Notes under the pieces: generated by a model
Seen by the model: the letters and a program-made list of their open reading frames with translations, nothing else
What the model was told of the DNA's origin: nothing
Database searches by the model: none
Made by a program: the position numbers and the translations under genes
From: Halorarum halophilum
GTDB taxonomy: Archaea; Halobacteriota; Halobacteria; Halobacteriales; Haloferacaceae
Direction of reading: 5' to 3'
Assembly (NCBI RefSeq): GCF_013401515.1
Contig: NZ_CP058529.1
Coordinates: 2,232,001-2,296,000 of the forward strand
DNA length: 64,000 nucleotides
Shown here: positions 1 through 64,000 of the stretch, in pieces
Numbering within the stretch: position 1 is the first letter of the stretch
Layout of the letters: each line of letters begins with the position of its first letter

Positions 1-336
1 GACGAGGTGGGCGTTGATCTGGACGGTCTCCTCGGAGACCTGGCGGCCGCGGACGGTGACGCGCTTGCGCTCGCCGTCGCGGGACGGCTCGTAGCCGACG
101 CCGCCGTCGAGGAGCAGTTCCTTCAGGGCCGCGCCGGGCACGTCCTCGCGCATCGGCCGGCCGGCCTTGTCAGACCCGCCGGTGAGTTCGAGCGTCATGC
201 CGTCGGCGTCGACGACCGTGCCGTCGACCTCGTCGCCGATGTCGAGCCCGAGAAATCGGTTCGCGTCCTGTCCGTCCACGTCGAACTGCCGGGTGTCGCC
301 GGCCGAGTCGCCGACGACGACTTTGAATTCAGCCAT
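1..336 (-). CDS. rps6e: 30S ribosomal protein S6e (3' end cut by window)
   Basis: The reverse strand starts with ATG at 336 and reads [13 protein letters not shown], then [31 protein letters not shown] and [20 protein letters not shown]. This order matches archaeal ribosomal protein S6e, a small-subunit protein. Archaeal S6e is usually about 115-135 residues, so the 112 codons visible here are nearly the whole protein; the C-terminus and stop lie beyond the left edge. The family match is clear by eye. No promoter was assigned with confidence. Confidence 0.93.
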
Positions 337-470
337 TACGGGAACGAACTCGGCGGTTGGAGAAAAGAGCGTCGAAAGCGAGGCCGAGCGAGAGGAAGCG
401 GTGGGGCCGTGAGAACGACCCGACGAGGCCGGCGGGTCCACCGGCCAGAACCGTCAAGCTGCCTGCACCG

Positions 471-1295
471 TCAGGCCGCCTGCGCCGGAACCGCCTGCGG
501 CGCGCCGCGGTAAGTGCCGACGCCGACCTCCTCCTCGCCGTCCGCGGCGATCCAGCCGGGTCCGTCGCCCACTACGACGGTCCGGGTGGATTGCCGGAAC
601 AAGGTCCCCGTCCAGCCGCCGGCGAACCACTCGTTGTACCCCTCGTACGTGACGAGCACGTCGAGGGTCGCGTTCGCCGGCGCGTCGTACGAGAGGTACA
701 TCCAGGAGCCGAACCGGCGGCAGGCCTGCCCCTCCGTCGTCGGACCGTCGCAGGGCGTCTCCGTCGCGTTCAGGCGCGGCTGGAGCGTCGGCTCGTTCCC
801 GACTGGCGACCGGGTGTCGATCGGCTCCTCGCTCGCCCACTCGACCGACACCAGGTAGTAGTCGAGCGACCGGATCGGCGTTCCCGTCGGCGTCTCGCCC
901 CGTGTCGGCGTCCCCGCGCCGGGTTCGAGGCTTCGCGGCGGCTGCCGTTCGTAGTACGTCGGCGCCAGTTCTGGGAACGAGAGCGCGAGCATCGGGCCGG
1001 CGCTCGTGTCCTCCACTGCGAACGACCACCCGGGCGGCGCGTCCGTCACGCCGGGCGATCCGCCGACGAGCGCGTCGCCGGCAGGGCTGCTCCCGTTCTC
1101 GACCGGCAGCGGGAGGTAGAGCGTGACGTTCGTGAGCGTCTCGTCCGGTTGGATGTACGTCCGGTACTCGTACGTGTGGGTGTACGAGTCAGGGATCGGC
1201 CGCGTGAACTGGTAGAAGCCGACCGCGACGACACCGACGAGGAGGACGAGCACGACGGCGACCGCGACCAGGGCGATCTCGAGGCGACGGTCCAT
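471..1295 (-). CDS. membrane-anchored extracellular protein, unknown function
   Basis: A 274-residue protein with one N-terminal membrane segment (about residues 6-27, rich in V, L and A) after a short basic start MDRRLE. The rest looks extracellular: acidic, rich in P, T and Y, with several N-x-S/T sites (for example NVT, NGS, NAT), which fit S-layer-type glycosylation. Two Cys pairs may form disulphides. A GTG at 1310 would add five residues; I chose the ATG because it places the charged residues directly before the helix. I do not recognise a domain. It lies between rps6e and an M23-like gene, both on the same strand, with 134 bases to rps6e. Probably a conserved haloarchaeal surface protein. 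Confidence 0.75.
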   Translation of the reverse strand: MDRRLEIALVAVAVVLVLLVGVVAVGFYQFTRPIPDSYTHTYEYRTYIQPDETLTNVTLYLPLPVENGSSPAGDALVGGSPGVTDAPPGWSFAVEDTSAGPMLALSFPELAPTYYERQPPRSLEPGAGTPTRGETPTGTPIRSLDYYLVSVEWASEEPIDTRSPVGNEPTLQPRLNATETPCDGPTTEGQACRRFGSWMYLSYDAPANATLDVLVTYEGYNEWFAGGWTGTLFRQSTRTVVVGDGPGWIAADGEEEVGVGTYRGAPQAVPAQAA

Positions 1296-1368
1296 CGACG
1301 GCACGGACACGGGGGAGCAGCAAAAAGGCGGTCGTCGCGGAAGGGTGACGGACCGCCCGACGGGGCGG

Positions 1369-2268
1369 TCAGTCGAGTCGGACCGGATCGGCCGCCGGTC
1401 GGATCGAGACCCGGACCTTGTCGCCGACGGCGAACGCGGGGTCGCCGCTCTCGGGACGGGTTACCAACTTGGCGCCCCACGCCGGGCCGCGGGACGCGAA
1501 CAGCGAGAGCCCGGTGACCCGCTCGCCGTTCGCCAGCACGGCCACGTCGCCCCACGCGACGTCCCGACCCGTCGCAGTGCCGACGCGTTCGCCCAGCAGT
1601 TCGACCGTCGCCGGTCCCGCCCCCTCTGGCGACCCGAACAGCCCGCCGGCGCCGTAGTGGGCCAGCCCGCCGTCCAGGGGTGTACCCGCGTCGGACGCCA
1701 GCGCGGCGTAGCCGTCGCCGGGGTGGGCCGGCGAATCCAGGAGCGCGTAGCTGTCGCCCGTCTCGACGACCGTCCCCGTCCCGTCCCAGTCGAGCGGACG
1801 GACGGGCACGTCCACGTCGATCGGGAGCGACCCGGAGGCGCGGTAGGGGTTCCGGTCGGCGTCGCGGAACTCGAGGTGGACGTGGTCGTCGACCCAGCGG
1901 CCGAAGAACCCGGAGCGGACCATCCGGCCCAGCGAGTCGCCGACTGCGACCCGGTCGCCCGGTTCGACGGTGGGGTCGACGTGGAGGATTCGGGCCACGT
2001 ACTCGCCGACGTCCACGACGACGAGGTGGTCCTCGTCAACGGCGTACGGCCGGTCGGGACAGCGGACCGTCCGCGTGTCCAGCACCTCCCCCGAGACCGG
2101 CGAAATCCCCACGTCGGTGTCGGGGTAGAGGTCGATGGCGTGGCCGTGGTCGTGGGCGGGGTACGGGGAGTTGTACAGCGAGAAGCGGGGGTACCGCTCG
2201 ACCACGTTGGTAGGGAGCACCACCCGCTCGTCCCGTCCGTCCCCCTCGACCCCCGCGTCCCCGGTCAT
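1369..2268 (-). CDS. M23 (lysostaphin-like) peptidase-fold protein
   Basis: A 299-residue soluble protein with no signal peptide. The segment HDHGHAIDLYP (about residues 39-49) and the later DDHVHLEFRD (about 127-136) resemble the H-x(3)-D and H-x-H zinc motifs of M23/LytM peptidases. Between them is the beta-rich 'GxVxxGDxxGRM' pattern (VEPGDRVAVGDSLGRM) typical of that fold. Haloarchaea lack peptidoglycan, so a cell-wall hydrolase role is unlikely and the substrate is unknown. The C-terminal 130 residues form a separate beta-rich region ending near KVRVSIRPAADPVRLD. The next gene is divergent, 52 bases away. Fold assignment is by motif only. Confidence 0.7.
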   Translation of the reverse strand: MTGDAGVEGDGRDERVVLPTNVVERYPRFSLYNSPYPAHDHGHAIDLYPDTDVGISPVSGEVLDTRTVRCPDRPYAVDEDHLVVVDVGEYVARILHVDPTVEPGDRVAVGDSLGRMVRSGFFGRWVDDHVHLEFRDADRNPYRASGSLPIDVDVPVRPLDWDGTGTVVETGDSYALLDSPAHPGDGYAALASDAGTPLDGGLAHYGAGGLFGSPEGAGPATVELLGERVGTATGRDVAWGDVAVLANGERVTGLSLFASRGPAWGAKLVTRPESGDPAFAVGDKVRVSIRPAADPVRLD

Positions 2269-2320
2269 ACCGCGAGTCGGTGGCGGAAGCGCTTAGGCGC
2301 CGCGACTCCGACCGGCGGGC

Positions 2321-3028
2321 GTGTTCCGGGTGTACCGCGGGGCGCTCCTGACGCGGGAACGCGATCGGGAGGCGACGGCGGCGATGCTCGCCGAGACGGC
2401 CGAGGCCGGCGAGCCGTCGCTCAGAGTGTGGGCGCCCGGCCGACAGATCGCCTTCGGGCGACGGGACGCCCGCGAGGACGGGTACGCCGACGCGAAGCGC
2501 GCGGCCGAGGAACGCGGTTTTCCACCGAGCGAGCGGTCGGTTGGCGGCCGGGCGGTCGCCTACGCCGACTTGACGCTGGCGTTCGCACACGCCGTCCCGC
2601 TGGCGGACATGCGCCGGGGGATGGACGACCGGTACGACGCGGCCGTCGACACCGTCGTCGACGCCCTGCGGAGCGTCGGCGCCGACGTGGAACCTGGGGA
2701 GCCGCCGGACTCGTACTGCCCAGGGGCCCACTCCGTCCGCGTCGTCGACGGCGGGAAGGTCGCGGGGATCGCCCAGCGCGTCCGGCAGGGGGCCGCGCTC
2801 GTCTCCGGGTGCGTGACGGTGGCCGAGGAGGGGGCGATCCGGGACGTGCTCGTTCCGGTGTACGACGCGCTCGGCGTCCCCTTCGACCCCGAGTCGGTCG
2901 GCTCCGTGTCGGCCGCTGGCGGTCCCTCCGATCCCGACGCAGTCCGCGACGCGCTGGAGGCCGCCTTCGTCGCCGACCGCGAGGCCGTCCGGCTTGACGC
3001 GGCCGAACTCCCGACCGACGACGGGTGA
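2321..3028 (+). CDS. lipoate/biotin protein ligase family protein
   Basis: A 235-residue protein of the LplA/LipB/BirA catalytic-domain family. Visible family features are RQIAFGRRD near residue 41, SERSVGGRAVAY near 69 (family pattern RRxxGGxAV), and GGKVAGIAQRVRQGAALVSG near residue 150, which matches the conserved lysine-containing strand and the following turn. Such enzymes attach lipoate, octanoate or biotin to a lysine of an acceptor domain through an acyl-adenylate. The start is GTG at 2321, directly after the divergent gene's promoter region; no ATG fits upstream. No lipoyl synthase or 2-oxoacid dehydrogenase gene is in view, so the substrate stays open. Confidence 0.8.
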   Translation: MFRVYRGALLTRERDREATAAMLAETAEAGEPSLRVWAPGRQIAFGRRDAREDGYADAKRAAEERGFPPSERSVGGRAVAYADLTLAFAHAVPLADMRRGMDDRYDAAVDTVVDALRSVGADVEPGEPPDSYCPGAHSVRVVDGGKVAGIAQRVRQGAALVSGCVTVAEEGAIRDVLVPVYDALGVPFDPESVGSVSAAGGPSDPDAVRDALEAAFVADREAVRLDAAELPTDDG

Positions 3029-3097
3029 GCGCGATGCCGGGTACCGACCGCGGTACGAGCGGTACCCCGGCCCGCGACGTTCGATCAGGCACACCAC

Positions 3098-3134
3098 GGG
3101 TGGGACTGAAAGGGGCCGCGGGGGCTTTCGAGCC
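3098..3134 (+). repeat. dispersed repeat, GGGACTGAAAGGGGCC type, copy A
   Basis: The sequence GTGGGACTGAAAGGGG is followed by a GGGGGCTTTCGAG module. Near-identical copies occur at 16268-16300 (+), 50120-50170 (-) and 63962-64000 (+), all outside genes. This copy lies between the lipoate-ligase-like gene and dihydroorotase. Just upstream (about 3040-3066) three closely spaced GGTAC words also form an imperfect inverted repeat. Confidence 0.75.
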
Positions 3135-3215
3135 ATATCTCTCGGTCGCAGCGGCACCATTCGTACTCGTAACCGACCGCGGCACTTACGGCCCGCCGCC
3201 GCCCACACAGGCCAG

Positions 3216-4565
3216 ATGCTGTTCACGCAGGCCACGCTCGCCGACGGCCGGGTCCGGGACGTCCGCGTCGCCGACGGGGAGATCGCCGACGTCGCGGACG
3301 CGGGAGCACTCGACCCCGAGGACGGTGAGGCGGTCGTCGACGCAGCCGACGAGTACCTCCTCCCGGGCGCCATCGACGCCCACGTCCACTTCCGGGAGCC
3401 GGGGTTCCCGCACAAGGAGGACTGGACGACCGGGTCGCGCTCGGCCGCGGCCGGCGGCGTGACGACCGTCGTCGACCAGCCGAACACCGACCCGACGACG
3501 ACGACGGGTGCGGCGTTCGACGCGAAGGCCGACCTCGCCGCGAAGTCGCTCGTCGACTACGGCCTGAACGGCGGCGTCACGGCCGACTGGGACCCCGAGT
3601 CGCTGTTCGACCGGCCGCTGTTCGCGCTCGGCGAGGTGTTCCTCGCCGACTCCACCGGCGACATGGGCATCGAGGCCGACCTGTTCGCCGACGCGGTCGA
3701 GCGGGCGGCCGACCACGGCGTGACCGTCACGGTGCACGCGGAGGACGCGGACCTGTTCGACGAGAGCGTGCTCCCCGGGAGCACGGAACACGCGAGCGGG
3801 GAGGGAACAGATCCGCGAGCGAGCGCGACGGAGCGAGACGATGCCGACGCGTGGAGCGCCTTCCGGACTCCGGAAGCCGAGGCCGCCGCGGTCGAGCGAG
3901 CCCTGGAGGTCGGGGCCGACTCGGGCGCCGACATCCACATCGCGCACACCTCCACCCCGGAGGGCGTCGACGCCGCCAGCGACGCTGGCGCGACCTGCGA
4001 GGTGACCCCGCACCACCTGTTCCTCTCGCGCGAGGACCTCCCCGACCTCGGAACGCTCGGCCGGATGAACCCGCCGCTCCGCGACGAGGAACGACGCGAG
4101 GCCCTGATGGAGCGCGTCCGGGATGGCACGGTCGACATCGTCGCCACCGACCACGCGCCCCACACTCGGGAGGAGAAAGACGCAGGCATCTGGGATGCCC
4201 CATCGGGCGTCCCGGGCGTCGAGACGATGCTGCCGCTCCTGCTGAACGAGGTCCGCGAGGGTCGGCTGGGACTCGAACGCGTGCGCGACCTCACCGCGGC
4301 GAATCCCGCCGGGATCTTCGCTCTCCCGCGGAAGGGCCGAATCGAGGTCGGTCGGGACGCCGACCTCGTGCTCGTCGACCTCGACGACGTCCGGGAGATC
4401 CGCGGCGACGACCTCCACTCGAAGTGCGGCTGGACGCCGTTCGAGGGGTTCGAGGGCGTCTTCCCGTCGCTGACGCTCGTTCGGGGGAACGTGGTGTACG
4501 ACGGTCGCGACGACGGCGACAGCGAGTCGTTCGGCGACGCGGTCGGCCGGAACGTCCGCGACTGA
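3216..4565 (+). CDS. pyrC: dihydroorotase
   Basis: A 449-residue amidohydrolase of pyrimidine synthesis, which closes N-carbamoyl-aspartate to dihydroorotate. The metal motif H-x-H sits at residues 56-58 in DAHVHFREPGFPHKEDW. Further sites are HAED (near 173), HIAHTST (near 243), TPHHL (near 266) and DHAPH (312-316), the order of class I dihydroorotase/allantoinase enzymes. The adjacent KEDW and the CEVTPHH pattern favour dihydroorotase. ATG 3216 is chosen because the protein then starts with the short beta domain MLFTQATLADGRV. Residues about 183-210 look like an insertion made of repeat-type DNA that includes a perfect hairpin at 3768-3784 (see findings). No other pyrimidine gene is adjacent. 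Confidence 0.93.
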   Translation: MLFTQATLADGRVRDVRVADGEIADVADAGALDPEDGEAVVDAADEYLLPGAIDAHVHFREPGFPHKEDWTTGSRSAAAGGVTTVVDQPNTDPTTTTGAAFDAKADLAAKSLVDYGLNGGVTADWDPESLFDRPLFALGEVFLADSTGDMGIEADLFADAVERAADHGVTVTVHAEDADLFDESVLPGSTEHASGEGTDPRASATERDDADAWSAFRTPEAEAAAVERALEVGADSGADIHIAHTSTPEGVDAASDAGATCEVTPHHLFLSREDLPDLGTLGRMNPPLRDEERREALMERVRDGTVDIVATDHAPHTREEKDAGIWDAPSGVPGVETMLPLLLNEVREGRLGLERVRDLTAANPAGIFALPRKGRIEVGRDADLVLVDLDDVREIRGDDLHSKCGWTPFEGFEGVFPSLTLVRGNVVYDGRDDGDSESFGDAVGRNVRD

Positions 4566-4588
4566 TCGGCGGGTCGGAACGTCCGTTT

Positions 4589-4942
4589 CTAGACGAACAT
4601 CACGACCTCGACGAGACCGGAGCCGAGCATCACGCCAGCGCCGGCGCCGCCGACGCGGGCCATCGCTCGCCGCGAGTTCTCCTCGGTCCAGTCCGACCCC
4701 GTGTCCATGTACCGGTGCATCGTCTCGATCCCGCGGCCGGCCATCGCCGACCCCGACCAGCCGAGCACCCCAACGCCCAGCACGAGCGCGCCGAGCGCGA
4801 AGACGCTGCGGACAGCCCGCAAGGAGAGGAATACGGCAACTGCGCCGCCTGCCACGAGGCCGAGTGCGGTGCCGACGAGGACCGCGCCCCCGACGAGGCG
4901 AAGCCGGGGGCGGAGCCAGTCGACGGTGCCGGCGGCCGCCAT
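4589..4942 (-). CDS. small membrane protein, unknown function
   Basis: A 117-residue protein with three likely membrane helices (about 17-38, 44-64 and 93-114). A short basic N-terminus (WLRPRLRL) precedes helix 1, and a polar loop with MHRYMDTGSDWTEEN lies between helices 2 and 3. It starts six bases after the stop of the downstream permease gene of the peptide transporter, so it may be the last gene of that transcript, though its product has no family link to transporters. I recall similar uncharacterised haloarchaeal proteins but cannot name a family with certainty. Confidence 0.7.
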   Translation of the reverse strand: MAAAGTVDWLRPRLRLVGGAVLVGTALGLVAGGAVAVFLSLRAVRSVFALGALVLGVGVLGWSGSAMAGRGIETMHRYMDTGSDWTEENSRRAMARVGGAGAGVMLGSGLVEVVMFV

Positions 4943-4948
4943 CGGCGG

Positions 4949-5890
4949 TCAGTCCACCGTGTCGCGCATCCGCGGGTCGAGCGCGTCGCGCATCCCGTCA
5001 CCGAGCAGGTTGAAGCCGAGGACGGTGAGCGCGAGGAACAGCCCCGGGAAGAACGACATCCACCACTTCCCGGTGAGCAGGCCGTTCTCGACGCCGCGGG
5101 CCAGCATCAGTCCCCAGGACGGGGTGGCGGCCTGCGCGCCGAAACCGAGGAACGACAGCGCCGCGATGTCGATGATGGCCAGCCCGAAGTTGAGCGTGGA
5201 CTGGACGGTGATGGGCGCCAGCGAGTTCGGCAGGACGTGGCGCACCAGCACTCTAGGGTCCTTCGCTCCGAGCGCCACGGTGGCGTCGATGTACTCGTCC
5301 TCGAGCACCTTCAGCGCGGCTCCGCGGACGACTCGGGCGAACCGCGGCGTGTAGACCAGCGTGAGCGCGATCGTCACCTTCCACAGCCCCGCGCCGAAGA
5401 TGGCGACCAGCGCGAGCGCGAGCAGCAGCGAGGGGAACGCGAGCAGCACGTCCATCGTCCGCATGATGACGTTGTCGGCCACGTCGCCGTAGTACGCGGC
5501 GAGGATGCCCAGGGAGATGCCGAGCGTCGTCGACGCGGCGACCGTGACAGTGCCGAACTTCAGGGCGAGCCACGCGCCGTACATCGTCCGCCTGAAGATG
5601 TCGCGGGCGGCCGCGTCGGTGCCGAAGAGGCCGGTCTGGGCGGTGCCGCCGGCCCACGAGGGCGGCGCGCGGCTCGGGATCGTCCCCCCGAGCCTGGAGT
5701 CGGCCAGCGCGCCGACGTCGTAGAAGACGCGCGCGTAGACGGCGATCAGCACCATCCCGAGGATGATCCCGATGCCGACCAGCGCGAGGCGGTTCGAGAG
5801 CAGTTGTGTCAGGAACGGCGAGGCGCGGAGCCTGTCGAGGAGTCCGCGACGCGACGCCCGTTCGGACGTGTTCGGGTGTTCTGATGCCAT
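4949..5890 (-). CDS. dppC: peptide ABC transporter permease (DppC/OppC type)
   Basis: A 313-residue inner-membrane subunit of a dipeptide/oligopeptide importer. It has an N-terminal cytoplasmic segment, a first helix at about 35-55 (RLALVGIGIILGMVLIAVYA), a long external loop carrying GTDAAARDIFRR (the OppC_N landmark GTDxxGRD), and four to five further helices. The EAA loop that docks on the ATPase is at about residues 185-215 (RGAALKVLEDEYIDAT). The end, NLLGDGMRDALDPRMRD, is a family signature. It begins one base after the stop of the partner permease gene, so the two are surely co-transcribed. The substrate (peptide, nickel or other) cannot be read from the permease. Confidence 0.92.
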   Translation of the reverse strand: MASEHPNTSERASRRGLLDRLRASPFLTQLLSNRLALVGIGIILGMVLIAVYARVFYDVGALADSRLGGTIPSRAPPSWAGGTAQTGLFGTDAAARDIFRRTMYGAWLALKFGTVTVAASTTLGISLGILAAYYGDVADNVIMRTMDVLLAFPSLLLALALVAIFGAGLWKVTIALTLVYTPRFARVVRGAALKVLEDEYIDATVALGAKDPRVLVRHVLPNSLAPITVQSTLNFGLAIIDIAALSFLGFGAQAATPSWGLMLARGVENGLLTGKWWMSFFPGLFLALTVLGFNLLGDGMRDALDPRMRDTVD

Positions 5891-5891
5891 C

Positions 5892-6935
5892 TTACTGCTG
5901 GATTCTGGGGTCGAGGTAGCTGTACGTGATGTCGACGCCGAGGTTCACGAGCGTGAACAGCAGCGCGAACGTGAGCACGGCGCCCTGCACGAGCGGGTAG
6001 TCGGACGCGCCGATTGCGGCGACCAGCATAGTGCCGATGCCGCCGATGCCGAACACCGTCTCCGTGAGGACGGCGCCGCCGAGCAGCGAACCGAACTGGA
6101 TGCCGATTACGGTGATCACCGGGATGAGCGCGTTGCGGAAGCCGTGCTTCATCACGGTGATCTTCGCGCCCTGGCCCTTCGCGCGGGCGGTCCGCATGTA
6201 GTCCTGGCGGACGACCTCGAGCATCGAGGAGCGCATCATCCGGGAGATGAGCGCCATCGAGTACACGCCGATGGTGACCGCGGGCAGGAACAGGTGGTGG
6301 ACCGCCGAGAACCACGCGTCGAGGTCGCCGAGCAGGAGCGTGTCCACCGTTACCATCCCGGTGAGCGGGAGTTCCATCCCGAGCAGCGTCCAGTGGTCCG
6401 AGAGGAACACCGTCGAGCCGATGCGCCCGCTCGTCGGGAACAGGCCGAGGAACGTCGCGAACAGGAGGATGAGCAGCGGGCCGGACCAGTAGATGGGGAC
6501 CGAGAGCCCGGTGAGCGCGCCGATCCGGGTCGCGTGGTCGGTGAGCGTGTCCTGTTTCACCGCCGAGAGCACGCCGAGCGGGATGCCGAGCAGGACGCCG
6601 ATTGCCTGGCCGTACAGCGCGAGTTCGATGGTGACCGGCAGGCGGTCCGCGAGCACCTCGCGAACGGGTGTGCCGCGGGCGATCTGGTAGGAGTCGCCGA
6701 AGTCGAACTGGGCCGCATCCACGAGGAACCGCCCGTACTGGACGAGGATGGGGTCGTTCAACCCGAGGTCGGCGCGAACCTGCGCGACCTGTTCGGTCGA
6801 CGCGCGTTGCCCGACGATAATCTTCGCCGGGTCGCCCGGCGCGAGGTGCAGGATGGCGAACACGAACGTCGCCACCCCGAACAGCACGGGGACGAGCAAC
6901 AACAGCCGCTTCAGGACGAACCGCTTGGAGACCAT
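5892..6935 (-). CDS. dppB: peptide ABC transporter permease (DppB/OppB type)
   Basis: A 347-residue permease. It opens with the family landmark RFVLKRLLLLVPVLFGVATF as helix 1, followed by LAPGDPA and a periplasmic loop ending in LVQYGRFL. About six membrane helices follow, with the EAA motif near 215-240 (SMLEVVRQDYMRTARAKG). The C-terminus holds ALLFTLVNLGVDITYSYLDPRIQ, typical of DppB. It pairs with the following DppC-type gene (one-base spacing) and follows the lipoprotein gene by 67 bases. Length and order fit the usual A-B-C arrangement of haloarchaeal peptide importers. Confidence 0.92.
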   Translation of the reverse strand: MVSKRFVLKRLLLLVPVLFGVATFVFAILHLAPGDPAKIIVGQRASTEQVAQVRADLGLNDPILVQYGRFLVDAAQFDFGDSYQIARGTPVREVLADRLPVTIELALYGQAIGVLLGIPLGVLSAVKQDTLTDHATRIGALTGLSVPIYWSGPLLILLFATFLGLFPTSGRIGSTVFLSDHWTLLGMELPLTGMVTVDTLLLGDLDAWFSAVHHLFLPAVTIGVYSMALISRMMRSSMLEVVRQDYMRTARAKGQGAKITVMKHGFRNALIPVITVIGIQFGSLLGGAVLTETVFGIGGIGTMLVAAIGASDYPLVQGAVLTFALLFTLVNLGVDITYSYLDPRIQQ

Positions 6936-7002
6936 TTCGATGTAGGTTATCGTGTCGCGGGTGGCCGAGGTAAACGGTTTTCATCCGACCGCGGGGGCCG
7001 AC

Positions 7003-8694
7003 CTATTCGAGTTCGACGGTGTCGAGGTGGGGGCCGCCGACGGAGCTCACCGTGTAGCTGTCGCCGACGACCGCCGAGTTCACCGCGCGGAGCGTCTGCG
7101 CGTAGTCGATGAACACCCAGGGAGCCTCCTCGCGGGCGAGCGCGTTCGCCTCCTTGTACAGCTTCTCTCGGGCACCCTCGTCGTAGGTGGACTGGGCCTC
7201 ACGGACCTTCTTCATGAACTCCGAGTTGGCCCATGCCGACACGTTGAGGGGACTGTACCCCTCCGTGTCGAAGCTCACCCAGTCCTGTCCGTCCGGTACC
7301 TGGTCCATCTCGACCTTCGGGTCGAGCAGGACGTACAGGAAGTTGTCCGGGTCGGCGTTGTCGGTGTACCAGCCGAGGAAGCAGGCGTCGTGCTTGCCGG
7401 CGTCCGTGTACTCGAGGTACGACGAGAACGTCGAGAACTGGTTGATCTCGACGGTGATGCCGACCTCCTCGAGGTCCGAGCGCACCTGGTTCGCCGTCTC
7501 GACCGGGCTGGGGTTGTAGCCGCGGGGGTTCGAGAACGTGGCGAGTTCGAACTCGAGGTCGGTCTCGCCGGCCTCCTCGAGCAACGACTGGGCCTGTTCG
7601 GGGTCGTGCGGGTACGGTTCGAGGTCGTCGTTGTGCCCGAGGACGTCCGGCGGGAGCGGCTGGTCGGCCTGCTCGGCGAAGCCCTCGTAGATGTCGTCGA
7701 CGATGCTCCCGGTGTCGACCGCGTAGCTGATGGCCTGGCGAACCTGCTTGTTCCGGAACGCCTCCTTCCGGTCCATGTTGAACGCCATGTAGCCAACGTT
7801 GATGCCGTTCTTCGACGCCAGGGTCGCCGAGTCGGAGTTCTCCACCTGCGTGGACGACTGGGAGTCGAGGTTGTCGGTGATGTGGGAGTCGCCGTTGATG
7901 ACGTCCTGCGCCCGGGTGGAGTTCTGCTTGATTGCCTTGAAGATGACCGCGTCGAGCTGGGGGCCGTCGCCCCAGTAGTCGTCGTTGGCGGCGAGGCGGA
8001 GGCGGTTGTTCTCGTTGTCGAGCGTGTCGAACGTGAACGCGCCCGTCCCCTGCGGGTTCCCACCGAGGTCGGTCTGCTTGTCGGGGGAGGACCCCAGTTC
8101 CTCGATCTGCTGCTTCGAGAGGATGGCCGCCGCGAACATCGCGAGGTTCCGGAGGAACGGCGCGAACTTCTGGGTGAGTTCGAACGTCACCTCGAGGTCC
8201 TTCGAGGCGTCGACGCTCTCGACCCAGTCGCCGAACGTGAACGCCCCGTATCCCGACCGGTTCGAGTCGCCGAGATAGTAGTCGTACTCGGAGTCGGTGA
8301 ACCGACGGACGGTCGCACGCACGTCGGCGGCGGTGAGTTCGGCGCCGTTGTGGAACGTGACGCCCTCCCGGAGCGTCAGCGTCGCCGTCTGCCCGTCGAG
8401 CGAGTAGTCGGTCGCCAGGCCGTCGACCAGTTCACCGCCGCTGCCGGCGCCGAACTTGATGAGCTGGTCGAAGACCTGGTTCGTGACCTTCGCGACCTCG
8501 CCGCTCGTGGTCTGCTGGGGGTCGTAGTTCGCCGGGTGGTCGCCCCGGGCGTACACGAGTTCTCCGCCGCCGCCACCGCCGCCCCCGCCACCGCCGCCGA
8601 GACAGCCCGCGCTGCCGGTGGTCACGGCGACGCCGGCCGCCGCCCCGCCGGTCGCCTTGAGGAAACTGCGTCTGTCGAGTGAGTCCTGTGCCAT
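7003..8694 (-). CDS. dppA: peptide ABC transporter substrate-binding lipoprotein (SBP family 5)
   Basis: A 563-residue solute-binding protein. The N-terminus carries a twin-arginine signal (DRRSFLKATGG) and a lipobox TGSAGC with the lipid-anchored Cys at residue 31, so it is exported folded by Tat. A run of 12 glycines follows the Cys as a flexible linker. Family 5 landmarks are NYDPQQTTSG near 57, LREGVTFHNGAELTAADV near 118-135, QVRQAISYAVD near 317-327, and DNADPDNFLY near 450. The C-terminal TVELE is typical. It lies between the ATPase and permease genes. An 84-base gap upstream contains a perfect small palindrome (8750-8764) that may be an operator or terminator. Confidence 0.93.
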   Translation of the reverse strand: MAQDSLDRRSFLKATGGAAAGVAVTTGSAGCLGGGGGGGGGGGGELVYARGDHPANYDPQQTTSGEVAKVTNQVFDQLIKFGAGSGGELVDGLATDYSLDGQTATLTLREGVTFHNGAELTAADVRATVRRFTDSEYDYYLGDSNRSGYGAFTFGDWVESVDASKDLEVTFELTQKFAPFLRNLAMFAAAILSKQQIEELGSSPDKQTDLGGNPQGTGAFTFDTLDNENNRLRLAANDDYWGDGPQLDAVIFKAIKQNSTRAQDVINGDSHITDNLDSQSSTQVENSDSATLASKNGINVGYMAFNMDRKEAFRNKQVRQAISYAVDTGSIVDDIYEGFAEQADQPLPPDVLGHNDDLEPYPHDPEQAQSLLEEAGETDLEFELATFSNPRGYNPSPVETANQVRSDLEEVGITVEINQFSTFSSYLEYTDAGKHDACFLGWYTDNADPDNFLYVLLDPKVEMDQVPDGQDWVSFDTEGYSPLNVSAWANSEFMKKVREAQSTYDEGAREKLYKEANALAREEAPWVFIDYAQTLRAVNSAVVGDSYTVSSVGGPHLDTVELE

Positions 8695-8749
8695 GAGGGT
8701 TCATGCAAAAACTGCCAAGAAAAGGTTTGTGATTAGCCGTTCAGTCCAT

Positions 8750-8764
8750 GTGGTAATGTACCAC
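8750..8764. promoter_or_regulatory. perfect palindrome between ATPase and lipoprotein genes
   Basis: GTGGTA-ATG-TACCAC is a perfect 6+6 inverted repeat with a three-base spacer. It lies 56 bases before the lipoprotein start and 15 bases after the ATPase stop. Position and symmetry fit an operator, an mRNA hairpin that shields or separates the lipoprotein message, or both. The assignment rests on symmetry alone. Confidence 0.4.
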
Positions 8765-8778
8765 ACCCCCGCAAAAAT

Positions 8779-11595
8779 CTACTCGACCAGGTGACACGCC
8801 GCGGGGTGGTCCCGCTCGTCGAGTGGTGGCTCCTCGCGTTCGCAGACGCTCTCGAACGTCTCCCGGAGCACGCGTTCGGCGGCCGCCCAGTCGTCGGCGG
8901 CCAGCCGTTCGGCGCTCTCCGCGACCGCCTCGTCCGCCCGCCGGGGGAGACCGGTGAGGCCGAACCGGGCTCGAAGCGCCTCCGCGATGGGTACGTCCGC
9001 GTCCACCGTCCGTCCGCCGTCGGTGGCGGCGGGTTGCTCCGATCCGCCACCCTCGACGAGCGCGGCCTCCTCGCGGATCCCCTCGAGATCGAGCGCCCGG
9101 TCCTCGACCCGCTGCCGGTAGTTCATCACCGCACGGAACTCCTCCTGTTCGACGTCGAGGTCGTCGGGCGGGATGACCTGCGGGCACCGCGTGCGGAAGT
9201 TGCAGCCCGACGGCGGGTCGATGGGCGAGGGAACGTCGCCCTCGAGGATGACCCGGTCGTCGGTGTCGGCGGTCGGATCCGGCACGGGGATCGCCGACAG
9301 AAGTGCCCGGGTGTACGGGTGCCGCGGATCGCGGAACAGTTCGTCGGTGTCGGCCACCTCGACTAGCTTCCCGAGGTACATCACCGCGACGCGGTCGCAG
9401 ATGTGCCGGACGACGGAGAGGTCGTGGGCGATGAACAGGAACGTCAGCCCGAACTCCGCCTGGAGGTCCTCGAGGAGGTTGAGGATCTGGGCCTGTACCG
9501 AGACGTCGAGCGCGGACACCGGCTCGTCACAGACGATGAAGTCCGGGTCAACCGCGAGGGCGCGGGCGATGCCGACGCGCTGGCGCTGCCCGCCCGAGAG
9601 TTCGTGTGGGTACCGGCCGCGCTGGCCGGGGTCGAGCCCGACGGCCTCGAGAAGTTCGTCGACTCGACGGCGTCGCTGCTCGCGCCGGGAGCTACCCTCG
9701 GGCGGGTCCTCCGCGGGGAGGTCGTGGATCTGGAGCGGTTCGGCGACGATCTGGCCCACCGTCATCCGGGGGTCGAGGCTCGACATCGGGTCCTGAAAGA
9801 TCATCTGGACGTCCCGCCGACGTTCCCGAAGCTCGTCGCTCGACAGCTCCGTGAGGTCCTCGCCGGCGAAGACCACCCGACCGTCGGTCGGTTCGAGCAG
9901 CCGGAGGAGCGCCCGACCCGTCGTTGACTTCCCGCAGCCGGACTCGCCGACGAGTCCGAGCGTCTCGCCCTCGTACACGTCGAAGTCGACGCCGTCGACG
10001 GCCTTCACGCTCTTCCGCTCGTCGGCGAGGAGTCGGTCCAGGTAGCCGTCGGCCCGGGAGAAGTGCTTCTTCAGCCCGTCGACCTCGACCAGCCGGTCGC
10101 CGATCTCATGACTCCCGGCACCGAGCGCGTCGTCGTCGCCGTACTCGGCCGTGTCGAACTCCTCGAGCACGCACTTCGAACGGTGGTCCACGTCCGCGGG
10201 GCCGTGCTGGAGGAACGGGATCGTGCCCCCGCGACACTCCTCGTGAGCCCACGGGCACCGGGGTGCGAAGTGGCACCCATCGGGGAGGTCGATGAGGTCG
10301 GGAACGTTGCCCTCGATGGGCTGGAGTCGCTCCTTCTGCTCGGTCGGAACCGACTCGAGCAGGGTGTACGTGTACGGGTGGGAGGGGTTCGTGAAGATCT
10401 CCTCGACCGGACCCTCCTCGACGATCTCGCCGGCGTACATCACGGCCACCCGATCGCACGTCTCGGCGACGACGCCGAGGTCGTGGGTGATCATCAGCAC
10501 CGACATGCCGAGTTCCTCCTGGAGGTCACCGATGAGGTCCAGGATCTGCGCCTGGATGGTCACGTCCAGCGCGGTGGTCGGCTCGTCTGCGACGAGCAGC
10601 CGAGGGCGACACGCGAGCGCGATGGCGATGAGGACGCGCTGGCGCATCCCCCCGGAGAACTCGTGTGGGTACTCCTCGACGCGCGACGCCGGCTCGGGGA
10701 TGCCGACCTCCGAGAGCACCTCGATCGTCCGCTCCAGCACGGTCTCGTCGACCTCGCCGCCCCCGACCTTCGGGAGGATCTCCCGGACGGCGTTCAGCCA
10801 GGTGTCGTCGGTCCGCCCGTCGAACTGGTGGAGTCGGAGCGACTCGGCCACCTGCTCGCCGACGGTGAGCGCCGGGTTCAGCGACGTCATCGGGTCCTGG
10901 AAGATCATGCTCATCTCGCCGCCGCGGACCGCCCGCATCGCCTCCTCCGGCGCGGCGGTCAGTTCGATCACCGCGTCCTCGACCTCGAGGCAATCGACCG
11001 CGCCCTCGGGGCGTTCGGCGGTCAGTACCCGCGGGTCGCGGCCGTCGAACGATTCAGGTGGGTCCACGAGTCGGGCTTCCTCGAGGAAGATGTAGCCGTC
11101 CGCCGCGCGGTCGGCGGCCGCGTCGAGATCCGCGGCGACTGCGTCGGGGTCGGCCGCGGCCCGGAGCTCCTCGGCGGCGTCGCGGGCGGTCTTCCCAATC
11201 CCATTCGGGTCCGCCAGGGCGGTGCAGTCCTCCGCGATCCCGTCGAGTTCGGCCGCAACGCCGCCGAGGTCGCCGTCCCGGCAGGCGTCCGCGAGTTCGT
11301 GGAGGGCGTCGACGAGCACCTTGGGATACGTGGCGACACCGTCGGCGAACCGCGGGAGCAGCCGCGCCGCGAGCGACGGGCTCCGGAGCGTCACCTCGCC
11401 GCCCACGACCTCGCCCGGGTCGTCGACGAGCCCCATCGCGGAGAGGGCCGTCACCGACTTGCCGGACCCCGACTCGCCGACGAGCCCGACCGTCTCGCCT
11501 TCCCGCACCGACAGGTCGACGCCGTCGACGGCCTTCACCTGCCCGCGTTCGGTGGCGAACTGGGTCCGGAGGTCCGAAACCGACAGCAGGTCCAT
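8779..11595 (-). CDS. dppDF: fused double ABC ATPase of peptide transporter (DppD-DppF fusion) with long insert
   Basis: A 938-residue fusion of the two nucleotide-binding subunits of a peptide importer. Domain 1 has Walker A GESGSGKS (41-48), Q-loop [11 protein letters not shown] (231-241), signature EFSGGMRQR (312-320) and Walker B LLVADEPT (333-340). It ends with the OppD tail ([11 protein letters not shown]). Domain 2 has Walker [29 protein letters not shown] and [12 protein letters not shown], then CNFRTRCPQ. Residues about 72-218, between Walker A and the Q-loop of domain 1, are a helical, Ala/Asp-rich insert absent from ordinary OppD. The last about 90 residues are a further acidic tail. 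ATG 11595 is chosen because MDLLSVSDL is the usual start of the ABC fold. It is the first gene of the operon. Confidence 0.92.
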
Positions 11596-11692
11596 GCCCT
11601 GGCATGGCTCGCCCCTTCCGGAATACCTTTCGATGCGGCCCGGTGGCCGCCGAAGGCAACCGTTTTCACGCGGCGTACCCCGAGCCACTCCT

Positions 11693-12238
11693 ATGGCCGG
11701 TAGTCACCCGCTCTCGGGCGTGCAGGACCGCTGGGAGGCGGTCGTGGAGGACATGGAGGCGACCGCCGACGAGTACCGCGAGGCGGGCTGGGAGGCGCTC
11801 GAACTCCACCCCGGCGACGTGACGGCGCTCCCGACGGCCTCGGCCGCCGTCGAGTCCGACCGGACGGGCCTCGACGTGCTCCTCCCCGGCGACGAGTTCC
11901 GTGATCTGGAGGAGCTCGTCGAGGACGCGGCGTTCGACGAGTACGACGCCTACCGGGGCCAGGAGGGCGACGTCGTCTTCCTCGTCGTCGCGATGAAGGC
12001 GCCCGACGAGGGACTGGTCGTCGTGTTCCCGGTGTACTACGCGCTCCGCGAGGCTGGGGAGATGCTGAAGCGGGTCGCCGCGCGCGGCGAGATGTGGACG
12101 TACCTCCGGCCGCTCGACGACTCCCGGCGCGTCGTCTTCTCGCAGCACGAACCCGACAACCTCCTACCGGCGGACTACGGGGACGAGGAGGGGGAGTCGG
12201 GTGACGTGGAGGACGGAGAATCGACCGACGAGGAGTAG
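11693..12238 (+). CDS. conserved haloarchaeal protein, unknown function
   Basis: A 181-residue, very acidic soluble protein. The N-terminal third is helical ([20 protein letters not shown]), followed by an alpha/beta region with [20 protein letters not shown] (about 96-115) and a tail of D and E residues. I remember similar haloarchaeal proteins without known function. It is divergent from the transporter operon, 97 bases away, so the promoters of both lie in that gap. No catalytic motif is visible. ATG 11693 is the first start after the gap and gives the usual N-terminal helix. Confidence 0.75.
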
Positions 12239-12407
12239 GGGAACGACGGCTCACGGATGGCACGGATGGCGAACAGGCGACGCCTGCGAATCCGCGGGGC
12301 GTCGGCGTCGCACGACCGCTGCCCGCCCCGGGTTGCGAGTTACCGCACGTGGGGTCTGGTCCCGTTTTCGGGTTTGAACCTTCGGCACCAACGCTGACGA
12401 GGAGGAG

Positions 12408-12980
12408 TCAGTCGAACGAGACGTCCGTCAGTTCCGTCGTCTCGCCGAACAGCCAGTCGGCGTGCTCGACCGCGTAGTCCCTATGGTCCTCGGTGATGTA
12501 GCCGAGCGCGTCGGCCACGACGATCGGGCGGTAGTCCCGCAGGCCGGCGGAGGCGGCGGTGTGGAGGACGCAGACGTTCGCGAGGGTGCCACAGAACACC
12601 AGGTCGTCGACGCCGTGCGTGTCGAGCCACCCCTCCAGGTTCGTCCGGTAGAAGGCGTCGTACGTGTGCTTGTCGACGACGTGGGCGGCGTCCTCGGTCG
12701 GGAGGTCGTCGATCAGTTCGGCCTCCCAGGAGCCCTCGACCACGTGCTCGCCCCAGCGCTCGAACTCGTCGTAGTAGTGGGCGTCCTCGAACTGTTCGGG
12801 CGGGTGGACGTCCCGCGTGTAGACGACAGGAACGTCGGCGGCGGACGCGCGCTCGACGAGCGTCCGAACAGGCTCGATGGCGTTCTCGCTCGGTTCCGCG
12901 TGCAGGCTGCCGTCCGGGTGACAGAACCCGTTCTGCATGTCGACCACGATGACGGCGGTGATGTCGGGGTCGAACGACAT
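12408..12980 (-). CDS. pncA: nicotinamidase-like cysteine hydrolase (isochorismatase superfamily)
   Basis: A 190-residue isochorismatase-fold hydrolase. The catalytic triad is visible: Asp in VIVVDMQNGFCH (near residue 14), Lys in VVDKHTYDAF (near 102) and the nucleophile Cys in CGTLANVCVLHTA (near 138), with the usual preceding cis-peptide region. TRDVHPPEQFEDAH may hold the metal ligands of nicotinamidase. A nicotinate phosphoribosyltransferase gene lies 1.8 kb away, which supports nicotinamide-to-nicotinate conversion in NAD salvage. That specificity is inferred; other amidohydrolases of the fold remain possible. The open frame runs much further upstream, but ATG 12980 begins the recognisable strand. 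Confidence 0.8.
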   Translation of the reverse strand: MSFDPDITAVIVVDMQNGFCHPDGSLHAEPSENAIEPVRTLVERASAADVPVVYTRDVHPPEQFEDAHYYDEFERWGEHVVEGSWEAELIDDLPTEDAAHVVDKHTYDAFYRTNLEGWLDTHGVDDLVFCGTLANVCVLHTAASAGLRDYRPIVVADALGYITEDHRDYAVEHADWLFGETTELTDVSFD

Positions 12981-13067
12981 ACGTGAGGCCTCGCGGTCCG
13001 CGAAGAAAAGCGCTCGCCCCCGTGAACCCCGGACAAGGTACTTACACCCCCAGTACCATGCCGACAT

Positions 13068-14705
13068 ATGCGACGTTCCTCCCCGTCCGAACCCGTTCGG
13101 CGGTTCGGTGCGCTCGTCCTCGCCGCCCTCCTCGTGCTGTCGGTGGTCGCACCGGCCACCGCCGCCGCCGTCCCGAGCGAAGTGCCGAAGGCGCAGTCCG
13201 ACGGGGAGGGCGACGGCCCGCCGGACCCCGAGAACGACACCATCGGGTGGGAGAACGGCGTCTGGCACAACGAGAGCATCGACGTGAACCAGTCGGACGG
13301 CCTCACCGACAGGGAACTCGACCTGTTCGTGGCGCGGTCGATGGCCCGCGTGGAGTACATCCGCGAGGAGGAGTTCGAGGCCACCGTCCCCGTCGAGGTC
13401 ATCTCCCGCGAGGAGTACCGCAACCGCACCGCGACCGACGCCGGGAACGGGACGGCGTACAACCGGTGGAACGACCAGGTGTGGGAGTCGCTGTTCATCG
13501 TCGGCGAGGACACCAGTTCCGCCGAGGCGCTCAGCGAGACGCAGGGGTCGTCGGTCGCCGGCTTCTACTCCCCCGCCGACGACCAGATCAAGATCATCAC
13601 GGACTCGCCCGACTCGCCGACGGTCAGCAACGCGACGCTCGTCCACGAACTGGTCCACGCGCTCCAGGACCAGCAGTACGACCTGACGAACGAGACGTAC
13701 AGGGGGCAGACGCAGGACGGCAACCTCGCCATCAACGGCATCGTCGAGGGCGGGGCGAACTACGTCGAGGCGCGCTACTCCCAGCGCTGTGGCAACGAGT
13801 GGGACTGCGTGGAGACGCCCGGCAGCGAGGCCGGCGGCGGCAGCCCGCCGAACCTCGGCATCCTCCTCACCATCTTCAACCCGTACTCCGACGGCCCGGT
13901 GTACGTGGACGAACTCGTCCAGGAGGGCGGCTGGGCGGCCTACGAGGAGCGCATGCGGAACCCCCCGGCCTCCACCGAGCAGGTCATCCACGTGACCGAC
14001 GAGGAGCCGGAGCCGATCGAATTCGAGGACTCCGCGCGGAACGGCTGGGAGACGTTCCCCGGACAGGGCGAGAACGGCTCCGACACCGTCGGCGAGGCGT
14101 CGATCTACTCGATGTTCTGGTACCAGGCGTCGGAGTACAACGCCGACACGATCGATCCGCAGACGCTGTTCGCCACGGAGGGCCAGTACGACGTGTACAA
14201 CTACGACGCGGCGCCCTCGAACGGCTGGGCGAACGACCGGGTGTTCCCGTACCGCAACGGCGAGGGTGAGAACGCGAGGTACGGCTACGTCTGGAAGACC
14301 GCCTGGGACACCGAGTCCGACGCGACGGAGTTCCGCGACGCGTACCTGCGGATGCTCGACGCACACGACGCCCGGGAGACCGACGAGGGCTACTACGTCG
14401 TCCCCGACGGCCCGTTCGCGGACGCGTTCCTCGTCGTCCAGAACGGCACCCAGATCGTCGTCGTCAACGGGCCGAACGTCGACGCCGTGAAGGACATCCG
14501 CCCGTCGCTCGCCCCGCCGACGGAGACGCTGAGCGAGACCGCGACGATGGCCCCCGGGACGGACGAGGACCCGAACGGTGGGAGCGACACGACCGCGGAC
14601 CCGATGCCGGAGAGCCCGACGACCGAGACGACCGGCGCCGGGTTCGGCTTCCTCGTCGCGGTCATCGCCGTCGGCGTCGCCGGCCTGCTCGCACGCCGGA
14701 GCTAG
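13068..14705 (+). CDS. surface metalloprotease-like protein, Hvo_1808 family, with C-terminal anchor
   Basis: A 545-residue secreted protein. It has a Sec-type signal peptide (about 1-33: RRFGALVLAALLVLSVVA, then ATAAA), a large extracellular region and a C-terminal sorting tail (TETTGAGFGFLVAVIAVGVA, then GLLARRS). The tail resembles PGF-CTERM archaeosortase signals, preceded by a Thr/Pro/Glu-rich spacer. HELVH at residues 193-197 is a zinc-protease HExxH motif, with EGGANYVEA about 40 residues later as a possible third-ligand helix, so a gluzincin-like fold is likely. I recall this as the Hvo_1808 surface-protein family, whose function is not known to me. Many N-x-S/T sites fit glycosylation. 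It lies between the two NAD salvage genes. Confidence 0.83.
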   Translation: MRRSSPSEPVRRFGALVLAALLVLSVVAPATAAAVPSEVPKAQSDGEGDGPPDPENDTIGWENGVWHNESIDVNQSDGLTDRELDLFVARSMARVEYIREEEFEATVPVEVISREEYRNRTATDAGNGTAYNRWNDQVWESLFIVGEDTSSAEALSETQGSSVAGFYSPADDQIKIITDSPDSPTVSNATLVHELVHALQDQQYDLTNETYRGQTQDGNLAINGIVEGGANYVEARYSQRCGNEWDCVETPGSEAGGGSPPNLGILLTIFNPYSDGPVYVDELVQEGGWAAYEERMRNPPASTEQVIHVTDEEPEPIEFEDSARNGWETFPGQGENGSDTVGEASIYSMFWYQASEYNADTIDPQTLFATEGQYDVYNYDAAPSNGWANDRVFPYRNGEGENARYGYVWKTAWDTESDATEFRDAYLRMLDAHDARETDEGYYVVPDGPFADAFLVVQNGTQIVVVNGPNVDAVKDIRPSLAPPTETLSETATMAPGTDEDPNGGSDTTADPMPESPTTETTGAGFGFLVAVIAVGVAGLLARRS

Positions 14706-14754
14706 GGACGCGAGCGGCAACCACGACTCGGAACCGGACGCGGTCGGAAGCGTG

Positions 14755-14761
14755 TTTTTTT
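14755..14761 (+). terminator. T-run, possible intrinsic terminator
   Basis: Seven consecutive T residues lie about 50 bases after the stop of the surface-protein gene. Oligo-T tracts on the coding strand act as archaeal terminators. The run also sits at -32 to -26 relative to the start of the next gene, so it could instead belong to that gene's promoter. Confidence 0.4.
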
Positions 14762-14786
14762 GGCCCGGCCCGGTGAACGGCCGACA

Positions 14787-15956
14787 ATGGATTCCTCCGC
14801 GCCGGATTTCGACGTCGTCACCCCCGCGGCCATCCGGGAGGGTCGCGCGACGGACGCCTACTTTGCCCGGACCGAGGAGACGCTTCGACACGCGGGCCGT
14901 AACCCCAGCGTCGTCGCCGAGGTGACGGCCGACCAGTTCCCCGACGGCGAGTTCGAACTCCTCGCCGGCGTGAAGGACGCGGCCGCGCTGCTCGCGGGCC
15001 ACGACGTCGACGTCGACGCGCTCCCGGAGGGGACGCTGTTCGACGGCGGCCCCGTGATGCGCATCGAGGGCGACTACCTCTCGTTCGCGCGGGCGGAGAC
15101 GTCGCTGCTCGGCTTCCTCTCGCACGCCTCCGGCGTCGCCACCGCCGCGCTGGAGTGTCGCCGTGCGGCGCCCGACGCGAACGTGCTCTCGTTCGGCGCC
15201 CGGCACGTCCACCCGAGCGTCGCCGCGATGATCGAGCGAAGCGCGCTCGTCGGCGGCTTCGACGGCTTCTCGCACGTCGCCGCCGGCGAGGTCATCGGCC
15301 GGGAGGCGTCGGGGACGATGCCCCACGCGCTGCTCATCATCTTCGGCCGTGGCGAGCAGGAGGCCGCCTGGCGCGCATTCGACGAGGCGGTGCCGGAAGA
15401 CACCCCCCGGATCGCCCTCTGTGACACCTACTCCGACGAGAAGGACGAGGTGATCCGGGCAGTGGAGACGCTCGGTGACCGGCTCTCGGGCGTCAGGCTC
15501 GACACGACCGGCTCGCGCCGGGGCGACTTCCGGCACATCATCCGCGAGGTACAGTGGGAACTGGACGCGCGCGAGCTCGGCGACGTGGACGTGTTCCTCT
15601 CGGGCGGGCTCGGTCCGGACGACCTCCGGAAGCTCCGGGACGTGGGCGACGGCTTCGGCGTCGGCGGTTACGTCAGCAACGCGGACCCGGTGGACTTCGC
15701 GCTGGACATCGTCGAGGTCGACGGCGAACCGGCGGCGAAACGCGGGAAGCTCTCGGGCGCGAAGGAGGTGTACCGGACCTCCGCGGGTGAGCATCTGGTC
15801 GGATTGCGCGGGCGCGATGAACCCGAGGACGGCGAGGCGCTGCTGGAGCCGCTGATCCGGGACGGGGAGATCGTGCGGGAGTTCTCGATCGACGACGCCG
15901 CCGAGCGGGCGCTGGAGGACGCGGAGTTGACCGGATTCGGTTCTGATTCGGAGTAG
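14787..15956 (+). CDS. pncB: nicotinate phosphoribosyltransferase
   Basis: A 389-residue enzyme that joins nicotinate to PRPP to give nicotinate mononucleotide in NAD salvage (EC 6.3.4.21). Family landmarks are FDVVTPAAIREGRATDAYF at the start, the Cys- and Ala-rich helix SHASGVATAALECRRAA, LSFGARHVHP near 135, GEVIGREASGTMPHALLI near 170-187, LCDTYSDEKDE near 211-221 and the phosphate-binding region VFLSGGLGPDDLRKL. Length and order fit archaeal NAPRTase. The start ATG 14787 follows a T-rich stretch. It is close to the nicotinamidase-like gene, so both steps from nicotinamide to NaMN may be encoded here. Confidence 0.92.
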   Translation: MDSSAPDFDVVTPAAIREGRATDAYFARTEETLRHAGRNPSVVAEVTADQFPDGEFELLAGVKDAAALLAGHDVDVDALPEGTLFDGGPVMRIEGDYLSFARAETSLLGFLSHASGVATAALECRRAAPDANVLSFGARHVHPSVAAMIERSALVGGFDGFSHVAAGEVIGREASGTMPHALLIIFGRGEQEAAWRAFDEAVPEDTPRIALCDTYSDEKDEVIRAVETLGDRLSGVRLDTTGSRRGDFRHIIREVQWELDARELGDVDVFLSGGLGPDDLRKLRDVGDGFGVGGYVSNADPVDFALDIVEVDGEPAAKRGKLSGAKEVYRTSAGEHLVGLRGRDEPEDGEALLEPLIRDGEIVREFSIDDAAERALEDAELTGFGSDSE

Positions 15957-16633
15957 GGGGCGGCGATTGTTCGGCTGGTTTCGGCGCTTCTGCTACCACT
16001 ACCGCGACTTGGAAAGTCCCACCCTGCTGGATGGTCGATCGAGCGTCGTGTTTACTCCCCACGCCTCCCCGGCGGGCGCGGCTCGCTCACTTCGCAGGAC
16101 TCGCTTCGCTCGACCCGCGTGCTCTCGTTCGCTTCGCTCACGAGAACTTCGTTCGCTCGCGGTGCGCCCGCCGCATCCCCCTGACCATCGGCTGGCGAAC
16201 GTTCCAGTGGACTACCGAGTGCGCACGCGGTCGGTAGTCAGGCCGCTTTGCTCGACCGAAAGTCCGGCGGGTGGGACTGGAAGGGGCCGCGGCTCTCGGG
16301 GAAGCTCTCGTGAGCGCAGCGAACGAGAGTTCGGAAGTCGAGCGGAGCGAGTCTTCCGTAAGCGCGGACCGAAAAGCACCGCAGGGAGGCGAGCGAAGCG
16401 AGCCGACCGAGGAGCGTGGTTCGAAAGGCGCTCCGCGCCTTTCGTCATCACGAAAGACTGCGCAAAGCGCAGTCTTTCGAACGACAGCGGCCGCACCGAC
16501 CCGAGAGCCGCGGGGGCTTCCGCAGTCGTCACTACGCTAGTGGAAGCAGAAATCGACACCCCACTAACGACCGAGATACCTTAAACGAACACGAACACAG
16601 AGGAGGGGAACACCTTTCACTCGTTCCGCCGGA
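15957..16633. repeat. 677-base gene-free region with repeat modules and two perfect hairpins
   Basis: I see no credible gene. From about 16060 to 16180 it is low-complexity sequence built of TTCGCTCGAC/CGCTCAC words. A copy of the GGGACTGAAAGGGGCC-type repeat (one mismatch) is at 16268-16300. At 16422-16444 there is a perfect 10-bp hairpin with loop TCC (arm CGAAAGGCGC). At 16451-16479 there is a perfect 13-bp hairpin with loop AAA (arm CGAAAGACTGCGC). A GGGGGCTTCCGCAGTCG module, also found at 23348, lies at 16512-16530. The last 60 bases, with ACCTTAAAC, probably hold the promoter of the next gene. Confidence 0.8.
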
Positions 16634-16642
16634 GTGACCCCC

Positions 16643-17089
16643 ATGAGCCTGACCGTCGAGCGCGTACTGGCCCCGGTGGACGGGAGCGACGAGTCGCTGG
16701 AGGCCGTCGAGTACGCCGTCGCGGTCGCCGAACGCTACGACGCGTCCGTCCACGCCGTCTACGTGCTGGGCGAGGAGGTCGTCCGGGCCATCGAGACCGA
16801 CGCAGTCGACGAGTCCGAGGTCGCGGAGGACACCGAGGCGTTCACGGGGACCGTGCGCGAGCTGGCCGAGGAGCACGACGTCGGCATCTCCTCCTCCATC
16901 GCCTACGGCTTCTCGACGAACCGGAAGTCGCGCCACCCGGGCAGCGTCATCCTCGACACCGCCGAGGAGATCTCTGCCGACTTCATCGTCATCCCCCGCG
17001 AACCCCTCACGGGCGAACCCGGCGAGGTGCTGGAGAAGGCCGCAGAGTACGTGCTGCTGTACGCGAGTCAGCCGGTCCTCTCGGTCTGA
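16643..17089 (+). CDS. universal stress protein (UspA family)
   Basis: A 148-residue UspA-fold protein. It starts with the typical strand VERVLAPVDGSDESLEAVEYA, where Asp (in PVDGS) contacts nucleotide in ATP-binding members. It ends with EYVLLYASQPVLSV, the usual last strand. The nucleotide-binding pattern G-x2-G-x9-G-S is poorly kept (FIVIPREPLTGEPGEVLEKA), so ATP binding is doubtful. ATG 16643 is preferred over GTG at 16634. The gene is convergent with an acetyltransferase-UspA pair on the other strand. Confidence 0.85.
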   Translation: MSLTVERVLAPVDGSDESLEAVEYAVAVAERYDASVHAVYVLGEEVVRAIETDAVDESEVAEDTEAFTGTVRELAEEHDVGISSSIAYGFSTNRKSRHPGSVILDTAEEISADFIVIPREPLTGEPGEVLEKAAEYVLLYASQPVLSV

Positions 17090-17094
17090 ACCGG

Positions 17095-17643
17095 CTAGGT
17101 ATCCCCGTCGGAGTCCGCGAGTCGCGCGGTCATCTCCAGTTCGAACGACTCGGAGCTGGTGGTCTCGAAGCCGACCTTCTTGTACAGCGCCACCGCGGGG
17201 CGGTTCCAGCGCTCGACGGTGAGCCATACGTTCTCTGCGCCGTTCGCGGCGCCGTGGCCGAGCAGTCCCTCGATGAGCCGCGTCCCGATTCCGGCGCCCT
17301 GGTACGCCTGGAGCACGAAGATGGCGAGTTCGTACGCGTCGGTGTCGGCGACGAGCGTAGCATGGCCCGCCGCCGCGTCCCCGTCCCAGGCGACGACGTT
17401 GTAGCCCCCGCTGCCGAGGATCGTGTCGAGCCAGTCGCGCACGCGCTCCTCGTTGCTCGGCGGGATTCCCTGCGCGCGGTCCGCCGGGTCGAACGCGTCG
17501 TACATCTCCACGAGCGCCTCGAACTCCCCGTCGCTCCCGTCGTACGGCCGGATCTCGATCTCGCGACCCTCGCCGTCCGTGAACGAGAACGGCGGGTCGG
17601 GGAACGGGCCGGCCGGTTCGTCGGGGTAGATGCGGTCGCTCAT
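17095..17643 (-). CDS. GNAT family N-acetyltransferase
   Basis: A 182-residue acetyltransferase. IEIRPYDGSDGEFEALVEMY opens the fold. The acetyl-CoA loop is visible as VLQAYQGAGIGTRLIEGLL (pattern Q-x2-G-x-G, near residue 125), followed by NVWLTVERWNRPAVALYKKVGF, the usual final strand and helix. The acceptor substrate is unknown. Its ATG overlaps the stop of the upstream UspA-like gene by four bases (ATGA), so translation is probably coupled. A link to stress signalling by protein acetylation is possible but only inferred from this pairing. Confidence 0.88.
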   Translation of the reverse strand: MSDRIYPDEPAGPFPDPPFSFTDGEGREIEIRPYDGSDGEFEALVEMYDAFDPADRAQGIPPSNEERVRDWLDTILGSGGYNVVAWDGDAAAGHATLVADTDAYELAIFVLQAYQGAGIGTRLIEGLLGHGAANGAENVWLTVERWNRPAVALYKKVGFETTSSESFELEMTARLADSDGDT

Positions 17644-18008
17644 CTGACCAGCATCACCGACACCTGCGAGTTCAGGAGGACGAACTGGGCGATCTGGCCG
17701 AGGTTGATCTTCCCCATCGGGCTCCGCTGTCCGCCGCCGATTGCGATGCAGTCGAACCCCTCGGACTCGGCGATGTCGACGAGTCGGCTCCCGGCGTCCC
17801 CCCTCACGCATCGCACTTCGGCGTCCAGCCCCGCCTCGTCCAGCACGGACCGGGCGTGGGACTCGACGTCCGCCAGCGACGCGTCGACCTCGGGGTTCTC
17901 CACGACGGCGACGGTGAGGTCGTCGCCGGCGACCCGGGTGCGCTCGACCGTCCTCTCGAGCGCGGTGAGGGAGTCGTCGCTCCCGCCCATCCCCAGCAGC
18001 ACTTTCAT
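17640..18008 (-). CDS. universal stress protein-like (UspA fold)
   Basis: A 122-residue small UspA-fold protein: MKVLLGMGGSDDSLTALERT at the start, FDCIAIGGGQRSPMGKINLG (nucleotide-binding region, residues about 90-109) and the final strand SQVSVMLVR. The loop GGGQRSPMGK keeps a glycine-rich turn like the ATP-binding family members. ATG 18008 is chosen over an upstream in-frame start because MKVLLG is the first strand. It is translationally coupled to the downstream acetyltransferase gene (four-base overlap). It is shorter than the usual 140 residues. Confidence 0.82.
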   Translation of the reverse strand: MKVLLGMGGSDDSLTALERTVERTRVAGDDLTVAVVENPEVDASLADVESHARSVLDEAGLDAEVRCVRGDAGSRLVDIAESEGFDCIAIGGGQRSPMGKINLGQIAQFVLLNSQVSVMLVR

Positions 18009-18179
18009 GCAACCGAGGTCGGAAGCGCCGGACAAAAGCGTGCCGCCGCGGCCGGTTCGGCGTACTCTCCCGCGTTCCCGCCGGGAGCGGCACCGCGCGA
18101 TCCCTCCGGAGGACCGGCCGCCGGCCGGGTGTCTGACGCACGGGAACGGGTTTTTACGAGCGGGCCGGATACGGGGGGT

Positions 18180-19274
18180 ATGGCCGACAACGCCGGACGA
18201 GGGCGGGAGGAACCGCCCGAAGGGGACGGGGGACGCGCCGAGGACGAGGAGGGACGAGGGCCCGTCGACGAGGACGACAACGACGAGGAGCTACCGGAGT
18301 CGAAGGGGACGCCGGAACGCGACGTCGGGGGGGAAGGCGAAGCCGACGACACGCTCGAGGACGAAGCCGACGGCGGGATCAACTCCGAGGGGGGCCCCGA
18401 ACGCGACACCGTCGGAACCGGCGCCGAGGCGGACTCGGGCCCTGGCGACGGGGCCTCGAACGTCGACACCGAACCCCGGCCCGCGGACGACGAACCCGCA
18501 GACGACGAACCCAATGAAGGTGAACTCGGTTCCGAACCCGTCGGGGACGTCGACGAAGCGGCCAGCCGTCTCGAGGACACCGGAACTGTCGGGGATGTCG
18601 ACACGGACGAGGATGCCGACATCGGCGAGGATGCCGAGCGTGCCGGGGACGGCGAGCGTTCCGAAGGGGATGCCGGACGCGCCGGGCCGGAGACCGCCGA
18701 TGCCGGCTCCAACCCCTCGTCGGTCCCCGGGCCGGACGTCGACGCCGACGTGCCGGCGGATGTGCGGAAGTACGACCGCTTCCAGAAGATGGAGCGCGCG
18801 GAGTACGACCGCGTGAACCAGTTCCTGCGCGACCGCACGTACGTCACGGCGCGCGAGTGGGCCATCGCGCGACTGTGCGCCGACTTCCGGACGGAGACGG
18901 GCGTCGAGATGACGAAGATCGGAAAGAACCTCCCGCGGCTGGTGCCGTTCATGACGGACACGTACACCCCGCAGGCGGTGAACCAGGCGCGGGCGTCCTT
19001 CGAGGAGAAGGTGAACAAGGCCGGCGCGACGTTCCTCTACGGCGCGATGTGCGGCTTCTTCACCGCCGAACAGCTCGACGACATGATGTACGAGGTGACG
19101 GAGGTCGCCAAGTTCCTGCTGGAGGTCGAGGGCGTCGACCTGGCCGTGGAGGACGAACTGGAAGCGGAGGACCGCATCTCGAAGGTGATGCGCGACGTGC
19201 GGGAGGCGAGCGCCGAGGTCCGCGGCGAGGAGGTGAAGTGCCCGGAGTGCGGGCACGTCCACGACCCGAAGTGA
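18180..19274 (+). CDS. DUF5806 family protein with long acidic N-terminus
   Basis: A 364-residue protein in two parts. Residues 1 to about 195 are a low-complexity, Asp/Glu/Gly/Pro-rich region, presumably disordered. Residues about 196-364 are a compact helical domain: KYDRFQKMERAEYDRVNQFL, TAREWAIARLCADFRTETG, MTKIGKNLPRLVPFMTDTY, then ATFLYGAMCGFFTAEQLDDM. This matches my memory of the haloarchaeal DUF5806 family, whose function I do not know. The C-terminus KCPECGHVHDP has one CxxC, perhaps half a zinc site. The acidic extension is longer than I expect. It is divergent from the UspA-acetyltransferase pair. Confidence 0.82.
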   Translation: MADNAGRGREEPPEGDGGRAEDEEGRGPVDEDDNDEELPESKGTPERDVGGEGEADDTLEDEADGGINSEGGPERDTVGTGAEADSGPGDGASNVDTEPRPADDEPADDEPNEGELGSEPVGDVDEAASRLEDTGTVGDVDTDEDADIGEDAERAGDGERSEGDAGRAGPETADAGSNPSSVPGPDVDADVPADVRKYDRFQKMERAEYDRVNQFLRDRTYVTAREWAIARLCADFRTETGVEMTKIGKNLPRLVPFMTDTYTPQAVNQARASFEEKVNKAGATFLYGAMCGFFTAEQLDDMMYEVTEVAKFLLEVEGVDLAVEDELEAEDRISKVMRDVREASAEVRGEEVKCPECGHVHDPK

Positions 19275-19315
19275 CTGACGAGCCGCGGTGAGCACCGAGC
19301 CGAAGGAGCCCGAAC

Positions 19316-19578
19316 TCAGTCGACGAACCCGACCCCCTCCTGATCGACCTCAGTCTCGACGTACTCCTGCCCGCGCTCGGTGAGAAGGTAGTACGCGTCC
19401 CCGTCGTCGAGGCGGCGGACAAAGTCCCGCTCGCGCATGGCGTCGAGCGCCTCCCGGACGGCGGGTCGTCCATCCGGTGTTCGAGGTTCGCGAGGACGCC
19501 GTCGGGCGAGTGCGCGACGCCGGACTGGTACAGCAGCGGTGCGACGGAAACCGTCCGCACGGCGAGTGAAAACGTCCA
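19316..19578 (-). pseudogene. winged-helix regulator, frameshifted and lacking a start
   Basis: Two reading frames together give one recognisable protein. From about 19578 one frame reads TFSLAVRTVSVAPLLYQSG, VAHSPDGVLANLEHRMDDPP. Another then reads VREALDAMRERDFVRRLD and AYYLLTERGQEYVETEVDQ to a TGA at 19316. The switch is at about 19460-19465 and needs one added base to restore the frame (giving DPP-VREAL). In the upstream frame no ATG, GTG or TTG precedes TFSL. The joined product looks like a small haloarchaeal winged-helix DNA-binding protein. Either the gene is decayed or the assembly has an error here. Confidence 0.7.
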
Positions 19579-19649
19579 CTGCCGGCCACCCCGGCGGTCA
19601 GCCTCCCCACCGCCCGTATTCCGGCGGCTGCCCGTCGATTCCCGATCGT

Positions 19650-20780
19650 CTACTCCTCGAACCCCTCCTCCCACCGGAACGTCCCGTTCCGTTGGATCAC
19701 CTCGCCGTCGACGAGCAGTCGCGAGTCCTCGCTCACGTCCGTGATCATGTCCACGTGGACCGCCGAGTCGTTCCCGGTCTCGCCCTCCGGGAGACACGAG
19801 TCGTAGGCCCGCCCCAGTGCGAGGTGGACGGTGTCGCCCATCTTCTCGTCGAAGAGGATGGAGTCGGTGAAGCGGTCGATCCCGCGGTTCATCCCGATGC
19901 CGAGTTCCCCGAGTCGGCGGGCGCCCTCGTCGGTGTCGAGCACGTTCGCGATCGCGTCCGCTCCCTGTTCGGCCTCGAAGTCGACGACCTCCCCGCCCTC
20001 GAACTCCAGCCACACGTTCTCGACCCTGGTCGCGTCGATGGTCATCGGCACGTCGAAGAAGACCTCGCCCCCCGTGGCGTACGGCGCCGTGAACACCTCG
20101 CCGGAGGGGAGGTTGTGCGAGTCGTAGGCGACCGAGGCGGCGGAGTTGACCGCGGTGCGGTTCTCGATACTCATCGTCAGATCGGTGCGACGGGACGGCC
20201 CTCGACCGCCGTCCCGGTCGGTCCGGTCCGTCTCAATGCGGACCTCGCTCCCCTCGTCGAGCACCTCCTTCATGTTCGCCATCTCGTCGGCCAGCGACTC
20301 CCAGTCCCTGAGGACCGCCTCGTACACGAAGTCCTGGTACTCCTCGTACGCCATTCCAGCCTGCTGGGCCAGCGACCGCGTCGGGTGGACCGTGCTGACC
20401 CAGTCGGTGGCCATCCGCGCCTCGCGGACGGCCACGTTCGCCTTCGCGGCTGCGCGGCGTCGTTCGGCGGGCACGTCCGCCGTTGCGGTGGTGTTGCGCC
20501 CGCCGGCGAGCCTGAGGTAGACGTCCGCGGCCTCGAGCATCGACAGTTTCGGGTCGTTCTCGGCGAACTCGTCGTCGTGGCCGCGGAGGTACGCCCGCGT
20601 CACCTCGTCGCTCCCGTAGGTCGCGAGGAGGGTCGCGCCGCGCTCGCCCAGTTTCCCGGCGACGGCCACGGCGAGGTCGTGGGCGTCCTCGGCGACGTCC
20701 ATCACGACCCGGTCGCCCTCGTCGACACGGGCGCTCCAGTCGACCAGTACCTCCGCGTGTTCCCACACTCGGTCGTCCAT
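19650..20780 (-). CDS. aminopeptidase, M29 family
   Basis: A 376-residue metallopeptidase of the M29 (AmpS/AmpT) family, which removes N-terminal residues from peptides in the cytoplasm with two metal ions. C-terminal family motifs are NLPSGEVFTAPYATGGEV (near 222-239), LGELGIGMNRGIDRF (near 290), MGDTVHLALGRAYD (near 311) and DSAVHVDMITD (near 335-345), which supply the Glu, His, Tyr and Asp ligands and catalytic residues. The N-terminal domain includes DWVSTVHPTRSLAQQAGM, also typical. Start ATG 20780. It is the plausible consumer of peptides imported by transporters like the one at 5-11.6 kb, but no operon link exists. Confidence 0.92.
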   Translation of the reverse strand: MDDRVWEHAEVLVDWSARVDEGDRVVMDVAEDAHDLAVAVAGKLGERGATLLATYGSDEVTRAYLRGHDDEFAENDPKLSMLEAADVYLRLAGGRNTTATADVPAERRRAAAKANVAVREARMATDWVSTVHPTRSLAQQAGMAYEEYQDFVYEAVLRDWESLADEMANMKEVLDEGSEVRIETDRTDRDGGRGPSRRTDLTMSIENRTAVNSAASVAYDSHNLPSGEVFTAPYATGGEVFFDVPMTIDATRVENVWLEFEGGEVVDFEAEQGADAIANVLDTDEGARRLGELGIGMNRGIDRFTDSILFDEKMGDTVHLALGRAYDSCLPEGETGNDSAVHVDMITDVSEDSRLLVDGEVIQRNGTFRWEEGFEE

Positions 20781-20854
20781 ATGCGGACCGTGGTGGGGTC
20801 GGGGATAACCCCGACGGTCCCGCGTGCAGTACTACATGGCTCCGAGAAGTACCG

Positions 20855-21442
20855 ATGGAACCAGGTGAGACCGATGACACCTTCAGTCGGGATAGCATGC
20901 GAACACGCACAGAATCGACGACCGGCGATAGCGAGCTCCTGCTCTCTCTCGCGAGGATCTTCCTCATCACCGGAGGGGCGACCATGGCGGTACTACCCGT
21001 CGTCAACAGGTCGAACGAATGGATGCTACTGCTGACGGTCGTCTCCCTCGTTTTGGGTGCCGGAATCGTCTCACTTCGGTCGTACCTGAGACCGAGAGCG
21101 GTCGACATTGGTGGGCCGTTGCTCGCCTGTCTCGTTGGTCTAGCCATCGTTTCTGTGAGCGGCCTACTGATGTACTACGTCAGCACGCGGATCGTATTCG
21201 GCGCCCTCGTTCTGGCGCTGCCACTGGCCGCGGGGCTACTCCTGTTCTGGGCGGGGTTCACGTATACCCAGTATGTACTCCGGACGTTCGGATTCGTTCC
21301 GGGGTGGGTTGTCGCCGTGTACGTGTTGACCATCCTGGCCGACCCCTTCTTCAACGGCTACGTCATCCAGTACGTCCAATCGGGGGTATCGCTTCACGGC
21401 GTAGCGACGATCCTTGTCGGGAGTATGCTGAACGACTCGTGA
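20855..21442 (+). CDS. membrane protein, unknown function, in lower-GC DNA
   Basis: A 195-residue protein with a polar N-terminus (about 30 residues) and five or six hydrophobic helices (about 32-47, 56-74, 85-108, 113-132, 137-158 and 178-190). No domain is recognised. The DNA here is visibly less GC-rich than its neighbours and uses codons such as CTA, ATA-free but GTA and TCG mixtures atypical of the flanking genes, which suggests recent acquisition or weak selection. It stands alone between a divergent aminopeptidase gene and gnd. The start could also be an internal ATG about 14 codons downstream. Homologues may be restricted to close relatives. Confidence 0.65.
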   Translation: MEPGETDDTFSRDSMRTRTESTTGDSELLLSLARIFLITGGATMAVLPVVNRSNEWMLLLTVVSLVLGAGIVSLRSYLRPRAVDIGGPLLACLVGLAIVSVSGLLMYYVSTRIVFGALVLALPLAAGLLLFWAGFTYTQYVLRTFGFVPGWVVAVYVLTILADPFFNGYVIQYVQSGVSLHGVATILVGSMLNDS

Positions 21443-21622
21443 CCGTCAGCCCGACCGAACGTCCTGCTGGAAGTCGGGGCGTGTTCATCCGCAACGGACG
21501 CGACTTCGGGTGAACTCGGACGGTTGGAAGGATTCGGGTGAGAACGGGGCCTGAAATTGAAGCCGAAACTCGCCCAGTTGCGGAACCGGAACGCCTACCC
21601 CCCACCTGACCGACGCGCCGGT

Positions 21623-22516
21623 ATGGAACTCGGCGTCATCGGCCTCGGTCGGATGGGACGCATCGTGGTGGACCGCTCGCTCGACGCAGGCCACGACGTG
21701 GTCGCGTTCGACCTCGACGCAGAGGCGACCGCCGCGGCCGCGGAGGCGGGCGCGACCCCCGCCGACTCGGTGTCGGACCTCGCGGATCGGCTCGGCGAGG
21801 AGCGACGGATCTGGCTCATGGTCCCCGCCGGCGACGCGGTCGACGCGACCCTCGACGAACTCGAACCGCACCTCGACGCCGAGGACGTCGTCGTCGACGG
21901 CGGCAACTCGCACTTCGAGGACTCCGTCCGCCGCGCGGAGTCGTGTCCCGCGGCGTACCTCGACTGCGGCACCTCCGGCGGGCCCGCCAGCGCCGAGGCC
22001 GGCTTCTCGCTCATGGTCGGCGGGCCGGCGTGGGCCTACGAGGAACTGACGCCCGTCTTCGACGCCGTCGCGACCGGCCCGGCTGGCCACGACCGGATGG
22101 GCGAGGCCGGCTCCGGCCACTACGTGAAGATGGTCCACAACGGCGTGGAGTACGCGCTGATGCAGGCCTATGGAGAGGGATTCGAACTGCTCCACGAGGG
22201 GCGGTACGACCTCGACCTGGAGGCGGTCGCGCGGACGTGGAACAACGGCGCTGTCATCCGGTCGTGGCTGCTCGAACTGTGCGAGGAGGCGTTCCGCGAG
22301 GAGGGGAGCGACCTCGGCGACGTGGCCGACCGGATCGAGGGCGGGTCGACGGGGACGTGGACCGTGCAGGAGGCGCTCGAACAGGAGGTGCCGCTCCCGC
22401 TCATTTACCAGGCGCTCGCGGAGCGGTTCAGCTCGCGGGGCGACGGGCGGTTCTCCCGGCGGCTGGCGAACCGGCTGCGGTACGGCTTCGGGCGGCACGA
22501 GGTCCAGCGCGAGTGA
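21623..22516 (+). CDS. gnd: 6-phosphogluconate dehydrogenase, decarboxylating (short form)
   Basis: A 297-residue enzyme that converts 6-phosphogluconate to ribulose 5-phosphate. It shows the Rossmann motif GVIGLGRMGR at residues 5-14, the substrate loop VVVDGGNSHFEDS near 91-103, DCGTSGGPASAE (SGG motif) near 113, and the catalytic helix KMVHNGVEYALMQAYGEG near 170-187. The C-terminus SRRLANRLRYGFGRHE fits the short (about 300-residue) GndA-like form, often NAD-dependent. The strand after GLGRMG ends in Asp (AFDLD), which favours NAD over NADP. In haloarchaea this oxidative branch supplies pentoses. It appears to be transcribed alone. Confidence 0.93.
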   Translation: MELGVIGLGRMGRIVVDRSLDAGHDVVAFDLDAEATAAAAEAGATPADSVSDLADRLGEERRIWLMVPAGDAVDATLDELEPHLDAEDVVVDGGNSHFEDSVRRAESCPAAYLDCGTSGGPASAEAGFSLMVGGPAWAYEELTPVFDAVATGPAGHDRMGEAGSGHYVKMVHNGVEYALMQAYGEGFELLHEGRYDLDLEAVARTWNNGAVIRSWLLELCEEAFREEGSDLGDVADRIEGGSTGTWTVQEALEQEVPLPLIYQALAERFSSRGDGRFSRRLANRLRYGFGRHEVQRE

Positions 22517-22615
22517 GCATCGGCGGGGTACGCGACGCTCCGCGCCGGGAATCGCCCCACGACGGGTCCCGAACACATCACAATCCTATTCAACCCCCAC
22601 TCCGTAGCCGCTCGT

Positions 22616-23197
22616 ATGGTTGACCCCGTTGCAGTCGGGTTCGGCGCGGGCCTCGTCCTGGTCTTCGTCGCCCTGCACTTCGCCCGCGGGACGGGCTGGG
22701 AGCCGACCGCGGACATCTCCGAGGAGGTGCTCGAGGAACGCGCCTCCACCGTTCCGGAGACCGACTTCCCCGAGCCCGGAAACCGGGCCATCGGCGGGGG
22801 CGGCGGCGCGGTTGGCGCGGTCCCGGCCGGCGAGGAGGGCGAACTCGAGGAGGGCGGCGCGGCCGAGGAGTCGTCCAGCCCGGCGGACATTCCGGAGGAC
22901 GAGGTGGAGTACTTCGAGGTCGAGTTCGTGAAGGAGGGCGCGACGATCGAACTCGCCAACAACGAGACGGTGCTCGAACAGGGCGAGGAGGAGGGCTGGG
23001 ACCTGCCGTACGCCTGCCGCGAGGGGCAGTGCGTCTCCTGTGCGGGCCAGATCACCGACGGCGGCAACGCCGAGGACTACGTCGTCCACGACAACCAGCA
23101 GATGCTAGACGACACCGAACTGGACGAGGGGTACACGCTGACGTGCGTCGCCTACCCGCGTGCGGACTTCACGATCGAGACGGGCGAAGCGCCCTGA
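22616..23197 (+). CDS. 2Fe-2S ferredoxin with N-terminal membrane anchor
   Basis: A 193-residue plant-type ferredoxin. Cluster cysteines are visible in ACREGQCVSCAGQ (C-x4-C-x2-C, about residues 132-140) and LTCVAYP (near 176). The ferredoxin domain covers about 97-193 and includes the halophile-type acidic region. Unlike the usual soluble haloarchaeal ferredoxin, residues 4-22 (PVAVGFGAGLVLVFVALHFA) form a hydrophobic helix, joined by a long acidic, Gly-rich linker (about 28-96). This suggests an electron carrier tethered to the inner face of the membrane. Its redox partner is not identifiable from the neighbours. Confidence 0.9.
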   Translation: MVDPVAVGFGAGLVLVFVALHFARGTGWEPTADISEEVLEERASTVPETDFPEPGNRAIGGGGGAVGAVPAGEEGELEEGGAAEESSSPADIPEDEVEYFEVEFVKEGATIELANNETVLEQGEEEGWDLPYACREGQCVSCAGQITDGGNAEDYVVHDNQQMLDDTELDEGYTLTCVAYPRADFTIETGEAP

Positions 23198-23489
23198 TTT
23201 TCGGGGATTCTCTTCCGTTCTGGGTTCTGTGCTCGTAGTGGCAACTGCGCTGTGAACAGGTCGGTCAAGGCGGAGTTAGCCACGACCGCGACCACCCAGG
23301 AAGCCCCCTCGTTCGCTAGAGAATAGCCCTCGTGAACGCCAAGAGCCATGGGGGCTTCCGCGGTCGCTACCACGGAAGCAGTCGCGCTTACCGAGCCGAT
23401 CCCGGCGGCAAAAGCGGCAAACGGACCACCCGAGAATCGTTCCGACGCGTTCAACACCCCCCGCCGAGAGCCGGTACTACGAACCGAAA
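23198..23489. repeat. gene-free gap with an inverted GGGGGCTTCC module
   Basis: No gene is evident. A left arm GCGACCACCCAGGAAGCCCC (from 23288) and a right arm GGGGGCTTCCGCGGTCGC (from 23350) are imperfect reverse complements about 40 bases apart. The right arm matches the module at 16512-16530, and a looser version occurs at 54463-54492. The final 100 bases before the exporter gene should contain its promoter, but I could not pick a clear TATA box. Confidence 0.6.
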
Positions 23490-25085
23490 GTGTCGAGCAA
23501 AGTCCCCGCGAGCGGGTCGCTCACCGAGGGCGACCTCGCCCGCCCAATGTTCGCCCTCGCGTGGCCCATCGTCGCCACGCAGCTCCTCCAGGTCGCGTAC
23601 AACCTGGCGGACACGCTCTGGCTCGGGCGCTACTCCACCGACGCGGTCGCCGCGCTGAGCCTCGCGTTCCCGCTCATCTTCCTGTTCATCAGCGTCGGCG
23701 GCGGCTTCAACGTCGCCGGCGCGACGCTCGTCGCGCAGTACACCGGCGCGGGTCAACGGGCGGACGACGACGTGGACGGGGACGACGGGACGGAACCGGC
23801 CGGGGACGACGGCGAGGAGGTGGACGACGCGGATACGGACGCGGACGACCCGCCTGCGCTCGGCGGCGAGTACCGCCGGGCCGCCGGCACGGTCGCCGGG
23901 CAGACGCTCTCGTTCATCACCGCCATCGCGGTCGCCGTCGGCCTGCTCGGCTTCCTCCTCGTGGACCGGCTGCTCGGGGTGCTCCCGGCGGGCGCGGCCA
24001 CGGCGACGCAGGTCATCCCCCTCGCGAGCGGCTACATGGGGGTGTTCTTCCTCGGGATGCCGTTCCTCTTCGGCTTCTTCGTCTTCTCCGCGCTGATGCG
24101 CGGCTACGGCAACACGCGGGCGCCGATGCTGGTGATGGCGCTCTCGGTCGCCGTGAACGTCGTGCTCGACCCGATCCTCATCTTCGGCTTCGAGGGGAAC
24201 CCGGTGTTCGGCGTGGTCGGCGGCCGCGGACTGGAGGCGAGCCTCCTCGCCGCGACGGGGTTCGACGGCGCGGGCGTGCAGGGTGCGGCGGTGGCGACCG
24301 TCGTCTCGCGCGGCCTCGCGACCGTCGTCGGGCTGTACGTCCTGCTCGGCACCGACGCCGGGCCGACGGTGGCGCTGCCCGACTTCCGGCCGCGGCTGGA
24401 GTACATCCGGAAGATCGTCACGATCGGGGTCCCCTCGGCGCTGGAGCAGTCCGCGTCCGCGCTCGGGCTGATCGCCCTGACCGCGATGGTCGCGACGTTC
24501 GCGCCTGAGGTCGTCGCCGCCTACGGGCTGGGGAACCGGCTCGTCTCGCTGGTGTTCCTCCCCGCGCTGGGGCTCGGGCGGGCCACGAACACCATCGTCG
24601 GGCAGAACCTCGGCGCGGAGAAGCCCGAACGCGCGGAACAGGCCGTCTGGCTCGCGGCGAAGGCCGGGACGGCGGTGATGCTCTGCGTCGCCGTCGTCGC
24701 GTTCCTGTTCGCGGCGCCCATCGTCGGCGCCTTCATCGCCACCGGCACGGACGCCGCGGCGGCGACCATCGCCTACGGCGCGGACTACATCCGCGTCCGG
24801 GCCGTCGAGTTCGCGTTCATCGGCGTGCTCCAGGTCGTCCTCGGCGCCTACCGCGGCGCGGGGAACACGAAGACTGCGCTGGCGTTCTCGCTGGTCGCGC
24901 TGTGGCTCGGCCGGGTGCCGATCGTCTACGTGCTCTCGTTCCACCTCCGCTTCGCCGAGCAGGGGATCTGGATCGGTATGGCGGTCGGGCAGATCATCGG
25001 CGCCATCGCGGCGGCGGCGTGGTTCACCCGCGGGACGTGGAAGCGGACGCTCGTCGACGACGAGGGGGCGCCCGCGGGGAGCTAG
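23490..25085 (+). CDS. MATE family efflux transporter
   Basis: A 531-residue exporter with about 12 membrane helices in two related halves. Half one starts at PMFALAWPIVATQLLQVAYN and contains ADTLWLGRYSTDAVAALSLA, the MATE landmark 'aDtiwvGrlg'. Half two starts at IRKIVTIGVPSALEQSASAL with AYGLGNRLVSLVFLPALGLG. MATE proteins export drugs or metabolites against H+ or Na+. An acidic hydrophilic loop (about residues 88-127, runs of D, E and G) between helices 2 and 3 is an unusual insertion. The start is GTG at 23490; a later in-frame ATG at MFALAW would cut into helix 1. The gene ends 48 bases before tRNA-Arg. Confidence 0.92.
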   Translation: MSSKVPASGSLTEGDLARPMFALAWPIVATQLLQVAYNLADTLWLGRYSTDAVAALSLAFPLIFLFISVGGGFNVAGATLVAQYTGAGQRADDDVDGDDGTEPAGDDGEEVDDADTDADDPPALGGEYRRAAGTVAGQTLSFITAIAVAVGLLGFLLVDRLLGVLPAGAATATQVIPLASGYMGVFFLGMPFLFGFFVFSALMRGYGNTRAPMLVMALSVAVNVVLDPILIFGFEGNPVFGVVGGRGLEASLLAATGFDGAGVQGAAVATVVSRGLATVVGLYVLLGTDAGPTVALPDFRPRLEYIRKIVTIGVPSALEQSASALGLIALTAMVATFAPEVVAAYGLGNRLVSLVFLPALGLGRATNTIVGQNLGAEKPERAEQAVWLAAKAGTAVMLCVAVVAFLFAAPIVGAFIATGTDAAAATIAYGADYIRVRAVEFAFIGVLQVVLGAYRGAGNTKTALAFSLVALWLGRVPIVYVLSFHLRFAEQGIWIGMAVGQIIGAIAAAAWFTRGTWKRTLVDDEGAPAGS

Positions 25086-25133
25086 AGCGGCTTTCCGAAG
25101 CCTTAACGTCGAACGGCCGATACTGGACGATGA

Positions 25134-25206
25134 GGGCGGCTAGTTCAGCGGACAGAACGTTTGGTTCCGGACCAAAAGGTCGGGGGTTCAAATCCCTCGC
25201 CGCCCG
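25134..25206 (+). tRNA. tRNA-Arg (anticodon CCG)
   Basis: A 73-base tRNA with acceptor stem GGGCGGC/GCCGCCC and discriminator G. The D arm is GTTCAGCGGACAGAAC. The anticodon stem TTTGG/CCAAA has loop TTCCGGA, giving anticodon CCG at 25167-25169, which reads CGG. The T arm is GGGGGTTCAAATCCCTC. No intron and no encoded CCA. The downstream DNA repeats parts of the T arm and 3' end in direct and inverted form. Confidence 0.95.
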
Positions 25207-25207
25207 T

Positions 25208-25335
25208 GTTCCGTGTCGCGAACGCAGTGAGCGACCGGAACCGTTCTGCAAGAGGGATTTGAAGTAGACGAGACGCAGCGCCGAGCGCAGCGAGGCGACC
25301 GTCTCGACGTGGTTCACGATCCCTCACCGCCCGTC
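25208..25335 (+). repeat. degenerate copies of the tRNA-Arg 3' end and T arm
   Basis: The tRNA 3' end (25185-25208) recurs as GGTTCACGATCCCTCACC followed by GCCCGTC at 25311-25335, with a few changes and one extra base. Between them GAGGGATTTGAA (25252-25263) is the exact reverse complement of the T-arm segment TTCAAATCCCTC. The rest is low-complexity sequence with GCAGCGAGGCGA-type words. The pattern resembles a worn attachment site or remnant of integration at a tRNA gene; no integrase is present. Confidence 0.5.
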
Positions 25336-25467
25336 CGTTTTCGCGCCACCACACCGACGAGCGAGGCGAGTGCGACGAACTGACAGCCCTTCGCCGAACG
25401 AGAGGCCGCGAACTGCACCTGCTGCACGAGGAGGACGTCTTCGTCCCGTCGGCCCGAACTCAGCCGG

Positions 25468-25857
25468 TTATCGCTCGTTTTTCAGGTAGACGCCGAGGTA
25501 CCCGCCGAGAACGCTCAACCCGACGGTGTACAGTGCACTAAAGAGCAGCCCGACGAGGCCCATCAATCCGAACACGGCGGACACCCCGCCGAACCCGAGA
25601 AAGTACAACGAGAGGGAGAGGACGAGCACGAACGGAACGAGCATGAGGAGCCCCGCGATCGCGCCGACCTTGAGGCCGTCTTCCGGCCGTCCTTCTTCCA
25701 GATAGCCGGCGATCGCGCCCCCGAGGAGCGTCGATAGCGGGACGAGCATGAGGAGCGCGCCGACGATACCGCCGAGGAAGCCGTTGATGGCTGCGCTGCG
25801 GTTATCGTCCGCGGTCGACGTGTCGACCGTTGGGGAGGTGGAGGTATCGGGGACCAT
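25468..25857 (-). CDS. DUF5518 family membrane protein
   Basis: A 129-residue protein with a short polar N-terminus and three or four helices. NGFLGGIVGALLMLVPLSTL, GGAIAGYLEEGRPEDGLKVG and the following AIAGLLMLVPFVLVL are landmarks of the haloarchaeal DUF5518 family as I remember it. Two similar halves (GGIVGALLMLVP and GAIAGLLMLVP) suggest an internal duplication. Function is unknown. It is a single gene on the reverse strand, divergent from the histidine kinase gene. Confidence 0.82.
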   Translation of the reverse strand: MVPDTSTSPTVDTSTADDNRSAAINGFLGGIVGALLMLVPLSTLLGGAIAGYLEEGRPEDGLKVGAIAGLLMLVPFVLVLSLSLYFLGFGGVSAVFGLMGLVGLLFSALYTVGLSVLGGYLGVYLKNER

Positions 25858-26065
25858 GGGAACCGGATACCGAATTTCGAGCGAAAAGCGCTTCGATGCG
25901 GTCGCGAACTACGTGACACGTTCGTCTTCCTGTCGAGTCCGGGGTCGTTCACCGCGCCGAACGCCTGCGGAAAACCCGTACTCCGAGGAGTACTTCCGTT
26001 CGGCCGGTTCGGCTCACCGCACCCGATTCGTCCCCCGGGCTCGGATCGTCGAACGTGGAAGGTGA

Positions 26066-26073
26066 TTTATACT
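26066..26073 (+). promoter_or_regulatory. TATA-box for histidine kinase gene
   Basis: TTTATACT stands out in otherwise GC-rich sequence, 23-30 bases before the ATG at 26096. That is the spacing expected for a leaderless haloarchaeal transcript starting at or next to the start codon. Confidence 0.6.
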
Positions 26074-26095
26074 AAACCCGCAATTCACTCAATCC

Positions 26096-27184
26096 ATGAT
26101 GGACCAGGGGGGGAGGTACGGCGCCGGAGTCTCGCTCCTGGCCGTCCCGACGGTCGGTCTGGTCGGCGCCGCCACCGCGCTCCTGTTCCGCGACTCCACT
26201 ACCCTCCTCGACTTCGCGTTCGGCTGGATCGCCCCCGTCCTCCTGCTGGGGGTCCTCGCCTACACGGTCGCCTGGACGAGGGACCAGCCCATCACGGGCG
26301 ACGACGTCCTCGTCCTCGGCCTGTGGTTCGCCGGCGGGGCGGTGCTCTTCGGGTTGGCCGCGCTCGCCACCTACTACTTCCAGATCGTGAAGGGCGGCGT
26401 GATCGTCGACTACCAGTTCGGCCTGATCAACTGGTCGATCGGCGGCGGGGCGATCGGCCTGCTCGTGGGGAACTACGACGTACACCAGCACCTCACCCGA
26501 CGCAAACTCGATCGGGCGCGCCAGCAGGCCTCGATCCTCAACCGCGTCCTCCGCCACGACATCCGCAACGACCTGAACGTCGTCTTCGGCTACCTCGATC
26601 GGATCGAAGCCGCGTCGACCGAGGAGCGGGAGGCGCTCGCGGTGGTTCGCGACCGCGCGGAACACCTCCACGACGTGTCCGAGCGGGCACGCATGATCGA
26701 GGAGGCGATCCGGACTGAACAACTGACGACCGTCGACGTCGCGGCCGCGGTCAGGAGCCACGTCGAGGGCCTCGAAAGCGACCACCCGGACGCGGAGATC
26801 GACCTCACGGGGCCGGAGCGGGCGTGCGTCCGGGCGATCGAGGGGATCGTCCCGGCGCTGTGGGAGCCGCTCGAGAACGCCGTCGTCCACAGCGACCGCC
26901 CCTCGCCGCGCGTCGACGTGGAGATCAGCCGGTCGGACGACCGCGCCGACGGGCAGGTGGTGATCACGATCGCGGACGCCGGGCCGGGGTTCCCGGAGCT
27001 GGAGGAGGTCGTGTTCGGCGACGACGCGGAGTCGCAGCTCGGTCACAGCCGGGGGACCGGCCTCTGGCTGCTCAAGATGACGGTCGAGGAGTCGGGCGGT
27101 CACACGTCCGTCTCCGACGCGGGCGGGGACGGGACGCTCGTCACGGTCCGGCTCCCCGCGGCCGCGAACCCGGCAGAGTCGTGA
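26096..27184 (+). CDS. membrane histidine kinase
   Basis: A 362-residue sensor kinase. The N-terminal about 125 residues form four or five membrane helices with little extracellular loop, so the signal may be sensed in the membrane. The dimerisation/phosphorylation helix holds NRVLRHDIRNDLNVVFGYLD, with the phosphorylated His near residue 155. The ATPase domain shows the N box EPLENAVVHS (near 260), the G1 region IADAGPGFP (near 291) and GTGLWLLKMTVEESGG (near 320-335). No receiver domain or response regulator is adjacent, the usual orphan arrangement in haloarchaea. A clear TATA box precedes it. Confidence 0.92.
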   Translation: MMDQGGRYGAGVSLLAVPTVGLVGAATALLFRDSTTLLDFAFGWIAPVLLLGVLAYTVAWTRDQPITGDDVLVLGLWFAGGAVLFGLAALATYYFQIVKGGVIVDYQFGLINWSIGGGAIGLLVGNYDVHQHLTRRKLDRARQQASILNRVLRHDIRNDLNVVFGYLDRIEAASTEEREALAVVRDRAEHLHDVSERARMIEEAIRTEQLTTVDVAAAVRSHVEGLESDHPDAEIDLTGPERACVRAIEGIVPALWEPLENAVVHSDRPSPRVDVEISRSDDRADGQVVITIADAGPGFPELEEVVFGDDAESQLGHSRGTGLWLLKMTVEESGGHTSVSDAGGDGTLVTVRLPAAANPAES

Positions 27185-27229
27185 CGCGACGTCGAACACA
27201 TCCGGACCCCGACCGGGGGAACCGACGGC

Positions 27230-28525
27230 TTACGTCGCGGCGTCGATGGCGGCGTCCAGGTCGGCGATGATGTCGGCCGGGTCCTCGATCCCCACGGAGA
27301 TGCGGACGAGGTCGTCGGTCACGCCGGATGCCTCCTTCTCCTCGGCCGAGAGCTGCTGGTGGGTGGTGCTGGCCGGGTGGATGATGAGCGTCTTGGCGTC
27401 GCCGACGTTGGCGAGCAAGCTCGCGAGCTCCGTCGACTCGACCGTCGTCCGGGCGGCGTTGTACCCCCCTTCCAGCCCGAAGGTGATCATGCCGCCGTAG
27501 CCGCCGTCGAGGTACTCGCTGGCGGTGTCGTGGGTCGGGTGTGACTCGAGCCCCGGGTAGTTCACCCACGAGACGTCCGCGTGGTCCTCGAGGTACTCGG
27601 CGACGGCCATCGCGTTCTCGCAGTGGCGGTCCATCCGCAGCGGGAGCGTCTCCAGCCCCTGGAGGGTCTGCCAGGCGTCGAAGGGGGCCTGCTGGTTACC
27701 CAGGTCGCGCAGGCCGCGGGCGATGGCAGCGTAGGTGAACGCCGCCTCGCCGAACGTCTCCGCGAAGTTGACGCCGTGGTACGCCGGGTTGTCCTCGGCG
27801 AGTTCGGGGTACTTCTCCGCGTGGTCGGCCCACGGGAACGTGCCGCCGTCGACGACGACCCCGCCGACGGTCGTCCCGGAGCCGTGGAGCCACTTCGTCG
27901 TCGAGTTCCACACGAGGTCGGCGCCGTGCTCGATGGGCCGGCAGAGGTGGGGCGTCGCGAACGTGTTGTCCACGAACAGGGGGACGCCGTGGTCGTGGGC
28001 GATGTCCGCGACCCGCTCGATGTCCGGCGTGTCGAGCGCCGGGTTCCCGATGGTCTCGAGGTGGACGTAGGCGGTGTCGTCGTCGATCGCCTCCTCGTAG
28101 GCGTCGTAGTCCAGCGTGTCGACGAACCGGGTGGTGATGCCGCGGCGCTCGACGGTGTGGGTGAAGTAGGTGTACGTGCCGCCGTACAGCGACGAGGCGG
28201 TGACGATGTTGTCGCCCGCCTCCGCGAGCAGGAAGGTGGTGAGGTCGAGCGACGCCATCCCCGAGGCGGTGACGGCGGCGCCGACGCCGCCCTCGAGGGT
28301 GGCGAGGCGCTCCTGGAGCGTCTCCAGGGTCGGGTTCATCAGCCGGGAGTAGATGTACCCCGGCTCCTCGAGGGCGAACTGTGCGGCCGCGTCGTCGGCG
28401 TCCTCGAAGACGTACGACGTGGTCTGGTACAGCGGCGGCGCCCGCGCCCCGGTCGCGGGGTCGGGCTCCTGGCCGGCGTGAAGCGAGTCGGTGGCGCGCG
28501 AGCGGTCGTCGGAATCGTCGCTCAT
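27230..28525 (-). CDS. metY: O-acetylhomoserine aminocarboxypropyltransferase/cysteine synthase
   Basis: A 431-residue PLP enzyme of the Cys/Met metabolism family that makes homocysteine from O-acetylhomoserine and sulfide. It starts DSLHAGQEPDPATGARAPPL followed by YQTTSYVF, the MetY opening. It has YSRLMNPTLETLQERLATLEGG cut only by its own substrate loop, SLYGGTYTYF for PLP phosphate, DNTFATPHLCRPIEHGAD and the Schiff-base Lys in NSTTKWLHGSGTT (near residue 208). Length and the long HGV..AEKYPEL insertion match MetY rather than MetB/MetC. Elsewhere in haloarchaea it often precedes metX, but the upstream neighbour here is only the divergent spacer, so metX must be elsewhere. Confidence 0.92.
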   Translation of the reverse strand: MSDDSDDRSRATDSLHAGQEPDPATGARAPPLYQTTSYVFEDADDAAAQFALEEPGYIYSRLMNPTLETLQERLATLEGGVGAAVTASGMASLDLTTFLLAEAGDNIVTASSLYGGTYTYFTHTVERRGITTRFVDTLDYDAYEEAIDDDTAYVHLETIGNPALDTPDIERVADIAHDHGVPLFVDNTFATPHLCRPIEHGADLVWNSTTKWLHGSGTTVGGVVVDGGTFPWADHAEKYPELAEDNPAYHGVNFAETFGEAAFTYAAIARGLRDLGNQQAPFDAWQTLQGLETLPLRMDRHCENAMAVAEYLEDHADVSWVNYPGLESHPTHDTASEYLDGGYGGMITFGLEGGYNAARTTVESTELASLLANVGDAKTLIIHPASTTHQQLSAEEKEASGVTDDLVRISVGIEDPADIIADLDAAIDAAT

Positions 28526-28669
28526 ACGGGGCCATACGGCTCCCCTCGTATTAGAGCGGGCGTGTCGGGTGAGCGTTGCCGCCGTCGGTGACGCCGTGGC
28601 ACATCGATGACACCGAGGTTGACCGCGGTAAACGACCTCCCTCGCCGGATACCGACGATCCGTCGCCGA

Positions 28670-29224
28670 TCACACGATCCTCGCGAAGTACTTCGGGAGC
28701 CGTTTCCGCAGGACGGCGTACGGGATCGCGACCGCGATCACGCCCACGGCGAGCCACCGCGGCGGGCCCGTCAGCAGGAGCGCGACCGGCGCCGCGAACA
28801 GGACCGTGAGCGCGAGGTCCTCGGGCGCACCGTCGTACCGGACGACGTACCGCGCGGCGAGCCACCGGCCGCGGGCGTGGTCGTACACCGCGTTCGGGTT
28901 GGTCCGCTCCCAGGGCCGGAGTTCCTCGCCGGCGCCGAGCACGTCGCTCGCACTGTGGACCGCCGCGGCGACAACGGCGAGTGCCGCGCCGACGGAGAGC
29001 GCGGACGGGGCGAGGAGCGCAGCGACGCCCGCGAGGACTGCGACCGGCCAGAGGAGCACCGGGAAGTGGAGCGTTCGCCGGTGCTGGCCGACCAGCAGGT
29101 CGAGGTCCGGCGCCGTGCCGCCGAGGACCGCGCCGACGACCGCGGCGGTCGAGAACTCGGGAGCGACGAGGGCGACCGGGAGCGCGAGCGCGAGGCTGAC
29201 CGCGACGTGCGTGGGCGCCATCAT
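28670..29224 (-). CDS. membrane-bound metal-dependent hydrolase-like (YdjM/DUF457 superfamily)
   Basis: A 184-residue membrane protein. The N-terminus MMAPTHVAVSLALALPVALV has a His before helix 1. It is followed by GGTAPDLDLLVGQHRRTLHF, which matches the G-x-x-x-PD-x-D and H-R-x2-H pattern of the YdjM/DUF457 family. A further conserved-looking stretch is SASDVLGAGEELRPWERTNPNAV. About four or five helices. The first ATG overlaps the methyltransferase stop by four bases (ATGA), so it is the last gene of that unit. The enzymatic role is unproven across the family. Confidence 0.75.
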   Translation of the reverse strand: MMAPTHVAVSLALALPVALVAPEFSTAAVVGAVLGGTAPDLDLLVGQHRRTLHFPVLLWPVAVLAGVAALLAPSALSVGAALAVVAAAVHSASDVLGAGEELRPWERTNPNAVYDHARGRWLAARYVVRYDGAPEDLALTVLFAAPVALLLTGPPRWLAVGVIAVAIPYAVLRKRLPKYFARIV

Positions 29225-30066
29225 GGGGCGCGGTAGAGGAGGTCGTACCCGTGGGCGACGTAGCTCAACTCGCCCGCCGCGAGCTGCTCCCGACGCGTCT
29301 CGACCCACCCCTCCGCGTCGACATCGGCGTCCGCGAGCGCGTCCGCGACGAACCCGAGAATGCACTCCAGGAAGTACGCCTCGTCCGCCGGATACGACCC
29401 ATCGTGCGGGCGGACGATCCAGTCGGAGGCGCCGACTGCCAGGAGGTCCCCGTCGGCGCGTCGGAGCAAGTCGAGCAGGTGCCTGCCCGCCCGGCTGTCG
29501 CGACCCGGCCGATCGTCGATGGAACGGTGGTACGCACGCTCGACGGCGTCGTCGTCGGGGTGGTCCGGCTGGAAGATAGTGCCGCCGTCGAACGTGATGG
29601 GGAAGTACGCGAGGCCGCCCGGGGCGAGCGCCGCCTCGAAGGCGTCGACAGCCTCCGGGAGCGACACGAGGTCCACGAACGCCTGCGCGACGACGAGGTC
29701 GGCGTCCGCTGTCCGGGCCGCCTCGAGCGCGTCCCCCCGCTCGAAGGCGACCTCCAGGTCGGCGACACGAAAGCCCGACTCGGTCGGGTCGGGGTCGTAG
29801 CCCGCCCGTTCGAGCTCCGCCGCGCGGGCCTCGCGGGCGTGCTCGACGAGCTCCGCCGACCGCTCCACGCCGCGATAGCGCCCGGCGTCGACGCCCCAAT
29901 CCAGCAGACGCGGGACGGTGACGCCGGTTCCGGCGCCCGCGTCGAACACCGACGGGGCCGGCGGCAGCGCCGACCGCAGTCGCTCGCGGACGCGCCGGTC
30001 GAACGCCCGCTCGTCGACGGTGCGCTTCGCGTCGAGGTACCTGACCCGGGCGTGCTCGCCCGCCAT
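29221..30066 (-). CDS. class I SAM-dependent methyltransferase
   Basis: A 281-residue soluble methyltransferase. Motif I is VFDAGAGTGVTVPRLLDWG (near residues 38-56), with the acidic end of strand 2 in YRGVERSAELVEHAREAR. A later strand is ADLVVAQAFVDLVS (motif IV region), then ALAPGGLAYFPITFDGGTIF (post-motif region). The acceptor is unknown. ATG 30066 begins one base after the stop of the PTPS-like gene, and its end overlaps the next gene, so the three form a tight unit. In context it may methylate the product of the neighbouring sugar/pterin genes; that is inference. Confidence 0.85.
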   Translation of the reverse strand: MAGEHARVRYLDAKRTVDERAFDRRVRERLRSALPPAPSVFDAGAGTGVTVPRLLDWGVDAGRYRGVERSAELVEHAREARAAELERAGYDPDPTESGFRVADLEVAFERGDALEAARTADADLVVAQAFVDLVSLPEAVDAFEAALAPGGLAYFPITFDGGTIFQPDHPDDDAVERAYHRSIDDRPGRDSRAGRHLLDLLRRADGDLLAVGASDWIVRPHDGSYPADEAYFLECILGFVADALADADVDAEGWVETRREQLAAGELSYVAHGYDLLYRAP

Positions 30067-30067
30067 C

Positions 30068-30442
30068 TCAGAGCCGACGCTCGTGGCTGGCCCACGCGAC
30101 GTCGTCCTCCCACATCCGCGTCGTGAGCCGCTCGGGCGCGGGGGCGTCGAGGCGACTCGCAACCCGGTCGCCGAAGACACGGGCGAACCGCTCGACGCTC
30201 GGGTTCCCCTCGAACTCCGGGAGGTCGTTCAACAGCGCGTCGCGGTAGCGCGATTCGAGGTCGTCGAGCACCGCGTCGACGGCGTCGATGTCGACCAGGT
30301 AGCCGTACTCGTCGAGTTCCGGGCCGGCGAAGCGCACCTCGGCCTCGTAGTGGTGACTGTGGACCGCTCCCTCCGGTCCCGGGTCCGGCACCGTCAGGAA
30401 GTGCTGGGCGACGAAGTCGCGGGAGACGGAGAGTTCGTACAC
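30068..30442 (-). CDS. 6-pyruvoyl-tetrahydropterin synthase/QueD-like protein with altered active site
   Basis: A 124-residue T-fold protein of the PTPS/QueD family. Zinc ligands are kept: His in RDFVAQHFL (residue 14) and HSH in GAVHSHHYEAEV (28 and 30). The substrate-anchoring Glu is in GNPSVERFARV. The catalytic Cys, normally four residues before the HxH pair, is Glu here (E-G-A-V-H-S-H). The usual Asp-His pair (LDH-x2-LN) is replaced in SRYRDALLNDL. A Glu in place of Cys recalls PTPS-III-type enzymes, which make 6-hydroxymethyl-dihydropterin. So this is probably not queuosine/archaeosine QueD. It is one base from the methyltransferase gene. Confidence 0.85.
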   Translation of the reverse strand: MYELSVSRDFVAQHFLTVPDPGPEGAVHSHHYEAEVRFAGPELDEYGYLVDIDAVDAVLDDLESRYRDALLNDLPEFEGNPSVERFARVFGDRVASRLDAPAPERLTTRMWEDDVAWASHERRL

Positions 30443-30524
30443 ACCCGATTCACGGCCGCGATTGGTATTAACAATCAGGGTGGGGTTGGTGCGGGGACGG
30501 GGGCGTCTCTGCTCGCGTCGACGC

Positions 30525-30899
30525 TTACGAGAGGTGGGCGGTGACGTCAGTCGAGGAGATCATCCCGACGTAGTCGTCGTCGACGACCGGGAGGTGTTTG
30601 ATGCCGTAGGTGGCCATCATCGCGGCGGCCTCCTCCATGTAGAGTTCCGGCGCGGCGGTCTCGACGTCCGTGGTCATCACGTCGGAGACCTGCAGTTCCG
30701 AGGTGTCCCGGCCGTCGGCGACGGCGTCGAGCACGTCGGTACTGCTGATGATCGAGCGCGGCGAGGTGAGGACGATCAGCGCGCTGATCTCCTTCTCGCG
30801 CATCCGCTGGGCTGCCTCCATTACCGAAGCGTCCTTCGAGATCGTCTCCAGGGGAGTGGACATCACGTCCTCGACGGTCGTTCTGTTGTTGGTGCTCAT
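30525..30899 (-). CDS. CBS-domain protein
   Basis: A 124-residue protein made of two CBS motifs, which together form one adenosyl-ligand-binding Bateman module. Repeat one is VEDVMSTPLETISKDASVME to IISSTDVLDAV. Repeat two is VSDVMTTDVETAAPELYMEE to GMISSTDVTAHL. Stand-alone CBS pairs usually sense AMP, ATP, NAD or SAM and regulate a partner. No partner domain is fused. It lies 82 bases upstream of the PTPS-like gene on the same strand, so it may be co-transcribed with it. Confidence 0.88.
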   Translation of the reverse strand: MSTNNRTTVEDVMSTPLETISKDASVMEAAQRMREKEISALIVLTSPRSIISSTDVLDAVADGRDTSELQVSDVMTTDVETAAPELYMEEAAAMMATYGIKHLPVVDDDYVGMISSTDVTAHLS

Positions 30900-31040
30900 A
30901 CACTCACTAGGGACGCGGAGGGTATGGAGTTTCCCCCGGAAAGCCGGGGAAGCTGGTACGATCGGGCATCCCGACGAGTCGCCTGCCCCGGAACCGAACG
31001 AGGAATCCGAGCACTCGTGGGTAATCCAACTCGGGGCGGC

Positions 31041-32075
31041 TCAGTCGTACGTCAACAGCACCTGGAGCGGCGAGCCGTCGGATTGGTCCGCCAGCAGTTC
31101 GTACGCGGTCGGCGCGTCCGCGAAGGGAACGCGGTGGGTGACGACCTCCTCGACCGGGACCCCCTCGAGGACGTCGAGCGCGCGGTCGAGGCGCCGGTCG
31201 GACGTCCAGCGCCCGCGCAGTTCCGGCGCGATGGTGCTCACCTGGCTCGACTGCAGGTCGATCCGGCTCCGGTGGAACCGCCCGCCGAGGTTCAGGTCGG
31301 TCCGCTTCGTCCCGTACCACGACCCGACGACGACGCGACCGTCGTAGCCGACGGCGTCGATCGCGTCGTCCAGCGCGGCCGGTTCGCCCGAGATCTCGAC
31401 CGCGAGGTCCATCCCCTCATTCTCGTCGGCGGCCCGCCGATCGCCGAGTTCGCCGACCTCGTCGGGGTGCAGCGTCGTGTCGGCGCCCAGGCGCTCGGCG
31501 ACCGCCCGCCGGTCCGCGAGCGGGTCGACGACCGCCAGTTCCGCGAGCGGGAACTCGGCGAGCAACGTCGTCGTGAACAGCCCCACGACGCCGGCGCCGT
31601 GGACGACCGCGCGCTCGCCGACGCGAGGCGCGGCGTCGAGCACGAGCGACGTCGCCGTCTCGGCCGTCGGGAGCAGCGTGGCCGCCTCGGCCGAGAGCGA
31701 CGCCGGGACGGGGACCAGCGCGTCCGGGCTGGCGAGGAAGTGGCTCTCGTGGGGGTTGAACGCGAAGACCGTCCGCCCCTCCCACGCCTCGTCGACGTCG
31801 TCGCCGCGGTCCGTCACCGTCCCGACGGCCGCGTAGCCGTACGCCAGCGGGTACGAGAACTCCTCGGCACCGTCCTCGAACGCCGCGAGCGTCGGCCCGA
31901 CCGACAGCTCCTCGGGCACGTCGCCCCGGTAGACGAGCAGTTCCGTGCCGGCGCTGATCGCCGAGACCCGCGTCTCGACCAGGACCTCCTCCGGACCCGG
32001 CTCCGGGATCGACCGTTCCCTGAGCGACACCTCCCCGGGCGAGTCGAAGAACAGCGTCCGCGCCCGGTCGCCCAT
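31041..32075 (-). CDS. MDR-family (zinc-type) dehydrogenase lacking the catalytic zinc Cys
   Basis: A 344-residue medium-chain dehydrogenase. After an N-terminal GroES-like domain (PGPEEVLVETRVSAISAGTE), the segment VFAFNPHESHFLASPDALVP precedes the Rossmann domain, with AVVHGAGVVGLFTTTLLAE as the NAD(P) loop and VVDPLADRRA after it. In classical zinc enzymes the Cys of 'SGICGTD' binds zinc; here the residues are SAISAGTE, so that ligand is missing. This subtype resembles BchC-like dehydrogenases, which act on side chains of larger molecules. ATG 32075 is chosen over an upstream start. It follows the phosphatidyltransferase gene on the same strand. Confidence 0.85.
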   Translation of the reverse strand: MGDRARTLFFDSPGEVSLRERSIPEPGPEEVLVETRVSAISAGTELLVYRGDVPEELSVGPTLAAFEDGAEEFSYPLAYGYAAVGTVTDRGDDVDEAWEGRTVFAFNPHESHFLASPDALVPVPASLSAEAATLLPTAETATSLVLDAAPRVGERAVVHGAGVVGLFTTTLLAEFPLAELAVVDPLADRRAVAERLGADTTLHPDEVGELGDRRAADENEGMDLAVEISGEPAALDDAIDAVGYDGRVVVGSWYGTKRTDLNLGGRFHRSRIDLQSSQVSTIAPELRGRWTSDRRLDRALDVLEGVPVEEVVTHRVPFADAPTAYELLADQSDGSPLQVLLTYD

Positions 32076-32076
32076 C

Positions 32077-32175
32077 TCAGTCGTCCCCCCCGACGGCACC
32101 TCGGACGGCGAGCCGTCGGTCGTCGTCCGGTCCGACGAGCGTGATCTGGACGGTCATGGCGAGACGTTCGGTCAT
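32077..32175 (-). CDS. possible 32-residue small protein
   Basis: ATG at 32175 opens a short frame reading MTERLAMTVQITLVGPDDD then RRLAVRGAVGGDD, with a stop one base before the dehydrogenase start. It fills the only gap between the phosphatidyltransferase and dehydrogenase genes, and the spacing resembles an operon gene. It could be a beta-hairpin peptide. Nothing else supports it, and it may equally be leader sequence. Confidence 0.25.
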   Translation of the reverse strand: MTERLAMTVQITLVGPDDDRRLAVRGAVGGDD

Positions 32176-32194
32176 GGAGTGGTCACCGCGGTCG

Positions 32195-32980
32195 TTATTG
32201 GGCGTTTCGCCCGTCGAGCCGGCCGGACACGACGAGGTAGTCCCTGAGGAACACGAGAAGCGACGGGAGCAGGGCGACGGCCGCCGCGACCCGGAGGACT
32301 CCCGCCGGGAGCACCGGCGCCAGGGCCACGGTGATGAAGACCATCTGGAACGCGGCGAGCGGGCGGCGCACCCTGCTCTCCGGCAGCGCGAACACGGGGT
32401 GGCCGCGGCGTCGACGCCACGCAACGCCGGCCTTGAACACGTAGCGGGCGGCCGACAGCGAGAGGTACCAGACGGGCAGGCGCCCCCACACGACCGCCAC
32501 CAGCGGCGCGACGACGAACCCCAGCGTGTCGAAGGCGAGGTCGAGTCTCGTGCCCAACTCGGTCGTCCGGCCGAGTTCTCGGGCGACGACGCCGTCGAAC
32601 CAGTCGAGGGCGGCACCGGCGCCGTAACTCGCCGCGGGGACCCACAGCAGCGGCTCGTGGGGCGGGACGACCACGAAGCCGGCGACGACGGCGTACAGTC
32701 CGCCCCGCGTCAGCGTCACGACGTTGGCGACGCCGAGCGACCGGCGGACCCGGTCGCCGGCGCGTTCGACGCGGCCCGCGTCGAGGTGCGTCCAGAGGTA
32801 GCCGAGTTCGAAGCCGACCACCATCCCCGACACCGTCGTCCACCGCAGCGCGGTCCCCATCGTCAGGTACCGCCCGGCCAGGTGCAGTCCGACGAGCAAC
32901 CCGATCGCCCCGACCAGCGCGGCGAGCGCGACCTCGACGCGGCACCGCCTGCCGATCGAGAGGCCGGTCGCTTCGCTCAC
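32195..32980 (-). CDS. CDP-alcohol phosphatidyltransferase family protein
   Basis: A 261-residue membrane enzyme with six or so helices. The family motif D-x2-D-G-x2-A-R-x8-G-x3-D-x3-D is complete in DWFDGVVAREL followed by GTRLDLAFD (near residues 125-150), so the Mg-binding catalytic site should be active. It transfers a phospho-alcohol from a CDP-activated lipid or polar group to an acceptor alcohol, as in archaetidyl-inositol or -glycerol synthesis. The start is GTG at 32980, overlapping the stop of the fused oxidoreductase gene by four bases (GTGA), which implies coupled translation. The acceptor is unknown and may be the product of the linked oxidoreductases and glycosyltransferase. Confidence 0.88.
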   Translation of the reverse strand: MSEATGLSIGRRCRVEVALAALVGAIGLLVGLHLAGRYLTMGTALRWTTVSGMVVGFELGYLWTHLDAGRVERAGDRVRRSLGVANVVTLTRGGLYAVVAGFVVVPPHEPLLWVPAASYGAGAALDWFDGVVARELGRTTELGTRLDLAFDTLGFVVAPLVAVVWGRLPVWYLSLSAARYVFKAGVAWRRRRGHPVFALPESRVRRPLAAFQMVFITVALAPVLPAGVLRVAAAVALLPSLLVFLRDYLVVSGRLDGRNAQ

Positions 32981-34974
32981 GGTTCGTCCCCTTCCTCCGC
33001 CGACGTCCCGAGGGCGTCGAGGCGGGCGAGCAGGTCGGGATCGAGGTCGAGCCCCCCCGCGGCGAGGTTGTCGACCAGGTGGTCCCGGTCGATGCTCGAC
33101 GGGATCGGGACGACGCCGCGCCGGATCGACCACGCCAGCACCGCCTGCGCGGGCGTCACGCCGGCGTCGTCGGCGACCGCCCGGACCGCGTCGTCGTCCA
33201 GCAGGTCGCCCGAGTCGAGGGGGGTGTGCGCGAGCAGCCGGATGCCCCGGTCGTGACAGAACGACCGGAGCGCCTCGCGCGGTTCGCGGGGGTGGTGTTC
33301 GACCTGGACGATCGCCGGCGGGATCCGGGCCGTCCCGACGAGTCGTTCCAGCCTGTCGAGCGGGACGTTGCAGATCCCGATGGCGCGGGTCAGGCCGCGA
33401 TCGACCAACCGCTCCATCGACCGCCACGTCTCCGCCAGGGTCACGTCGCCCTCGCGGACGTCCCCGTCCTCGTCGCGGGGGAACGTCAGCCGCTCCTGCT
33501 CGTCGGCCGGGAGCGACGCGAGGTCCGTCAGCGGACCCTGGTACTCCCACGCGTCGGGCCAGTGGAGCAGGTACGAGTCGAGCGTCCCCACGCCGAGCGC
33601 GGCGAGCGTCGTCCCGCAGGCCTCCGCGACGTGCTCGTGGTTCGTGTTCCACACCTTGCTGGTGAGGTGCAACGCCGAACGGCGCGGCGTCCCCGGCGCG
33701 GCGAGAATCTCCCCGATGCGCTGCTCGTTGCCGTACAGTTCCGCGGAGTCGAGGAGCCGGTAGCCCGCGTCGAGCGCGGCCGCGATGGAGTCCGCCCGCT
33801 CGACGTACTCCCCGTCGCGGTAGCGCGCACAGCCGAACCCGACCCGCGGGAGCCGGATCGCGGCGTCGGGGACCCCCGTCGACGTCGGTCGGAAGTCCGG
33901 CGCGTATCGCGGCTCCGCCTCGGTTCCGGCGTCGTCGATCCGGACGGACGGTTCCCCCTCGGCGACGCGCTCGGCGGGGGCGTTCTCGGTGGCGAGGGTT
34001 TCGATGGCGGCGCACGTCGCGACGACGTGTGCGGCGCGTCGTCCCGTCCGCACCGACGGTCGCCCCCGCTCGATTCCGGCGGCGAGCCGCTCCGGGCCGG
34101 CGAGGAACGACCCCTCCTCGGCGGGGTACCCTGGCGGCATCGACGTGTACTCGTGCCCGGACCGGGCGAACCGGACGAGGTCGCGCCCGTCCGCCATCGC
34201 CCCGCAGTCGGCGAGGTACAGCGAGCCGTCGTCGCCGTGGAGTTCGAGCGAGTTGAACTCGCGGCTCCGGTGGGGCGCGTAGAGACTCGCGGTCAGGCGC
34301 ACCGTCGGCCCGTCCGCGAACGCCAGGGTCGCCTCGACGTGGCTCGGCCGCTCCGGTCGACGCTCCTCCCGTTCGGGCCACGGCGACACGGCGTCGGCGC
34401 TCCGGACGCGCTCCATCGGACCGAACCAGGCGACCAGCAGCGTCAGCGGGTACACCGCGCCGTCGTACAGCGGCCCGACCCGGAGGAACGACGTCGGGTC
34501 GTCGTGCCACTCGGTGACCCGTCCGACGTGGGCGTGCGCGTACGCCAGCCGAACGGGACCGAGGCGGCCGTCGGCGAGCGCCGCGGCGACCCGGCGCTGC
34601 GCGGGGTTCCCCGGTGTCGTCGGTGCACAGCCGAGCGCCAGCGCCCGGTCCTCGGCGAGCGCGACCAGCTCCGCGGCGGCGTCGGCGTCCATCGCCAGCG
34701 GCTTCTGGCTGAACACGTGGCGGTCCGCCTGGAGCGCGGTTCGGGTCACGCCAGCGTGCGCCTCGTGGCTCGTGAGGTTGACGAGCAGGGGGGCGGGTTC
34801 GGCCTCGAGCATCGTCCCGAGGTCCGCGTAGGCCGCCGCGCCGTGTTCGTCGGCGAGCGCGGTCGCGCGGTCGAGGTCGAGGTCGCAGACGGCCGTCAGC
34901 CGGAGGGGGCTGTCCGGCAGTCCGGCGGCGTACTCGCGGGCGACGGCGCCCGCACCCACGAACGCGCAGTCCAT
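32977..34974 (-). CDS. Gfo/Idh/MocA oxidoreductase fused to aldo-keto reductase
   Basis: A 665-residue two-enzyme fusion. Residues 1 to about 340 are Gfo/Idh/MocA-like: MDCAFVGAGAVAREYAAGL is the NAD(P) fold start and VFSQKPLAMD matches the E-K-P motif with Gln for Glu. A C-terminal beta-sheet part contains SREFNSLELHGDDGSLYLAD. After a linker (about 341-385), an aldo-keto reductase barrel covers the rest: RVGFGCARY, the catalytic Asp and Tyr in LLDSAELYGNEQRIGE, Lys in LTSKVWNTNHE and His in YLLHWPDAW, so the tetrad is intact, then SIRRGVVPIPSSIDRDHL. A single frame spans both parts without frameshift. ATG 34974 begins at the Rossmann strand. First gene of the reverse-strand unit. Confidence 0.9.
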   Translation of the reverse strand: MDCAFVGAGAVAREYAAGLPDSPLRLTAVCDLDLDRATALADEHGAAAYADLGTMLEAEPAPLLVNLTSHEAHAGVTRTALQADRHVFSQKPLAMDADAAAELVALAEDRALALGCAPTTPGNPAQRRVAAALADGRLGPVRLAYAHAHVGRVTEWHDDPTSFLRVGPLYDGAVYPLTLLVAWFGPMERVRSADAVSPWPEREERRPERPSHVEATLAFADGPTVRLTASLYAPHRSREFNSLELHGDDGSLYLADCGAMADGRDLVRFARSGHEYTSMPPGYPAEEGSFLAGPERLAAGIERGRPSVRTGRRAAHVVATCAAIETLATENAPAERVAEGEPSVRIDDAGTEAEPRYAPDFRPTSTGVPDAAIRLPRVGFGCARYRDGEYVERADSIAAALDAGYRLLDSAELYGNEQRIGEILAAPGTPRRSALHLTSKVWNTNHEHVAEACGTTLAALGVGTLDSYLLHWPDAWEYQGPLTDLASLPADEQERLTFPRDEDGDVREGDVTLAETWRSMERLVDRGLTRAIGICNVPLDRLERLVGTARIPPAIVQVEHHPREPREALRSFCHDRGIRLLAHTPLDSGDLLDDDAVRAVADDAGVTPAQAVLAWSIRRGVVPIPSSIDRDHLVDNLAAGGLDLDPDLLARLDALGTSAEEGDEP

Positions 34975-35141
34975 ACGTGGAACCCCGGACCGGTCGAGGA
35001 AAGTTGTTGTGCCACTGATGCACACGGTCGGGGGGCGACGGACGGCAGGACCGGGCGGGTCGGCGGACGCGGGACCGGGACCACGCTGACTGGCGGGTGG
35101 AGGGACCACGCAGTTTTGTCGCCGCGCACCCTCCGACCGAT

Positions 35142-36248
35142 ATGGCGCGGGTGGCCGTCGTGCACAACACGCTCGACCTGCGGAGCGGCGCCGACGCGGT
35201 CTGTCTCCACGTCTGCGAGGCGCTCCAGGACGTCCACGACGTCACCCTGTTCACGCTCTCGCATCCGCCGCTGTCGACGCTCAACGGGATGTTCGACACC
35301 GCGGCGGCGGTCCCGGTCCGGACGCCGCCCGGCAGCGAGTTCCTCGGGCCGGCGCTCGAACTCGTCGCCGACCATGCCGGACCGCTGCTGGCCCCGCGGA
35401 GCGTCCTGCTCGACTGCTTTGTCCGCCGGCACGCCCAGGGGGTCGATCTCCTCGTCAGCACCGCCAACGAGTTCGACTTCTCCCGTCCGTCGGTCCAGTA
35501 CGTCCACTACCCGCAGTTCAACGGCCGGGCCGTCGACGACGACGACGCCGGGCGGCTCGACCCCCTGTGGACCCGCCTGGCCGGCCTCGGCGACCGTCGG
35601 CTTCCGGCCGACGCCACGCTCGTCACGAACTCGTCCTGGACGGCCGAGGCGGTCGCCGAGCGCTACGGGCGGGAGCCGACCGTCCTCCACCCGCCCGTCG
35701 ACCCGATAGGGGGCGGACTGGACTGGGCCGAGCGCGAGCACGGCGTCGTCGCGGCCGGCCGGATCGCCCCGGACAAGCGGACGCTCGACGCCGTCCGGAT
35801 CGTCGACGCGGTCCGGGAGCGCGGCCACGACGTCCACCTGCACGTGGTCGGAACGGCCGCGCCGGCGTACCGCTCGTACGTCGACCGGGTCGCGGCGGCG
35901 GCCGACGCCCGCGAGTACGTCTCGCTGGAGACGGACGTTTCCCGAAACCGGCTCGAATCCCTGTTGACCACGCACCGGTACGGGCTCTCCACGAAGCCGG
36001 ACGAGCACTTCGGGATGACCGTCGCCGAGTACGTCGCCGCGGGCACGCTCGCCTTCGCGCCGGACTCGGGCGGCCAGCGCGACGTCCTCGACGGCGCGGA
36101 GGAGCACCTCTTCTCGTCCGTTCCCGACGCCGCGGCGACGGTCTCGCGCGCCATCGAGACGGGACGGGAGCCGTCGCTTCCGCGCGACCGGTTCGGACGC
36201 GACCGGTTCCACCGGCGGATCAGGGCGCTCGTCGCGGACCGGCTGTGA
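35142..36248 (+). CDS. GT4-family glycosyltransferase
   Basis: A 368-residue GT-B glycosyltransferase. The N-terminal half begins RVAVVHNTLDLRSGADAVCL, with a donor/acceptor cleft typical of family 4. The C-terminal half shows VVAAGRIAPDKRTLDAVRIV (the 'GRl..eKg' motif), HLHVVGTAAPAYRSYVDRVA, then LSTKPDEHFGMTVAEYVAAG, the E-x7-E nucleotide-sugar site 'EgFGmtvaEAmA'. It is probably cytoplasmic or membrane-associated; donor and acceptor are unknown. It is divergent from the fused oxidoreductase gene with 167 bases between starts, so a shared control region is likely. I read it as part of the same locus. Confidence 0.88.
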   Translation: MARVAVVHNTLDLRSGADAVCLHVCEALQDVHDVTLFTLSHPPLSTLNGMFDTAAAVPVRTPPGSEFLGPALELVADHAGPLLAPRSVLLDCFVRRHAQGVDLLVSTANEFDFSRPSVQYVHYPQFNGRAVDDDDAGRLDPLWTRLAGLGDRRLPADATLVTNSSWTAEAVAERYGREPTVLHPPVDPIGGGLDWAEREHGVVAAGRIAPDKRTLDAVRIVDAVRERGHDVHLHVVGTAAPAYRSYVDRVAAAADAREYVSLETDVSRNRLESLLTTHRYGLSTKPDEHFGMTVAEYVAAGTLAFAPDSGGQRDVLDGAEEHLFSSVPDAAATVSRAIETGREPSLPRDRFGRDRFHRRIRALVADRL

Positions 36249-36334
36249 CCGGAGGAACCCTCCTTCGGGGTCGAGGGCGCTGTTCTCGCCGACCCCGGCA
36301 CATGGATTAAGTACGAGTCCGTCGAGTGTCTCCC

Positions 36335-36700
36335 ATGAGCGCGACACGCGGGAACGGCTTCCTCGAACTCGACACGGTGGGCTCGCTCCACTGGGCGGGT
36401 ATCGTCCTCGCAGCGATCACCGGCGTGTTGCACCTGTTCCTCGGGTTCTCGTTCGTCACCGAGCCGATGGGATGGAGCTTCATCGCCGCCGGCGTTGGCT
36501 TCCTGGCCGGCTGCCTCGGCGTGCTGGCGAACTACCGCCGTCGGCTGCTCTACTTCCTCGGAATCCCGTTCACGGCGGGTCAGATCGTCGTCTGGTACGT
36601 GGTGAACGCCCCCGACCTCTCGGCGCTGGGCATCGTCGACAAGGTGGTCCAGGTCGCGCTCATCGTCGTCCTCGTCGTCCTCTACCTGCGGGAGTCGTAG
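36335..36700 (+). CDS. small conserved membrane protein, unknown function
   Basis: A 121-residue protein with four helices (about 17-37, 45-64, 70-89 and 98-117): HWAGIVLAAITGVLHLFLGF, GWSFIAAGVGFLAGCLGVLA and further segments. The family appears widespread in haloarchaea, usually without assigned function; one His near the end of helix 1 and a single Cys are the only notable residues. ATG 36335 is chosen over GTG at 36326. It follows the glycosyltransferase gene by 86 bases on the same strand and might be read through from it. Confidence 0.75.
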   Translation: MSATRGNGFLELDTVGSLHWAGIVLAAITGVLHLFLGFSFVTEPMGWSFIAAGVGFLAGCLGVLANYRRRLLYFLGIPFTAGQIVVWYVVNAPDLSALGIVDKVVQVALIVVLVVLYLRES

Positions 36701-36859
36701 CCGACAGCCCTCGAGCCCCCTGGTTCCCCACGATCCGATCCGTCTCGTCGTCCCGCCGATACCGACGAGGCCTTCAGCAGAACCCTCCGTCCGCGGACGG
36801 TCGAGGGGGAGGGGACCGAGGCAACGCTTACCGTCCCGGAATCCGTCTCCCGACGCGTC

Positions 36860-38119
36860 TTGAGCCGGAACAAGTACCAGCCGCTCGTCGCGGACATGAA
36901 CGCGGGCGTCGGCTGGCGTGATCTGAGCGAGGGCGGTCGGCGGCGGACCGAGAGCCGCGACGTCGAGATAACCGACGTGGAGTGCGTCGGGGTCGCGGGG
37001 AACTTCCCGTGGAACCTGATCAAGGTCAGCACCGACGCGGGCGAGTACGGGCTCGGCGAGGCGTTCACCGGCCCGGCCGGCGAGTACGTCGAGTTCCTGG
37101 GACCGGGGCTGGTCGGGCAGAACCCGTTCGACCTCGACCGCCTCGTCGAACACATGACCCAGCTCGTCTCGGGGCTCGGCGGCACGAAGGGGTACTCCCA
37201 GGCGGCCGTCAGCGGCATCGAGACCGCGCTGTTCGACGTCGTGGGGAAGCTCACGGGGCTCCCCGTCTACCAGTTGCTCGGCGGGAAGTATCGCGACGCC
37301 GTGCAAATCTACGCGGACTGTCACGCCGGCGAGGCGCTGTCGGGGATGTCCTCGTCCGACCCCCGGGAGATGTACTCGCCGGAGGCGTACGCGGAGGTCG
37401 CCGAGACGGTCGTCGACGAGGGGTTCTCGGCGCTCAAGTTCGACCTGGACGTGAGGGTCGACGGGGCGGACACGGCGACGAGGCGGCTCTCCAACTCGGC
37501 GATCGAGCACAAGGTGGCGATCGTGGAGGCGGTTCGCGAGGCGATCGGCTCCGACCCGACCCTCGGCTTCGACCTCCACTGGAACTACGGGGTTCCCTCC
37601 GCGTCGCGGCTCGCGGGGAAACTCGAACCCTTCGACGTCGCGTGGCTGGAGGACCCGGTCCCCCCGGACACCGTCGCGGCCCACCGGAGGGTGACCGAGA
37701 GCACGACCACGCCCATCCTGACCGGCGAGAACCTCGTCAGGGTCGAGGGGTTCCTGCCGTACCTCACCGAGGGGGCCGTCGACCTCGTCGCCCCCGACAT
37801 CCAGAAGTGCGGCGGCCTGCAGGAGTTCCGCAAGATCGCCACGCTCGCGGACGCCTACAACACGCCGGTCGCGCCGCACAACATCTCGAGCCCGGTCGGG
37901 ACGATGGCGAGCGTCCACGCCTGCGCCACCGTTCCGAACGCGTTCGCGCTCGAGTGGCACGCCCGGGAGGTCGACTGGTGGGACGACCTGCACACGGGCG
38001 ACCCGCTCATCGAGAACGGGGAGATCCCCGTCCCCGAATCCCCCGGGCTGGGGCTCTCGCTGGATCCCGACGTGCTGGAGGCACACCTCGCACCCGGCGA
38101 GGAACCGTTCGAACTCTGA
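36860..38119 (+). CDS. enolase-superfamily sugar-acid dehydratase (gluconate/galactonate/xylonate type)
   Basis: A 419-residue mandelate racemase/muconate lactonizing-type enzyme. The capping domain spans VEITDVECVGVAG to SGIETALFDVVGKLTGLPVYQLLGG. Metal ligands appear as Asp in FDLHWNY (near 235), Glu in WLEDPVPPD (near 266) and Glu in TGENLVRVEG (near 290), with APHNISSPVGTMAS near 345 as the catalytic His region. Similar haloarchaeal enzymes dehydrate gluconate or xylonate to 2-keto-3-deoxy acids (semi-phosphorylative Entner-Doudoroff or pentose pathways). The N-terminal NKYQPLVAD and GWRDLSEGG parallel relatives, so the TTG at 36860 is preferred to ATG 36896. The sugar is undetermined; no kinase or aldolase is adjacent. 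Confidence 0.85.
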   Translation: MSRNKYQPLVADMNAGVGWRDLSEGGRRRTESRDVEITDVECVGVAGNFPWNLIKVSTDAGEYGLGEAFTGPAGEYVEFLGPGLVGQNPFDLDRLVEHMTQLVSGLGGTKGYSQAAVSGIETALFDVVGKLTGLPVYQLLGGKYRDAVQIYADCHAGEALSGMSSSDPREMYSPEAYAEVAETVVDEGFSALKFDLDVRVDGADTATRRLSNSAIEHKVAIVEAVREAIGSDPTLGFDLHWNYGVPSASRLAGKLEPFDVAWLEDPVPPDTVAAHRRVTESTTTPILTGENLVRVEGFLPYLTEGAVDLVAPDIQKCGGLQEFRKIATLADAYNTPVAPHNISSPVGTMASVHACATVPNAFALEWHAREVDWWDDLHTGDPLIENGEIPVPESPGLGLSLDPDVLEAHLAPGEEPFEL

Positions 38120-38126
38120 GCGAACC

Positions 38127-38930
38127 CTACAGCACGGAGAGCACGTCCGCGAGCGAGTCGATGACGTGGTCCGGGGAGGGGGTTTCGTCGGTCCGTCCCG
38201 GCGCCGTCCGGGCCTCCCGGAGGTCCTCGGCGTCGGTGACCCCCGAGAGGACGAGGGCGGTCCGCATCCCGGCCCGGTTCCCCATCAGCACGTCCGTCTC
38301 CAGCCTGTCGCCGACCATCAGGCACCGCTCGGGGGCGACGCCGAGGCGGTCCATCGCCGTCTCGACGGCGACCGACGACGGCTTCCCGAGGACGCGGTCG
38401 AGTTCCCGGCCGGTGACGCCCTCGATCGCGCCGATCATCCCGGCCGCGTCGGGGATCTCCCCGCCCTCGACCGGACACGTCCGGTCGGGGTTCGTCGCGT
38501 AGAACGCGTCGGCGTCCTCGAGCGCGACCATCGCGTCCGTCAGGACCTCGTAGTCGAACGTGCGGTCCATGGAGGCAACGACGACCGCCGCCTCCGCGGG
38601 CGGGCCGACGGGCACCCCGGCCTCGGAGAGTTCCTCGGCCAGCGGCGCCTCGCCGACGAGGAACACGGACTCGCCGGGGTGGTGCTCGCGGAGGTACGCC
38701 GCGGTCACGGTGGCCGAGGTGACGATCCGGTCGTCGTCGACCGGCACCCCGAGCCCGGCGAGTTTCTCGCGGTAGGCCGCGGGCCGTTCGATGGCCTTGT
38801 TCGAGAAGAACAGCACGTCGACGTCCCGTTCGCGGAGGGCGGCGATCGCCGCCTCGACGCCGGGAATCAGGGCGTCTCCCCTGTACACCGTCCCGTCGAG
38901 GTCGAGGATCGCCCCCTCGATATCGGTCAC
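38127..38930 (-). CDS. HAD-IIA family phosphatase (NagD/AraL-like)
   Basis: A 267-residue HAD phosphatase. Motif I is AILDLDGTVYRG with the nucleophile Asp near residue 9, motif II FFSNKA (near 42-47), the Lys motif VLGKPSSVAVETAMDRLG (near 185) and motif IV MVGDRLETDVLMGNRAGM (near 205). The C2-type cap lies between motifs II and III, as in NagD and 4-nitrophenylphosphatase-like enzymes. Substrates are typically small sugar or polyol phosphates. It is divergent from a glycerophosphodiesterase gene, which makes glycerol phosphate a reasonable guess. Its end converges on the dehydratase gene, 7 bases apart. Confidence 0.9.
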   Translation of the reverse strand: MTDIEGAILDLDGTVYRGDALIPGVEAAIAALRERDVDVLFFSNKAIERPAAYREKLAGLGVPVDDDRIVTSATVTAAYLREHHPGESVFLVGEAPLAEELSEAGVPVGPPAEAAVVVASMDRTFDYEVLTDAMVALEDADAFYATNPDRTCPVEGGEIPDAAGMIGAIEGVTGRELDRVLGKPSSVAVETAMDRLGVAPERCLMVGDRLETDVLMGNRAGMRTALVLSGVTDAEDLREARTAPGRTDETPSPDHVIDSLADVLSVL

Positions 38931-39099
38931 CGAACACTCACTCGCCCGAAGCGCGATTCGAAGTTGTTCGTCACCCCCTACAATCCAGAGAGCGGAGGAT
39001 TAGCTCTTGCGACGGAGGTCTCCCGGCGGCAGTCTCGAATGCCGCTCACGGAGCGACCGAGCCCCGTACGGTTTTGCTCACGGAAGCGAAGTCCCGGCC

Positions 39100-39759
39100 G
39101 TGCCGATACTCATCGCCCACCGCGGGTTCGCCGGCGACAACGCCGAGAACACGCTGGGCGCCTTCCGCGCGGCGGCCCGAACGGCGGCCATGATCGAACT
39201 CGACGTCCGGCGGTGCGGGTCGGGCGAGGTTGTCGTCTTCCACGACGCAGAACTCGACCGCCTTACGGACCGCCGGGGTACCGTCGCGGAGACGTCGTAC
39301 GACGTACTCACGGACTGCGACGTGCTGGGCTCCGGCGAGGGGGTCCCGCTCCTGGCCGACGTCTTCGAGGCGGTGTCCGCGACCGTCGGCGTCAACGTCG
39401 AACTCAAGACCGTCGACGTCGCCGCCGCCGCGGCGGAGATCGCCGAGGCGGCCCCGCACGACGTCCTCGTCTCCTCGTTCCGGCCGGAGGCGCTCCGCGT
39501 CGTCGACGCGAGGAGCGACCTCCCGCTCGCGTTCCTCTTCCTCACGACCGTCGACGACCCGGTCGAGCAGGCGCTGTCTCTCGACTGCGACGCCCTCCAC
39601 CCGCCGAAGGGCCTCGTGAACGCGGACCTCGTGGAGACCGCCCACGGTCGGGGACTCGACGTGAACGTCTGGCCGGTGAAGACGGCCGCGGAGGCGTCGC
39701 GGCTGGCGGCCGTCGGCGTCGACGGGGTCATCGCCGACCACGACGACGTGCTCGGGTAG
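39100..39759 (+). CDS. ugpQ: glycerophosphodiester phosphodiesterase
   Basis: A 219-residue GDPD-family TIM barrel that splits glycerophosphodiesters into an alcohol and glycerol phosphate. It starts ILIAHRGFAGDNAENTLGAF (catalytic His and the 'RG..ENT' motif), then IELDVRRCGSGEVVVFHDAE with the metal-binding Glu-x-Asp and second catalytic His, then NVELKT with another metal-binding Glu, and ends NVWPVKTAAEASRLAAVGVD and GVIADHDDVL. The start is GTG at 39100. It lies 170 bases from the divergent HAD phosphatase. In archaea the likely substrates are deacylated or headgroup glycerophosphodiesters taken up from lysed cells. Confidence 0.9.
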   Translation: MPILIAHRGFAGDNAENTLGAFRAAARTAAMIELDVRRCGSGEVVVFHDAELDRLTDRRGTVAETSYDVLTDCDVLGSGEGVPLLADVFEAVSATVGVNVELKTVDVAAAAAEIAEAAPHDVLVSSFRPEALRVVDARSDLPLAFLFLTTVDDPVEQALSLDCDALHPPKGLVNADLVETAHGRGLDVNVWPVKTAAEASRLAAVGVDGVIADHDDVLG

Positions 39760-39846
39760 GAGCGGTTCGGTGCGAGCACCGTCGGTCGTGGTACCGTGTT
39801 GAGGTCCGGCTCGAACCGCACGACGAAGTGCGAATACCGGGTGCGA

Positions 39847-41409
39847 TTACCAGGGTGAGAGCCGCCCGGACGGTCCGAACACGTTCTCGGGGTCCCACTC
39901 GGTCTTCGCGTCCCGGAGCCAGCCGTAGTTGTCGCGGAACACCGCCCGCGCGGCCGCGTCGTCGGTCTCGTTCCCCGCGAAGTTGGGCAGTTCCCCCTCC
40001 CCGCCGAGGTCGCGGATCGCCGCGACGCTGTCGCGGGCCCAGTCGACGTGCTCGTCGTCCGCTTCGGGGTCCGACCACGCCGCCTCGAAGTTCACCACCG
40101 CGGCGGCGTCCCGGCGCGGGAAGGCGGTCTCGTCGGGAGCCAGCTCCGCTACCGCGCCGCCGAGCGGCCAGATCAGCGCCGTGTCCCGTTCCCCCGGCGC
40201 GGCGCGGGCACGGTCGAGGAACGTCGCGATCACGTCGTCGGCGAGTCGGTCGACCGCGATCGACTTCCAGTAGTAGCGGTCCCCCGCCGGCGAGTCGTCG
40301 TCGAGCATCGACTGGAGTTCCGGGTAGGAGGGTCGGGTCGTCCTGTCGGCCAGCGGTTCGCCCAGGTCTCGGTACGCTCGCAGGTCGTTCGCTCCCCGGT
40401 CGGCCGGCGCGGTGGAGACACCCAGGAGACAGAGCCCAGGGTCGCCCGCGACCGCGTCGGGATACGCCGGCCCCTCCGGGACGCGCGAGACGTACGGCGA
40501 GACGGTCGTCGACGGCGGCGCGTCGGCGAGCAGGTCGCGGTACGCGGCGAGCAGTCCCGGCGCCTCCGCGAGCGGGTACCACGTCTCCGCGACCGCGAGT
40601 TCGTCGGGGATCGGCACGAGGTCGAACGCGAACGAGACGACGACGCCGAAGTTCCCGCCGCCCCCGCGCAGCGCCCGGAACAGGTCCGGGTTCCTGTCGG
40701 CTGTCGCGGTCACGCACTCGCCCGCGGCGGTCACGACCTCCGCGCGGGTCAGGCGGTCGCAGGCCAGCCCCGCCTCGCGGGTGAGCCACCCGGTTCCGCC
40801 GCCGAGGACGAGCCCGGCGACGCCGGTGTCGGAGACGACGCCGCCGGGGGTCGCGAACCCGTGGGCGGCCGTCGCGGCGTCGAGGTCAGTGGGCGAGGCG
40901 GCCGCGGTAGCTCCGTCGAGATCGGCCCAGGTCGCGCCCGGGCCCACGACGGCGGTCCCGGCGTCGGCGTCGACCGCCACGCGGTTCATCGCCCCGCAGT
41001 CGAGCACGATGCCGCCGTCGCAGACCGAGGTCCCCGCGACCGAGTGGGCGCCCGACCGGACCGCGACGCCCAGTCCGGTCTCGCGCGCGGTCCGGAGGAT
41101 TCGAGCGACGTCGGCCGCGTCGCGGGCGTACGCGACCGCCGCGGGGAAACGGTCGACCAGGCCGTTCCAGACCGTTCGGGCCTCGTCGTAGGCGGGCGTC
41201 CCGTCGTCGGACGTGGAGTCGTCCGGGCGGACCAGCTGACCGTCTGCCCCGTCTCCGAGGTCGGTGGCCGAGGCGGCATCCACACCGCCGCCGAGGTCGG
41301 TGGCCGAGGCGGACCCGGTCCCTTCACCCAGATCCGCCGCGAGCGCGTCGAGCGCCGCCCGGTGCTTTCGCGCGACCGCGGCCGCATCGGCGCGGCAGTA
41401 CTCGTTCAT
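39847..41409 (-). CDS. FAD-linked oxidoreductase with berberine-bridge (BBE) C-terminus
   Basis: A 520-residue flavoprotein of the FAD_binding_4/BBE family. The FAD domain holds VAVRSGAHSVAGTSVCDGG (near 118-136), where the His normally forms a covalent flavin bond. GVVSDTGVAGLVLGGGTGWL follows; the second covalent Cys seen in bicovalent members is absent. LFRALRGGGGNFGVVVSF is another landmark. The C-terminal NYGWLRDAKTEWDPENVFGP is the BBE domain ending. Substrates in this family are sugars or plant-like alkaloids; here unknown. Residues about 33-55 contain a repeated ASATDLG motif encoded by a short DNA duplication (41258-41312). It is monocistronic. Confidence 0.9.
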   Translation of the reverse strand: MNEYCRADAAAVARKHRAALDALAADLGEGTGSASATDLGGGVDAASATDLGDGADGQLVRPDDSTSDDGTPAYDEARTVWNGLVDRFPAAVAYARDAADVARILRTARETGLGVAVRSGAHSVAGTSVCDGGIVLDCGAMNRVAVDADAGTAVVGPGATWADLDGATAAASPTDLDAATAAHGFATPGGVVSDTGVAGLVLGGGTGWLTREAGLACDRLTRAEVVTAAGECVTATADRNPDLFRALRGGGGNFGVVVSFAFDLVPIPDELAVAETWYPLAEAPGLLAAYRDLLADAPPSTTVSPYVSRVPEGPAYPDAVAGDPGLCLLGVSTAPADRGANDLRAYRDLGEPLADRTTRPSYPELQSMLDDDSPAGDRYYWKSIAVDRLADDVIATFLDRARAAPGERDTALIWPLGGAVAELAPDETAFPRRDAAAVVNFEAAWSDPEADDEHVDWARDSVAAIRDLGGEGELPNFAGNETDDAAARAVFRDNYGWLRDAKTEWDPENVFGPSGRLSPW

Positions 41410-41493
41410 ACCACCGCCTCGTAACGAGGCGGGGAAAAGCCCGCCGGGTCGGGAACGGAAACCGCTTTCAGGGCGCTCGTCCGACCCGCCGGC

Positions 41494-41847
41494 ATGGAGC
41501 GTCGGGACGCCCTCGCGTACGTCCGCTACGGCGTCGCCTACCCCGTCGTCGTGCTCGTGGCGACTGCCGGGGCGGCCCGGCTCGCCGGTATCGACGCGGG
41601 GCTCGCGGTGCTGTTCGTCTCGATGGTCGCCGCGTCGGTGCTCGTCGGGACGTACATCGAGGGAACACGGGCGCAAGGTGGCGACCGGAACGGTGGCGCG
41701 GAGCGCCGAACCGCGCTGGGTGTCCGGGCGGAGTTGACGGGCGGGAGCGACGCCGTGACGGGCGGCCCGTCGCGGACGATGGTGGTCGCGACCGGCCTGT
41801 TCGTCCTGTCGGCGCTGGCGACGCTGTGGCTCGGCGGGTTGTTCTGA
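41494..41847 (+). CDS. small membrane protein, unknown function
   Basis: A 117-residue protein with helices at about 15-30, 34-52 and 95-115, separated by a polar, Gly/Arg-rich loop (TRAQGGDRNGGAERRT). It starts MERRDALAYVRYGVAY. No domain is recognised; similar short proteins are common in haloarchaea. It is divergent from the FAD oxidoreductase gene, 84 bases away, and convergent with the thermosome gene. Confidence 0.65.
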   Translation: MERRDALAYVRYGVAYPVVVLVATAGAARLAGIDAGLAVLFVSMVAASVLVGTYIEGTRAQGGDRNGGAERRTALGVRAELTGGSDAVTGGPSRTMVVATGLFVLSALATLWLGGLF

Positions 41848-41937
41848 GCGGTTCGGAGCGCGTCGAAAGAAGTCGCGGGTTCGTTCGGCGAGGCGGTGCG
41901 ACGGTGTGCGGTGGGTGTGTGTGGCCTTGGCCGACGC

Positions 41938-43617
<1,680 letters not shown>

Positions 43618-43640
43618 GACATGCTCTGATTGTTCGGAGT

Positions 43641-43650
43641 TCTATATAAG
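43641..43650 (-). promoter_or_regulatory. TATA-box of the thermosome gene
   Basis: On the reverse strand CTTATATAGA lies 24-33 bases before the thermosome ATG, the spacing for a transcript that starts at or within a few bases of the start codon. It is preceded by AGCCGAAGGA, which may act as a BRE. Haloarchaeal chaperonin genes are heat-inducible from such compact promoters. Confidence 0.7.
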
Positions 43651-43721
43651 TCCTTCGGCTAGGTGCTGACAACCTCCCTCACACACCTCGATTCCGCCGT
43701 ATGCTATTGGCTAACACGCGA

Positions 43722-43733
43722 GTATTTATATAC
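43722..43733. promoter_or_regulatory. second TATA-like element upstream of thermosome
   Basis: GTATTTATATAC is nearly symmetrical and could direct transcription either way. It lies about 105 bases before the thermosome start. It could be a distal promoter or serve an unannotated forward transcript in the gene-free stretch 43740-43985. Confidence 0.4.
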
Positions 43734-43985
43734 GGTTTCGCGAGCGGCGTCGCTGGCTCCCAACGGGGGGTTCTGGTGGTGAGTGGTGGGCGGCAGAAGT
43801 GATTGGTGGACGATAGAACCGCGAGCCTCGCGTGCGTGGAGGGCGGCTTTTCGAGGGTATTTCGAGGGTGAGCCGAACGAGTCCGAGAGAAGGGTGGCTC
43901 TCGTTCGACCAGCAGTAGCGGTCGCTGTTCGACCAGTTAATCGGACGGAGAACGTGCGCCCCGAACCGCCGGAGCGTCCGAGGGG
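43734..43985. other. gene-free stretch between thermosome promoter and KH-protein gene
   Basis: No convincing protein gene is present in this part of the 368-base gap. The forward sequence is purine/GT-rich (GTTCTGGTGGTGAGTGGTGG near 43771). A short forward open frame from 43783 runs into the KH gene antisense and looks accidental. A small RNA driven by the TATA element at 43722-43733 is possible but unsupported. Confidence 0.4.
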
Positions 43986-44546
43986 TTACCGTGTCTCCTC
44001 GGGTTCCGGCGACAGGTCCGGAACGCCGTGGAGCTCGTTGTGCTTGCGCTCGAGGAACGAGTAGACGGCGCCGTGCGGGGCGCCGTCGAGGATCATCCCG
44101 GTCGCGCGGCGGACCGCCTCGACCTCCTCGGGCTGACCGATGACGCCGAGCGTCGATCCCTTGATGACGACCTCCGCGCCGGAGAGCTCCTCCATCAGCT
44201 GCCGGGTGCGGCCGTTCTCGCCGATGAGTCGTCCCTTCTGCCGCTGGAGGTCGTTCTTGTTGCGGGTCTTCGCGGCGAGGTCGACGAGGTCGAACCGGCG
44301 GAGGTCGTGATCGAGCAGCGAGAGCGCCGACTCGGGGGTGAAGCCCCGGCCGATCGCCCGGACGATGTCCGGCGCGACCATGCCCGTGACGGGGTCGCCC
44401 ACGGCGTCGATGGCGACGGACCCGGACTCCGAGTCGATGTCGAGGCGCACCTCCGCGCGGTCCTCGATCTCGCGCATCGTCTCACCCCCCTCGCCGATGA
44501 CCGCGCCGATGCGGTCCTGCGGGACCTTCACGTGTTGGGTGCTCAT
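43986..44546 (-). CDS. KH-domain RNA-binding protein (archaeal Pno1/Krr1-like)
   Basis: A 186-residue protein with two KH folds. KH1 contains IGAVIGEGGETMREIEDRAE (G-x2-G loop, near residues 12-31). KH2 contains KGRLIGENGRTRQLMEELSG (near 108-127). This is the archaeal counterpart of Pno1/Dim2, a small-subunit ribosome assembly factor that partners Nob1 and helps 3'-end formation of 16S rRNA. In many archaea it follows eif1A and rio1. Here rio1 is about 2 kb upstream on the same strand with two unrelated membrane-protein genes in between. ATG 44546 starts at STQHVKVPQDRIG. Confidence 0.9.
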   Translation of the reverse strand: MSTQHVKVPQDRIGAVIGEGGETMREIEDRAEVRLDIDSESGSVAIDAVGDPVTGMVAPDIVRAIGRGFTPESALSLLDHDLRRFDLVDLAAKTRNKNDLQRQKGRLIGENGRTRQLMEELSGAEVVIKGSTLGVIGQPEEVEAVRRATGMILDGAPHGAVYSFLERKHNELHGVPDLSPEPEETR

Positions 44547-44704
44547 GCATCCACGTTCCGGCCGAACGCGTTTAAGGGTTTTTAGGCGGCACGTCCGGCC
44601 GTGCGGCGCTCGGGTCCCGGCTGGCGACCGCTCGCCCGGTCCCAAAAGCGACTTTCGCCATCAGCCGTCGGGCTTTCACTCGTCGATTGCCAAGCGCCGT
44701 GCCG

Positions 44705-45859
44705 ATGGGCGGACCGACGACCGATCGGGACACGGCGGCAGCGCCGGCCGAATTCACGTCGACCGCGCCCGGGCAGGGGGCGGACGGGGACGAAACTGGA
44801 ACCCGTGAACGGAACGGAACCGGGGACGATGACAGTCTGGCCGTTCCCGAACCCCCGGACGCGGAGCGACGGTGGATCGATTGGCTCCTCCTCGACGGCG
44901 ACCGGCTTCACGTCGCCGTCGGCGGCTCGATGATCCCGCTCGTCACCTTCGCGCTGCTCGAACTCGCCGGCGTCGTTCCCCTGCAGCGGTCCGGCGGACT
45001 GTCCTACCTGTTCGGCGGGTTCGTGAGCGGGAACCTCACGCTCGTCACCGTCGTCGTCTCGATCAACCAGCTGCTGCTCTCGCAGGAGCTGCAGACGCCC
45101 GGGGAACTCCGTTCGCAGATCGAACACGTGATCGAGTACCGGAACGAGGTCGAGGACGCAGCCGGGCGAATCGCGCCGGTGGAGCCGCTGGCGTTCCTCC
45201 GGCTGCTGGTCGAGAACACCCGGCAGGAGGCCCAGTGCCTCGGCGGCCTCACCTTCGACGGGACCCCGCAGGCGGCACGCGAGGAGATCGAGGAGCTCGT
45301 CGACAACGTCACCGAACACATGGACCACGTCGACGACCTCCTGAAACGGTCGGGGACGGGTACGTTCGACGTGCTCTCGGTGACGCTGGCGACGAACTAC
45401 GCCCGGCAGATCAACCGCATCCGACAGCTCCGGTCGGCCCACGGCGAGGAGCTCCCGGAGCCGGTGATGGACTCGCTCGATCGGCTCGTCGACCGGTTCC
45501 AGGACGTCGACGTCGCCAGGCAGTACTTCAAGTCGATCTACCTGCAGGACGAACTCTCCTCCCTGTCGCGGGTGCTACTGTACGCGGGGGGACTCGCCGA
45601 GGTGGTGGCCGGGGCGGTCCTGCTGTCGTTCACGGCGTCCAACGGGTCGCCCCTCCCCCGGCCCGTACTCCTCGTCGTCCTCCTGGTCGCCGTGGCGGTC
45701 TGTTTCCTCCCGGTCGCCCTCCTCGCCTCGTTCGTCCTCCGGATCGCGACCGTCACGAAGCGGACGGTCGCGACCCTCCCGTTCACGACGCCCGGCAGGA
45801 GAAGTGAGATCGACCGAGCGCCGTCGGGGTGGCCGGGAGCTAGTCGGGAGTCCCGATGA
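44705..45859 (+). CDS. haloarchaeal membrane protein, unknown function
   Basis: A 384-residue protein with a disordered polar N-terminus (about 1-60), then RWIDWLLLDGDRLHVAVGG. Helix pair one is at about 75-125 (PLVTFALLELAGVVPL and VSGNLTLVTVVVSINQLLLS). A long cytoplasmic helical region (about 130-275) contains QELQTPGELRSQIEHVIEYR. Two final helices are at about 290-345. I recall relatives across haloarchaea without a known role. ATG 44705 is chosen over an upstream TTG (44687). The 3' end overlaps the convergent downstream gene by 20 bases. It lies within the KH-RIO1 gene pair, on the opposite strand. Confidence 0.78.
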   Translation: MGGPTTDRDTAAAPAEFTSTAPGQGADGDETGTRERNGTGDDDSLAVPEPPDAERRWIDWLLLDGDRLHVAVGGSMIPLVTFALLELAGVVPLQRSGGLSYLFGGFVSGNLTLVTVVVSINQLLLSQELQTPGELRSQIEHVIEYRNEVEDAAGRIAPVEPLAFLRLLVENTRQEAQCLGGLTFDGTPQAAREEIEELVDNVTEHMDHVDDLLKRSGTGTFDVLSVTLATNYARQINRIRQLRSAHGEELPEPVMDSLDRLVDRFQDVDVARQYFKSIYLQDELSSLSRVLLYAGGLAEVVAGAVLLSFTASNGSPLPRPVLLVVLLVAVAVCFLPVALLASFVLRIATVTKRTVATLPFTTPGRRSEIDRAPSGWPGASRESR

Positions 45860-46412
45860 AGTTCCTGAGGAGGGTATCGCCGAACGTCAGCACGAGCAGC
45901 GCGCCGAGGAGGTCGAAGGCGAGGTCGAGGAGCGTGTCGGTCTTCCCGTAGGGGATGAGGATGGGTTCGAGGCCGAAGCGGCGGGCGACCCAGTGGATGG
46001 CGTGCTCCATGAGCTCCCAGAGGAGTCCGACGAAGACGATGACGGCGACGACGCGCGGGCGGGGGTCGCGGCCGCGGCGGCGCGTGGCGGCGTGGACGAT
46101 GCCGGCGAGGAGGGTCGCGGAGTGGGTGTGCGTGAGGTGGTCCCACCACCAGACGTCCTCGTACGGGCCGAGCATCCCGACGGCGTGGGTGAGCATCGCG
46201 GCGTCCGCGTACGCGCGCTGCCACGGTCGGAACGCGACGTCGTACCGGCGTTCGAGAACGCCCGGGAGGTACGTGGCCGCGAGCGCGAGGACCGCGTTCA
46301 CGACCGCGCCGGGGCTCCGCCGGCGGAGTCCGACGAGGAACACGCCGAGGAGCGCGAACCTGATGCCGCGTTCGGCGACCTGTTCTGGAGGGGTTCGCGT
46401 GTGTCGGGTCAC
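45840..46412 (-). CDS. membrane protein, unknown function
   Basis: A 190-residue protein with about five helices. Notable motifs are EDVWWWDHLTHTHSATLLAG (near 87-106) and PYGKTDTLLDLAFDLLGALL (near 155-174), with WELMEHAIHW between. His and Asp residues inside helices suggest a metal- or substrate-binding membrane protein. The DTxLDLxFDxxGAL ending resembles VanZ/YjdF-like proteins, but I would not assign either. The start is GTG at 46412. It ends inside the convergent neighbour and follows rio1 by 95 bases on the same strand. Confidence 0.72.
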   Translation of the reverse strand: MTRHTRTPPEQVAERGIRFALLGVFLVGLRRRSPGAVVNAVLALAATYLPGVLERRYDVAFRPWQRAYADAAMLTHAVGMLGPYEDVWWWDHLTHTHSATLLAGIVHAATRRRGRDPRPRVVAVIVFVGLLWELMEHAIHWVARRFGLEPILIPYGKTDTLLDLAFDLLGALLVLTFGDTLLRNFIGTPD

Positions 46413-46507
46413 GGGTTGTCGCTCACGGGGGCGACGGCGGCGGGCGTGAAATACGTTGACGTTCCGGGGCGGACGGTCGCGAGCCGACGCCCCAGTTCCC
46501 CGACGGG

Positions 46508-47380
46508 TTACTCCAGGTCGGCCGACGGCTCGGGTTCGGGCGCGGTGACGTACTCCTGCAGTTCCTCGCCGGTCACCGCCATCCCCTGCCGGGAGAAGAA
46601 CGCGGCGACGTTCTCGCAGTCGCGCTCGAGGAACTCCCGGGCGTTCGGGTGGTGGACCGTCACCGCCTGCCCGAGGTCGATGACGAACAGTTCGCCCTCG
46701 TGGATGATCATGTTGTACTCCGAGAGGTCGCCGTGGACCAGCCCGGCGGAGTAGAGCCGGCGCATGTACTCCCGGACCACCTCGTAGGCCGTCTCCGGGT
46801 TCTCCACGTCCACCTCGGAGAGCCGGCGCGCGCGGTCGTCGGCGTGACCGACGAGGTCCATCACGAGGACGTTCCGCTGGACGGCGATGGGGTCGGGCAC
46901 CCTGACGCCGGCCGCCTTCGCGCGCAGGAGGTTCGCGTACTCCTTGCGTACCCACGCGAGCACGACCTTCTTCTTGTCCGAGCCGATGCCCTCGAAGCGC
47001 GGGTCGCCCTGGAGGTACTCGCGCATGTGCCGGAAGTTCGAGGTGTTGATGCGGTACACCTTCACCGCGAGCTCCTCGTCGTCGTGCCCGAGCGCCTCGT
47101 ACACGTTCGCCTCCTTGCCCGTCGAGACGGGGCCGCCGAACGCGCCGATGTGGCCGTCCTGCACCAGCTTGTACACGGCCGCGAGCGTCGCGTCGTCGAA
47201 CACCGACGCCTCGACCTTGAACTGCTCCGTATCCTTTACCCGGATCCGGAACTCGTTGAACGCCGCGTCCTGCCGGCGCGCGATGCGGTCGGCCTCGTCG
47301 TCCGAGACGTCGAGCGACTCCCACTCGTCGCCCGGCGTGTCGGCTTCCTCGGGGTCGACGAGTCCGAACTCACCTGTCAT
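46508..47380 (-). CDS. rio1: RIO1 serine/threonine protein kinase
   Basis: A 290-residue atypical kinase of small-subunit maturation. It has the RIO ATP loop GPVSTGKEANVYEALG (near 79-94), the Lys in ELAVKVYRI (near 100), the hinge-side VRKEYANLLRAKAAGVRVPD, the catalytic loop GLVHGDLSEYN (near 210-220) and the metal-binding Asp in LFVIDLGQAVTVHHPNA (near 227-243). The region TSNFRHMREYLQGDPRFEG is typical for Rio1 rather than Rio2, which has an N-terminal winged helix. It lies between aIF-1A upstream and the KH protein downstream on the same strand, the archaeal ribosome-assembly grouping, though both intervals contain other genes. Confidence 0.95.
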   Translation of the reverse strand: MTGEFGLVDPEEADTPGDEWESLDVSDDEADRIARRQDAAFNEFRIRVKDTEQFKVEASVFDDATLAAVYKLVQDGHIGAFGGPVSTGKEANVYEALGHDDEELAVKVYRINTSNFRHMREYLQGDPRFEGIGSDKKKVVLAWVRKEYANLLRAKAAGVRVPDPIAVQRNVLVMDLVGHADDRARRLSEVDVENPETAYEVVREYMRRLYSAGLVHGDLSEYNMIIHEGELFVIDLGQAVTVHHPNAREFLERDCENVAAFFSRQGMAVTGEELQEYVTAPEPEPSADLE

Positions 47381-47561
47381 TCACCATGGCTACGTCGTCC
47401 GGCGTGAAAAGCCCCACAGGTGCGATCGTCGGATCGTGATCGGTCGCCGTCACGTGAGCCGGACACGCCGTCCGTATCGCGCGTCGTTCTGCGAGACGTT
47501 ACAGGGGGCGCTGGCGTCTCGTTTCCGGCCCGAGAGACGGCGGGGACGCACCGTCCGTGAT

Positions 47562-47969
47562 TTAACGGTCGTCCAGCCCCTCGAGGTCCCGCGTGAGATC
47601 CAGGATCCGCTCGACTGCCTCCGGCACGGGTTCGAGGCAGATCTCGTTCGTCCGGGTGTCGAACGAGATCAGCCCGTGGTCCGCTAACTTCGGAAGTTGG
47701 CGATGGTACAGGTCGACGCGGATTCGTCCGACCTCCTCGTCGCTGGGTTCGACCCCCTCGTACTTCGCGATGGACTCCACGATGTGTTCGAGATCGTCGT
47801 TGTCGTGGTGGTTGAGGTGAAGGAGGACGAGGCGACGACGCGTATCCCCGAGCGCGTCGAAGAACCGGTCTATCTCGGCCCCGCCGTCCTCCACTATCTG
47901 CGGACGGCGTTGGTGACCTCCCCCGCGGTTTAGTCCGCTAGAGAACTCCTCGGAAGGAGCGTCAGACAT
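47562..47969 (-). CDS. DUF7344 winged-helix protein (putative transcription regulator)
   Basis: A 135-residue protein with a polar N-terminus and a winged helix. IDRFFDALGDTRRRLVLLHL (near 33-52) is the first helix pair, VDLYHRQLPKLADHGLISFD (near 85-104) the recognition helix and wing. This matches the haloarchaeal DUF7344 family, usually annotated as a transcriptional regulator, commonly with no ligand-binding domain. The upstream 200 bases are unusually AT-rich, which marks its promoter. It splits aIF-1A from rio1. Confidence 0.82.
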   Translation of the reverse strand: MSDAPSEEFSSGLNRGGGHQRRPQIVEDGGAEIDRFFDALGDTRRRLVLLHLNHHDNDDLEHIVESIAKYEGVEPSDEEVGRIRVDLYHRQLPKLADHGLISFDTRTNEICLEPVPEAVERILDLTRDLEGLDDR

Positions 47970-48187
47970 CTGTTGTGTATTTGAAATTACGATACATAGT
48001 TGTTTCCCCTAATTAAGAAAACAAACGTAGCCCGATAATCCCGCTCTTCCGACCTCCCACCCGCGCTACTTCCCGCCCCGAGTGGTGCCAGCATCGGTAC
48101 GTAGCGTGGAAGCATCAAACGTATCGAGCGTCAGGGGGTTCGAGATAGCCGAATACGCCGGAGGTCGCGTCGGGTGCGAAGTCGATA
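47970..48187. other. AT-rich spacer upstream of the DUF7344 gene
   Basis: The stretch from about 47970 to 48040 (with GTATTTGAAATTACGATAC and CTAATTAAGAAAACAAACG) is much richer in A and T than the rest of the window. It presumably contains the promoter of the DUF7344 gene, but I could not choose a single TATA box. It also separates this gene from aIF-1A, so the regulator need not be in the aIF-1A transcript. Confidence 0.5.
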
Positions 48188-48478
48188 CTACTGGATATGG
48201 CCTTCCTCGCGCAGCTGGTCGGCCTCGGCCTTCTCGTAGCGCCAGGTCACGTCGCCCTTCTCGTCCTGCCAGTCCCACGGCTCCACGAGCACGACGTCGC
48301 CCTCCCTGATCCAGATGCGCTTCTGCATCCGGCCGGGGATGCGCGCGGTCCGCTCCGTGCCGTCGGCACAGCGCACCGCCACGCGGTTGGCGCCGAGCAT
48401 GTCCGTCACCTCGGCGAACACCTCGTCGTCCTCGGGCATCCGGAGGTCCGTGCGCCCGCCGGAGTCGTCGTCGCTCAT
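48188..48478 (-). CDS. eif1A: translation initiation factor aIF-1A
   Basis: A 96-residue OB-fold protein that binds the small subunit A site and promotes start-codon selection. Landmarks are [60 protein letters not shown] and [19 protein letters not shown]. Length and sequence match archaeal aIF-1A closely. It is the first member of the aIF-1A, RIO1, KH set on this strand; the next gene downstream is the DUF7344 regulator instead of rio1. Confidence 0.96.
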
Positions 48479-48589
48479 GTTGGGGGGAGTTCGGCGGGGC
48501 GGGGTTTAAAATCGCCGGGAGGAACGCGACGGAATGCCCGGGACGACGGGACCGGGGCGGTTTAGGCCCCGGGGAAGCGAGAACCGAGC

Positions 48590-48769
48590 ATGCTCGACAA
48601 ACTCGGTACGGTCGGACTGGTCGGCCTCCTGCTGCTGGTCGTCGGTATCGCGCTCGTCGCCTACGCCGACCTCGTCGTCGCGGCGGGAATCGCGCTGGTG
48701 ATCGTGGGGACCGGCCTCGTCGTGAAGGGCCTCGCGAGCGGCCTGATGCGGCAGTTCGGCTTCGCGTAG
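48590..48769 (+). CDS. 59-residue membrane protein
   Basis: ATG at 48590 opens a frame of 59 residues, MLDKLGTVGLVGLLLLVVG, IALVAYADLVVAAGIALVIV, then GTGLVVKGLASGLMRQFGFA, with stop TAG at 48767. It has two hydrophobic helices with a short turn (YAD) and a basic C-terminus. The strict codon pattern (third-position G/C) and the regular hydrophobic periodicity support coding. I recall short haloarchaeal proteins of this kind with no assigned function. It is divergent from aIF-1A with 111 bases between starts. Confidence 0.75.
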   Translation: MLDKLGTVGLVGLLLLVVGIALVAYADLVVAAGIALVIVGTGLVVKGLASGLMRQFGFA

Positions 48770-48797
48770 TCGAACCGAGGAGACCCCACCGGTTCGG

Positions 48798-48942
48798 CCA
48801 CTTCTCGTCCGGTTCCGGCACCGCCAGCACCGGCACCGCCGAGCGACGCTGGACCCGCGGGGTGACCGCGCCGGCCGAGACGAGTCGCCCGACTCCGGAG
48901 CGGTCGCGGGCGCCCACCACGATGAGATCGGCCTCGTGGTCG
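48798..48942 (-). pseudogene. C-terminal stub of a universal stress protein
   Basis: On the reverse strand the translation HEADLIVVGARDRSGVGRLV, SAGAVTPRVQRRSAVPVLAV, PEPDEK is the last third of a UspA domain, including the nucleotide-binding G-x2-G region and the final strand. The N-terminal about 90 residues are missing: upstream sequence changes abruptly before HEAD and reaches the tyrS 3' end 50 bases away. No start codon or in-frame stop shortly after PEPDEK is seen. I read this as a remnant of a deleted gene, possibly lost when the present tyrS junction formed. Confidence 0.65.
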
Positions 48943-48991
48943 GTGGGTCGTGAAAAACGGAGGCAGCGACGGACTCGGAGAGGGTGCGGGG

Positions 48992-49987
48992 CTACTCGTC
49001 GTACTCGGCGAGCACCGCGCGGCCGGGCGCCACGAGTTCGTCGAGGTACCGGGCGAGCGCGCCCTTCGCGTCCGCGGGGTGGAGTTCGCCGGACTCGAGG
49101 TCCGCCGCGAGGGCCTCGTAGTCGTCGTACTCGAGGTCGCCGCCGTACTGCTCGGGGCGCTCGACGACGACCGTCTCGAAGCGCGGGAACACGTGGTGCT
49201 GGAAGATCTCCAGGACGGGGTTGCGTCGCTCGTTCCCCTCCCCGTCGGGGTCGGGGTCGCGCGTCGGCGGGCAGTAGGCCGCGTTGACCTTCTCCTCGAT
49301 CGACTCGGTCGAGTCCTCCATCGAGATGGTGACGCCCGTCGAGGAGGACATCTTCCCGACGCCGTCGTCGAGGTTGGCGATGATCGGCGTGTGCAGGCAC
49401 GGCCGGGCGTCGTAGCCGAGGTCGGGGACGACCTCGCGGTGGAGCATGTGCACCTTCCGCTGGTCCATCCCGCCCACGGCCAGGTCGAGGTCGAGGTACT
49501 CGACGTCGAGCGCCTGCATCAGGGGGTAGACGACGTGGCTCACCTTCGCGGTGTCGCCGCCCTGGATCTCGGCCATCGCCCGCTGGGCGCGGTTGAGCGT
49601 GGTCGAGAGCTCGAGCTGGTGGAGGTCGAGCGCGTAGTCCTCGTCGAGCTGGAACTCCGAGCCCAGCACGAACTCGGTGTGCTCCTCCTCCAGCCCGTAG
49701 GCGACGAACTGGGCTTTCATCCGCTCGGCCGTCTCGCGGATCTCCTCGAAGGTGCCCTTGTCGTTGAGGTAGGCGTGCACGTCCGCGAGCAGGACGACGA
49801 TCTCGAACCCCGCCTCCTGGAGGTCGATGAGCTTGTTCGCGGTGAGCATGTGCCCGATGTGGAGGACGCCGGACGGCTCGTAGCCGACGTACGCCCGCCT
49901 GCCCTCGGGGTCCTCGGCCAGCGCCCGCACCTCCTCCTCGGTGACCACCTCGGAGACGTTCCGGGTGATCCGCTCGTAGGCGTCCAT
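48992..49987 (-). CDS. tyrS: tyrosyl-tRNA synthetase
   Basis: A 331-residue class I synthetase. The first ATP motif is VGYEPSGVLHIGHM with HIGH at residues 43-46; the second is VGKMSSSTGV near residue 210. The tyrosine pocket is seen in LLADVHAYLNDKGTFEEIRE and MDQRKVHMLHREVVPDLGYD. The archaeal/eukaryal-type compact enzyme lacks the bacterial S4 domain and has this length. ATG 49987 is chosen; the frame stays open upstream but that part is repeat sequence (50120-50170). Adjacent to its 3' end is the UspA stub. Confidence 0.94.
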   Translation of the reverse strand: MDAYERITRNVSEVVTEEEVRALAEDPEGRRAYVGYEPSGVLHIGHMLTANKLIDLQEAGFEIVVLLADVHAYLNDKGTFEEIRETAERMKAQFVAYGLEEEHTEFVLGSEFQLDEDYALDLHQLELSTTLNRAQRAMAEIQGGDTAKVSHVVYPLMQALDVEYLDLDLAVGGMDQRKVHMLHREVVPDLGYDARPCLHTPIIANLDDGVGKMSSSTGVTISMEDSTESIEEKVNAAYCPPTRDPDPDGEGNERRNPVLEIFQHHVFPRFETVVVERPEQYGGDLEYDDYEALAADLESGELHPADAKGALARYLDELVAPGRAVLAEYDE

Positions 49988-50489
49988 GTAGGTGGGGATT
50001 CGCGTGCGCCGATTACGTCTTTCGGATGTGTGCTGATTCTTCTGAGTGGGATCTGCCGGGTTCTCGATCGAGTTTATCGAAGGTGTTTGGTCGGGTATCG
50101 GCGCGAGGATCGTGACCGCAACGAACTCGAAAGCCCCCGCACGCTCGGCCCCTTTCAGCCCCACCCGCCGGAAACTCGTCCCAGCGATGCGGCCCGGCTA
50201 TCGCGTGGCACGCCGTCGGTAGTCCCCCGGGACGCTCGTCCGGCCGCCAGTCGCGATAGCAGCAGCGGTGCGGTCTAGCGCTTGCTGGCGGATGGCGCGC
50301 GTGACTGCGAGCCGAAGGCGAGCGACGCGCGCGAGGCGTCAGCGAGCGAGCATCGCAGTCGGCTGGGGAGGCCGGTGGTGTCTCGTCACGCCCAGCAGTA
50401 GTGGTCTGCTCCGCTACCGAGCCGGCAGCAACGATACACGAACAACAGCCGCCAGCAACGACGAAGAGACGCTAAACTCGTAATCCGAC
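49988..50489. repeat. 502-base gene-free region with modular repeats
   Basis: No gene is visible. From 50170 down to about 50120 lies a reverse-strand copy of the GGGACTGAAAGGGGCC-type repeat (one change, GGGGCTGAAA). At 50197-50205 and 50252-50260 are 9-base inverted arms GCTATCGCG/CGCGATAGC. From 50291 to 50370 is a module with GCGCGCGT...ACGCGCGC arms and a GCC-GAA-GGC core, also present at 63840-63948. From 50362 to 50406 is a 45-base sequence that recurs inverted at 54049-54093 with three mismatches. Confidence 0.75.
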
Positions 50490-51617
50490 CTACTCTAGCC
50501 GGTCCAGCACCGCGTCCGGCTCGTACGCCAGCGAGAGCGAGCGCGACCGTCCGCGTCCCTCGACCTCGGCGTACTCCGTCTCGAGGATGCCGAGCTGCTC
50601 CAGCTTCTTGATGATCTCCGAGTAGCGCGTGTATCCCAGGTCCGTCCGCTCGTGGAACGCCTCGTACACCGCGCCCGCCTGCTCGCCGTCGTGGGTCGCC
50701 AGCACCTCCACCAGCGCGCGCTCGGACTCCGAGAGCCCCCGGAGCGAGCGCGACAGGTGGACGTACTTCGACTTGTCGTACGCCTCCTCCACGTCCTCCG
50801 TCGAGATGGTGCGCGAGGCGCGCATCTCGGCGTTCAGCCCGGCGCGGCGGAGCAGGTCGATGCCGACACGGAGGTCGCCCGACTCCGCCGTCAGCTCCGC
50901 GACGCGGTCGAGTTCCTGGCTCCCGAGCACGCCGTCGTGGAAGCCGCGCTTGGCGCGCTCGCGGAGGATGTCGACGATCTCGTTCGTGTCGTAGGTGGGG
51001 AAGTACACCTCCTCGGGACGGAACACCGACTGGACGCGGGAGTCGAGGTCGTCCATCACGTCGAGCGAGAGGTCCGAGGAGACGCAGATGACGCCGATCT
51101 TCGCGCCCGAGTGGGCCTCGTGGGCCCGCAGCAGCGAGTACAGCGTGTCCGAGGCCTCGTTCTCGTAGAACAGGTAGTTCACGTCGTCGAGCGCGACGAC
51201 GAGCACGTCGTCCTGTTCGACCAGCCGGTCGGTGATCTGGCCGAACAGCTTCTTGAACGAGATGCCCGAGGACGGCGGCTCGTAGTCGAACAGTCCCTCG
51301 AACACGCGCGAGAACACCGCGTACCGCGTCGAGTCGACCTGGCAGTTCACCCGGACCGTCTCGACGTCGGTCTGGGCGCGCAGCTCGCCGAACAGCTTCT
51401 GGACCGCGGTCGTCTTCCCGGTGCCGGGCGGGCCGCGCACGACCGTGTTGAGCGGCCGCGAGCCCCGCGCCGCGGGCCGGAGCGCGTACTTCAGCGACTC
51501 CAGCTGGCTCTCGCGGTGACGGAACGTCTCCGGGACGTAGTCGATCTCGAAGACGTGCTCGTCCCTGAACACGGATTCGTCCCACGAGAGCATCCCCTCT
51601 TCGGGGTCACCGGGCAT
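50490..51617 (-). CDS. Orc1/Cdc6 family AAA+ protein
   Basis: A 375-residue AAA+ ATPase of the archaeal replication initiator family. Walker A is RGPPGTGKTTAV (near residues 62-73), Walker B VVALDDVNYLFYENE (near 143-157), sensor 1 GVICVSSDLS (near 179), and the sensor 2/arginine region is GDLRVGIDLLRRAG (near 257-270). The C-terminal winged helix covers about 300-375 with TRYSEIIKKLEQLGILETEY. The Walker B Asp-Asp is intact. I looked for origin recognition boxes in the adjacent gaps and saw none, so it may bind elsewhere or act in another role; haloarchaea carry several orc paralogues. It pairs in orientation with the MutS-like gene upstream (167 bases). Confidence 0.9.
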   Translation of the reverse strand: MPGDPEEGMLSWDESVFRDEHVFEIDYVPETFRHRESQLESLKYALRPAARGSRPLNTVVRGPPGTGKTTAVQKLFGELRAQTDVETVRVNCQVDSTRYAVFSRVFEGLFDYEPPSSGISFKKLFGQITDRLVEQDDVLVVALDDVNYLFYENEASDTLYSLLRAHEAHSGAKIGVICVSSDLSLDVMDDLDSRVQSVFRPEEVYFPTYDTNEIVDILRERAKRGFHDGVLGSQELDRVAELTAESGDLRVGIDLLRRAGLNAEMRASRTISTEDVEEAYDKSKYVHLSRSLRGLSESERALVEVLATHDGEQAGAVYEAFHERTDLGYTRYSEIIKKLEQLGILETEYAEVEGRGRSRSLSLAYEPDAVLDRLE

Positions 51618-51784
51618 CGTGTTGAGAGGTCTCGCCCCGGACTACTTAACCGTTTGGCGGTGGCGCGGCGGAAGTGAAAGTGTACGGATGGGGGCGTCGT
51701 ACCGGGGTTCGCGGTGATTCCAGTTTCAGTTTCAGTCCGTCGGTCGCGGCCGTTTCCGCCCAGACGACCGGAATCGGTCAGGGT

Positions 51785-53896
51785 CTAGAACTTCTCCAGC
51801 AGCCCGTCGTAGAACCCCGCCGACCCGCCACGATTCGCGTCCCCATCTCCGTCCCCCGCCCCTCGACCGTCCGACGCCTCCCGCGCCTCACCGGCCAGTT
51901 TCTCCACGATCAGCTCCGGCGTCGAGCGCGCGAGGTGGTCCTTCCGCGGCGAGCGGTTCACCACCAGTTCGCCGTCCTCCAGCCCGACGGCCTCGATGCC
52001 GTCCACGGCCACGTCGAAGTCCGCCGCCGCGCGGATCTCCCGCGCGAGGTGGGAGACGAACACCGCCGTCGTGCCCTGGCCGGAGAGCGCCTCGAGGATG
52101 CCGGCGATGATCTTCGCCGAGGCGCCCGGTTCGGTGATGGACTCCAGTTCGTCGACGAGGACCAGTCGGCCGGTCGCGCCCTCGACGAGGTCGCCGAAGT
52201 CCCGCAACGTCGACTCGAACGCGCCCGCGTCGAGCGTCCCCTGCGACTTCGCGTAGTAGTGGAGCTCCGAGAAGCGCTGGAGGCGCACGGAGTCGGCCGG
52301 GACCGGCAGCCCCATGTGCGCCAGCGTGACGACGAGCGCGACGAGGTCGAGCGTCGAGGTCTTCCCGCCGGAGTTCACCCCCGAGAGCAGCGTCACGCCC
52401 GACACCTCGTAGTCGACGGGGTCCACGTCCGCGAAGTCGACGTCGAGCAGCGGGGAGCGCCCCGCCTCGATGGCGAACCCGGCGGCTCCGCCGCCCCCGC
52501 TCACCGCCCCGTCCGCGCCCGCTGTCTCGTCCGCGCCCACCGCCTCGCCCGCACCCGCCGCCCCGCCCGCGAACTCGGGGAACACGCAGTCGAAGTCGCG
52601 GGCGAACCGCGAGACGGCGAGTTCGACGTCGAGTTCGAGCGCGTCGCGCACGAGGTCGTCGGCGTCCTCGCGCAGGTCGGCAAGGTCCGACGCGAGGTCG
52701 GCCTTCAGCCGCGAGGCGCGGCGGTCCCGCGCGGTCTTGAGTTCGGTCCGCAGGCGGTTCAGGGGCTCCTCGTTGTGCTCGACCGGGAAGGTGGGGTCGC
52801 CCGCGAAGATCCGTTCCGCGTACTCGGTCTCGCCCGAGTCGAGCCCGAGCGCGTCGACGAAGTGCTCGCGGGCCCGCGCCAGCGCCTCGTCGTACTCGTC
52901 CGCGAGTTCCCGGGAGAGCAGTTTGTCGACGCGGGCGCCCTGCTCGACCAGCGAGAGGAAGTCCTGGCCCTGGATGGTCACGTCCTGCTCGCGGATGGCG
53001 TCCCGGAGGTGGTCGTTCGCGACCGACCCGGCGGTGCCGGCCGTCGCGTCGAGGTCGTCCACCGCGTTCGAGAGCCGCCGGAGTTCGTCGTCGCCGACGA
53101 CGGTGCCGTCCTCGTCCAGCCGCGAGAGCGCGTCGCGGAGGGCCGCGAGGTCGCAGACGGGGTCCATGTCCGCGGCCTCGTGGACCGCCGCGGCGGCCTC
53201 CAGCCGTCCGCGATTCTGCGCGAAGAACGCGAGCAGGCGCTCGGGGGCGACCTCCTCGACGTTGTCCTCGGGGTCGGGAACGACCCGGACGTCGCCCTCC
53301 ACGTCGATGCCGGCGAACGCCTCGTCGAGCGCGATCACGGTCGAGTACGACCGCGCGAGCTCCGCCAGGTCGCGGGCGTCCTCGACGACCTCGACCGAGA
53401 GCTCGGGGAAGGCGGCCTCGGCCTCGGCGAACCGCTCGGCGTCTGCGGTCGCGAGCGCCCGTTCGCGAACCCGGAGCCCGCGCGGTTCCGCGAAGGGTTC
53501 GACGCCCGAGAGCGCGTCGAGTACTTCCGAGTTCGGCTCCCGCTCGACGGCCTCCCGGGCCCACGCGCGCACCTCGTCGATGCGTGACTGGACGGCAGAG
53601 GGGTAGAGCGTGCGGAGCCGCTTTCTGGCGTAGTCGGTGACGGCGCGCTCCTGGAGGAGGCCCAGCGCGTCGGCGTACACCTCGTCGGCGCGGTCGGTCG
53701 CGGTCCAGCCGCCGGGGTCGTCGTGGCGGCGGCGGATGGCGCCGCGCGCGACGGCGGCCGCCCGACCCTCGGTGATCCCCGGCGCGCGGGCGATCGCCGC
53801 CACGTCGCCCGCGCTGAGGGCCGCTTCCGGGTCGTCCAGGTCGGCGAGCGCGTCGGCCGTCTTCTCGCCCACCCCCGGAATCGACGTGAACTCCAT
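51785..53896 (-). CDS. MutS-like ATPase with N-terminal helix-hairpin-helix
   Basis: A 703-residue protein related to MutS but lacking the mismatch-reading domain I. Residues about 1-50 (MEFTSIPGVGEKTADALADL) are a helix-hairpin-helix DNA-binding element. A long helical core follows (about 70-440, lever/clamp region). The ATPase has Walker A LSGVNSGGKTSTLDL (near 500-514), Walker B RLVLVDELESITEPGA (near 575-590) and TTAVFVSHLAREI (H-loop). A Gly/Ala-rich acidic insertion is at about 448-470, and the tail is Gly/Asp-rich. I know this as an archaeal MutS-related family of unclear role, perhaps recombination or repair. No C-terminal Smr nuclease is seen. Confidence 0.87.
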   Translation of the reverse strand: MEFTSIPGVGEKTADALADLDDPEAALSAGDVAAIARAPGITEGRAAAVARGAIRRRHDDPGGWTATDRADEVYADALGLLQERAVTDYARKRLRTLYPSAVQSRIDEVRAWAREAVEREPNSEVLDALSGVEPFAEPRGLRVRERALATADAERFAEAEAAFPELSVEVVEDARDLAELARSYSTVIALDEAFAGIDVEGDVRVVPDPEDNVEEVAPERLLAFFAQNRGRLEAAAAVHEAADMDPVCDLAALRDALSRLDEDGTVVGDDELRRLSNAVDDLDATAGTAGSVANDHLRDAIREQDVTIQGQDFLSLVEQGARVDKLLSRELADEYDEALARAREHFVDALGLDSGETEYAERIFAGDPTFPVEHNEEPLNRLRTELKTARDRRASRLKADLASDLADLREDADDLVRDALELDVELAVSRFARDFDCVFPEFAGGAAGAGEAVGADETAGADGAVSGGGGAAGFAIEAGRSPLLDVDFADVDPVDYEVSGVTLLSGVNSGGKTSTLDLVALVVTLAHMGLPVPADSVRLQRFSELHYYAKSQGTLDAGAFESTLRDFGDLVEGATGRLVLVDELESITEPGASAKIIAGILEALSGQGTTAVFVSHLAREIRAAADFDVAVDGIEAVGLEDGELVVNRSPRKDHLARSTPELIVEKLAGEAREASDGRGAGDGDGDANRGGSAGFYDGLLEKF

Positions 53897-54578
53897 TCGC
53901 TCGGGAGTTATCCCCGCTCGTCAAAAGCGTTCCCGAGTGTGTGGGACGGTGTCGTTTGTGTAGGAATGGTGTTTCCTCGGGGTGATTTCGGTGAGTACGT
54001 GCGTGGAGGAATCGCGGCGATGACGTTCTCTTGCCGGCTGTGGAGACAAGCAGACCACTAGTGCTTGGCGTGACGAGACATCACCGGCCTCCCTTACCTC
54101 GGAGCACGCTCCTCGGAAGTCACACTCGCTGACGCTCGCGTGACCAGCCGATTCACTCGCGGTCGGCGCGCCACGAGGGCGCGCCGGTTCGCTTCATCCC
54201 TCGCACGCGTGTGCTCGCTTCGCGGGACTCGCTCCGCTCGACCCGCGTGCTCTCGTTCGCTCCTGTCGTCGTCGCCGGCGCGAAGCGCCGGCTTCCAGCG
54301 GGACCTCCGGTCCCGCTCGGCTCACGAGAACCCCACGAGGGGGCTCGCGTCACGCGCGCCACCCGCAAGAGGCGCCCAATCGGGTGGGCGATGCAAGGGA
54401 AATGGCCGATTCCCACTGCGACGCGTTCGGAATCGTAGCTACGCCGATCCCCGGACGAGTGCGGGGTGGGACTTTCGCGGTCGTTGCCACCTTGTCGGCT
54501 GGCGCTGCAACCGGAACTCCGCACGACACGAACCACCCCAAACGCGGGGCTTTTGGCCCGCGAGTCCACAGAACACCC
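53897..54578. repeat. 682-base gene-free region with a series of perfect hairpins
   Basis: No gene is evident. At 54049-54093 is the inverted partner of the 45-base repeat at 50362-50406. At 54165-54185 GGCGCGCC occurs twice around ACGAG. At 54274-54292 is a perfect 8-bp hairpin (arm GCCGGCGC, loop GAA). At 54297-54317 is a perfect 9-bp hairpin (arm AGCGGGACC, loop TCC). TTCGCTCCTG/CGCTCGACC words fill 54190-54270. A relaxed GGGACTTTCGCGGTCG module lies at 54463-54492. The final 60 bases should hold the larE promoter. Confidence 0.75.
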
Positions 54579-55559
54579 ATGAACGACGACGTCGCGGCGA
54601 AGGTGGCCGCCGCAAAGGAGGCCCTATCGACCCACGACGGCGTCCTCGTCGCCTTCTCGGGCGGCGTGGACTCCAGCGTTGTCGCGGCGCTCGCGTACGA
54701 CGCGCTCGGTGACGACGCGGTCGCGTGCACGGCCAAGAGCGAGACGCTGCCGGCCGAGGAACTCGACGACGCCCGGCGCGTCGCCGACGACATCGGCATC
54801 GAACACGCGCTCGTGGAGTTCTCCGAACTCGACGACCCGGACTTCGTGGTGAACGGCGACGACCGCTGTTACCACTGCCGGACGATGCGGCTCTCCCGGA
54901 TGTACGAGGCCGCACAGGAGCGCGGCATCGGCACCGTCTGCGACGGCACGAACGCCTCGGACCCCGGCGAGGGCCACCGGCCGGGCCTGCAGGCCGTCGA
55001 GGAACTGAACGTCGCCTCGCCGCTGCTGGAGGCCGCCATCACCAAGGACGAGGTGCGCCAGATCGCCGCCCACTACGGCCTCGACGTGGCCGACAAGCCC
55101 TCGATGGCCTGCCTCTCCTCGCGCATCCCCACCGGCCTCGAGGTGACCGAGGAGCGCCTGACGCGCATCGAGAAGGCCGAGCGCCTGCTGCGCACCTGGG
55201 GGTTCTCGCAGTTCCGCGTGCGCGACCACGACGGCCTCGCCCGCATCGAGGTAGGCGCCGACGAACTGGAGGCGGCGCTGAACCCTGACTTCGTGACGGC
55301 CGCCCGCGACCACCTCCTGGACCTCGGGTTCGACCACGTCACCCTCGACCTAGAGGGGTACACGACCGGGAGCGTCAGCCCGGCCACGAGCGGACAGGAG
55401 GACTCCGCGAGTGTGAGTCCGGCCGAGAACGGGGCGGGAAACTCCCCGAGCGCCGGGTCGGAACCGACGGCCGGCGCCGGCGGAGTGGAAACGGAGGGGT
55501 TCGGCGACGACGCCGACCCGGAGGACGCCCTCTCGCGGGAGTACCCGACCGGGCGATAG
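54579..55559 (+). CDS. larE: LarE-family ATP-dependent sulfur transferase (three-Cys type)
   Basis: A 326-residue PP-loop enzyme. The ATP motif is VAFSGGVDSSVVAALAYDAL (near 24-43). ETLPAEELDDARRVADDIGI follows. Cysteines appear as RCYHCR (C-x2-C, near 99-102) and in MACLSSRIPTG (near residue 178), the latter at the site of the sacrificial Cys of the Lactobacillus enzyme. Having all three suggests the variant that binds a 4Fe-4S cluster and can act catalytically. LarE adds sulfur to a nicotinate-derived dinucleotide to make the nickel-pincer cofactor of lactate racemase-like enzymes. LarB, LarC and LarA are not in this window. The last about 60 residues are a disordered acidic tail. ATG 54579. 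Confidence 0.88.
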   Translation: MNDDVAAKVAAAKEALSTHDGVLVAFSGGVDSSVVAALAYDALGDDAVACTAKSETLPAEELDDARRVADDIGIEHALVEFSELDDPDFVVNGDDRCYHCRTMRLSRMYEAAQERGIGTVCDGTNASDPGEGHRPGLQAVEELNVASPLLEAAITKDEVRQIAAHYGLDVADKPSMACLSSRIPTGLEVTEERLTRIEKAERLLRTWGFSQFRVRDHDGLARIEVGADELEAALNPDFVTAARDHLLDLGFDHVTLDLEGYTTGSVSPATSGQEDSASVSPAENGAGNSPSAGSEPTAGAGGVETEGFGDDADPEDALSREYPTGR

Positions 55560-55613
55560 ACGGCCGGCAAGCGGCGTTCTCGTCGCCCGGCTGGCCAGGT
55601 GGTAAGTAGTGGG

Positions 55614-56252
55614 TCAGTGGTTCGGCTGGACGGTCGGCTCCGGCTGGAACCCTGTCTCGTTCTCCGCGACCAGTTCGGACTCGCCGTCCGTCACCCGGAA
55701 CTCGTTGAGCGCGCAGTTCCCCTGCTCCTGTTCCAGCGTCGCCGTCACGACGTCCAGTCCCTTCACGGCGCCGGTGACGGCGTACAGCGGCCCGCCGTGC
55801 GTGACGACGGCGATCGTCGCGTCGGCCAGCCCCGCGATCGCGGCGTTCCACGCGTCGAGCACGCGCTCGCGCATCGCGAGCAGGCTCTCGCCGCCCTCCG
55901 GGACCGCCTCGGCGGCCGCGTACCCCGTCCGGCCGAGCGCGTACTCCGGGTGGCCCTCGAACAGGTCGGCGTACGAGAGCCCCTGGAAGCGCCCGAAGTC
56001 CCGCTCGCGCCACGCGCGGTCGAGTTCCGGGTCCGCGCCGACGGCACGACCGAGGAACCGCGCGGTTTCGGCGGCGCGTTCGAGGTCGGAGGCGAACACG
56101 CGGTCGACGTCGTACTCGGCGGCGACGTGGGCCGCGAGCGCCCGCGCCTGATCGCGCCCCCGGCCGGTGAGCGGCGTCGGGGCCCACCCCTGCACGCGGC
56201 GCTCGCGGTTCCAGGTCGTCTCGCCGTGCCGACACAGCAGCACCGTGGCCAT
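55614..56252 (-). CDS. histidine phosphatase family protein (phosphoglycerate-mutase-like)
   Basis: A 212-residue member of the histidine phosphatase superfamily. The phosphorylated His is in VLLCRHGETTWNRERRVQGW (His near residue 9); SDLERAAETARFLG supplies the second Arg, WRERDFGRFQG the acid/base Glu, and VVTHGGPLYAVTGA the second catalytic His (near 151). Family members dephosphorylate small sugar phosphates, cobalamin intermediates or 2-phosphoglycerate-type substrates. Specificity is not readable here. It is convergent with larE, with 54 bases between the stops. Confidence 0.9.
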   Translation of the reverse strand: MATVLLCRHGETTWNRERRVQGWAPTPLTGRGRDQARALAAHVAAEYDVDRVFASDLERAAETARFLGRAVGADPELDRAWRERDFGRFQGLSYADLFEGHPEYALGRTGYAAAEAVPEGGESLLAMRERVLDAWNAAIAGLADATIAVVTHGGPLYAVTGAVKGLDVVTATLEQEQGNCALNEFRVTDGESELVAENETGFQPEPTVQPNH

Positions 56253-56400
56253 CGCCCGGAGTTAGGGTGGTGGTGAGAAAAGCGGTGCCCCCGAACGATC
56301 GGGGCGACTTCCGGCTACCCTCCGGGGCGAGTGCCGAGCACGCGCCTGACTACATCAGGGACGGACTCGAGGGTTCAGTGCCAGGGATAGACTCGACGGT

Positions 56401-58362
56401 TCACTGATCGGGGTCCTCCGCTGCGGGAAGCGTGAAGGAGAACGTCGCGCCCTCGCCGGGTTCTGAGTCGACCCAGATCTCGCCGTCGTGACGCTCGAGG
56501 ATGCGCTGACAGAGCGCGAGGCCGATGCCCGCGCCGGGGTACTCCTCGCGGCCGTGGAGCCGTTCGAACACCTCGAATATCCGATCCTCGTTCCCGGGGT
56601 CGATGCCGACCCCGTCGTCCGCGACGGAGACCGTCCACGTGGATCCGGATCGCTCCGCGGAGACGTGCACACGCGGCAGTTCGTCGCCGCTGTACAGGAT
56701 CGCGTTCGACAGGAGGTTCTGGAGGACCTGCCGAAGCTGTCCGGCGTCGCCCTCGACCCGCGGCAGGTCCTCGGTCGTGATCTCGGCCTGGTGCTCCTCG
56801 ATCTGCACCCGGAGGTCCTCGCGGACGTTCGCGAAGACCGACTCGAGGTCGACCGGTTCGAACGGGTCGCCCCGCGACTCGACCCGGGAGTACCGGAGGA
56901 GTCCGTCGACCATCTCGCGCATCCGGTCGGCGCCGTCGACGGCGAACTCCAGGAACTCGAGACACTCCTCGGAGAGTTCGTCGGACCGCTGCTCGATCAG
57001 TTGCAGGTAGCTCGACACCATCCGGAGCGGTTCCTGGAGGTCGTGGGAGGCGGCGTAGGCGAACTGTTCGAGCCGCTCGTTCGACGTTTCGAGCGCCTGC
57101 TCGCGCTCCACGCGGTCGGTGATGTCACGGAAGTAGACGGAGACGCCCGTCTCGGACGGGTAGATGTTCGCCTCGACCCAGAAGTCGAGCGTGTCGTAGT
57201 AGAGCTCGTAGCTGGTCGCCTCCTGCGTCTCCAGCGCCGTGTGGAAGGCGTCCCAGACGTCGTCGATCTCGGCGGCGGAGGGGAACACCTCCCAGAGGTT
57301 CTCGCCGAGCAGCTCCTCCGGGGAGTGCTGGAGGAGCTCCGCGGCCCGCTCGTTGACGTGGGTGAACCGGAACTCCTCGTCGAGCGCGTAGAACGCGTCT
57401 GTCACCCGGCTCAGGATCTCCTTCGACTCGCCTTCGAGCCGTTTTCGCTCGGTGATGTCGGTGAAGGCGAAGATCGCGCTGCCACCCTCGCCGCCGTTGG
57501 CCGGTAACGGCGACCCGTTGACCGAGACCCAGACGCGCTGTCCGTCCGGTTGGCGCAGGCCGAGCTCCACGTCGAAGACCGGTTCCCCGGTCGCCATCAC
57601 CCGTGTGAACGGCGCCTCGTCCTCCGGTAAGGGGTTCCCCTGCGCGTCGACGAGGTCGAACCGGGAATCGTCGTGGGAGTACGTCTCGATCTCCCCCTCG
57701 CTACGGCCGTAGATCTCCTCGGCGCGCTCGTTGGCGAACTGGAGCGCGCCGTCCGCGCCGACGATGACGATGCCGACCGGGCTGGTCTCGACGATCCGGT
57801 CCTTGACCCGCGTCTCCTCCTCGAGCCGTCGCTTCGTCCGCTCGTTCTCGATGGTGGACGCGAGGACGTTCGCGACGGACTGGACGAAGTTGGCGTCGTG
57901 TTCGGTGAACGCCCGTTCCTCGGTCGTGTGCACCCCCAGGACGCCCCAGGGGTCCTCGAGCGAGCCGACGACGACGCTGATGCCGCTGACGACGTCGTGG
58001 TCGACGAGCAGGTCCGGCCCGGAGAACCGCTCCTCGGTCCGGAGGTCGTCGACGATGACAGGCTCCTCGGAGAGCAGGGTGTAGCCCGCCTGCGAGTCGA
58101 GGTCGGTCGGGGCCGTCGCGTTCCCGACTAGTCCGTCCTGCCAGCCGATCCCCTGGCGAAGGAAGACCTCGTCCCCGTCGGGCAACAGCTCGAGCACCTT
58201 GCAGTACTCGTTGTCCAGCGTCTCGGCGACGGCGACCGACGCGTCGTGCATCAACTGGTCGAGGTCGTCCGTCTCGAGCGCCTGCTGGCCGAGTTCGGCG
58301 ACGACCTCCTGTTGACGGATCCGCTCGCGCAGTTCCGCGTCCGCATCGGAAGTCGAACCCAT
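56401..58362 (-). CDS. GAF-PAS-PAS sensor histidine kinase
   Basis: A 653-residue soluble sensor kinase. An N-terminal coiled helix (QQEVVAELGQQALETDDLDQ) leads to a GAF domain (about 40-190: WGVLGVHTTEERAFTEHDAN). PAS 1 is at about 205-315 (IVETSPVGIVIVGADGALQF) and PAS 2 at about 325-430 (VTDAFYALDEEFRFTHVNER). The dimerisation helix carries FAYAASHDLQEPLRMVSSYL with the phosphorylated His near 448. The ATPase has QNLLSNAILYSGDELP, VADDGVGIDPGNEDRIFEVF and GAGIGLALCQRILERHDG. No membrane helix, so cytoplasmic signals (light, redox or a ligand) are likely. ATG 58362 excludes an upstream extension of 18 codons. No response regulator is next to it. Confidence 0.93.
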   Translation of the reverse strand: MGSTSDADAELRERIRQQEVVAELGQQALETDDLDQLMHDASVAVAETLDNEYCKVLELLPDGDEVFLRQGIGWQDGLVGNATAPTDLDSQAGYTLLSEEPVIVDDLRTEERFSGPDLLVDHDVVSGISVVVGSLEDPWGVLGVHTTEERAFTEHDANFVQSVANVLASTIENERTKRRLEEETRVKDRIVETSPVGIVIVGADGALQFANERAEEIYGRSEGEIETYSHDDSRFDLVDAQGNPLPEDEAPFTRVMATGEPVFDVELGLRQPDGQRVWVSVNGSPLPANGGEGGSAIFAFTDITERKRLEGESKEILSRVTDAFYALDEEFRFTHVNERAAELLQHSPEELLGENLWEVFPSAAEIDDVWDAFHTALETQEATSYELYYDTLDFWVEANIYPSETGVSVYFRDITDRVEREQALETSNERLEQFAYAASHDLQEPLRMVSSYLQLIEQRSDELSEECLEFLEFAVDGADRMREMVDGLLRYSRVESRGDPFEPVDLESVFANVREDLRVQIEEHQAEITTEDLPRVEGDAGQLRQVLQNLLSNAILYSGDELPRVHVSAERSGSTWTVSVADDGVGIDPGNEDRIFEVFERLHGREEYPGAGIGLALCQRILERHDGEIWVDSEPGEGATFSFTLPAAEDPDQ

Positions 58363-58485
58363 TCTAAACCTGATAATAGAGAGGTGCGTGTAAAGTCTTC
58401 CATCGACGCTGTGCACACACGACGGTTCGTGCGATAGTACGGAGCGACACGACCGGTGGCAGGCCGACCGGGTCGCACCCGACGG

Positions 58486-60003
58486 CTAGTTCCCCGTCCA
58501 GCGCAGCAGCGCGAGCGTCCCCTCGAACAGGACGATCATCGTCGCGACGACGATGATGGGCGCGAAGCCCGTCGGGTCGACGGTGATGAACGTGAGCGCC
58601 AGCCCGAGGAACGCGCCCCAGAAGATGAGCCGGCGGTCCTCCAGCCACTCGCGCGTGACGACGCCCATCATGATGGCGAGCTGGATGAACAGCGGGATCT
58701 GGAACACGATGGCGAAGTAGCCCATCATGATGAGGATGAGGTTGAACGTCTCCTTCAGACCGAACGCGAGTTCGGCGGTGCCGACGGTGTAGCTGATGAA
58801 GTAGTCGAAGACGAACGGGAGGACGGCGAAGTGGGCGAACGCGGCGCCGACGATGCCCAGCACGAGGCTCGTGGGGACGGCGGCGAGGTAGTACCGGCGC
58901 TCGTGCGGGTACAGCCCCGGGCGCATGAAGCGGTACGTCTGGTAGACGAACATCGGGAGGCCGGCGAGCAGGCCGGCCAGCCCGACGACCTTCAGTTTCG
59001 TGAGGAGGTACTCCAGCGGGCCGTACACGTAGGGCGAGTAGCCGTCGTCGGCGCCCGGCGAGGACGGCAGGCCGACGTGGAAGTCCCAGAAGTAGCGGAT
59101 GAGTTCGGCGGCGCTCGGCACCGCCGGCGAGACGCTCCCGACGAACAGCACCAGCCCGGAGACGACGGCCGCGACGAGGAACACCGCCGAGAGCCGTCGC
59201 ATCATCTCCTCGATGTGCGCGGTCAGCGGCATCTCCTGGTCGGACTCGGGGCCTTCGCCCCCGCCGCCGAGCGCGTTCCCGACGTTCTCGACGGTCTGCA
59301 TTCCCTTCTCGGCCGCCGTCAGCTCCTCGTCCTCCTCGGGAAAGCCGCCGGGGGGTTCCGGGGGCGCGTCGCGGGGGGTGGCGTCCGGCACCGGCTCGTC
59401 CGGCGGTTCGACCTCCTCGATCCGCGACTCCTGTCCCGGGTTCCCGTCGTCAGCCGACCCGGACGTGACGTCCTCCACCGGGCCGCTTAGCGGCGTGTCG
59501 TGGTCCGTGCTCTCCGGACCCTCGCCCTCGTCGCCTTCGTCGGCAGCTGTGTCGTCTGCATCGTCGGTATCGTCGACGTCGTCGCCGTCGTCGGCGTACG
59601 GGCTCCGACGGTCCACCACAACCTCGTCGTCTCCATCGTCGTCGTTGCCATCGACGGCACCATCGTCGGCACCGTCGGCCGTGTCACCGCCGAGCGCGTC
59701 ATCGTCGGTCGCGTCGCCGTCACCGTCGATTCCCTCGTCCGCGTCCGTCGCCGGACTCGTCGTGTCCGCGTCCGTCGCCGAGTTCGCTTCGTCCTCGTCG
59801 TCACCCGCGTCCGAGTTCGGTTCGGTCCAGTCGGCCTCCGCTTCGTCGGGGTCGGTCCCCCCCTCGGCGGATTCGGCTTCGCCCTCCCCGGCGCCGTTCG
59901 TCGCGGCGTCGGTCTCGGTGGGGTCGTCCTCGCGGTCGGACGCGGACTCGTCGGTGCCGTCGCTGCGCGTCGGCTCCTTCGGCCCGTCCGCGTCCTCGGT
60001 CAT
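58486..60003 (-). CDS. tatC: Tat translocase subunit TatC (six-helix, TatCo type) with long acidic N-terminus
   Basis: A 505-residue protein. Residues about 1-250 are low-complexity Asp/Glu/Thr/Ala, presumably disordered and cytoplasmic. Residues about 255-505 are a normal TatC: MPLTAHIEEMMRRLSAVFLV at the start (the signal-peptide-binding Glu region), ELIRYFWDFH in the first loop, QTYRFMRPGLYPHERRYYLA after helix 2, then GFAPIIVVATMIVLFEGTLA at the end. TatC binds twin-arginine signals and recruits TatA. Haloarchaea route most secreted proteins through Tat, for example the lipoprotein at 7.0-8.7 kb. ATG 60003 is used; GTG at 60006 would add one residue. Divergent from the double-TatC gene. 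Confidence 0.93.
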   Translation of the reverse strand: MTEDADGPKEPTRSDGTDESASDREDDPTETDAATNGAGEGEAESAEGGTDPDEAEADWTEPNSDAGDDEDEANSATDADTTSPATDADEGIDGDGDATDDDALGGDTADGADDGAVDGNDDDGDDEVVVDRRSPYADDGDDVDDTDDADDTAADEGDEGEGPESTDHDTPLSGPVEDVTSGSADDGNPGQESRIEEVEPPDEPVPDATPRDAPPEPPGGFPEEDEELTAAEKGMQTVENVGNALGGGGEGPESDQEMPLTAHIEEMMRRLSAVFLVAAVVSGLVLFVGSVSPAVPSAAELIRYFWDFHVGLPSSPGADDGYSPYVYGPLEYLLTKLKVVGLAGLLAGLPMFVYQTYRFMRPGLYPHERRYYLAAVPTSLVLGIVGAAFAHFAVLPFVFDYFISYTVGTAELAFGLKETFNLILIMMGYFAIVFQIPLFIQLAIMMGVVTREWLEDRRLIFWGAFLGLALTFITVDPTGFAPIIVVATMIVLFEGTLALLRWTGN

Positions 60004-60216
60004 CACCCGACCTACCTCCCCGGTCAGTTATAGGCCTTTTCCGATTGGCTCGTCACGACCGCGGCCGCGTCTACCGGTCGGTAAGGGCTACCGAGGTTCC
60101 TCGAATCGACGGGGCCTCGACGGCCGTCGGACTCCGGTCCACTACCGCGAACCAGGTCACCCACCGCGAGCGAGGCGCGGCGAAGCCGCGCCAACCGACC
60201 GAGCCAGGTCGAAAGT

Positions 60217-60269
60217 CGAGCAGACGAGTGCAGGGCGGAAGGGCGAGCAAACGTGCGCAGGGCGGAAGG
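60217..60269 (+). repeat. imperfect tandem duplication upstream of the double tatC
   Basis: Two copies of a unit with core GTGCAGGGCGGAAGG / GCGCAGGGCGGAAGG, each preceded by CGAGCA-ACG, occur at 60217-60241 and 60244-60269. They lie 44-96 bases before the double tatC start, in the control region shared with the divergent tatC gene. Confidence 0.6.
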
Positions 60270-60292
60270 TGAGGTGAAAAAGTTGATAACCG

Positions 60293-60309
60293 CGAGGGGG
60301 CTCCCCTCG
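60293..60309 (+). promoter_or_regulatory. perfect hairpin just before the double tatC start codon
   Basis: CGAGGGG-GCT-CCCCTCG is a perfect 7-bp inverted repeat with a three-base loop, ending three bases before the ATG at 60313. AAAAAGTTGATAAC (60279-60292), a possible promoter element, is immediately upstream. If the transcript includes the hairpin it would block ribosome access. Confidence 0.45.
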
Positions 60310-60312
60310 GGT

Positions 60313-63084
60313 ATGTCGAGCGCACTCGACGAGGACACCCAGCGCGCGCTGGCGGAGGGTCAGGACACGGCCCGAGCCATGCTCCGGTCCGCCCAGAAGG
60401 ACCTCCAGAAGGTGTTCATCGTCTTCCTCGTCGGGTTCCTCGGAACGTTCTACTCGCTGCGGCTGTACGTCTGGGACTTCCTGAAGGCGGTCACCGAGGC
60501 CCGCCTCGACTCGCTCACCGCCCAGGAGGTGAAGATCATCGCCCAGACGCCGTTCGACGTCATCCTGTTGCAGGCGAAGATCGGCCTCGCGGTCGGGATC
60601 ATCACGGCCATCCCGGTGTTCCTCTACTTCGCCCGTGAACCGCTGCGCGAACGGGGGCTGTGGCCCCAGCAACCCGTGCCGCGCTGGAAGCTCGTGATCA
60701 TCGGCCTGCTCGCGGCGGGGCTGTTCGCCGGCGGCGTCGCGTACGGCTACCTCGTCTTCTTCCCGTTCATGTTCGCGTTCCTCGCGAACAACGCCCTCTC
60801 GGCCGGCATCCAGCCGAACTACTCCATCGTGAAGTGGGCGGAGTTCATCATGCTCCTCACGTTCTCGTTCGGCTTCGCCGCCCAGATGCCGCTCGTCGTG
60901 ACGGCGCTGTCGTACGCCGAGATCATCCCCTACGAGACGTTCCGCGAGAAGTGGCGCTACGCGGTCGTGCTCATCTTCGTCTTCGGGGCGTTCTTCTCCC
61001 CGCCGGACCCGTTCACGCAGGTCATGTGGGCGGTGCCGCTCCTCGTGCTGTACGGCGCGTCGCTCTACCTGGCGAAGGTCGTCGTCACCGCCAAGCGCGG
61101 GAGCGCCCGCGTCGACGTGCCCGGGACCGCCCGCCGACACTGGAACAGGCTCGCGGGCGTCGCCGTCCTCTTCGGGGGTGCCGTCGGCCTCTTCTTCTTC
61201 CAGAACGGCCCGACGATCGTCAACCGGGCGATCCGTCCGTACACGACCGCCCGGCTCCCGTACCTGTCCGACCCGGCCACGATCGCCGTCGCCGTTGCCG
61301 TCGGACTGGTCGCCGTGATCCTCACGCTGGCCTACCTGGTCTACTCGGAACTCGACGCCGCCGTCGCCGTCGACGAACCCGTCGGCGAACCCGGGAGCAT
61401 CGACCTCGCGCCGCTCGACGCCGCGGGCGTCCGCTCGGCGCCCCCGGAAGCGTTCGCCGGGATGACCGAAGAGGAGGCGCTCGCGGCCGCGCAGGCCGCG
61501 ATGGACGACGACGACCCGGAGAAGGCGCAGGCCATCCTCGACCGGTTCGACGAGGCCGAAGCGGCCGATGAGGCCGGGACGGGCGCGGCTCCAGAGTCGG
61601 ACGCCACACCCGCTGCCAGCGGCCCGGCCCGGGACCTCCTCGCGAGCGACGTCGGCGTCGTCGGGAGGGTCCGGCGCGGGACCGGGTTCGTCGACTGGCG
61701 GAGCCGAATTGGCGCGCTGTGGAACGTGCTGCTCGGCATCGCCGCACTCGTCTTCGCCGCGGGCTACGTGCTCGTGGAGCGACCCGAGCTCGCCGACAGG
61801 CTCCTGACCGAATACGGCACCTCCGCGGCCGCGTTGACCGGCGCGTTGGCCAGGGCGCTTCCCCCCGCGGTACCCGCCACCGGGACCGCCCTGCTCGGGC
61901 TGTTCGCCGCCGCCGGACTGCTGCTCGCGGCGCTGCTCGGCGGGGTGCTCGCGCTCTACTTCGCCTACGCGGCCGGCGGCGACCCCGACGCGGTCGACAT
62001 CGAGGCGCTGTCGGCCGACGAGGTCCGGCGCGCCCCGGACGCGGTGTTCGCCGGCGTCTCGGAGCGACGGGCGAACTTCCTCGCCAGTTCGGCGGCAGAG
62101 CGCGGGGACACCGAGAAGGCGCGCGCCGTCCTCGACCGCCACGACGACGTCCAGCGAGCGCGCGAGGCGGCCGGCCGGGCCGGGGGAGCGGGTGCTGGCG
62201 CGGCCGTCCCCGGCGCGTCCGACGACATCGGCGACCGCGCCTCCCGGGCTGGCGGGACGTTCCTCGAGGGGCTGACCGACGGCGACTCCGACGAGGACGA
62301 CATCGGGGGGTACTACGACGACATCGCGTTCGTCGCGAACTCGCTCCGCTCGCGGCTGTTCGTGCTGGTCGCGGTGTTCGGCGTCGTCATGGTCGGGACC
62401 TTCGCGTGGCTCTACTCCGGCGGTATCGGGGACGTCCGGGAGAACTTCGTCCAGCGCCTGCCCCCGGAGGTCGTCGGCGAGGGGGCCGAACAGTTCGGCG
62501 TCATCGTGCTCCACCCGGTGGAGGCGCTCATCTTCGAGGTGAAGATCTCAACGCTGCTCGGGATCGCCGCCGTGCTCCCGTTCGCGGCCTACTACGCGTG
62601 GCCGGCGCTCCGCGAGCGCGGGTTCGTCCGCGGGCGCCGGCAGGTCATCTTCGGGTGGGTCGCGATGCTGCTCGCCGGCCTGCTGGGCGGCCTCGTGCTC
62701 GGCTACACAGTCATCGCCCCGACGATCATCTCGTGGCTCGTGGGCGACGCGCTCCGGGCGGGGATCGTCATCAGCTACCGCATCAGCGACTTCTTCTGGC
62801 TCGTCATCTTCACCACGCTCGGCATCGGCGTCCTCGCGGACGTGCCGATCCTGATGGTGCTGCTCAACTCGGCGGGCGTCTCCTACCAGGCGATGCGGGA
62901 TCGCTGGCGGGAGGTCACCATCGCGATCATGCTGTTCGCGGCGCTGTTCACCCCGGCGGACGTCATCACGATGTTCCTCATGACGGTGCCGCTGATGGCG
63001 GCGTACGGCGTCGGCCTCGTCGTGCTGTTCGTGCTCACGCTCGGCGGCCGGCGGAACCTCGCCAAACCGGTCGGCACAACGTAG
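60313..63084 (+). CDS. tatC2: double TatC (TatCt type): two fused TatC domains
   Basis: A 923-residue fusion specific to haloarchaea, corresponding to TatCt. TatC domain one covers about 20-265 (LQKVFIVFLVGFLGTFYSLR; FDVILLQAKIGLAVGIITAI). Domain two covers about 675-923 (ANSLRSRLFVLVAVFGVVMV; FTPADVITMFLMTVPLMAAY). Between them are single helices (about 280-300, 320-345, 465-485 and 520-550) and two copies of a charged helical motif, at about 362-416 and 561-612 (IDLAPLDAAGVRSAPPEAFA versus VDIEALSADEVRRAPDAVFA). With those helices the protein has about 14-16 spans. ATG 60313 follows a hairpin. It is divergent from the six-helix TatC, the usual haloarchaeal pairing. Confidence 0.93.
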   Translation: MSSALDEDTQRALAEGQDTARAMLRSAQKDLQKVFIVFLVGFLGTFYSLRLYVWDFLKAVTEARLDSLTAQEVKIIAQTPFDVILLQAKIGLAVGIITAIPVFLYFAREPLRERGLWPQQPVPRWKLVIIGLLAAGLFAGGVAYGYLVFFPFMFAFLANNALSAGIQPNYSIVKWAEFIMLLTFSFGFAAQMPLVVTALSYAEIIPYETFREKWRYAVVLIFVFGAFFSPPDPFTQVMWAVPLLVLYGASLYLAKVVVTAKRGSARVDVPGTARRHWNRLAGVAVLFGGAVGLFFFQNGPTIVNRAIRPYTTARLPYLSDPATIAVAVAVGLVAVILTLAYLVYSELDAAVAVDEPVGEPGSIDLAPLDAAGVRSAPPEAFAGMTEEEALAAAQAAMDDDDPEKAQAILDRFDEAEAADEAGTGAAPESDATPAASGPARDLLASDVGVVGRVRRGTGFVDWRSRIGALWNVLLGIAALVFAAGYVLVERPELADRLLTEYGTSAAALTGALARALPPAVPATGTALLGLFAAAGLLLAALLGGVLALYFAYAAGGDPDAVDIEALSADEVRRAPDAVFAGVSERRANFLASSAAERGDTEKARAVLDRHDDVQRAREAAGRAGGAGAGAAVPGASDDIGDRASRAGGTFLEGLTDGDSDEDDIGGYYDDIAFVANSLRSRLFVLVAVFGVVMVGTFAWLYSGGIGDVRENFVQRLPPEVVGEGAEQFGVIVLHPVEALIFEVKISTLLGIAAVLPFAAYYAWPALRERGFVRGRRQVIFGWVAMLLAGLLGGLVLGYTVIAPTIISWLVGDALRAGIVISYRISDFFWLVIFTTLGIGVLADVPILMVLLNSAGVSYQAMRDRWREVTIAIMLFAALFTPADVITMFLMTVPLMAAYGVGLVVLFVLTLGGRRNLAKPVGTT

Positions 63085-63173
63085 CCGGGCCGGGGGCGCT
63101 CCCCCTCCACTCGTCGGCCCGTCTCACTCGTCGATCTTCTCTCTCGTCGACCCCTCCTGCCCTTTGGAACCAC

Positions 63174-63779
63174 CTACTCGTCGGTCCCGCTCCCGTCGTC
63201 CGCGAGATCCTCCGGCTGGGTGCCCACCCCGGCGGGCCACCCCGGCGGCCGGGCCGCGGAGGGGTCGGCGTGTGCCCGCTTCAGCACCATCGGCGTCCGC
63301 TTCAGCGAGAGCACCTTCGTCCCCTCGCCGTTGAACGCCCGGAGCTCCGTCTCGACGATGCCGACGTGCTCGCGCGAGTCGCTCTCCCGCTTCGAGAGCA
63401 CCTCGCTCTCCGCGAAGATGGTGTCGCCGTGGAAGACGGGTGCGTGGTGGCGCACCTCGTCGTAGCCGAGGTTCGCGGTCGCGTTGACCGAGACGTCGAT
63501 CACGCTCATCCCGACGGCCAGCGCGATGACGAACGTGCCGTCGACGAGGCGCTCGCCGAACTCGGTCCCGGCGGCGTACGCCTCGTTGAAGTGCATCGGG
63601 TTGAGGTTCATCGTCACGTTCGTGAACCAGACGTTGTCCGTCTCCGTGACGGTGCGCCCGAAGGGGTGCTTGTACACGTCGCCGACCTGGAAGTCCTCGT
63701 AGTAGCGGCCGTGCCAGCCCGCGACGAGTCGTCCTTCGGAGTCGGCGTGTTCGTTCATATCGGAGTCGGAGTCAGTCAT
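63174..63779 (-). CDS. MaoC-family hot-dog dehydratase
   Basis: A 201-residue hot-dog protein of the MaoC (R-specific enoyl-CoA hydratase) family. YYEDFQVGDVYKHPFGRTVT opens the domain. VTMNLNPMHFNEAYAAGTEF carries the Asn/His of the 'D-x4-H' hydratase motif (here N-x-x-P-M-H, so the usual Asp is Asn). ERLVDGTFVIALAVGMSVID is the Gly-rich helix, followed by HHAPVFHGDTIFAESEVLSK. Acyl-CoA hydration is the family role; the Asn variant makes activity uncertain. ATG 63779 is used; ATG 63758 is an alternative. Its end is 89 bases from the convergent double tatC. Confidence 0.85.
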   Translation of the reverse strand: MTDSDSDMNEHADSEGRLVAGWHGRYYEDFQVGDVYKHPFGRTVTETDNVWFTNVTMNLNPMHFNEAYAAGTEFGERLVDGTFVIALAVGMSVIDVSVNATANLGYDEVRHHAPVFHGDTIFAESEVLSKRESDSREHVGIVETELRAFNGEGTKVLSLKRTPMVLKRAHADPSAARPPGWPAGVGTQPEDLADDGSGTDE

Positions 63780-63834
63780 GGGTCCGTTCACGGACGGGCG
63801 GGACAAGTACGTGCGGGCGTCACTGGTCGGGATG

Positions 63835-64000
63835 CCGGCGGTGGCGCGCGTGACAGCGAGCCCGAAGGGCGAGCAGACGCGCGCGAGGGACGAGAAGCGC
63901 AGCGAACGAGCGGAGCGAGTGAGCGAGCATCGCAAGAGGCTGGGGAGGGTGTGGCTGCGGTCGGGTGGGACTGAAAGGGGCCGCAGCGTTCACGGGCGCT
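63835..64000. repeat. modular repeat block at the right edge
   Basis: 63840-63948 shares with 50291-50370 the order GGCGCGCGTGAC, a GCCC-GAA-GGGC core, ACGCGCGCGAG, AGTGAGCGAGCATCGCA and GGCTGGGGAGG. From 63962 a copy of GTGGGACTGAAAGGGGCC runs to the window end. No gene is seen after the MaoC start. Confidence 0.75.

Follow-up and report, generated by a model that had tools for sequence, protein, structure and literature searches.

A compact group of enzyme genes in Halorarum halophilum, lying in the 64,000-nucleotide stretch of contig NZ_CP058529.1 that was analysed (hereafter the window), raises the question of whether these genes form one biosynthetic pathway and, if so, what that pathway makes. 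A previous reading of the DNA letters (the sequence-only reading) had taken them for an undescribed locus producing a glycosylated pterin or a sugar-modified lipid headgroup. The re-read coordinates (Table 1) bore out its gene set and its junctions: a 4-base overlap between the fused oxidoreductase and CDP-alcohol phosphatidyltransferase genes (32977-32980), a 1-base gap between the PTPS-like and methyltransferase genes (30066/30068), a 4-base overlap between the methyltransferase and YdjM-like membrane genes (29221-29224), and a divergent glycosyltransferase gene, whose start codon lies 167 bp from that of the fusion oxidoreductase (34974/35142). A CBS-domain gene lies within the same interval, and had been left unnamed.

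Table 1. Genes of the locus in window coordinates, with profile matches.
Feature	Coordinates	Strand	Profile match	Remark
YdjM-like membrane protein	28670..29224	-	PF04307, E 1e-4, 22 bits (cut-off 29)
Class I SAM-dependent methyltransferase	29221..30066	-	PF13649
PTPS-like, PTPS/T-fold protein related to the PTPS-IV subfamily	30068..30442	-	PF01242, 88.6 bits
CBS-domain pair	30525..30899	-		Between the dehydrogenase and PTPS-like genes
BchC-like medium-chain dehydrogenase	31041..32075	-	TIGR01202, 75 bits
CDP-alcohol phosphatidyltransferase	32195..32980	-	PF01066, 58.6 bits (cut-off 22)	GTG start
Gfo/Idh/MocA oxidoreductase fused to aldo/keto reductase	32977..34974	-	PF01408 + PF00248
GT4 glycosyltransferase (GT-A type)	35142..36248	+	PF00534	Divergent
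DUF7475 small membrane protein	36335..36700	+	PF24287	Just beyond the interval of the sequence-only reading

Neighbouring genes were counted at 40 other haloarchaeal loci carrying a PTPS-like gene, with homologues sought by tblastn. The BchC-like dehydrogenase gene was adjacent to or near the PTPS-like gene at 35 of these loci, the methyltransferase gene at 32, and the CDP-alcohol phosphatidyltransferase gene at 26, so the neighbourhood is conserved beyond the H. halophilum genome. Flanking control genes were mostly found at 0-3 of the 40 loci, apart from a HAD gene at 7. Since the grouping recurs in many haloarchaeal families and the flanking genes do not, it goes beyond chance. Among 243 Halobacteriales genomes, 129 carried both the PTPS-like and dehydrogenase genes, 4 the PTPS-like gene only, none the dehydrogenase gene only, and 110 neither. 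Median intergenic distances were -1 from the gene for GTP cyclohydrolase (GCH) III to that for the dehydrogenase, about 0 from PTPS to glycosyltransferase, and -4 both from PTPS to methyltransferase (15 loci) and from glycosyltransferase to methyltransferase (19 loci). Operons of dehydrogenase, PTPS and GT4 genes are also present in actinobacteria, where one contig search matched only Arthrobacter relatives and sampling was then widened genome by genome. The idea of one conserved, undescribed biosynthetic locus, common to Halobacteria and Actinobacteria, held in every test that was run, and literature searches found no described product or cluster.

The methyltransferase, also encoded at a Streptomyces-like locus (L158), and the BchC-like dehydrogenase are core members of the cluster. 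The CDP-alcohol phosphatidyltransferase gene recurs at an actinobacterial locus (L161) and is absent from many loci that retain the dehydrogenase and PTPS genes; its translation contains the complete D-x2-D-G-x2-A-R-x8-G-x3-D-x3-D motif (DWFDGVVARELGRTTELGTRLDLAFD), which together with the PF01066 match assigns it to this family and predicts the corresponding activity, and no relatives of it were found in the PDB. The Gfo/Idh/MocA-aldo/keto reductase (AKR) fusion is an accessory in a subset of haloarchaea, found at 11-12 of the 40 loci by tblastn and at 16 haloarchaeal loci by clustering, and its gene overlapped the CDP-alcohol gene by 4 bases at 5 of 5 loci measured. A GT4 of the GT-A type seen here was present at 10-11 loci; in other genomes a different GT4 (GT-B) is placed between PTPS and methyltransferase, at 27 haloarchaeal and 20 actinobacterial loci. 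The DUF7475 gene also belongs to the conserved neighbourhood (24 haloarchaeal loci by clustering, with homologues near 5 actinobacterial loci at E-values of 1e-7 to 1e-12), and further neighbours of membrane or lipid type encode LPG_synthase_TM flippase-like, sulfatase-like and PAP2 proteins. The CBS gene was rejected as a member and is regarded as an insertion: homologues occurred near only 2 of the 40 loci, and the closest relative (locus L033 of genome G017) had no CBS match between dehydrogenase and PTPS. YdjM-like homologues were near only 3 of the 40 loci, and because the YdjM-like gene near other clusters showed no BLASTP similarity to that of the window, the latter is kept as a doubtful accessory.

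The dehydrogenase named by the sequence-only reading is present, but the ligands that hold the catalytic zinc in classical zinc alcohol dehydrogenases are missing from it. In the dehydrogenase alignment the ligand positions read SAISAGTE and YGY with no invariant Cys, and the conserved motifs were SxxSxGTE, YGY, PH, SWYG, FHR and SSQV. BchC, a bacteriochlorophyllide dehydrogenase, is the closest named family, yet the match falls far below the profile cut-off of 291.25 bits, and bacteriochlorophyll genes are absent from the haloarchaeal cluster.

The label PTPS-like likewise fits the fold of the neighbouring protein but not its catalytic residues. Its place in the PTPS superfamily (T-fold) is given by the PF01242 match, by fold matches to QueD and to PDB entry 3d7j, and by retention of the zinc histidines H14, H28 and H30 and the ring-anchoring E112, features it shares with QueD/PTPS-I; the Cys, Asp and His of catalysis in those enzymes are replaced. 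The catalytic Cys corresponds to E24 and the catalytic His to D68. Glu occupied the Cys position in all 43 haloarchaeal sequences, with the motif PEGxxHSH as against CxxxHGH in QueD, and the His of the catalytic Asp-His pair that precedes LN in QueD was replaced by Asp in 40 of the 43; all 22 actinobacterial sequences had Tyr there. The ring-anchoring Glu was invariant in all 65. PTPS-III (ExxHGH) was ruled out, as the Glu precedes the first His by four residues instead of three and HSH stands in place of HGH. FGPAQ has been reported as the signature of PTPS-IV (COG0720) (PMC5445326); actinobacterial orthologues in the same operon type carry FGPAQ, FGPAS or FGPAT, whereas the window protein reads PGPEG and also differs in its neighbours (GCH II/III, dehydrogenase, GT4) and in being dispensable for F420 (see below).

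The best PDB sequence match (E 2.6e-6) was SCO6650 of Streptomyces coelicolor (3d7j, function unknown), which belongs to the same subfamily and was among the best fold matches (TM 0.78, 30% identity). SCO6650 resembles the window protein in the GPx motif and the absence of the catalytic Cys and His, and Streptomyces-like loci likewise have dehydrogenase-PTPS-GT4 together with GCH II. The haloarchaeal protein differs in keeping all three zinc histidines, where the Streptomyces/Arthrobacter type lacks the full set (HGA for HGH), and in having Glu at a site where that type has Ala. SCO6650 reportedly lacked both zinc in its structure and PTPS activity.

The likely entry enzyme, overlooked in the sequence-only reading, is a GTP cyclohydrolase. 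In many relatives one is encoded beside the dehydrogenase. GCH III was present at 18 of 43 haloarchaeal loci, and a dedicated clade of cluster-linked GCH III paralogues had support of 100/99. The unrelated GCH II takes its place in Streptomyces-like actinobacteria and other archaea; its gene overlaps that of the dehydrogenase by 1 base at L199, and the two are fused in frame at the archaeal locus L202 (a single contig from a genome that is incomplete). Some relatives' loci also carried creatininases and a TIGR01508-like reductase, and the types of ArfA (GCH III), ArfB (creatininase family) and ArfC (reductase) all occur across these loci, in various genomes; in the archaeal riboflavin/F420 branch these are followed by the lumazine and riboflavin enzymes, here by dehydrogenase, PTPS, GT4, methyltransferase and CDP-alcohol transferase. 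No GTP cyclohydrolase, deformylase or reductase was found in the window's own cluster. The single GCH III of H. halophilum is encoded away from it, and riboflavin and F420 synthesis presumably depend on that enzyme as well. Because GCH II or III occurs in these operons, the pteridine or pyrimidine part of the product proposed earlier is better supported than that reading knew; a glycosylated pterin or lipid headgroup is plausible, less the CBS insertion and with the YdjM-like gene at best accessory.

We consider it fairly probable that an undescribed, dedicated pathway is encoded here, one that starts from GTP, passes through a 2,5-diaminopyrimidinone and ends in a pyrimidine or pteridine that is glycosylated, in most cases methylated and probably linked to lipid. 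In the order that we infer, GTP would be opened by GTP cyclohydrolase to a formamido- or diaminopyrimidinone ribotide, the enzyme being the unlinked single GCH III here and an operon-linked GCH III or II in many relatives. A creatininase-family deformylase would act next, with an ArfC/RibD-type reductase in some actinobacteria, as in archaeal riboflavin synthesis, and the 2-amino group would be kept. The invariant Glu of the PTPS-like T-fold protein may hold the guanine-like ring, and this protein may act together with the BchC-like dehydrogenase to remodel the side chain or close a pteridine ring. GT4 would then glycosylate the product and the methyltransferase cap it, and the CDP-alcohol phosphatidyltransferase would probably anchor the product, or its sugar alcohol, on a membrane lipid, perhaps aided by the Gfo/Idh-AKR protein in some haloarchaea.

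It is unlikely, in our estimate, that the product is instead a glycosylated true pterin, built from dihydroneopterin phosphate made by FolE2/MptA and not from the GCH II/III pyrimidine. Charged pterins (halopterins) were once reported from haloarchaea, and FolE2/MptA is the entry to true pterins. FolE2/MptA lies 4-7 kb from the cluster at two archaeal loci (L199 and L200), the H. halophilum genome has MptA, and FolB-like genes were identified by eye near several actinobacterial loci. PTPS proteins convert dihydroneopterin triphosphate in known pathways (PMC5041015), and FolE2 has been reported near PTPS-IV genes (PMC5445326). However, a haloarchaeal query found no FolE2 homologue within about 10 kb of loci L033-L177, whereas GCH II/III is directly coupled or fused, and the catalytic Cys and His that act on dihydroneopterin triphosphate are missing.

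A pathway to a phospholipid headgroup, with a PTPS-like protein no longer linked to pterins in any way, would suit the complete CDP-alcohol transferase motif, the GT4, and the DUF7475, sulfatase-like, PAP2 and flippase-like neighbours; the invariant ring-anchoring Glu, the linked or fused GTP cyclohydrolases and the many loci without a CDP-alcohol transferase make it very improbable. Very improbable, too, is a place for the cluster in riboflavin or F420 biosynthesis. GCH III, to which the cluster is linked, feeds both cofactors, and a role for PTPS-IV in F420 synthesis has been asserted as unpublished work (PMC5041015). Yet CofG was present in 205 of 205 good Halobacteriales genomes and the PTPS-like gene in just 115, on which ground we rejected a requirement for it in F420 synthesis; some genomes keep a GCH III paralogue of the cluster's own, and those cofactors have no role for a glycosyltransferase, methyltransferase or CDP-alcohol transferase. 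Despite the RefSeq names of its orthologues, we rejected the reading of the protein as a standard QueD (6-carboxytetrahydropterin synthase) that serves archaeosine or queuosine synthesis among unrelated neighbours, given its lack of CxxxHGH, its 43 bits against the TIGR03367 cut-off of 89.25, a neighbourhood conserved without queC or queE, and the presence, in the same genome, of a distinct QueD that has CxxxHGH and adjoins QueC and QueE.

The cluster places a PTPS subfamily of unsettled function in a metabolic context and so suggests a class of substrates that can be tested; for one bacterial member, SCO6650, a crystal structure has been available since 2008. The cluster also corrects the database name 6-carboxytetrahydropterin synthase for many proteins. 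It is possible, though rather doubtful, that the product belongs to a hitherto unknown class of glyco-phospholipids with a GTP-derived pyrimidine or pteridine, one that Archaea and Actinobacteria make from the same operon by a PTPS-fold enzyme with new chemistry and that serves, anchored in the membrane, as a redox- or light-active cofactor or signal. The locus points to an unrecognised metabolite in over half of the sampled haloarchaea and in many actinobacteria, and relatives of it are carried by tractable hosts such as Haloferax volcanii, where the locus lies near arfA (HVO_1284), and Streptomyces coelicolor.

The window, G000:C1:2232001-2296000, is a segment of haloarchaeal chromosome, and gene calls and domain searches bore out, each at its correct coordinates, the genes, families, overlaps and gaps of the biosynthetic locus that the sequence-only reading had proposed at 28670-36248. 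This cluster comprises genes for a PTPS-like protein, a BchC-like dehydrogenase, a methyltransferase, a CDP-alcohol transferase, a Gfo/Idh-AKR fusion and a GT4 glycosyltransferase, and no account of it or of its product was found in the open-access literature searched. Two further genes were added to its content (see table), of which the CBS-domain gene was set aside as an insertion; near relatives have no CBS gene at that position.

Features in the window and at related loci
Feature	Location	Remark
CBS-domain gene	window 30525-30899	between dehydrogenase and PTPS-like genes; added to the earlier content
DUF7475 membrane protein gene	window 36335-36700	after glycosyltransferase gene; added to the earlier content
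tRNA gene	window 25134-25206	sole Rfam match in the window
Only GCH III gene of the window genome (L076)	G000:C1:1121030-1121749	
Split PTPS-like gene, Haloarcula marismortui plasmid pNG700 (L077)	record 104289-104650	over two frames, unannotated
GCH II-dehydrogenase fusion gene (L202)	1990-3723 (+)	in frame, 577 aa
Sulfatase/alkaline-phosphatase-like gene	L036, L040, L042, L051, L052, L055, L063, L064, L077	

Searching the 243 Halobacteriales genomes in the sample gave PTPS-like relatives in 136, spread over 52 of the 77 genera; three of the 136 are weak matches to other PTPS genes, leaving 133. Eighteen window genes were sought within ~10 kb at 40 PTPS-like loci from many families, and the dehydrogenase was found at 35 of them, the methyltransferase at 32, the CDP-alcohol transferase at 26, the DUF7475 gene at 21, Gfo/Idh-AKR at 11-12 and the window-type GT4 at 11. 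The controls, genes bordering the cluster in the window, gave 7 (HAD), 3 (kinase), 1 each (methionine-pathway enzyme, MATE and FAD oxidase) and 0 (enolase-like, GDPD and thermosome); the CBS gene occurred at 2 loci and the YdjM-like gene of the window at 3. By genome, the PTPS-like gene and dehydrogenase were both present in 129 and both absent in 110, with PTPS alone in 4 and dehydrogenase alone in none. Spacing was close or overlapping, which indicates translational coupling: medians were -1 from GTP cyclohydrolase III (GCH III) to dehydrogenase, -4 from PTPS to methyltransferase, ~0 from PTPS to GT and -4 from GT to methyltransferase, and Gfo-AKR to CDP-alcohol transferase was -4 in 5 of 5 measured. 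The genes form a conserved, coupled operon, with GT4, methyltransferase and CDP-alcohol transferase as partners.

Two layouts were observed in haloarchaea. In the window, L033, L035 and L039, the genes run in the order Gfo/AKR, CDP-alcohol transferase, dehydrogenase, PTPS and methyltransferase, with a divergent GT4 (GT-A) at their flank; in the other layout, for example in Natronorubrum bangense, a different GT4 (GT-B, at 27 haloarchaeal loci) lies between the PTPS and methyltransferase genes. A sulfatase/alkaline-phosphatase-like protein (~294 aa, 70-80% identical) repeatedly adjoins the Gfo/Idh-AKR fusion. On pNG700, the cluster neighbours of the split PTPS-like gene are annotated, and the gene is in this state in two records of the strain.

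The AlphaFold2 model of the PTPS-like protein (pLDDT 81) is a T-fold matching E. coli QueD and SCO6650, the latter also its best PDB sequence match; SCO6650 reportedly contains no zinc and has no PTPS activity. The zinc histidines are kept in haloarchaea (H14 43/43, H28 40/43, H30 43/43), and the ring-anchoring Glu is invariant. At the catalytic Cys position stands Glu in 43/43 haloarchaea and Ala in 22/22 actinobacteria, and at the catalytic His position Asp (40/43) and Tyr (22/22), respectively; in the Streptomyces and Arthrobacter types one zinc His is also gone (Ala, 11/11). The PTPS-like protein is a T-fold, ring-binding protein that lacks the known catalytic residues. The true QueD of the window genome is a separate gene (CxxxHGH) adjoining QueC and QueE. 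The FGPAQ motif seen among actinobacterial PTPS-like proteins is the published PTPS-IV signature (PMC5445326), and a role of PTPS-IV in F420 synthesis has been stated as unpublished work (PMC5041015). Since CofG was present in 205/205 good Halobacteriales genomes and the PTPS-like gene in 115/205, a requirement of this gene for F420 is ruled out. The dehydrogenase is a medium-chain enzyme nearest BchC, with a score far under the BchC cut-off; positions kept across domains include SxxSxGTE, YGY, PH, SWYG, FHR and SSQV, and no classical zinc ligands were found among the conserved positions of haloarchaeal and actinobacterial sequences. The translated CDP-alcohol transferase has a complete catalytic motif.

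Comparison of gene neighbourhoods across Halobacteria and Actinobacteria, the check proposed with the sequence-only reading, found the cluster conserved in both. An Arthrobacter plasmid match led to the actinobacterial loci (one scan reached relatives in Arthrobacter only), where dehydrogenase, PTPS and GT4 form a tight operon. In Streptomyces-like genomes this set is joined by a CDP-alcohol transferase and GTP cyclohydrolase II (GCH II), and at least one of these genomes also has a creatininase, a methyltransferase, an LPG_synthase_TM flippase-like protein or a RibD_C reductase. Among named families, this reductase matches TIGR01508 best, the family of the archaeal 2,5-diamino-6-ribosylaminopyrimidinone phosphate reductase, at 128 bits and thus below the 186-bit cut-off. 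FolB-like (dihydroneopterin aldolase-like) genes lie beside the cluster at L166-L168, L170, L172 and L173, these and some other actinobacterial neighbours being assigned by eye from clustering.

The cluster also occurs in other, non-haloarchaeal Halobacteriota. At one such locus, L202, a single contig, GCH II is fused to the BchC-like dehydrogenase; next come the PTPS gene and an overlapping GT4 gene. In haloarchaea, GCH III was present at 18 of 43 loci; for example, in Haloarcula pelagica its gene lies between the CDP-alcohol transferase and dehydrogenase genes, overlapping the latter. Ten cluster-linked copies (two of these tree rows being one gene reached twice) and one unlinked copy form one clade, with support 100/99, separate from housekeeping copies, and two GCH III genes were found in 21 of 133 genomes with the PTPS-like gene versus 5 of 110 without it (Fisher p 0.006). 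The single GCH III of the window genome is located away from the cluster and groups in the same subclade as copies adjoining the dehydrogenase in other genera. It lies beside an OsmC-like gene, and in other genera OsmC, GCH III, dehydrogenase and PTPS genes stand together, which suggests that the cluster broke apart in this lineage. GCH II and GCH III are unrelated families that open the same ring of GTP. That either of them fills this position speaks for a need of the operon for what they produce, and this is our strongest functional argument.

The main alternative is a glycosylated true pterin derived from MptA/FolE2. At L199, another locus of the Halobacteriota outside the haloarchaea, with the order methyltransferase, GCH II, dehydrogenase, PTPS and GT4, a creatininase and MptA are close by, and FolE2 lies 4-7 kb from the cluster there and in L200; however, it is absent within ~10 kb of loci L033-L177. 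In relatives the operon is linked, and in L202 fused, to GTP-opening enzymes, and we favour a pathway that would start from a formamido- or diaminopyrimidinone ribotide. This ribotide would be modified by the PTPS-like protein together with the dehydrogenase and would be glycosylated and methylated, and in many organisms the product would be attached to a membrane or moved across it.
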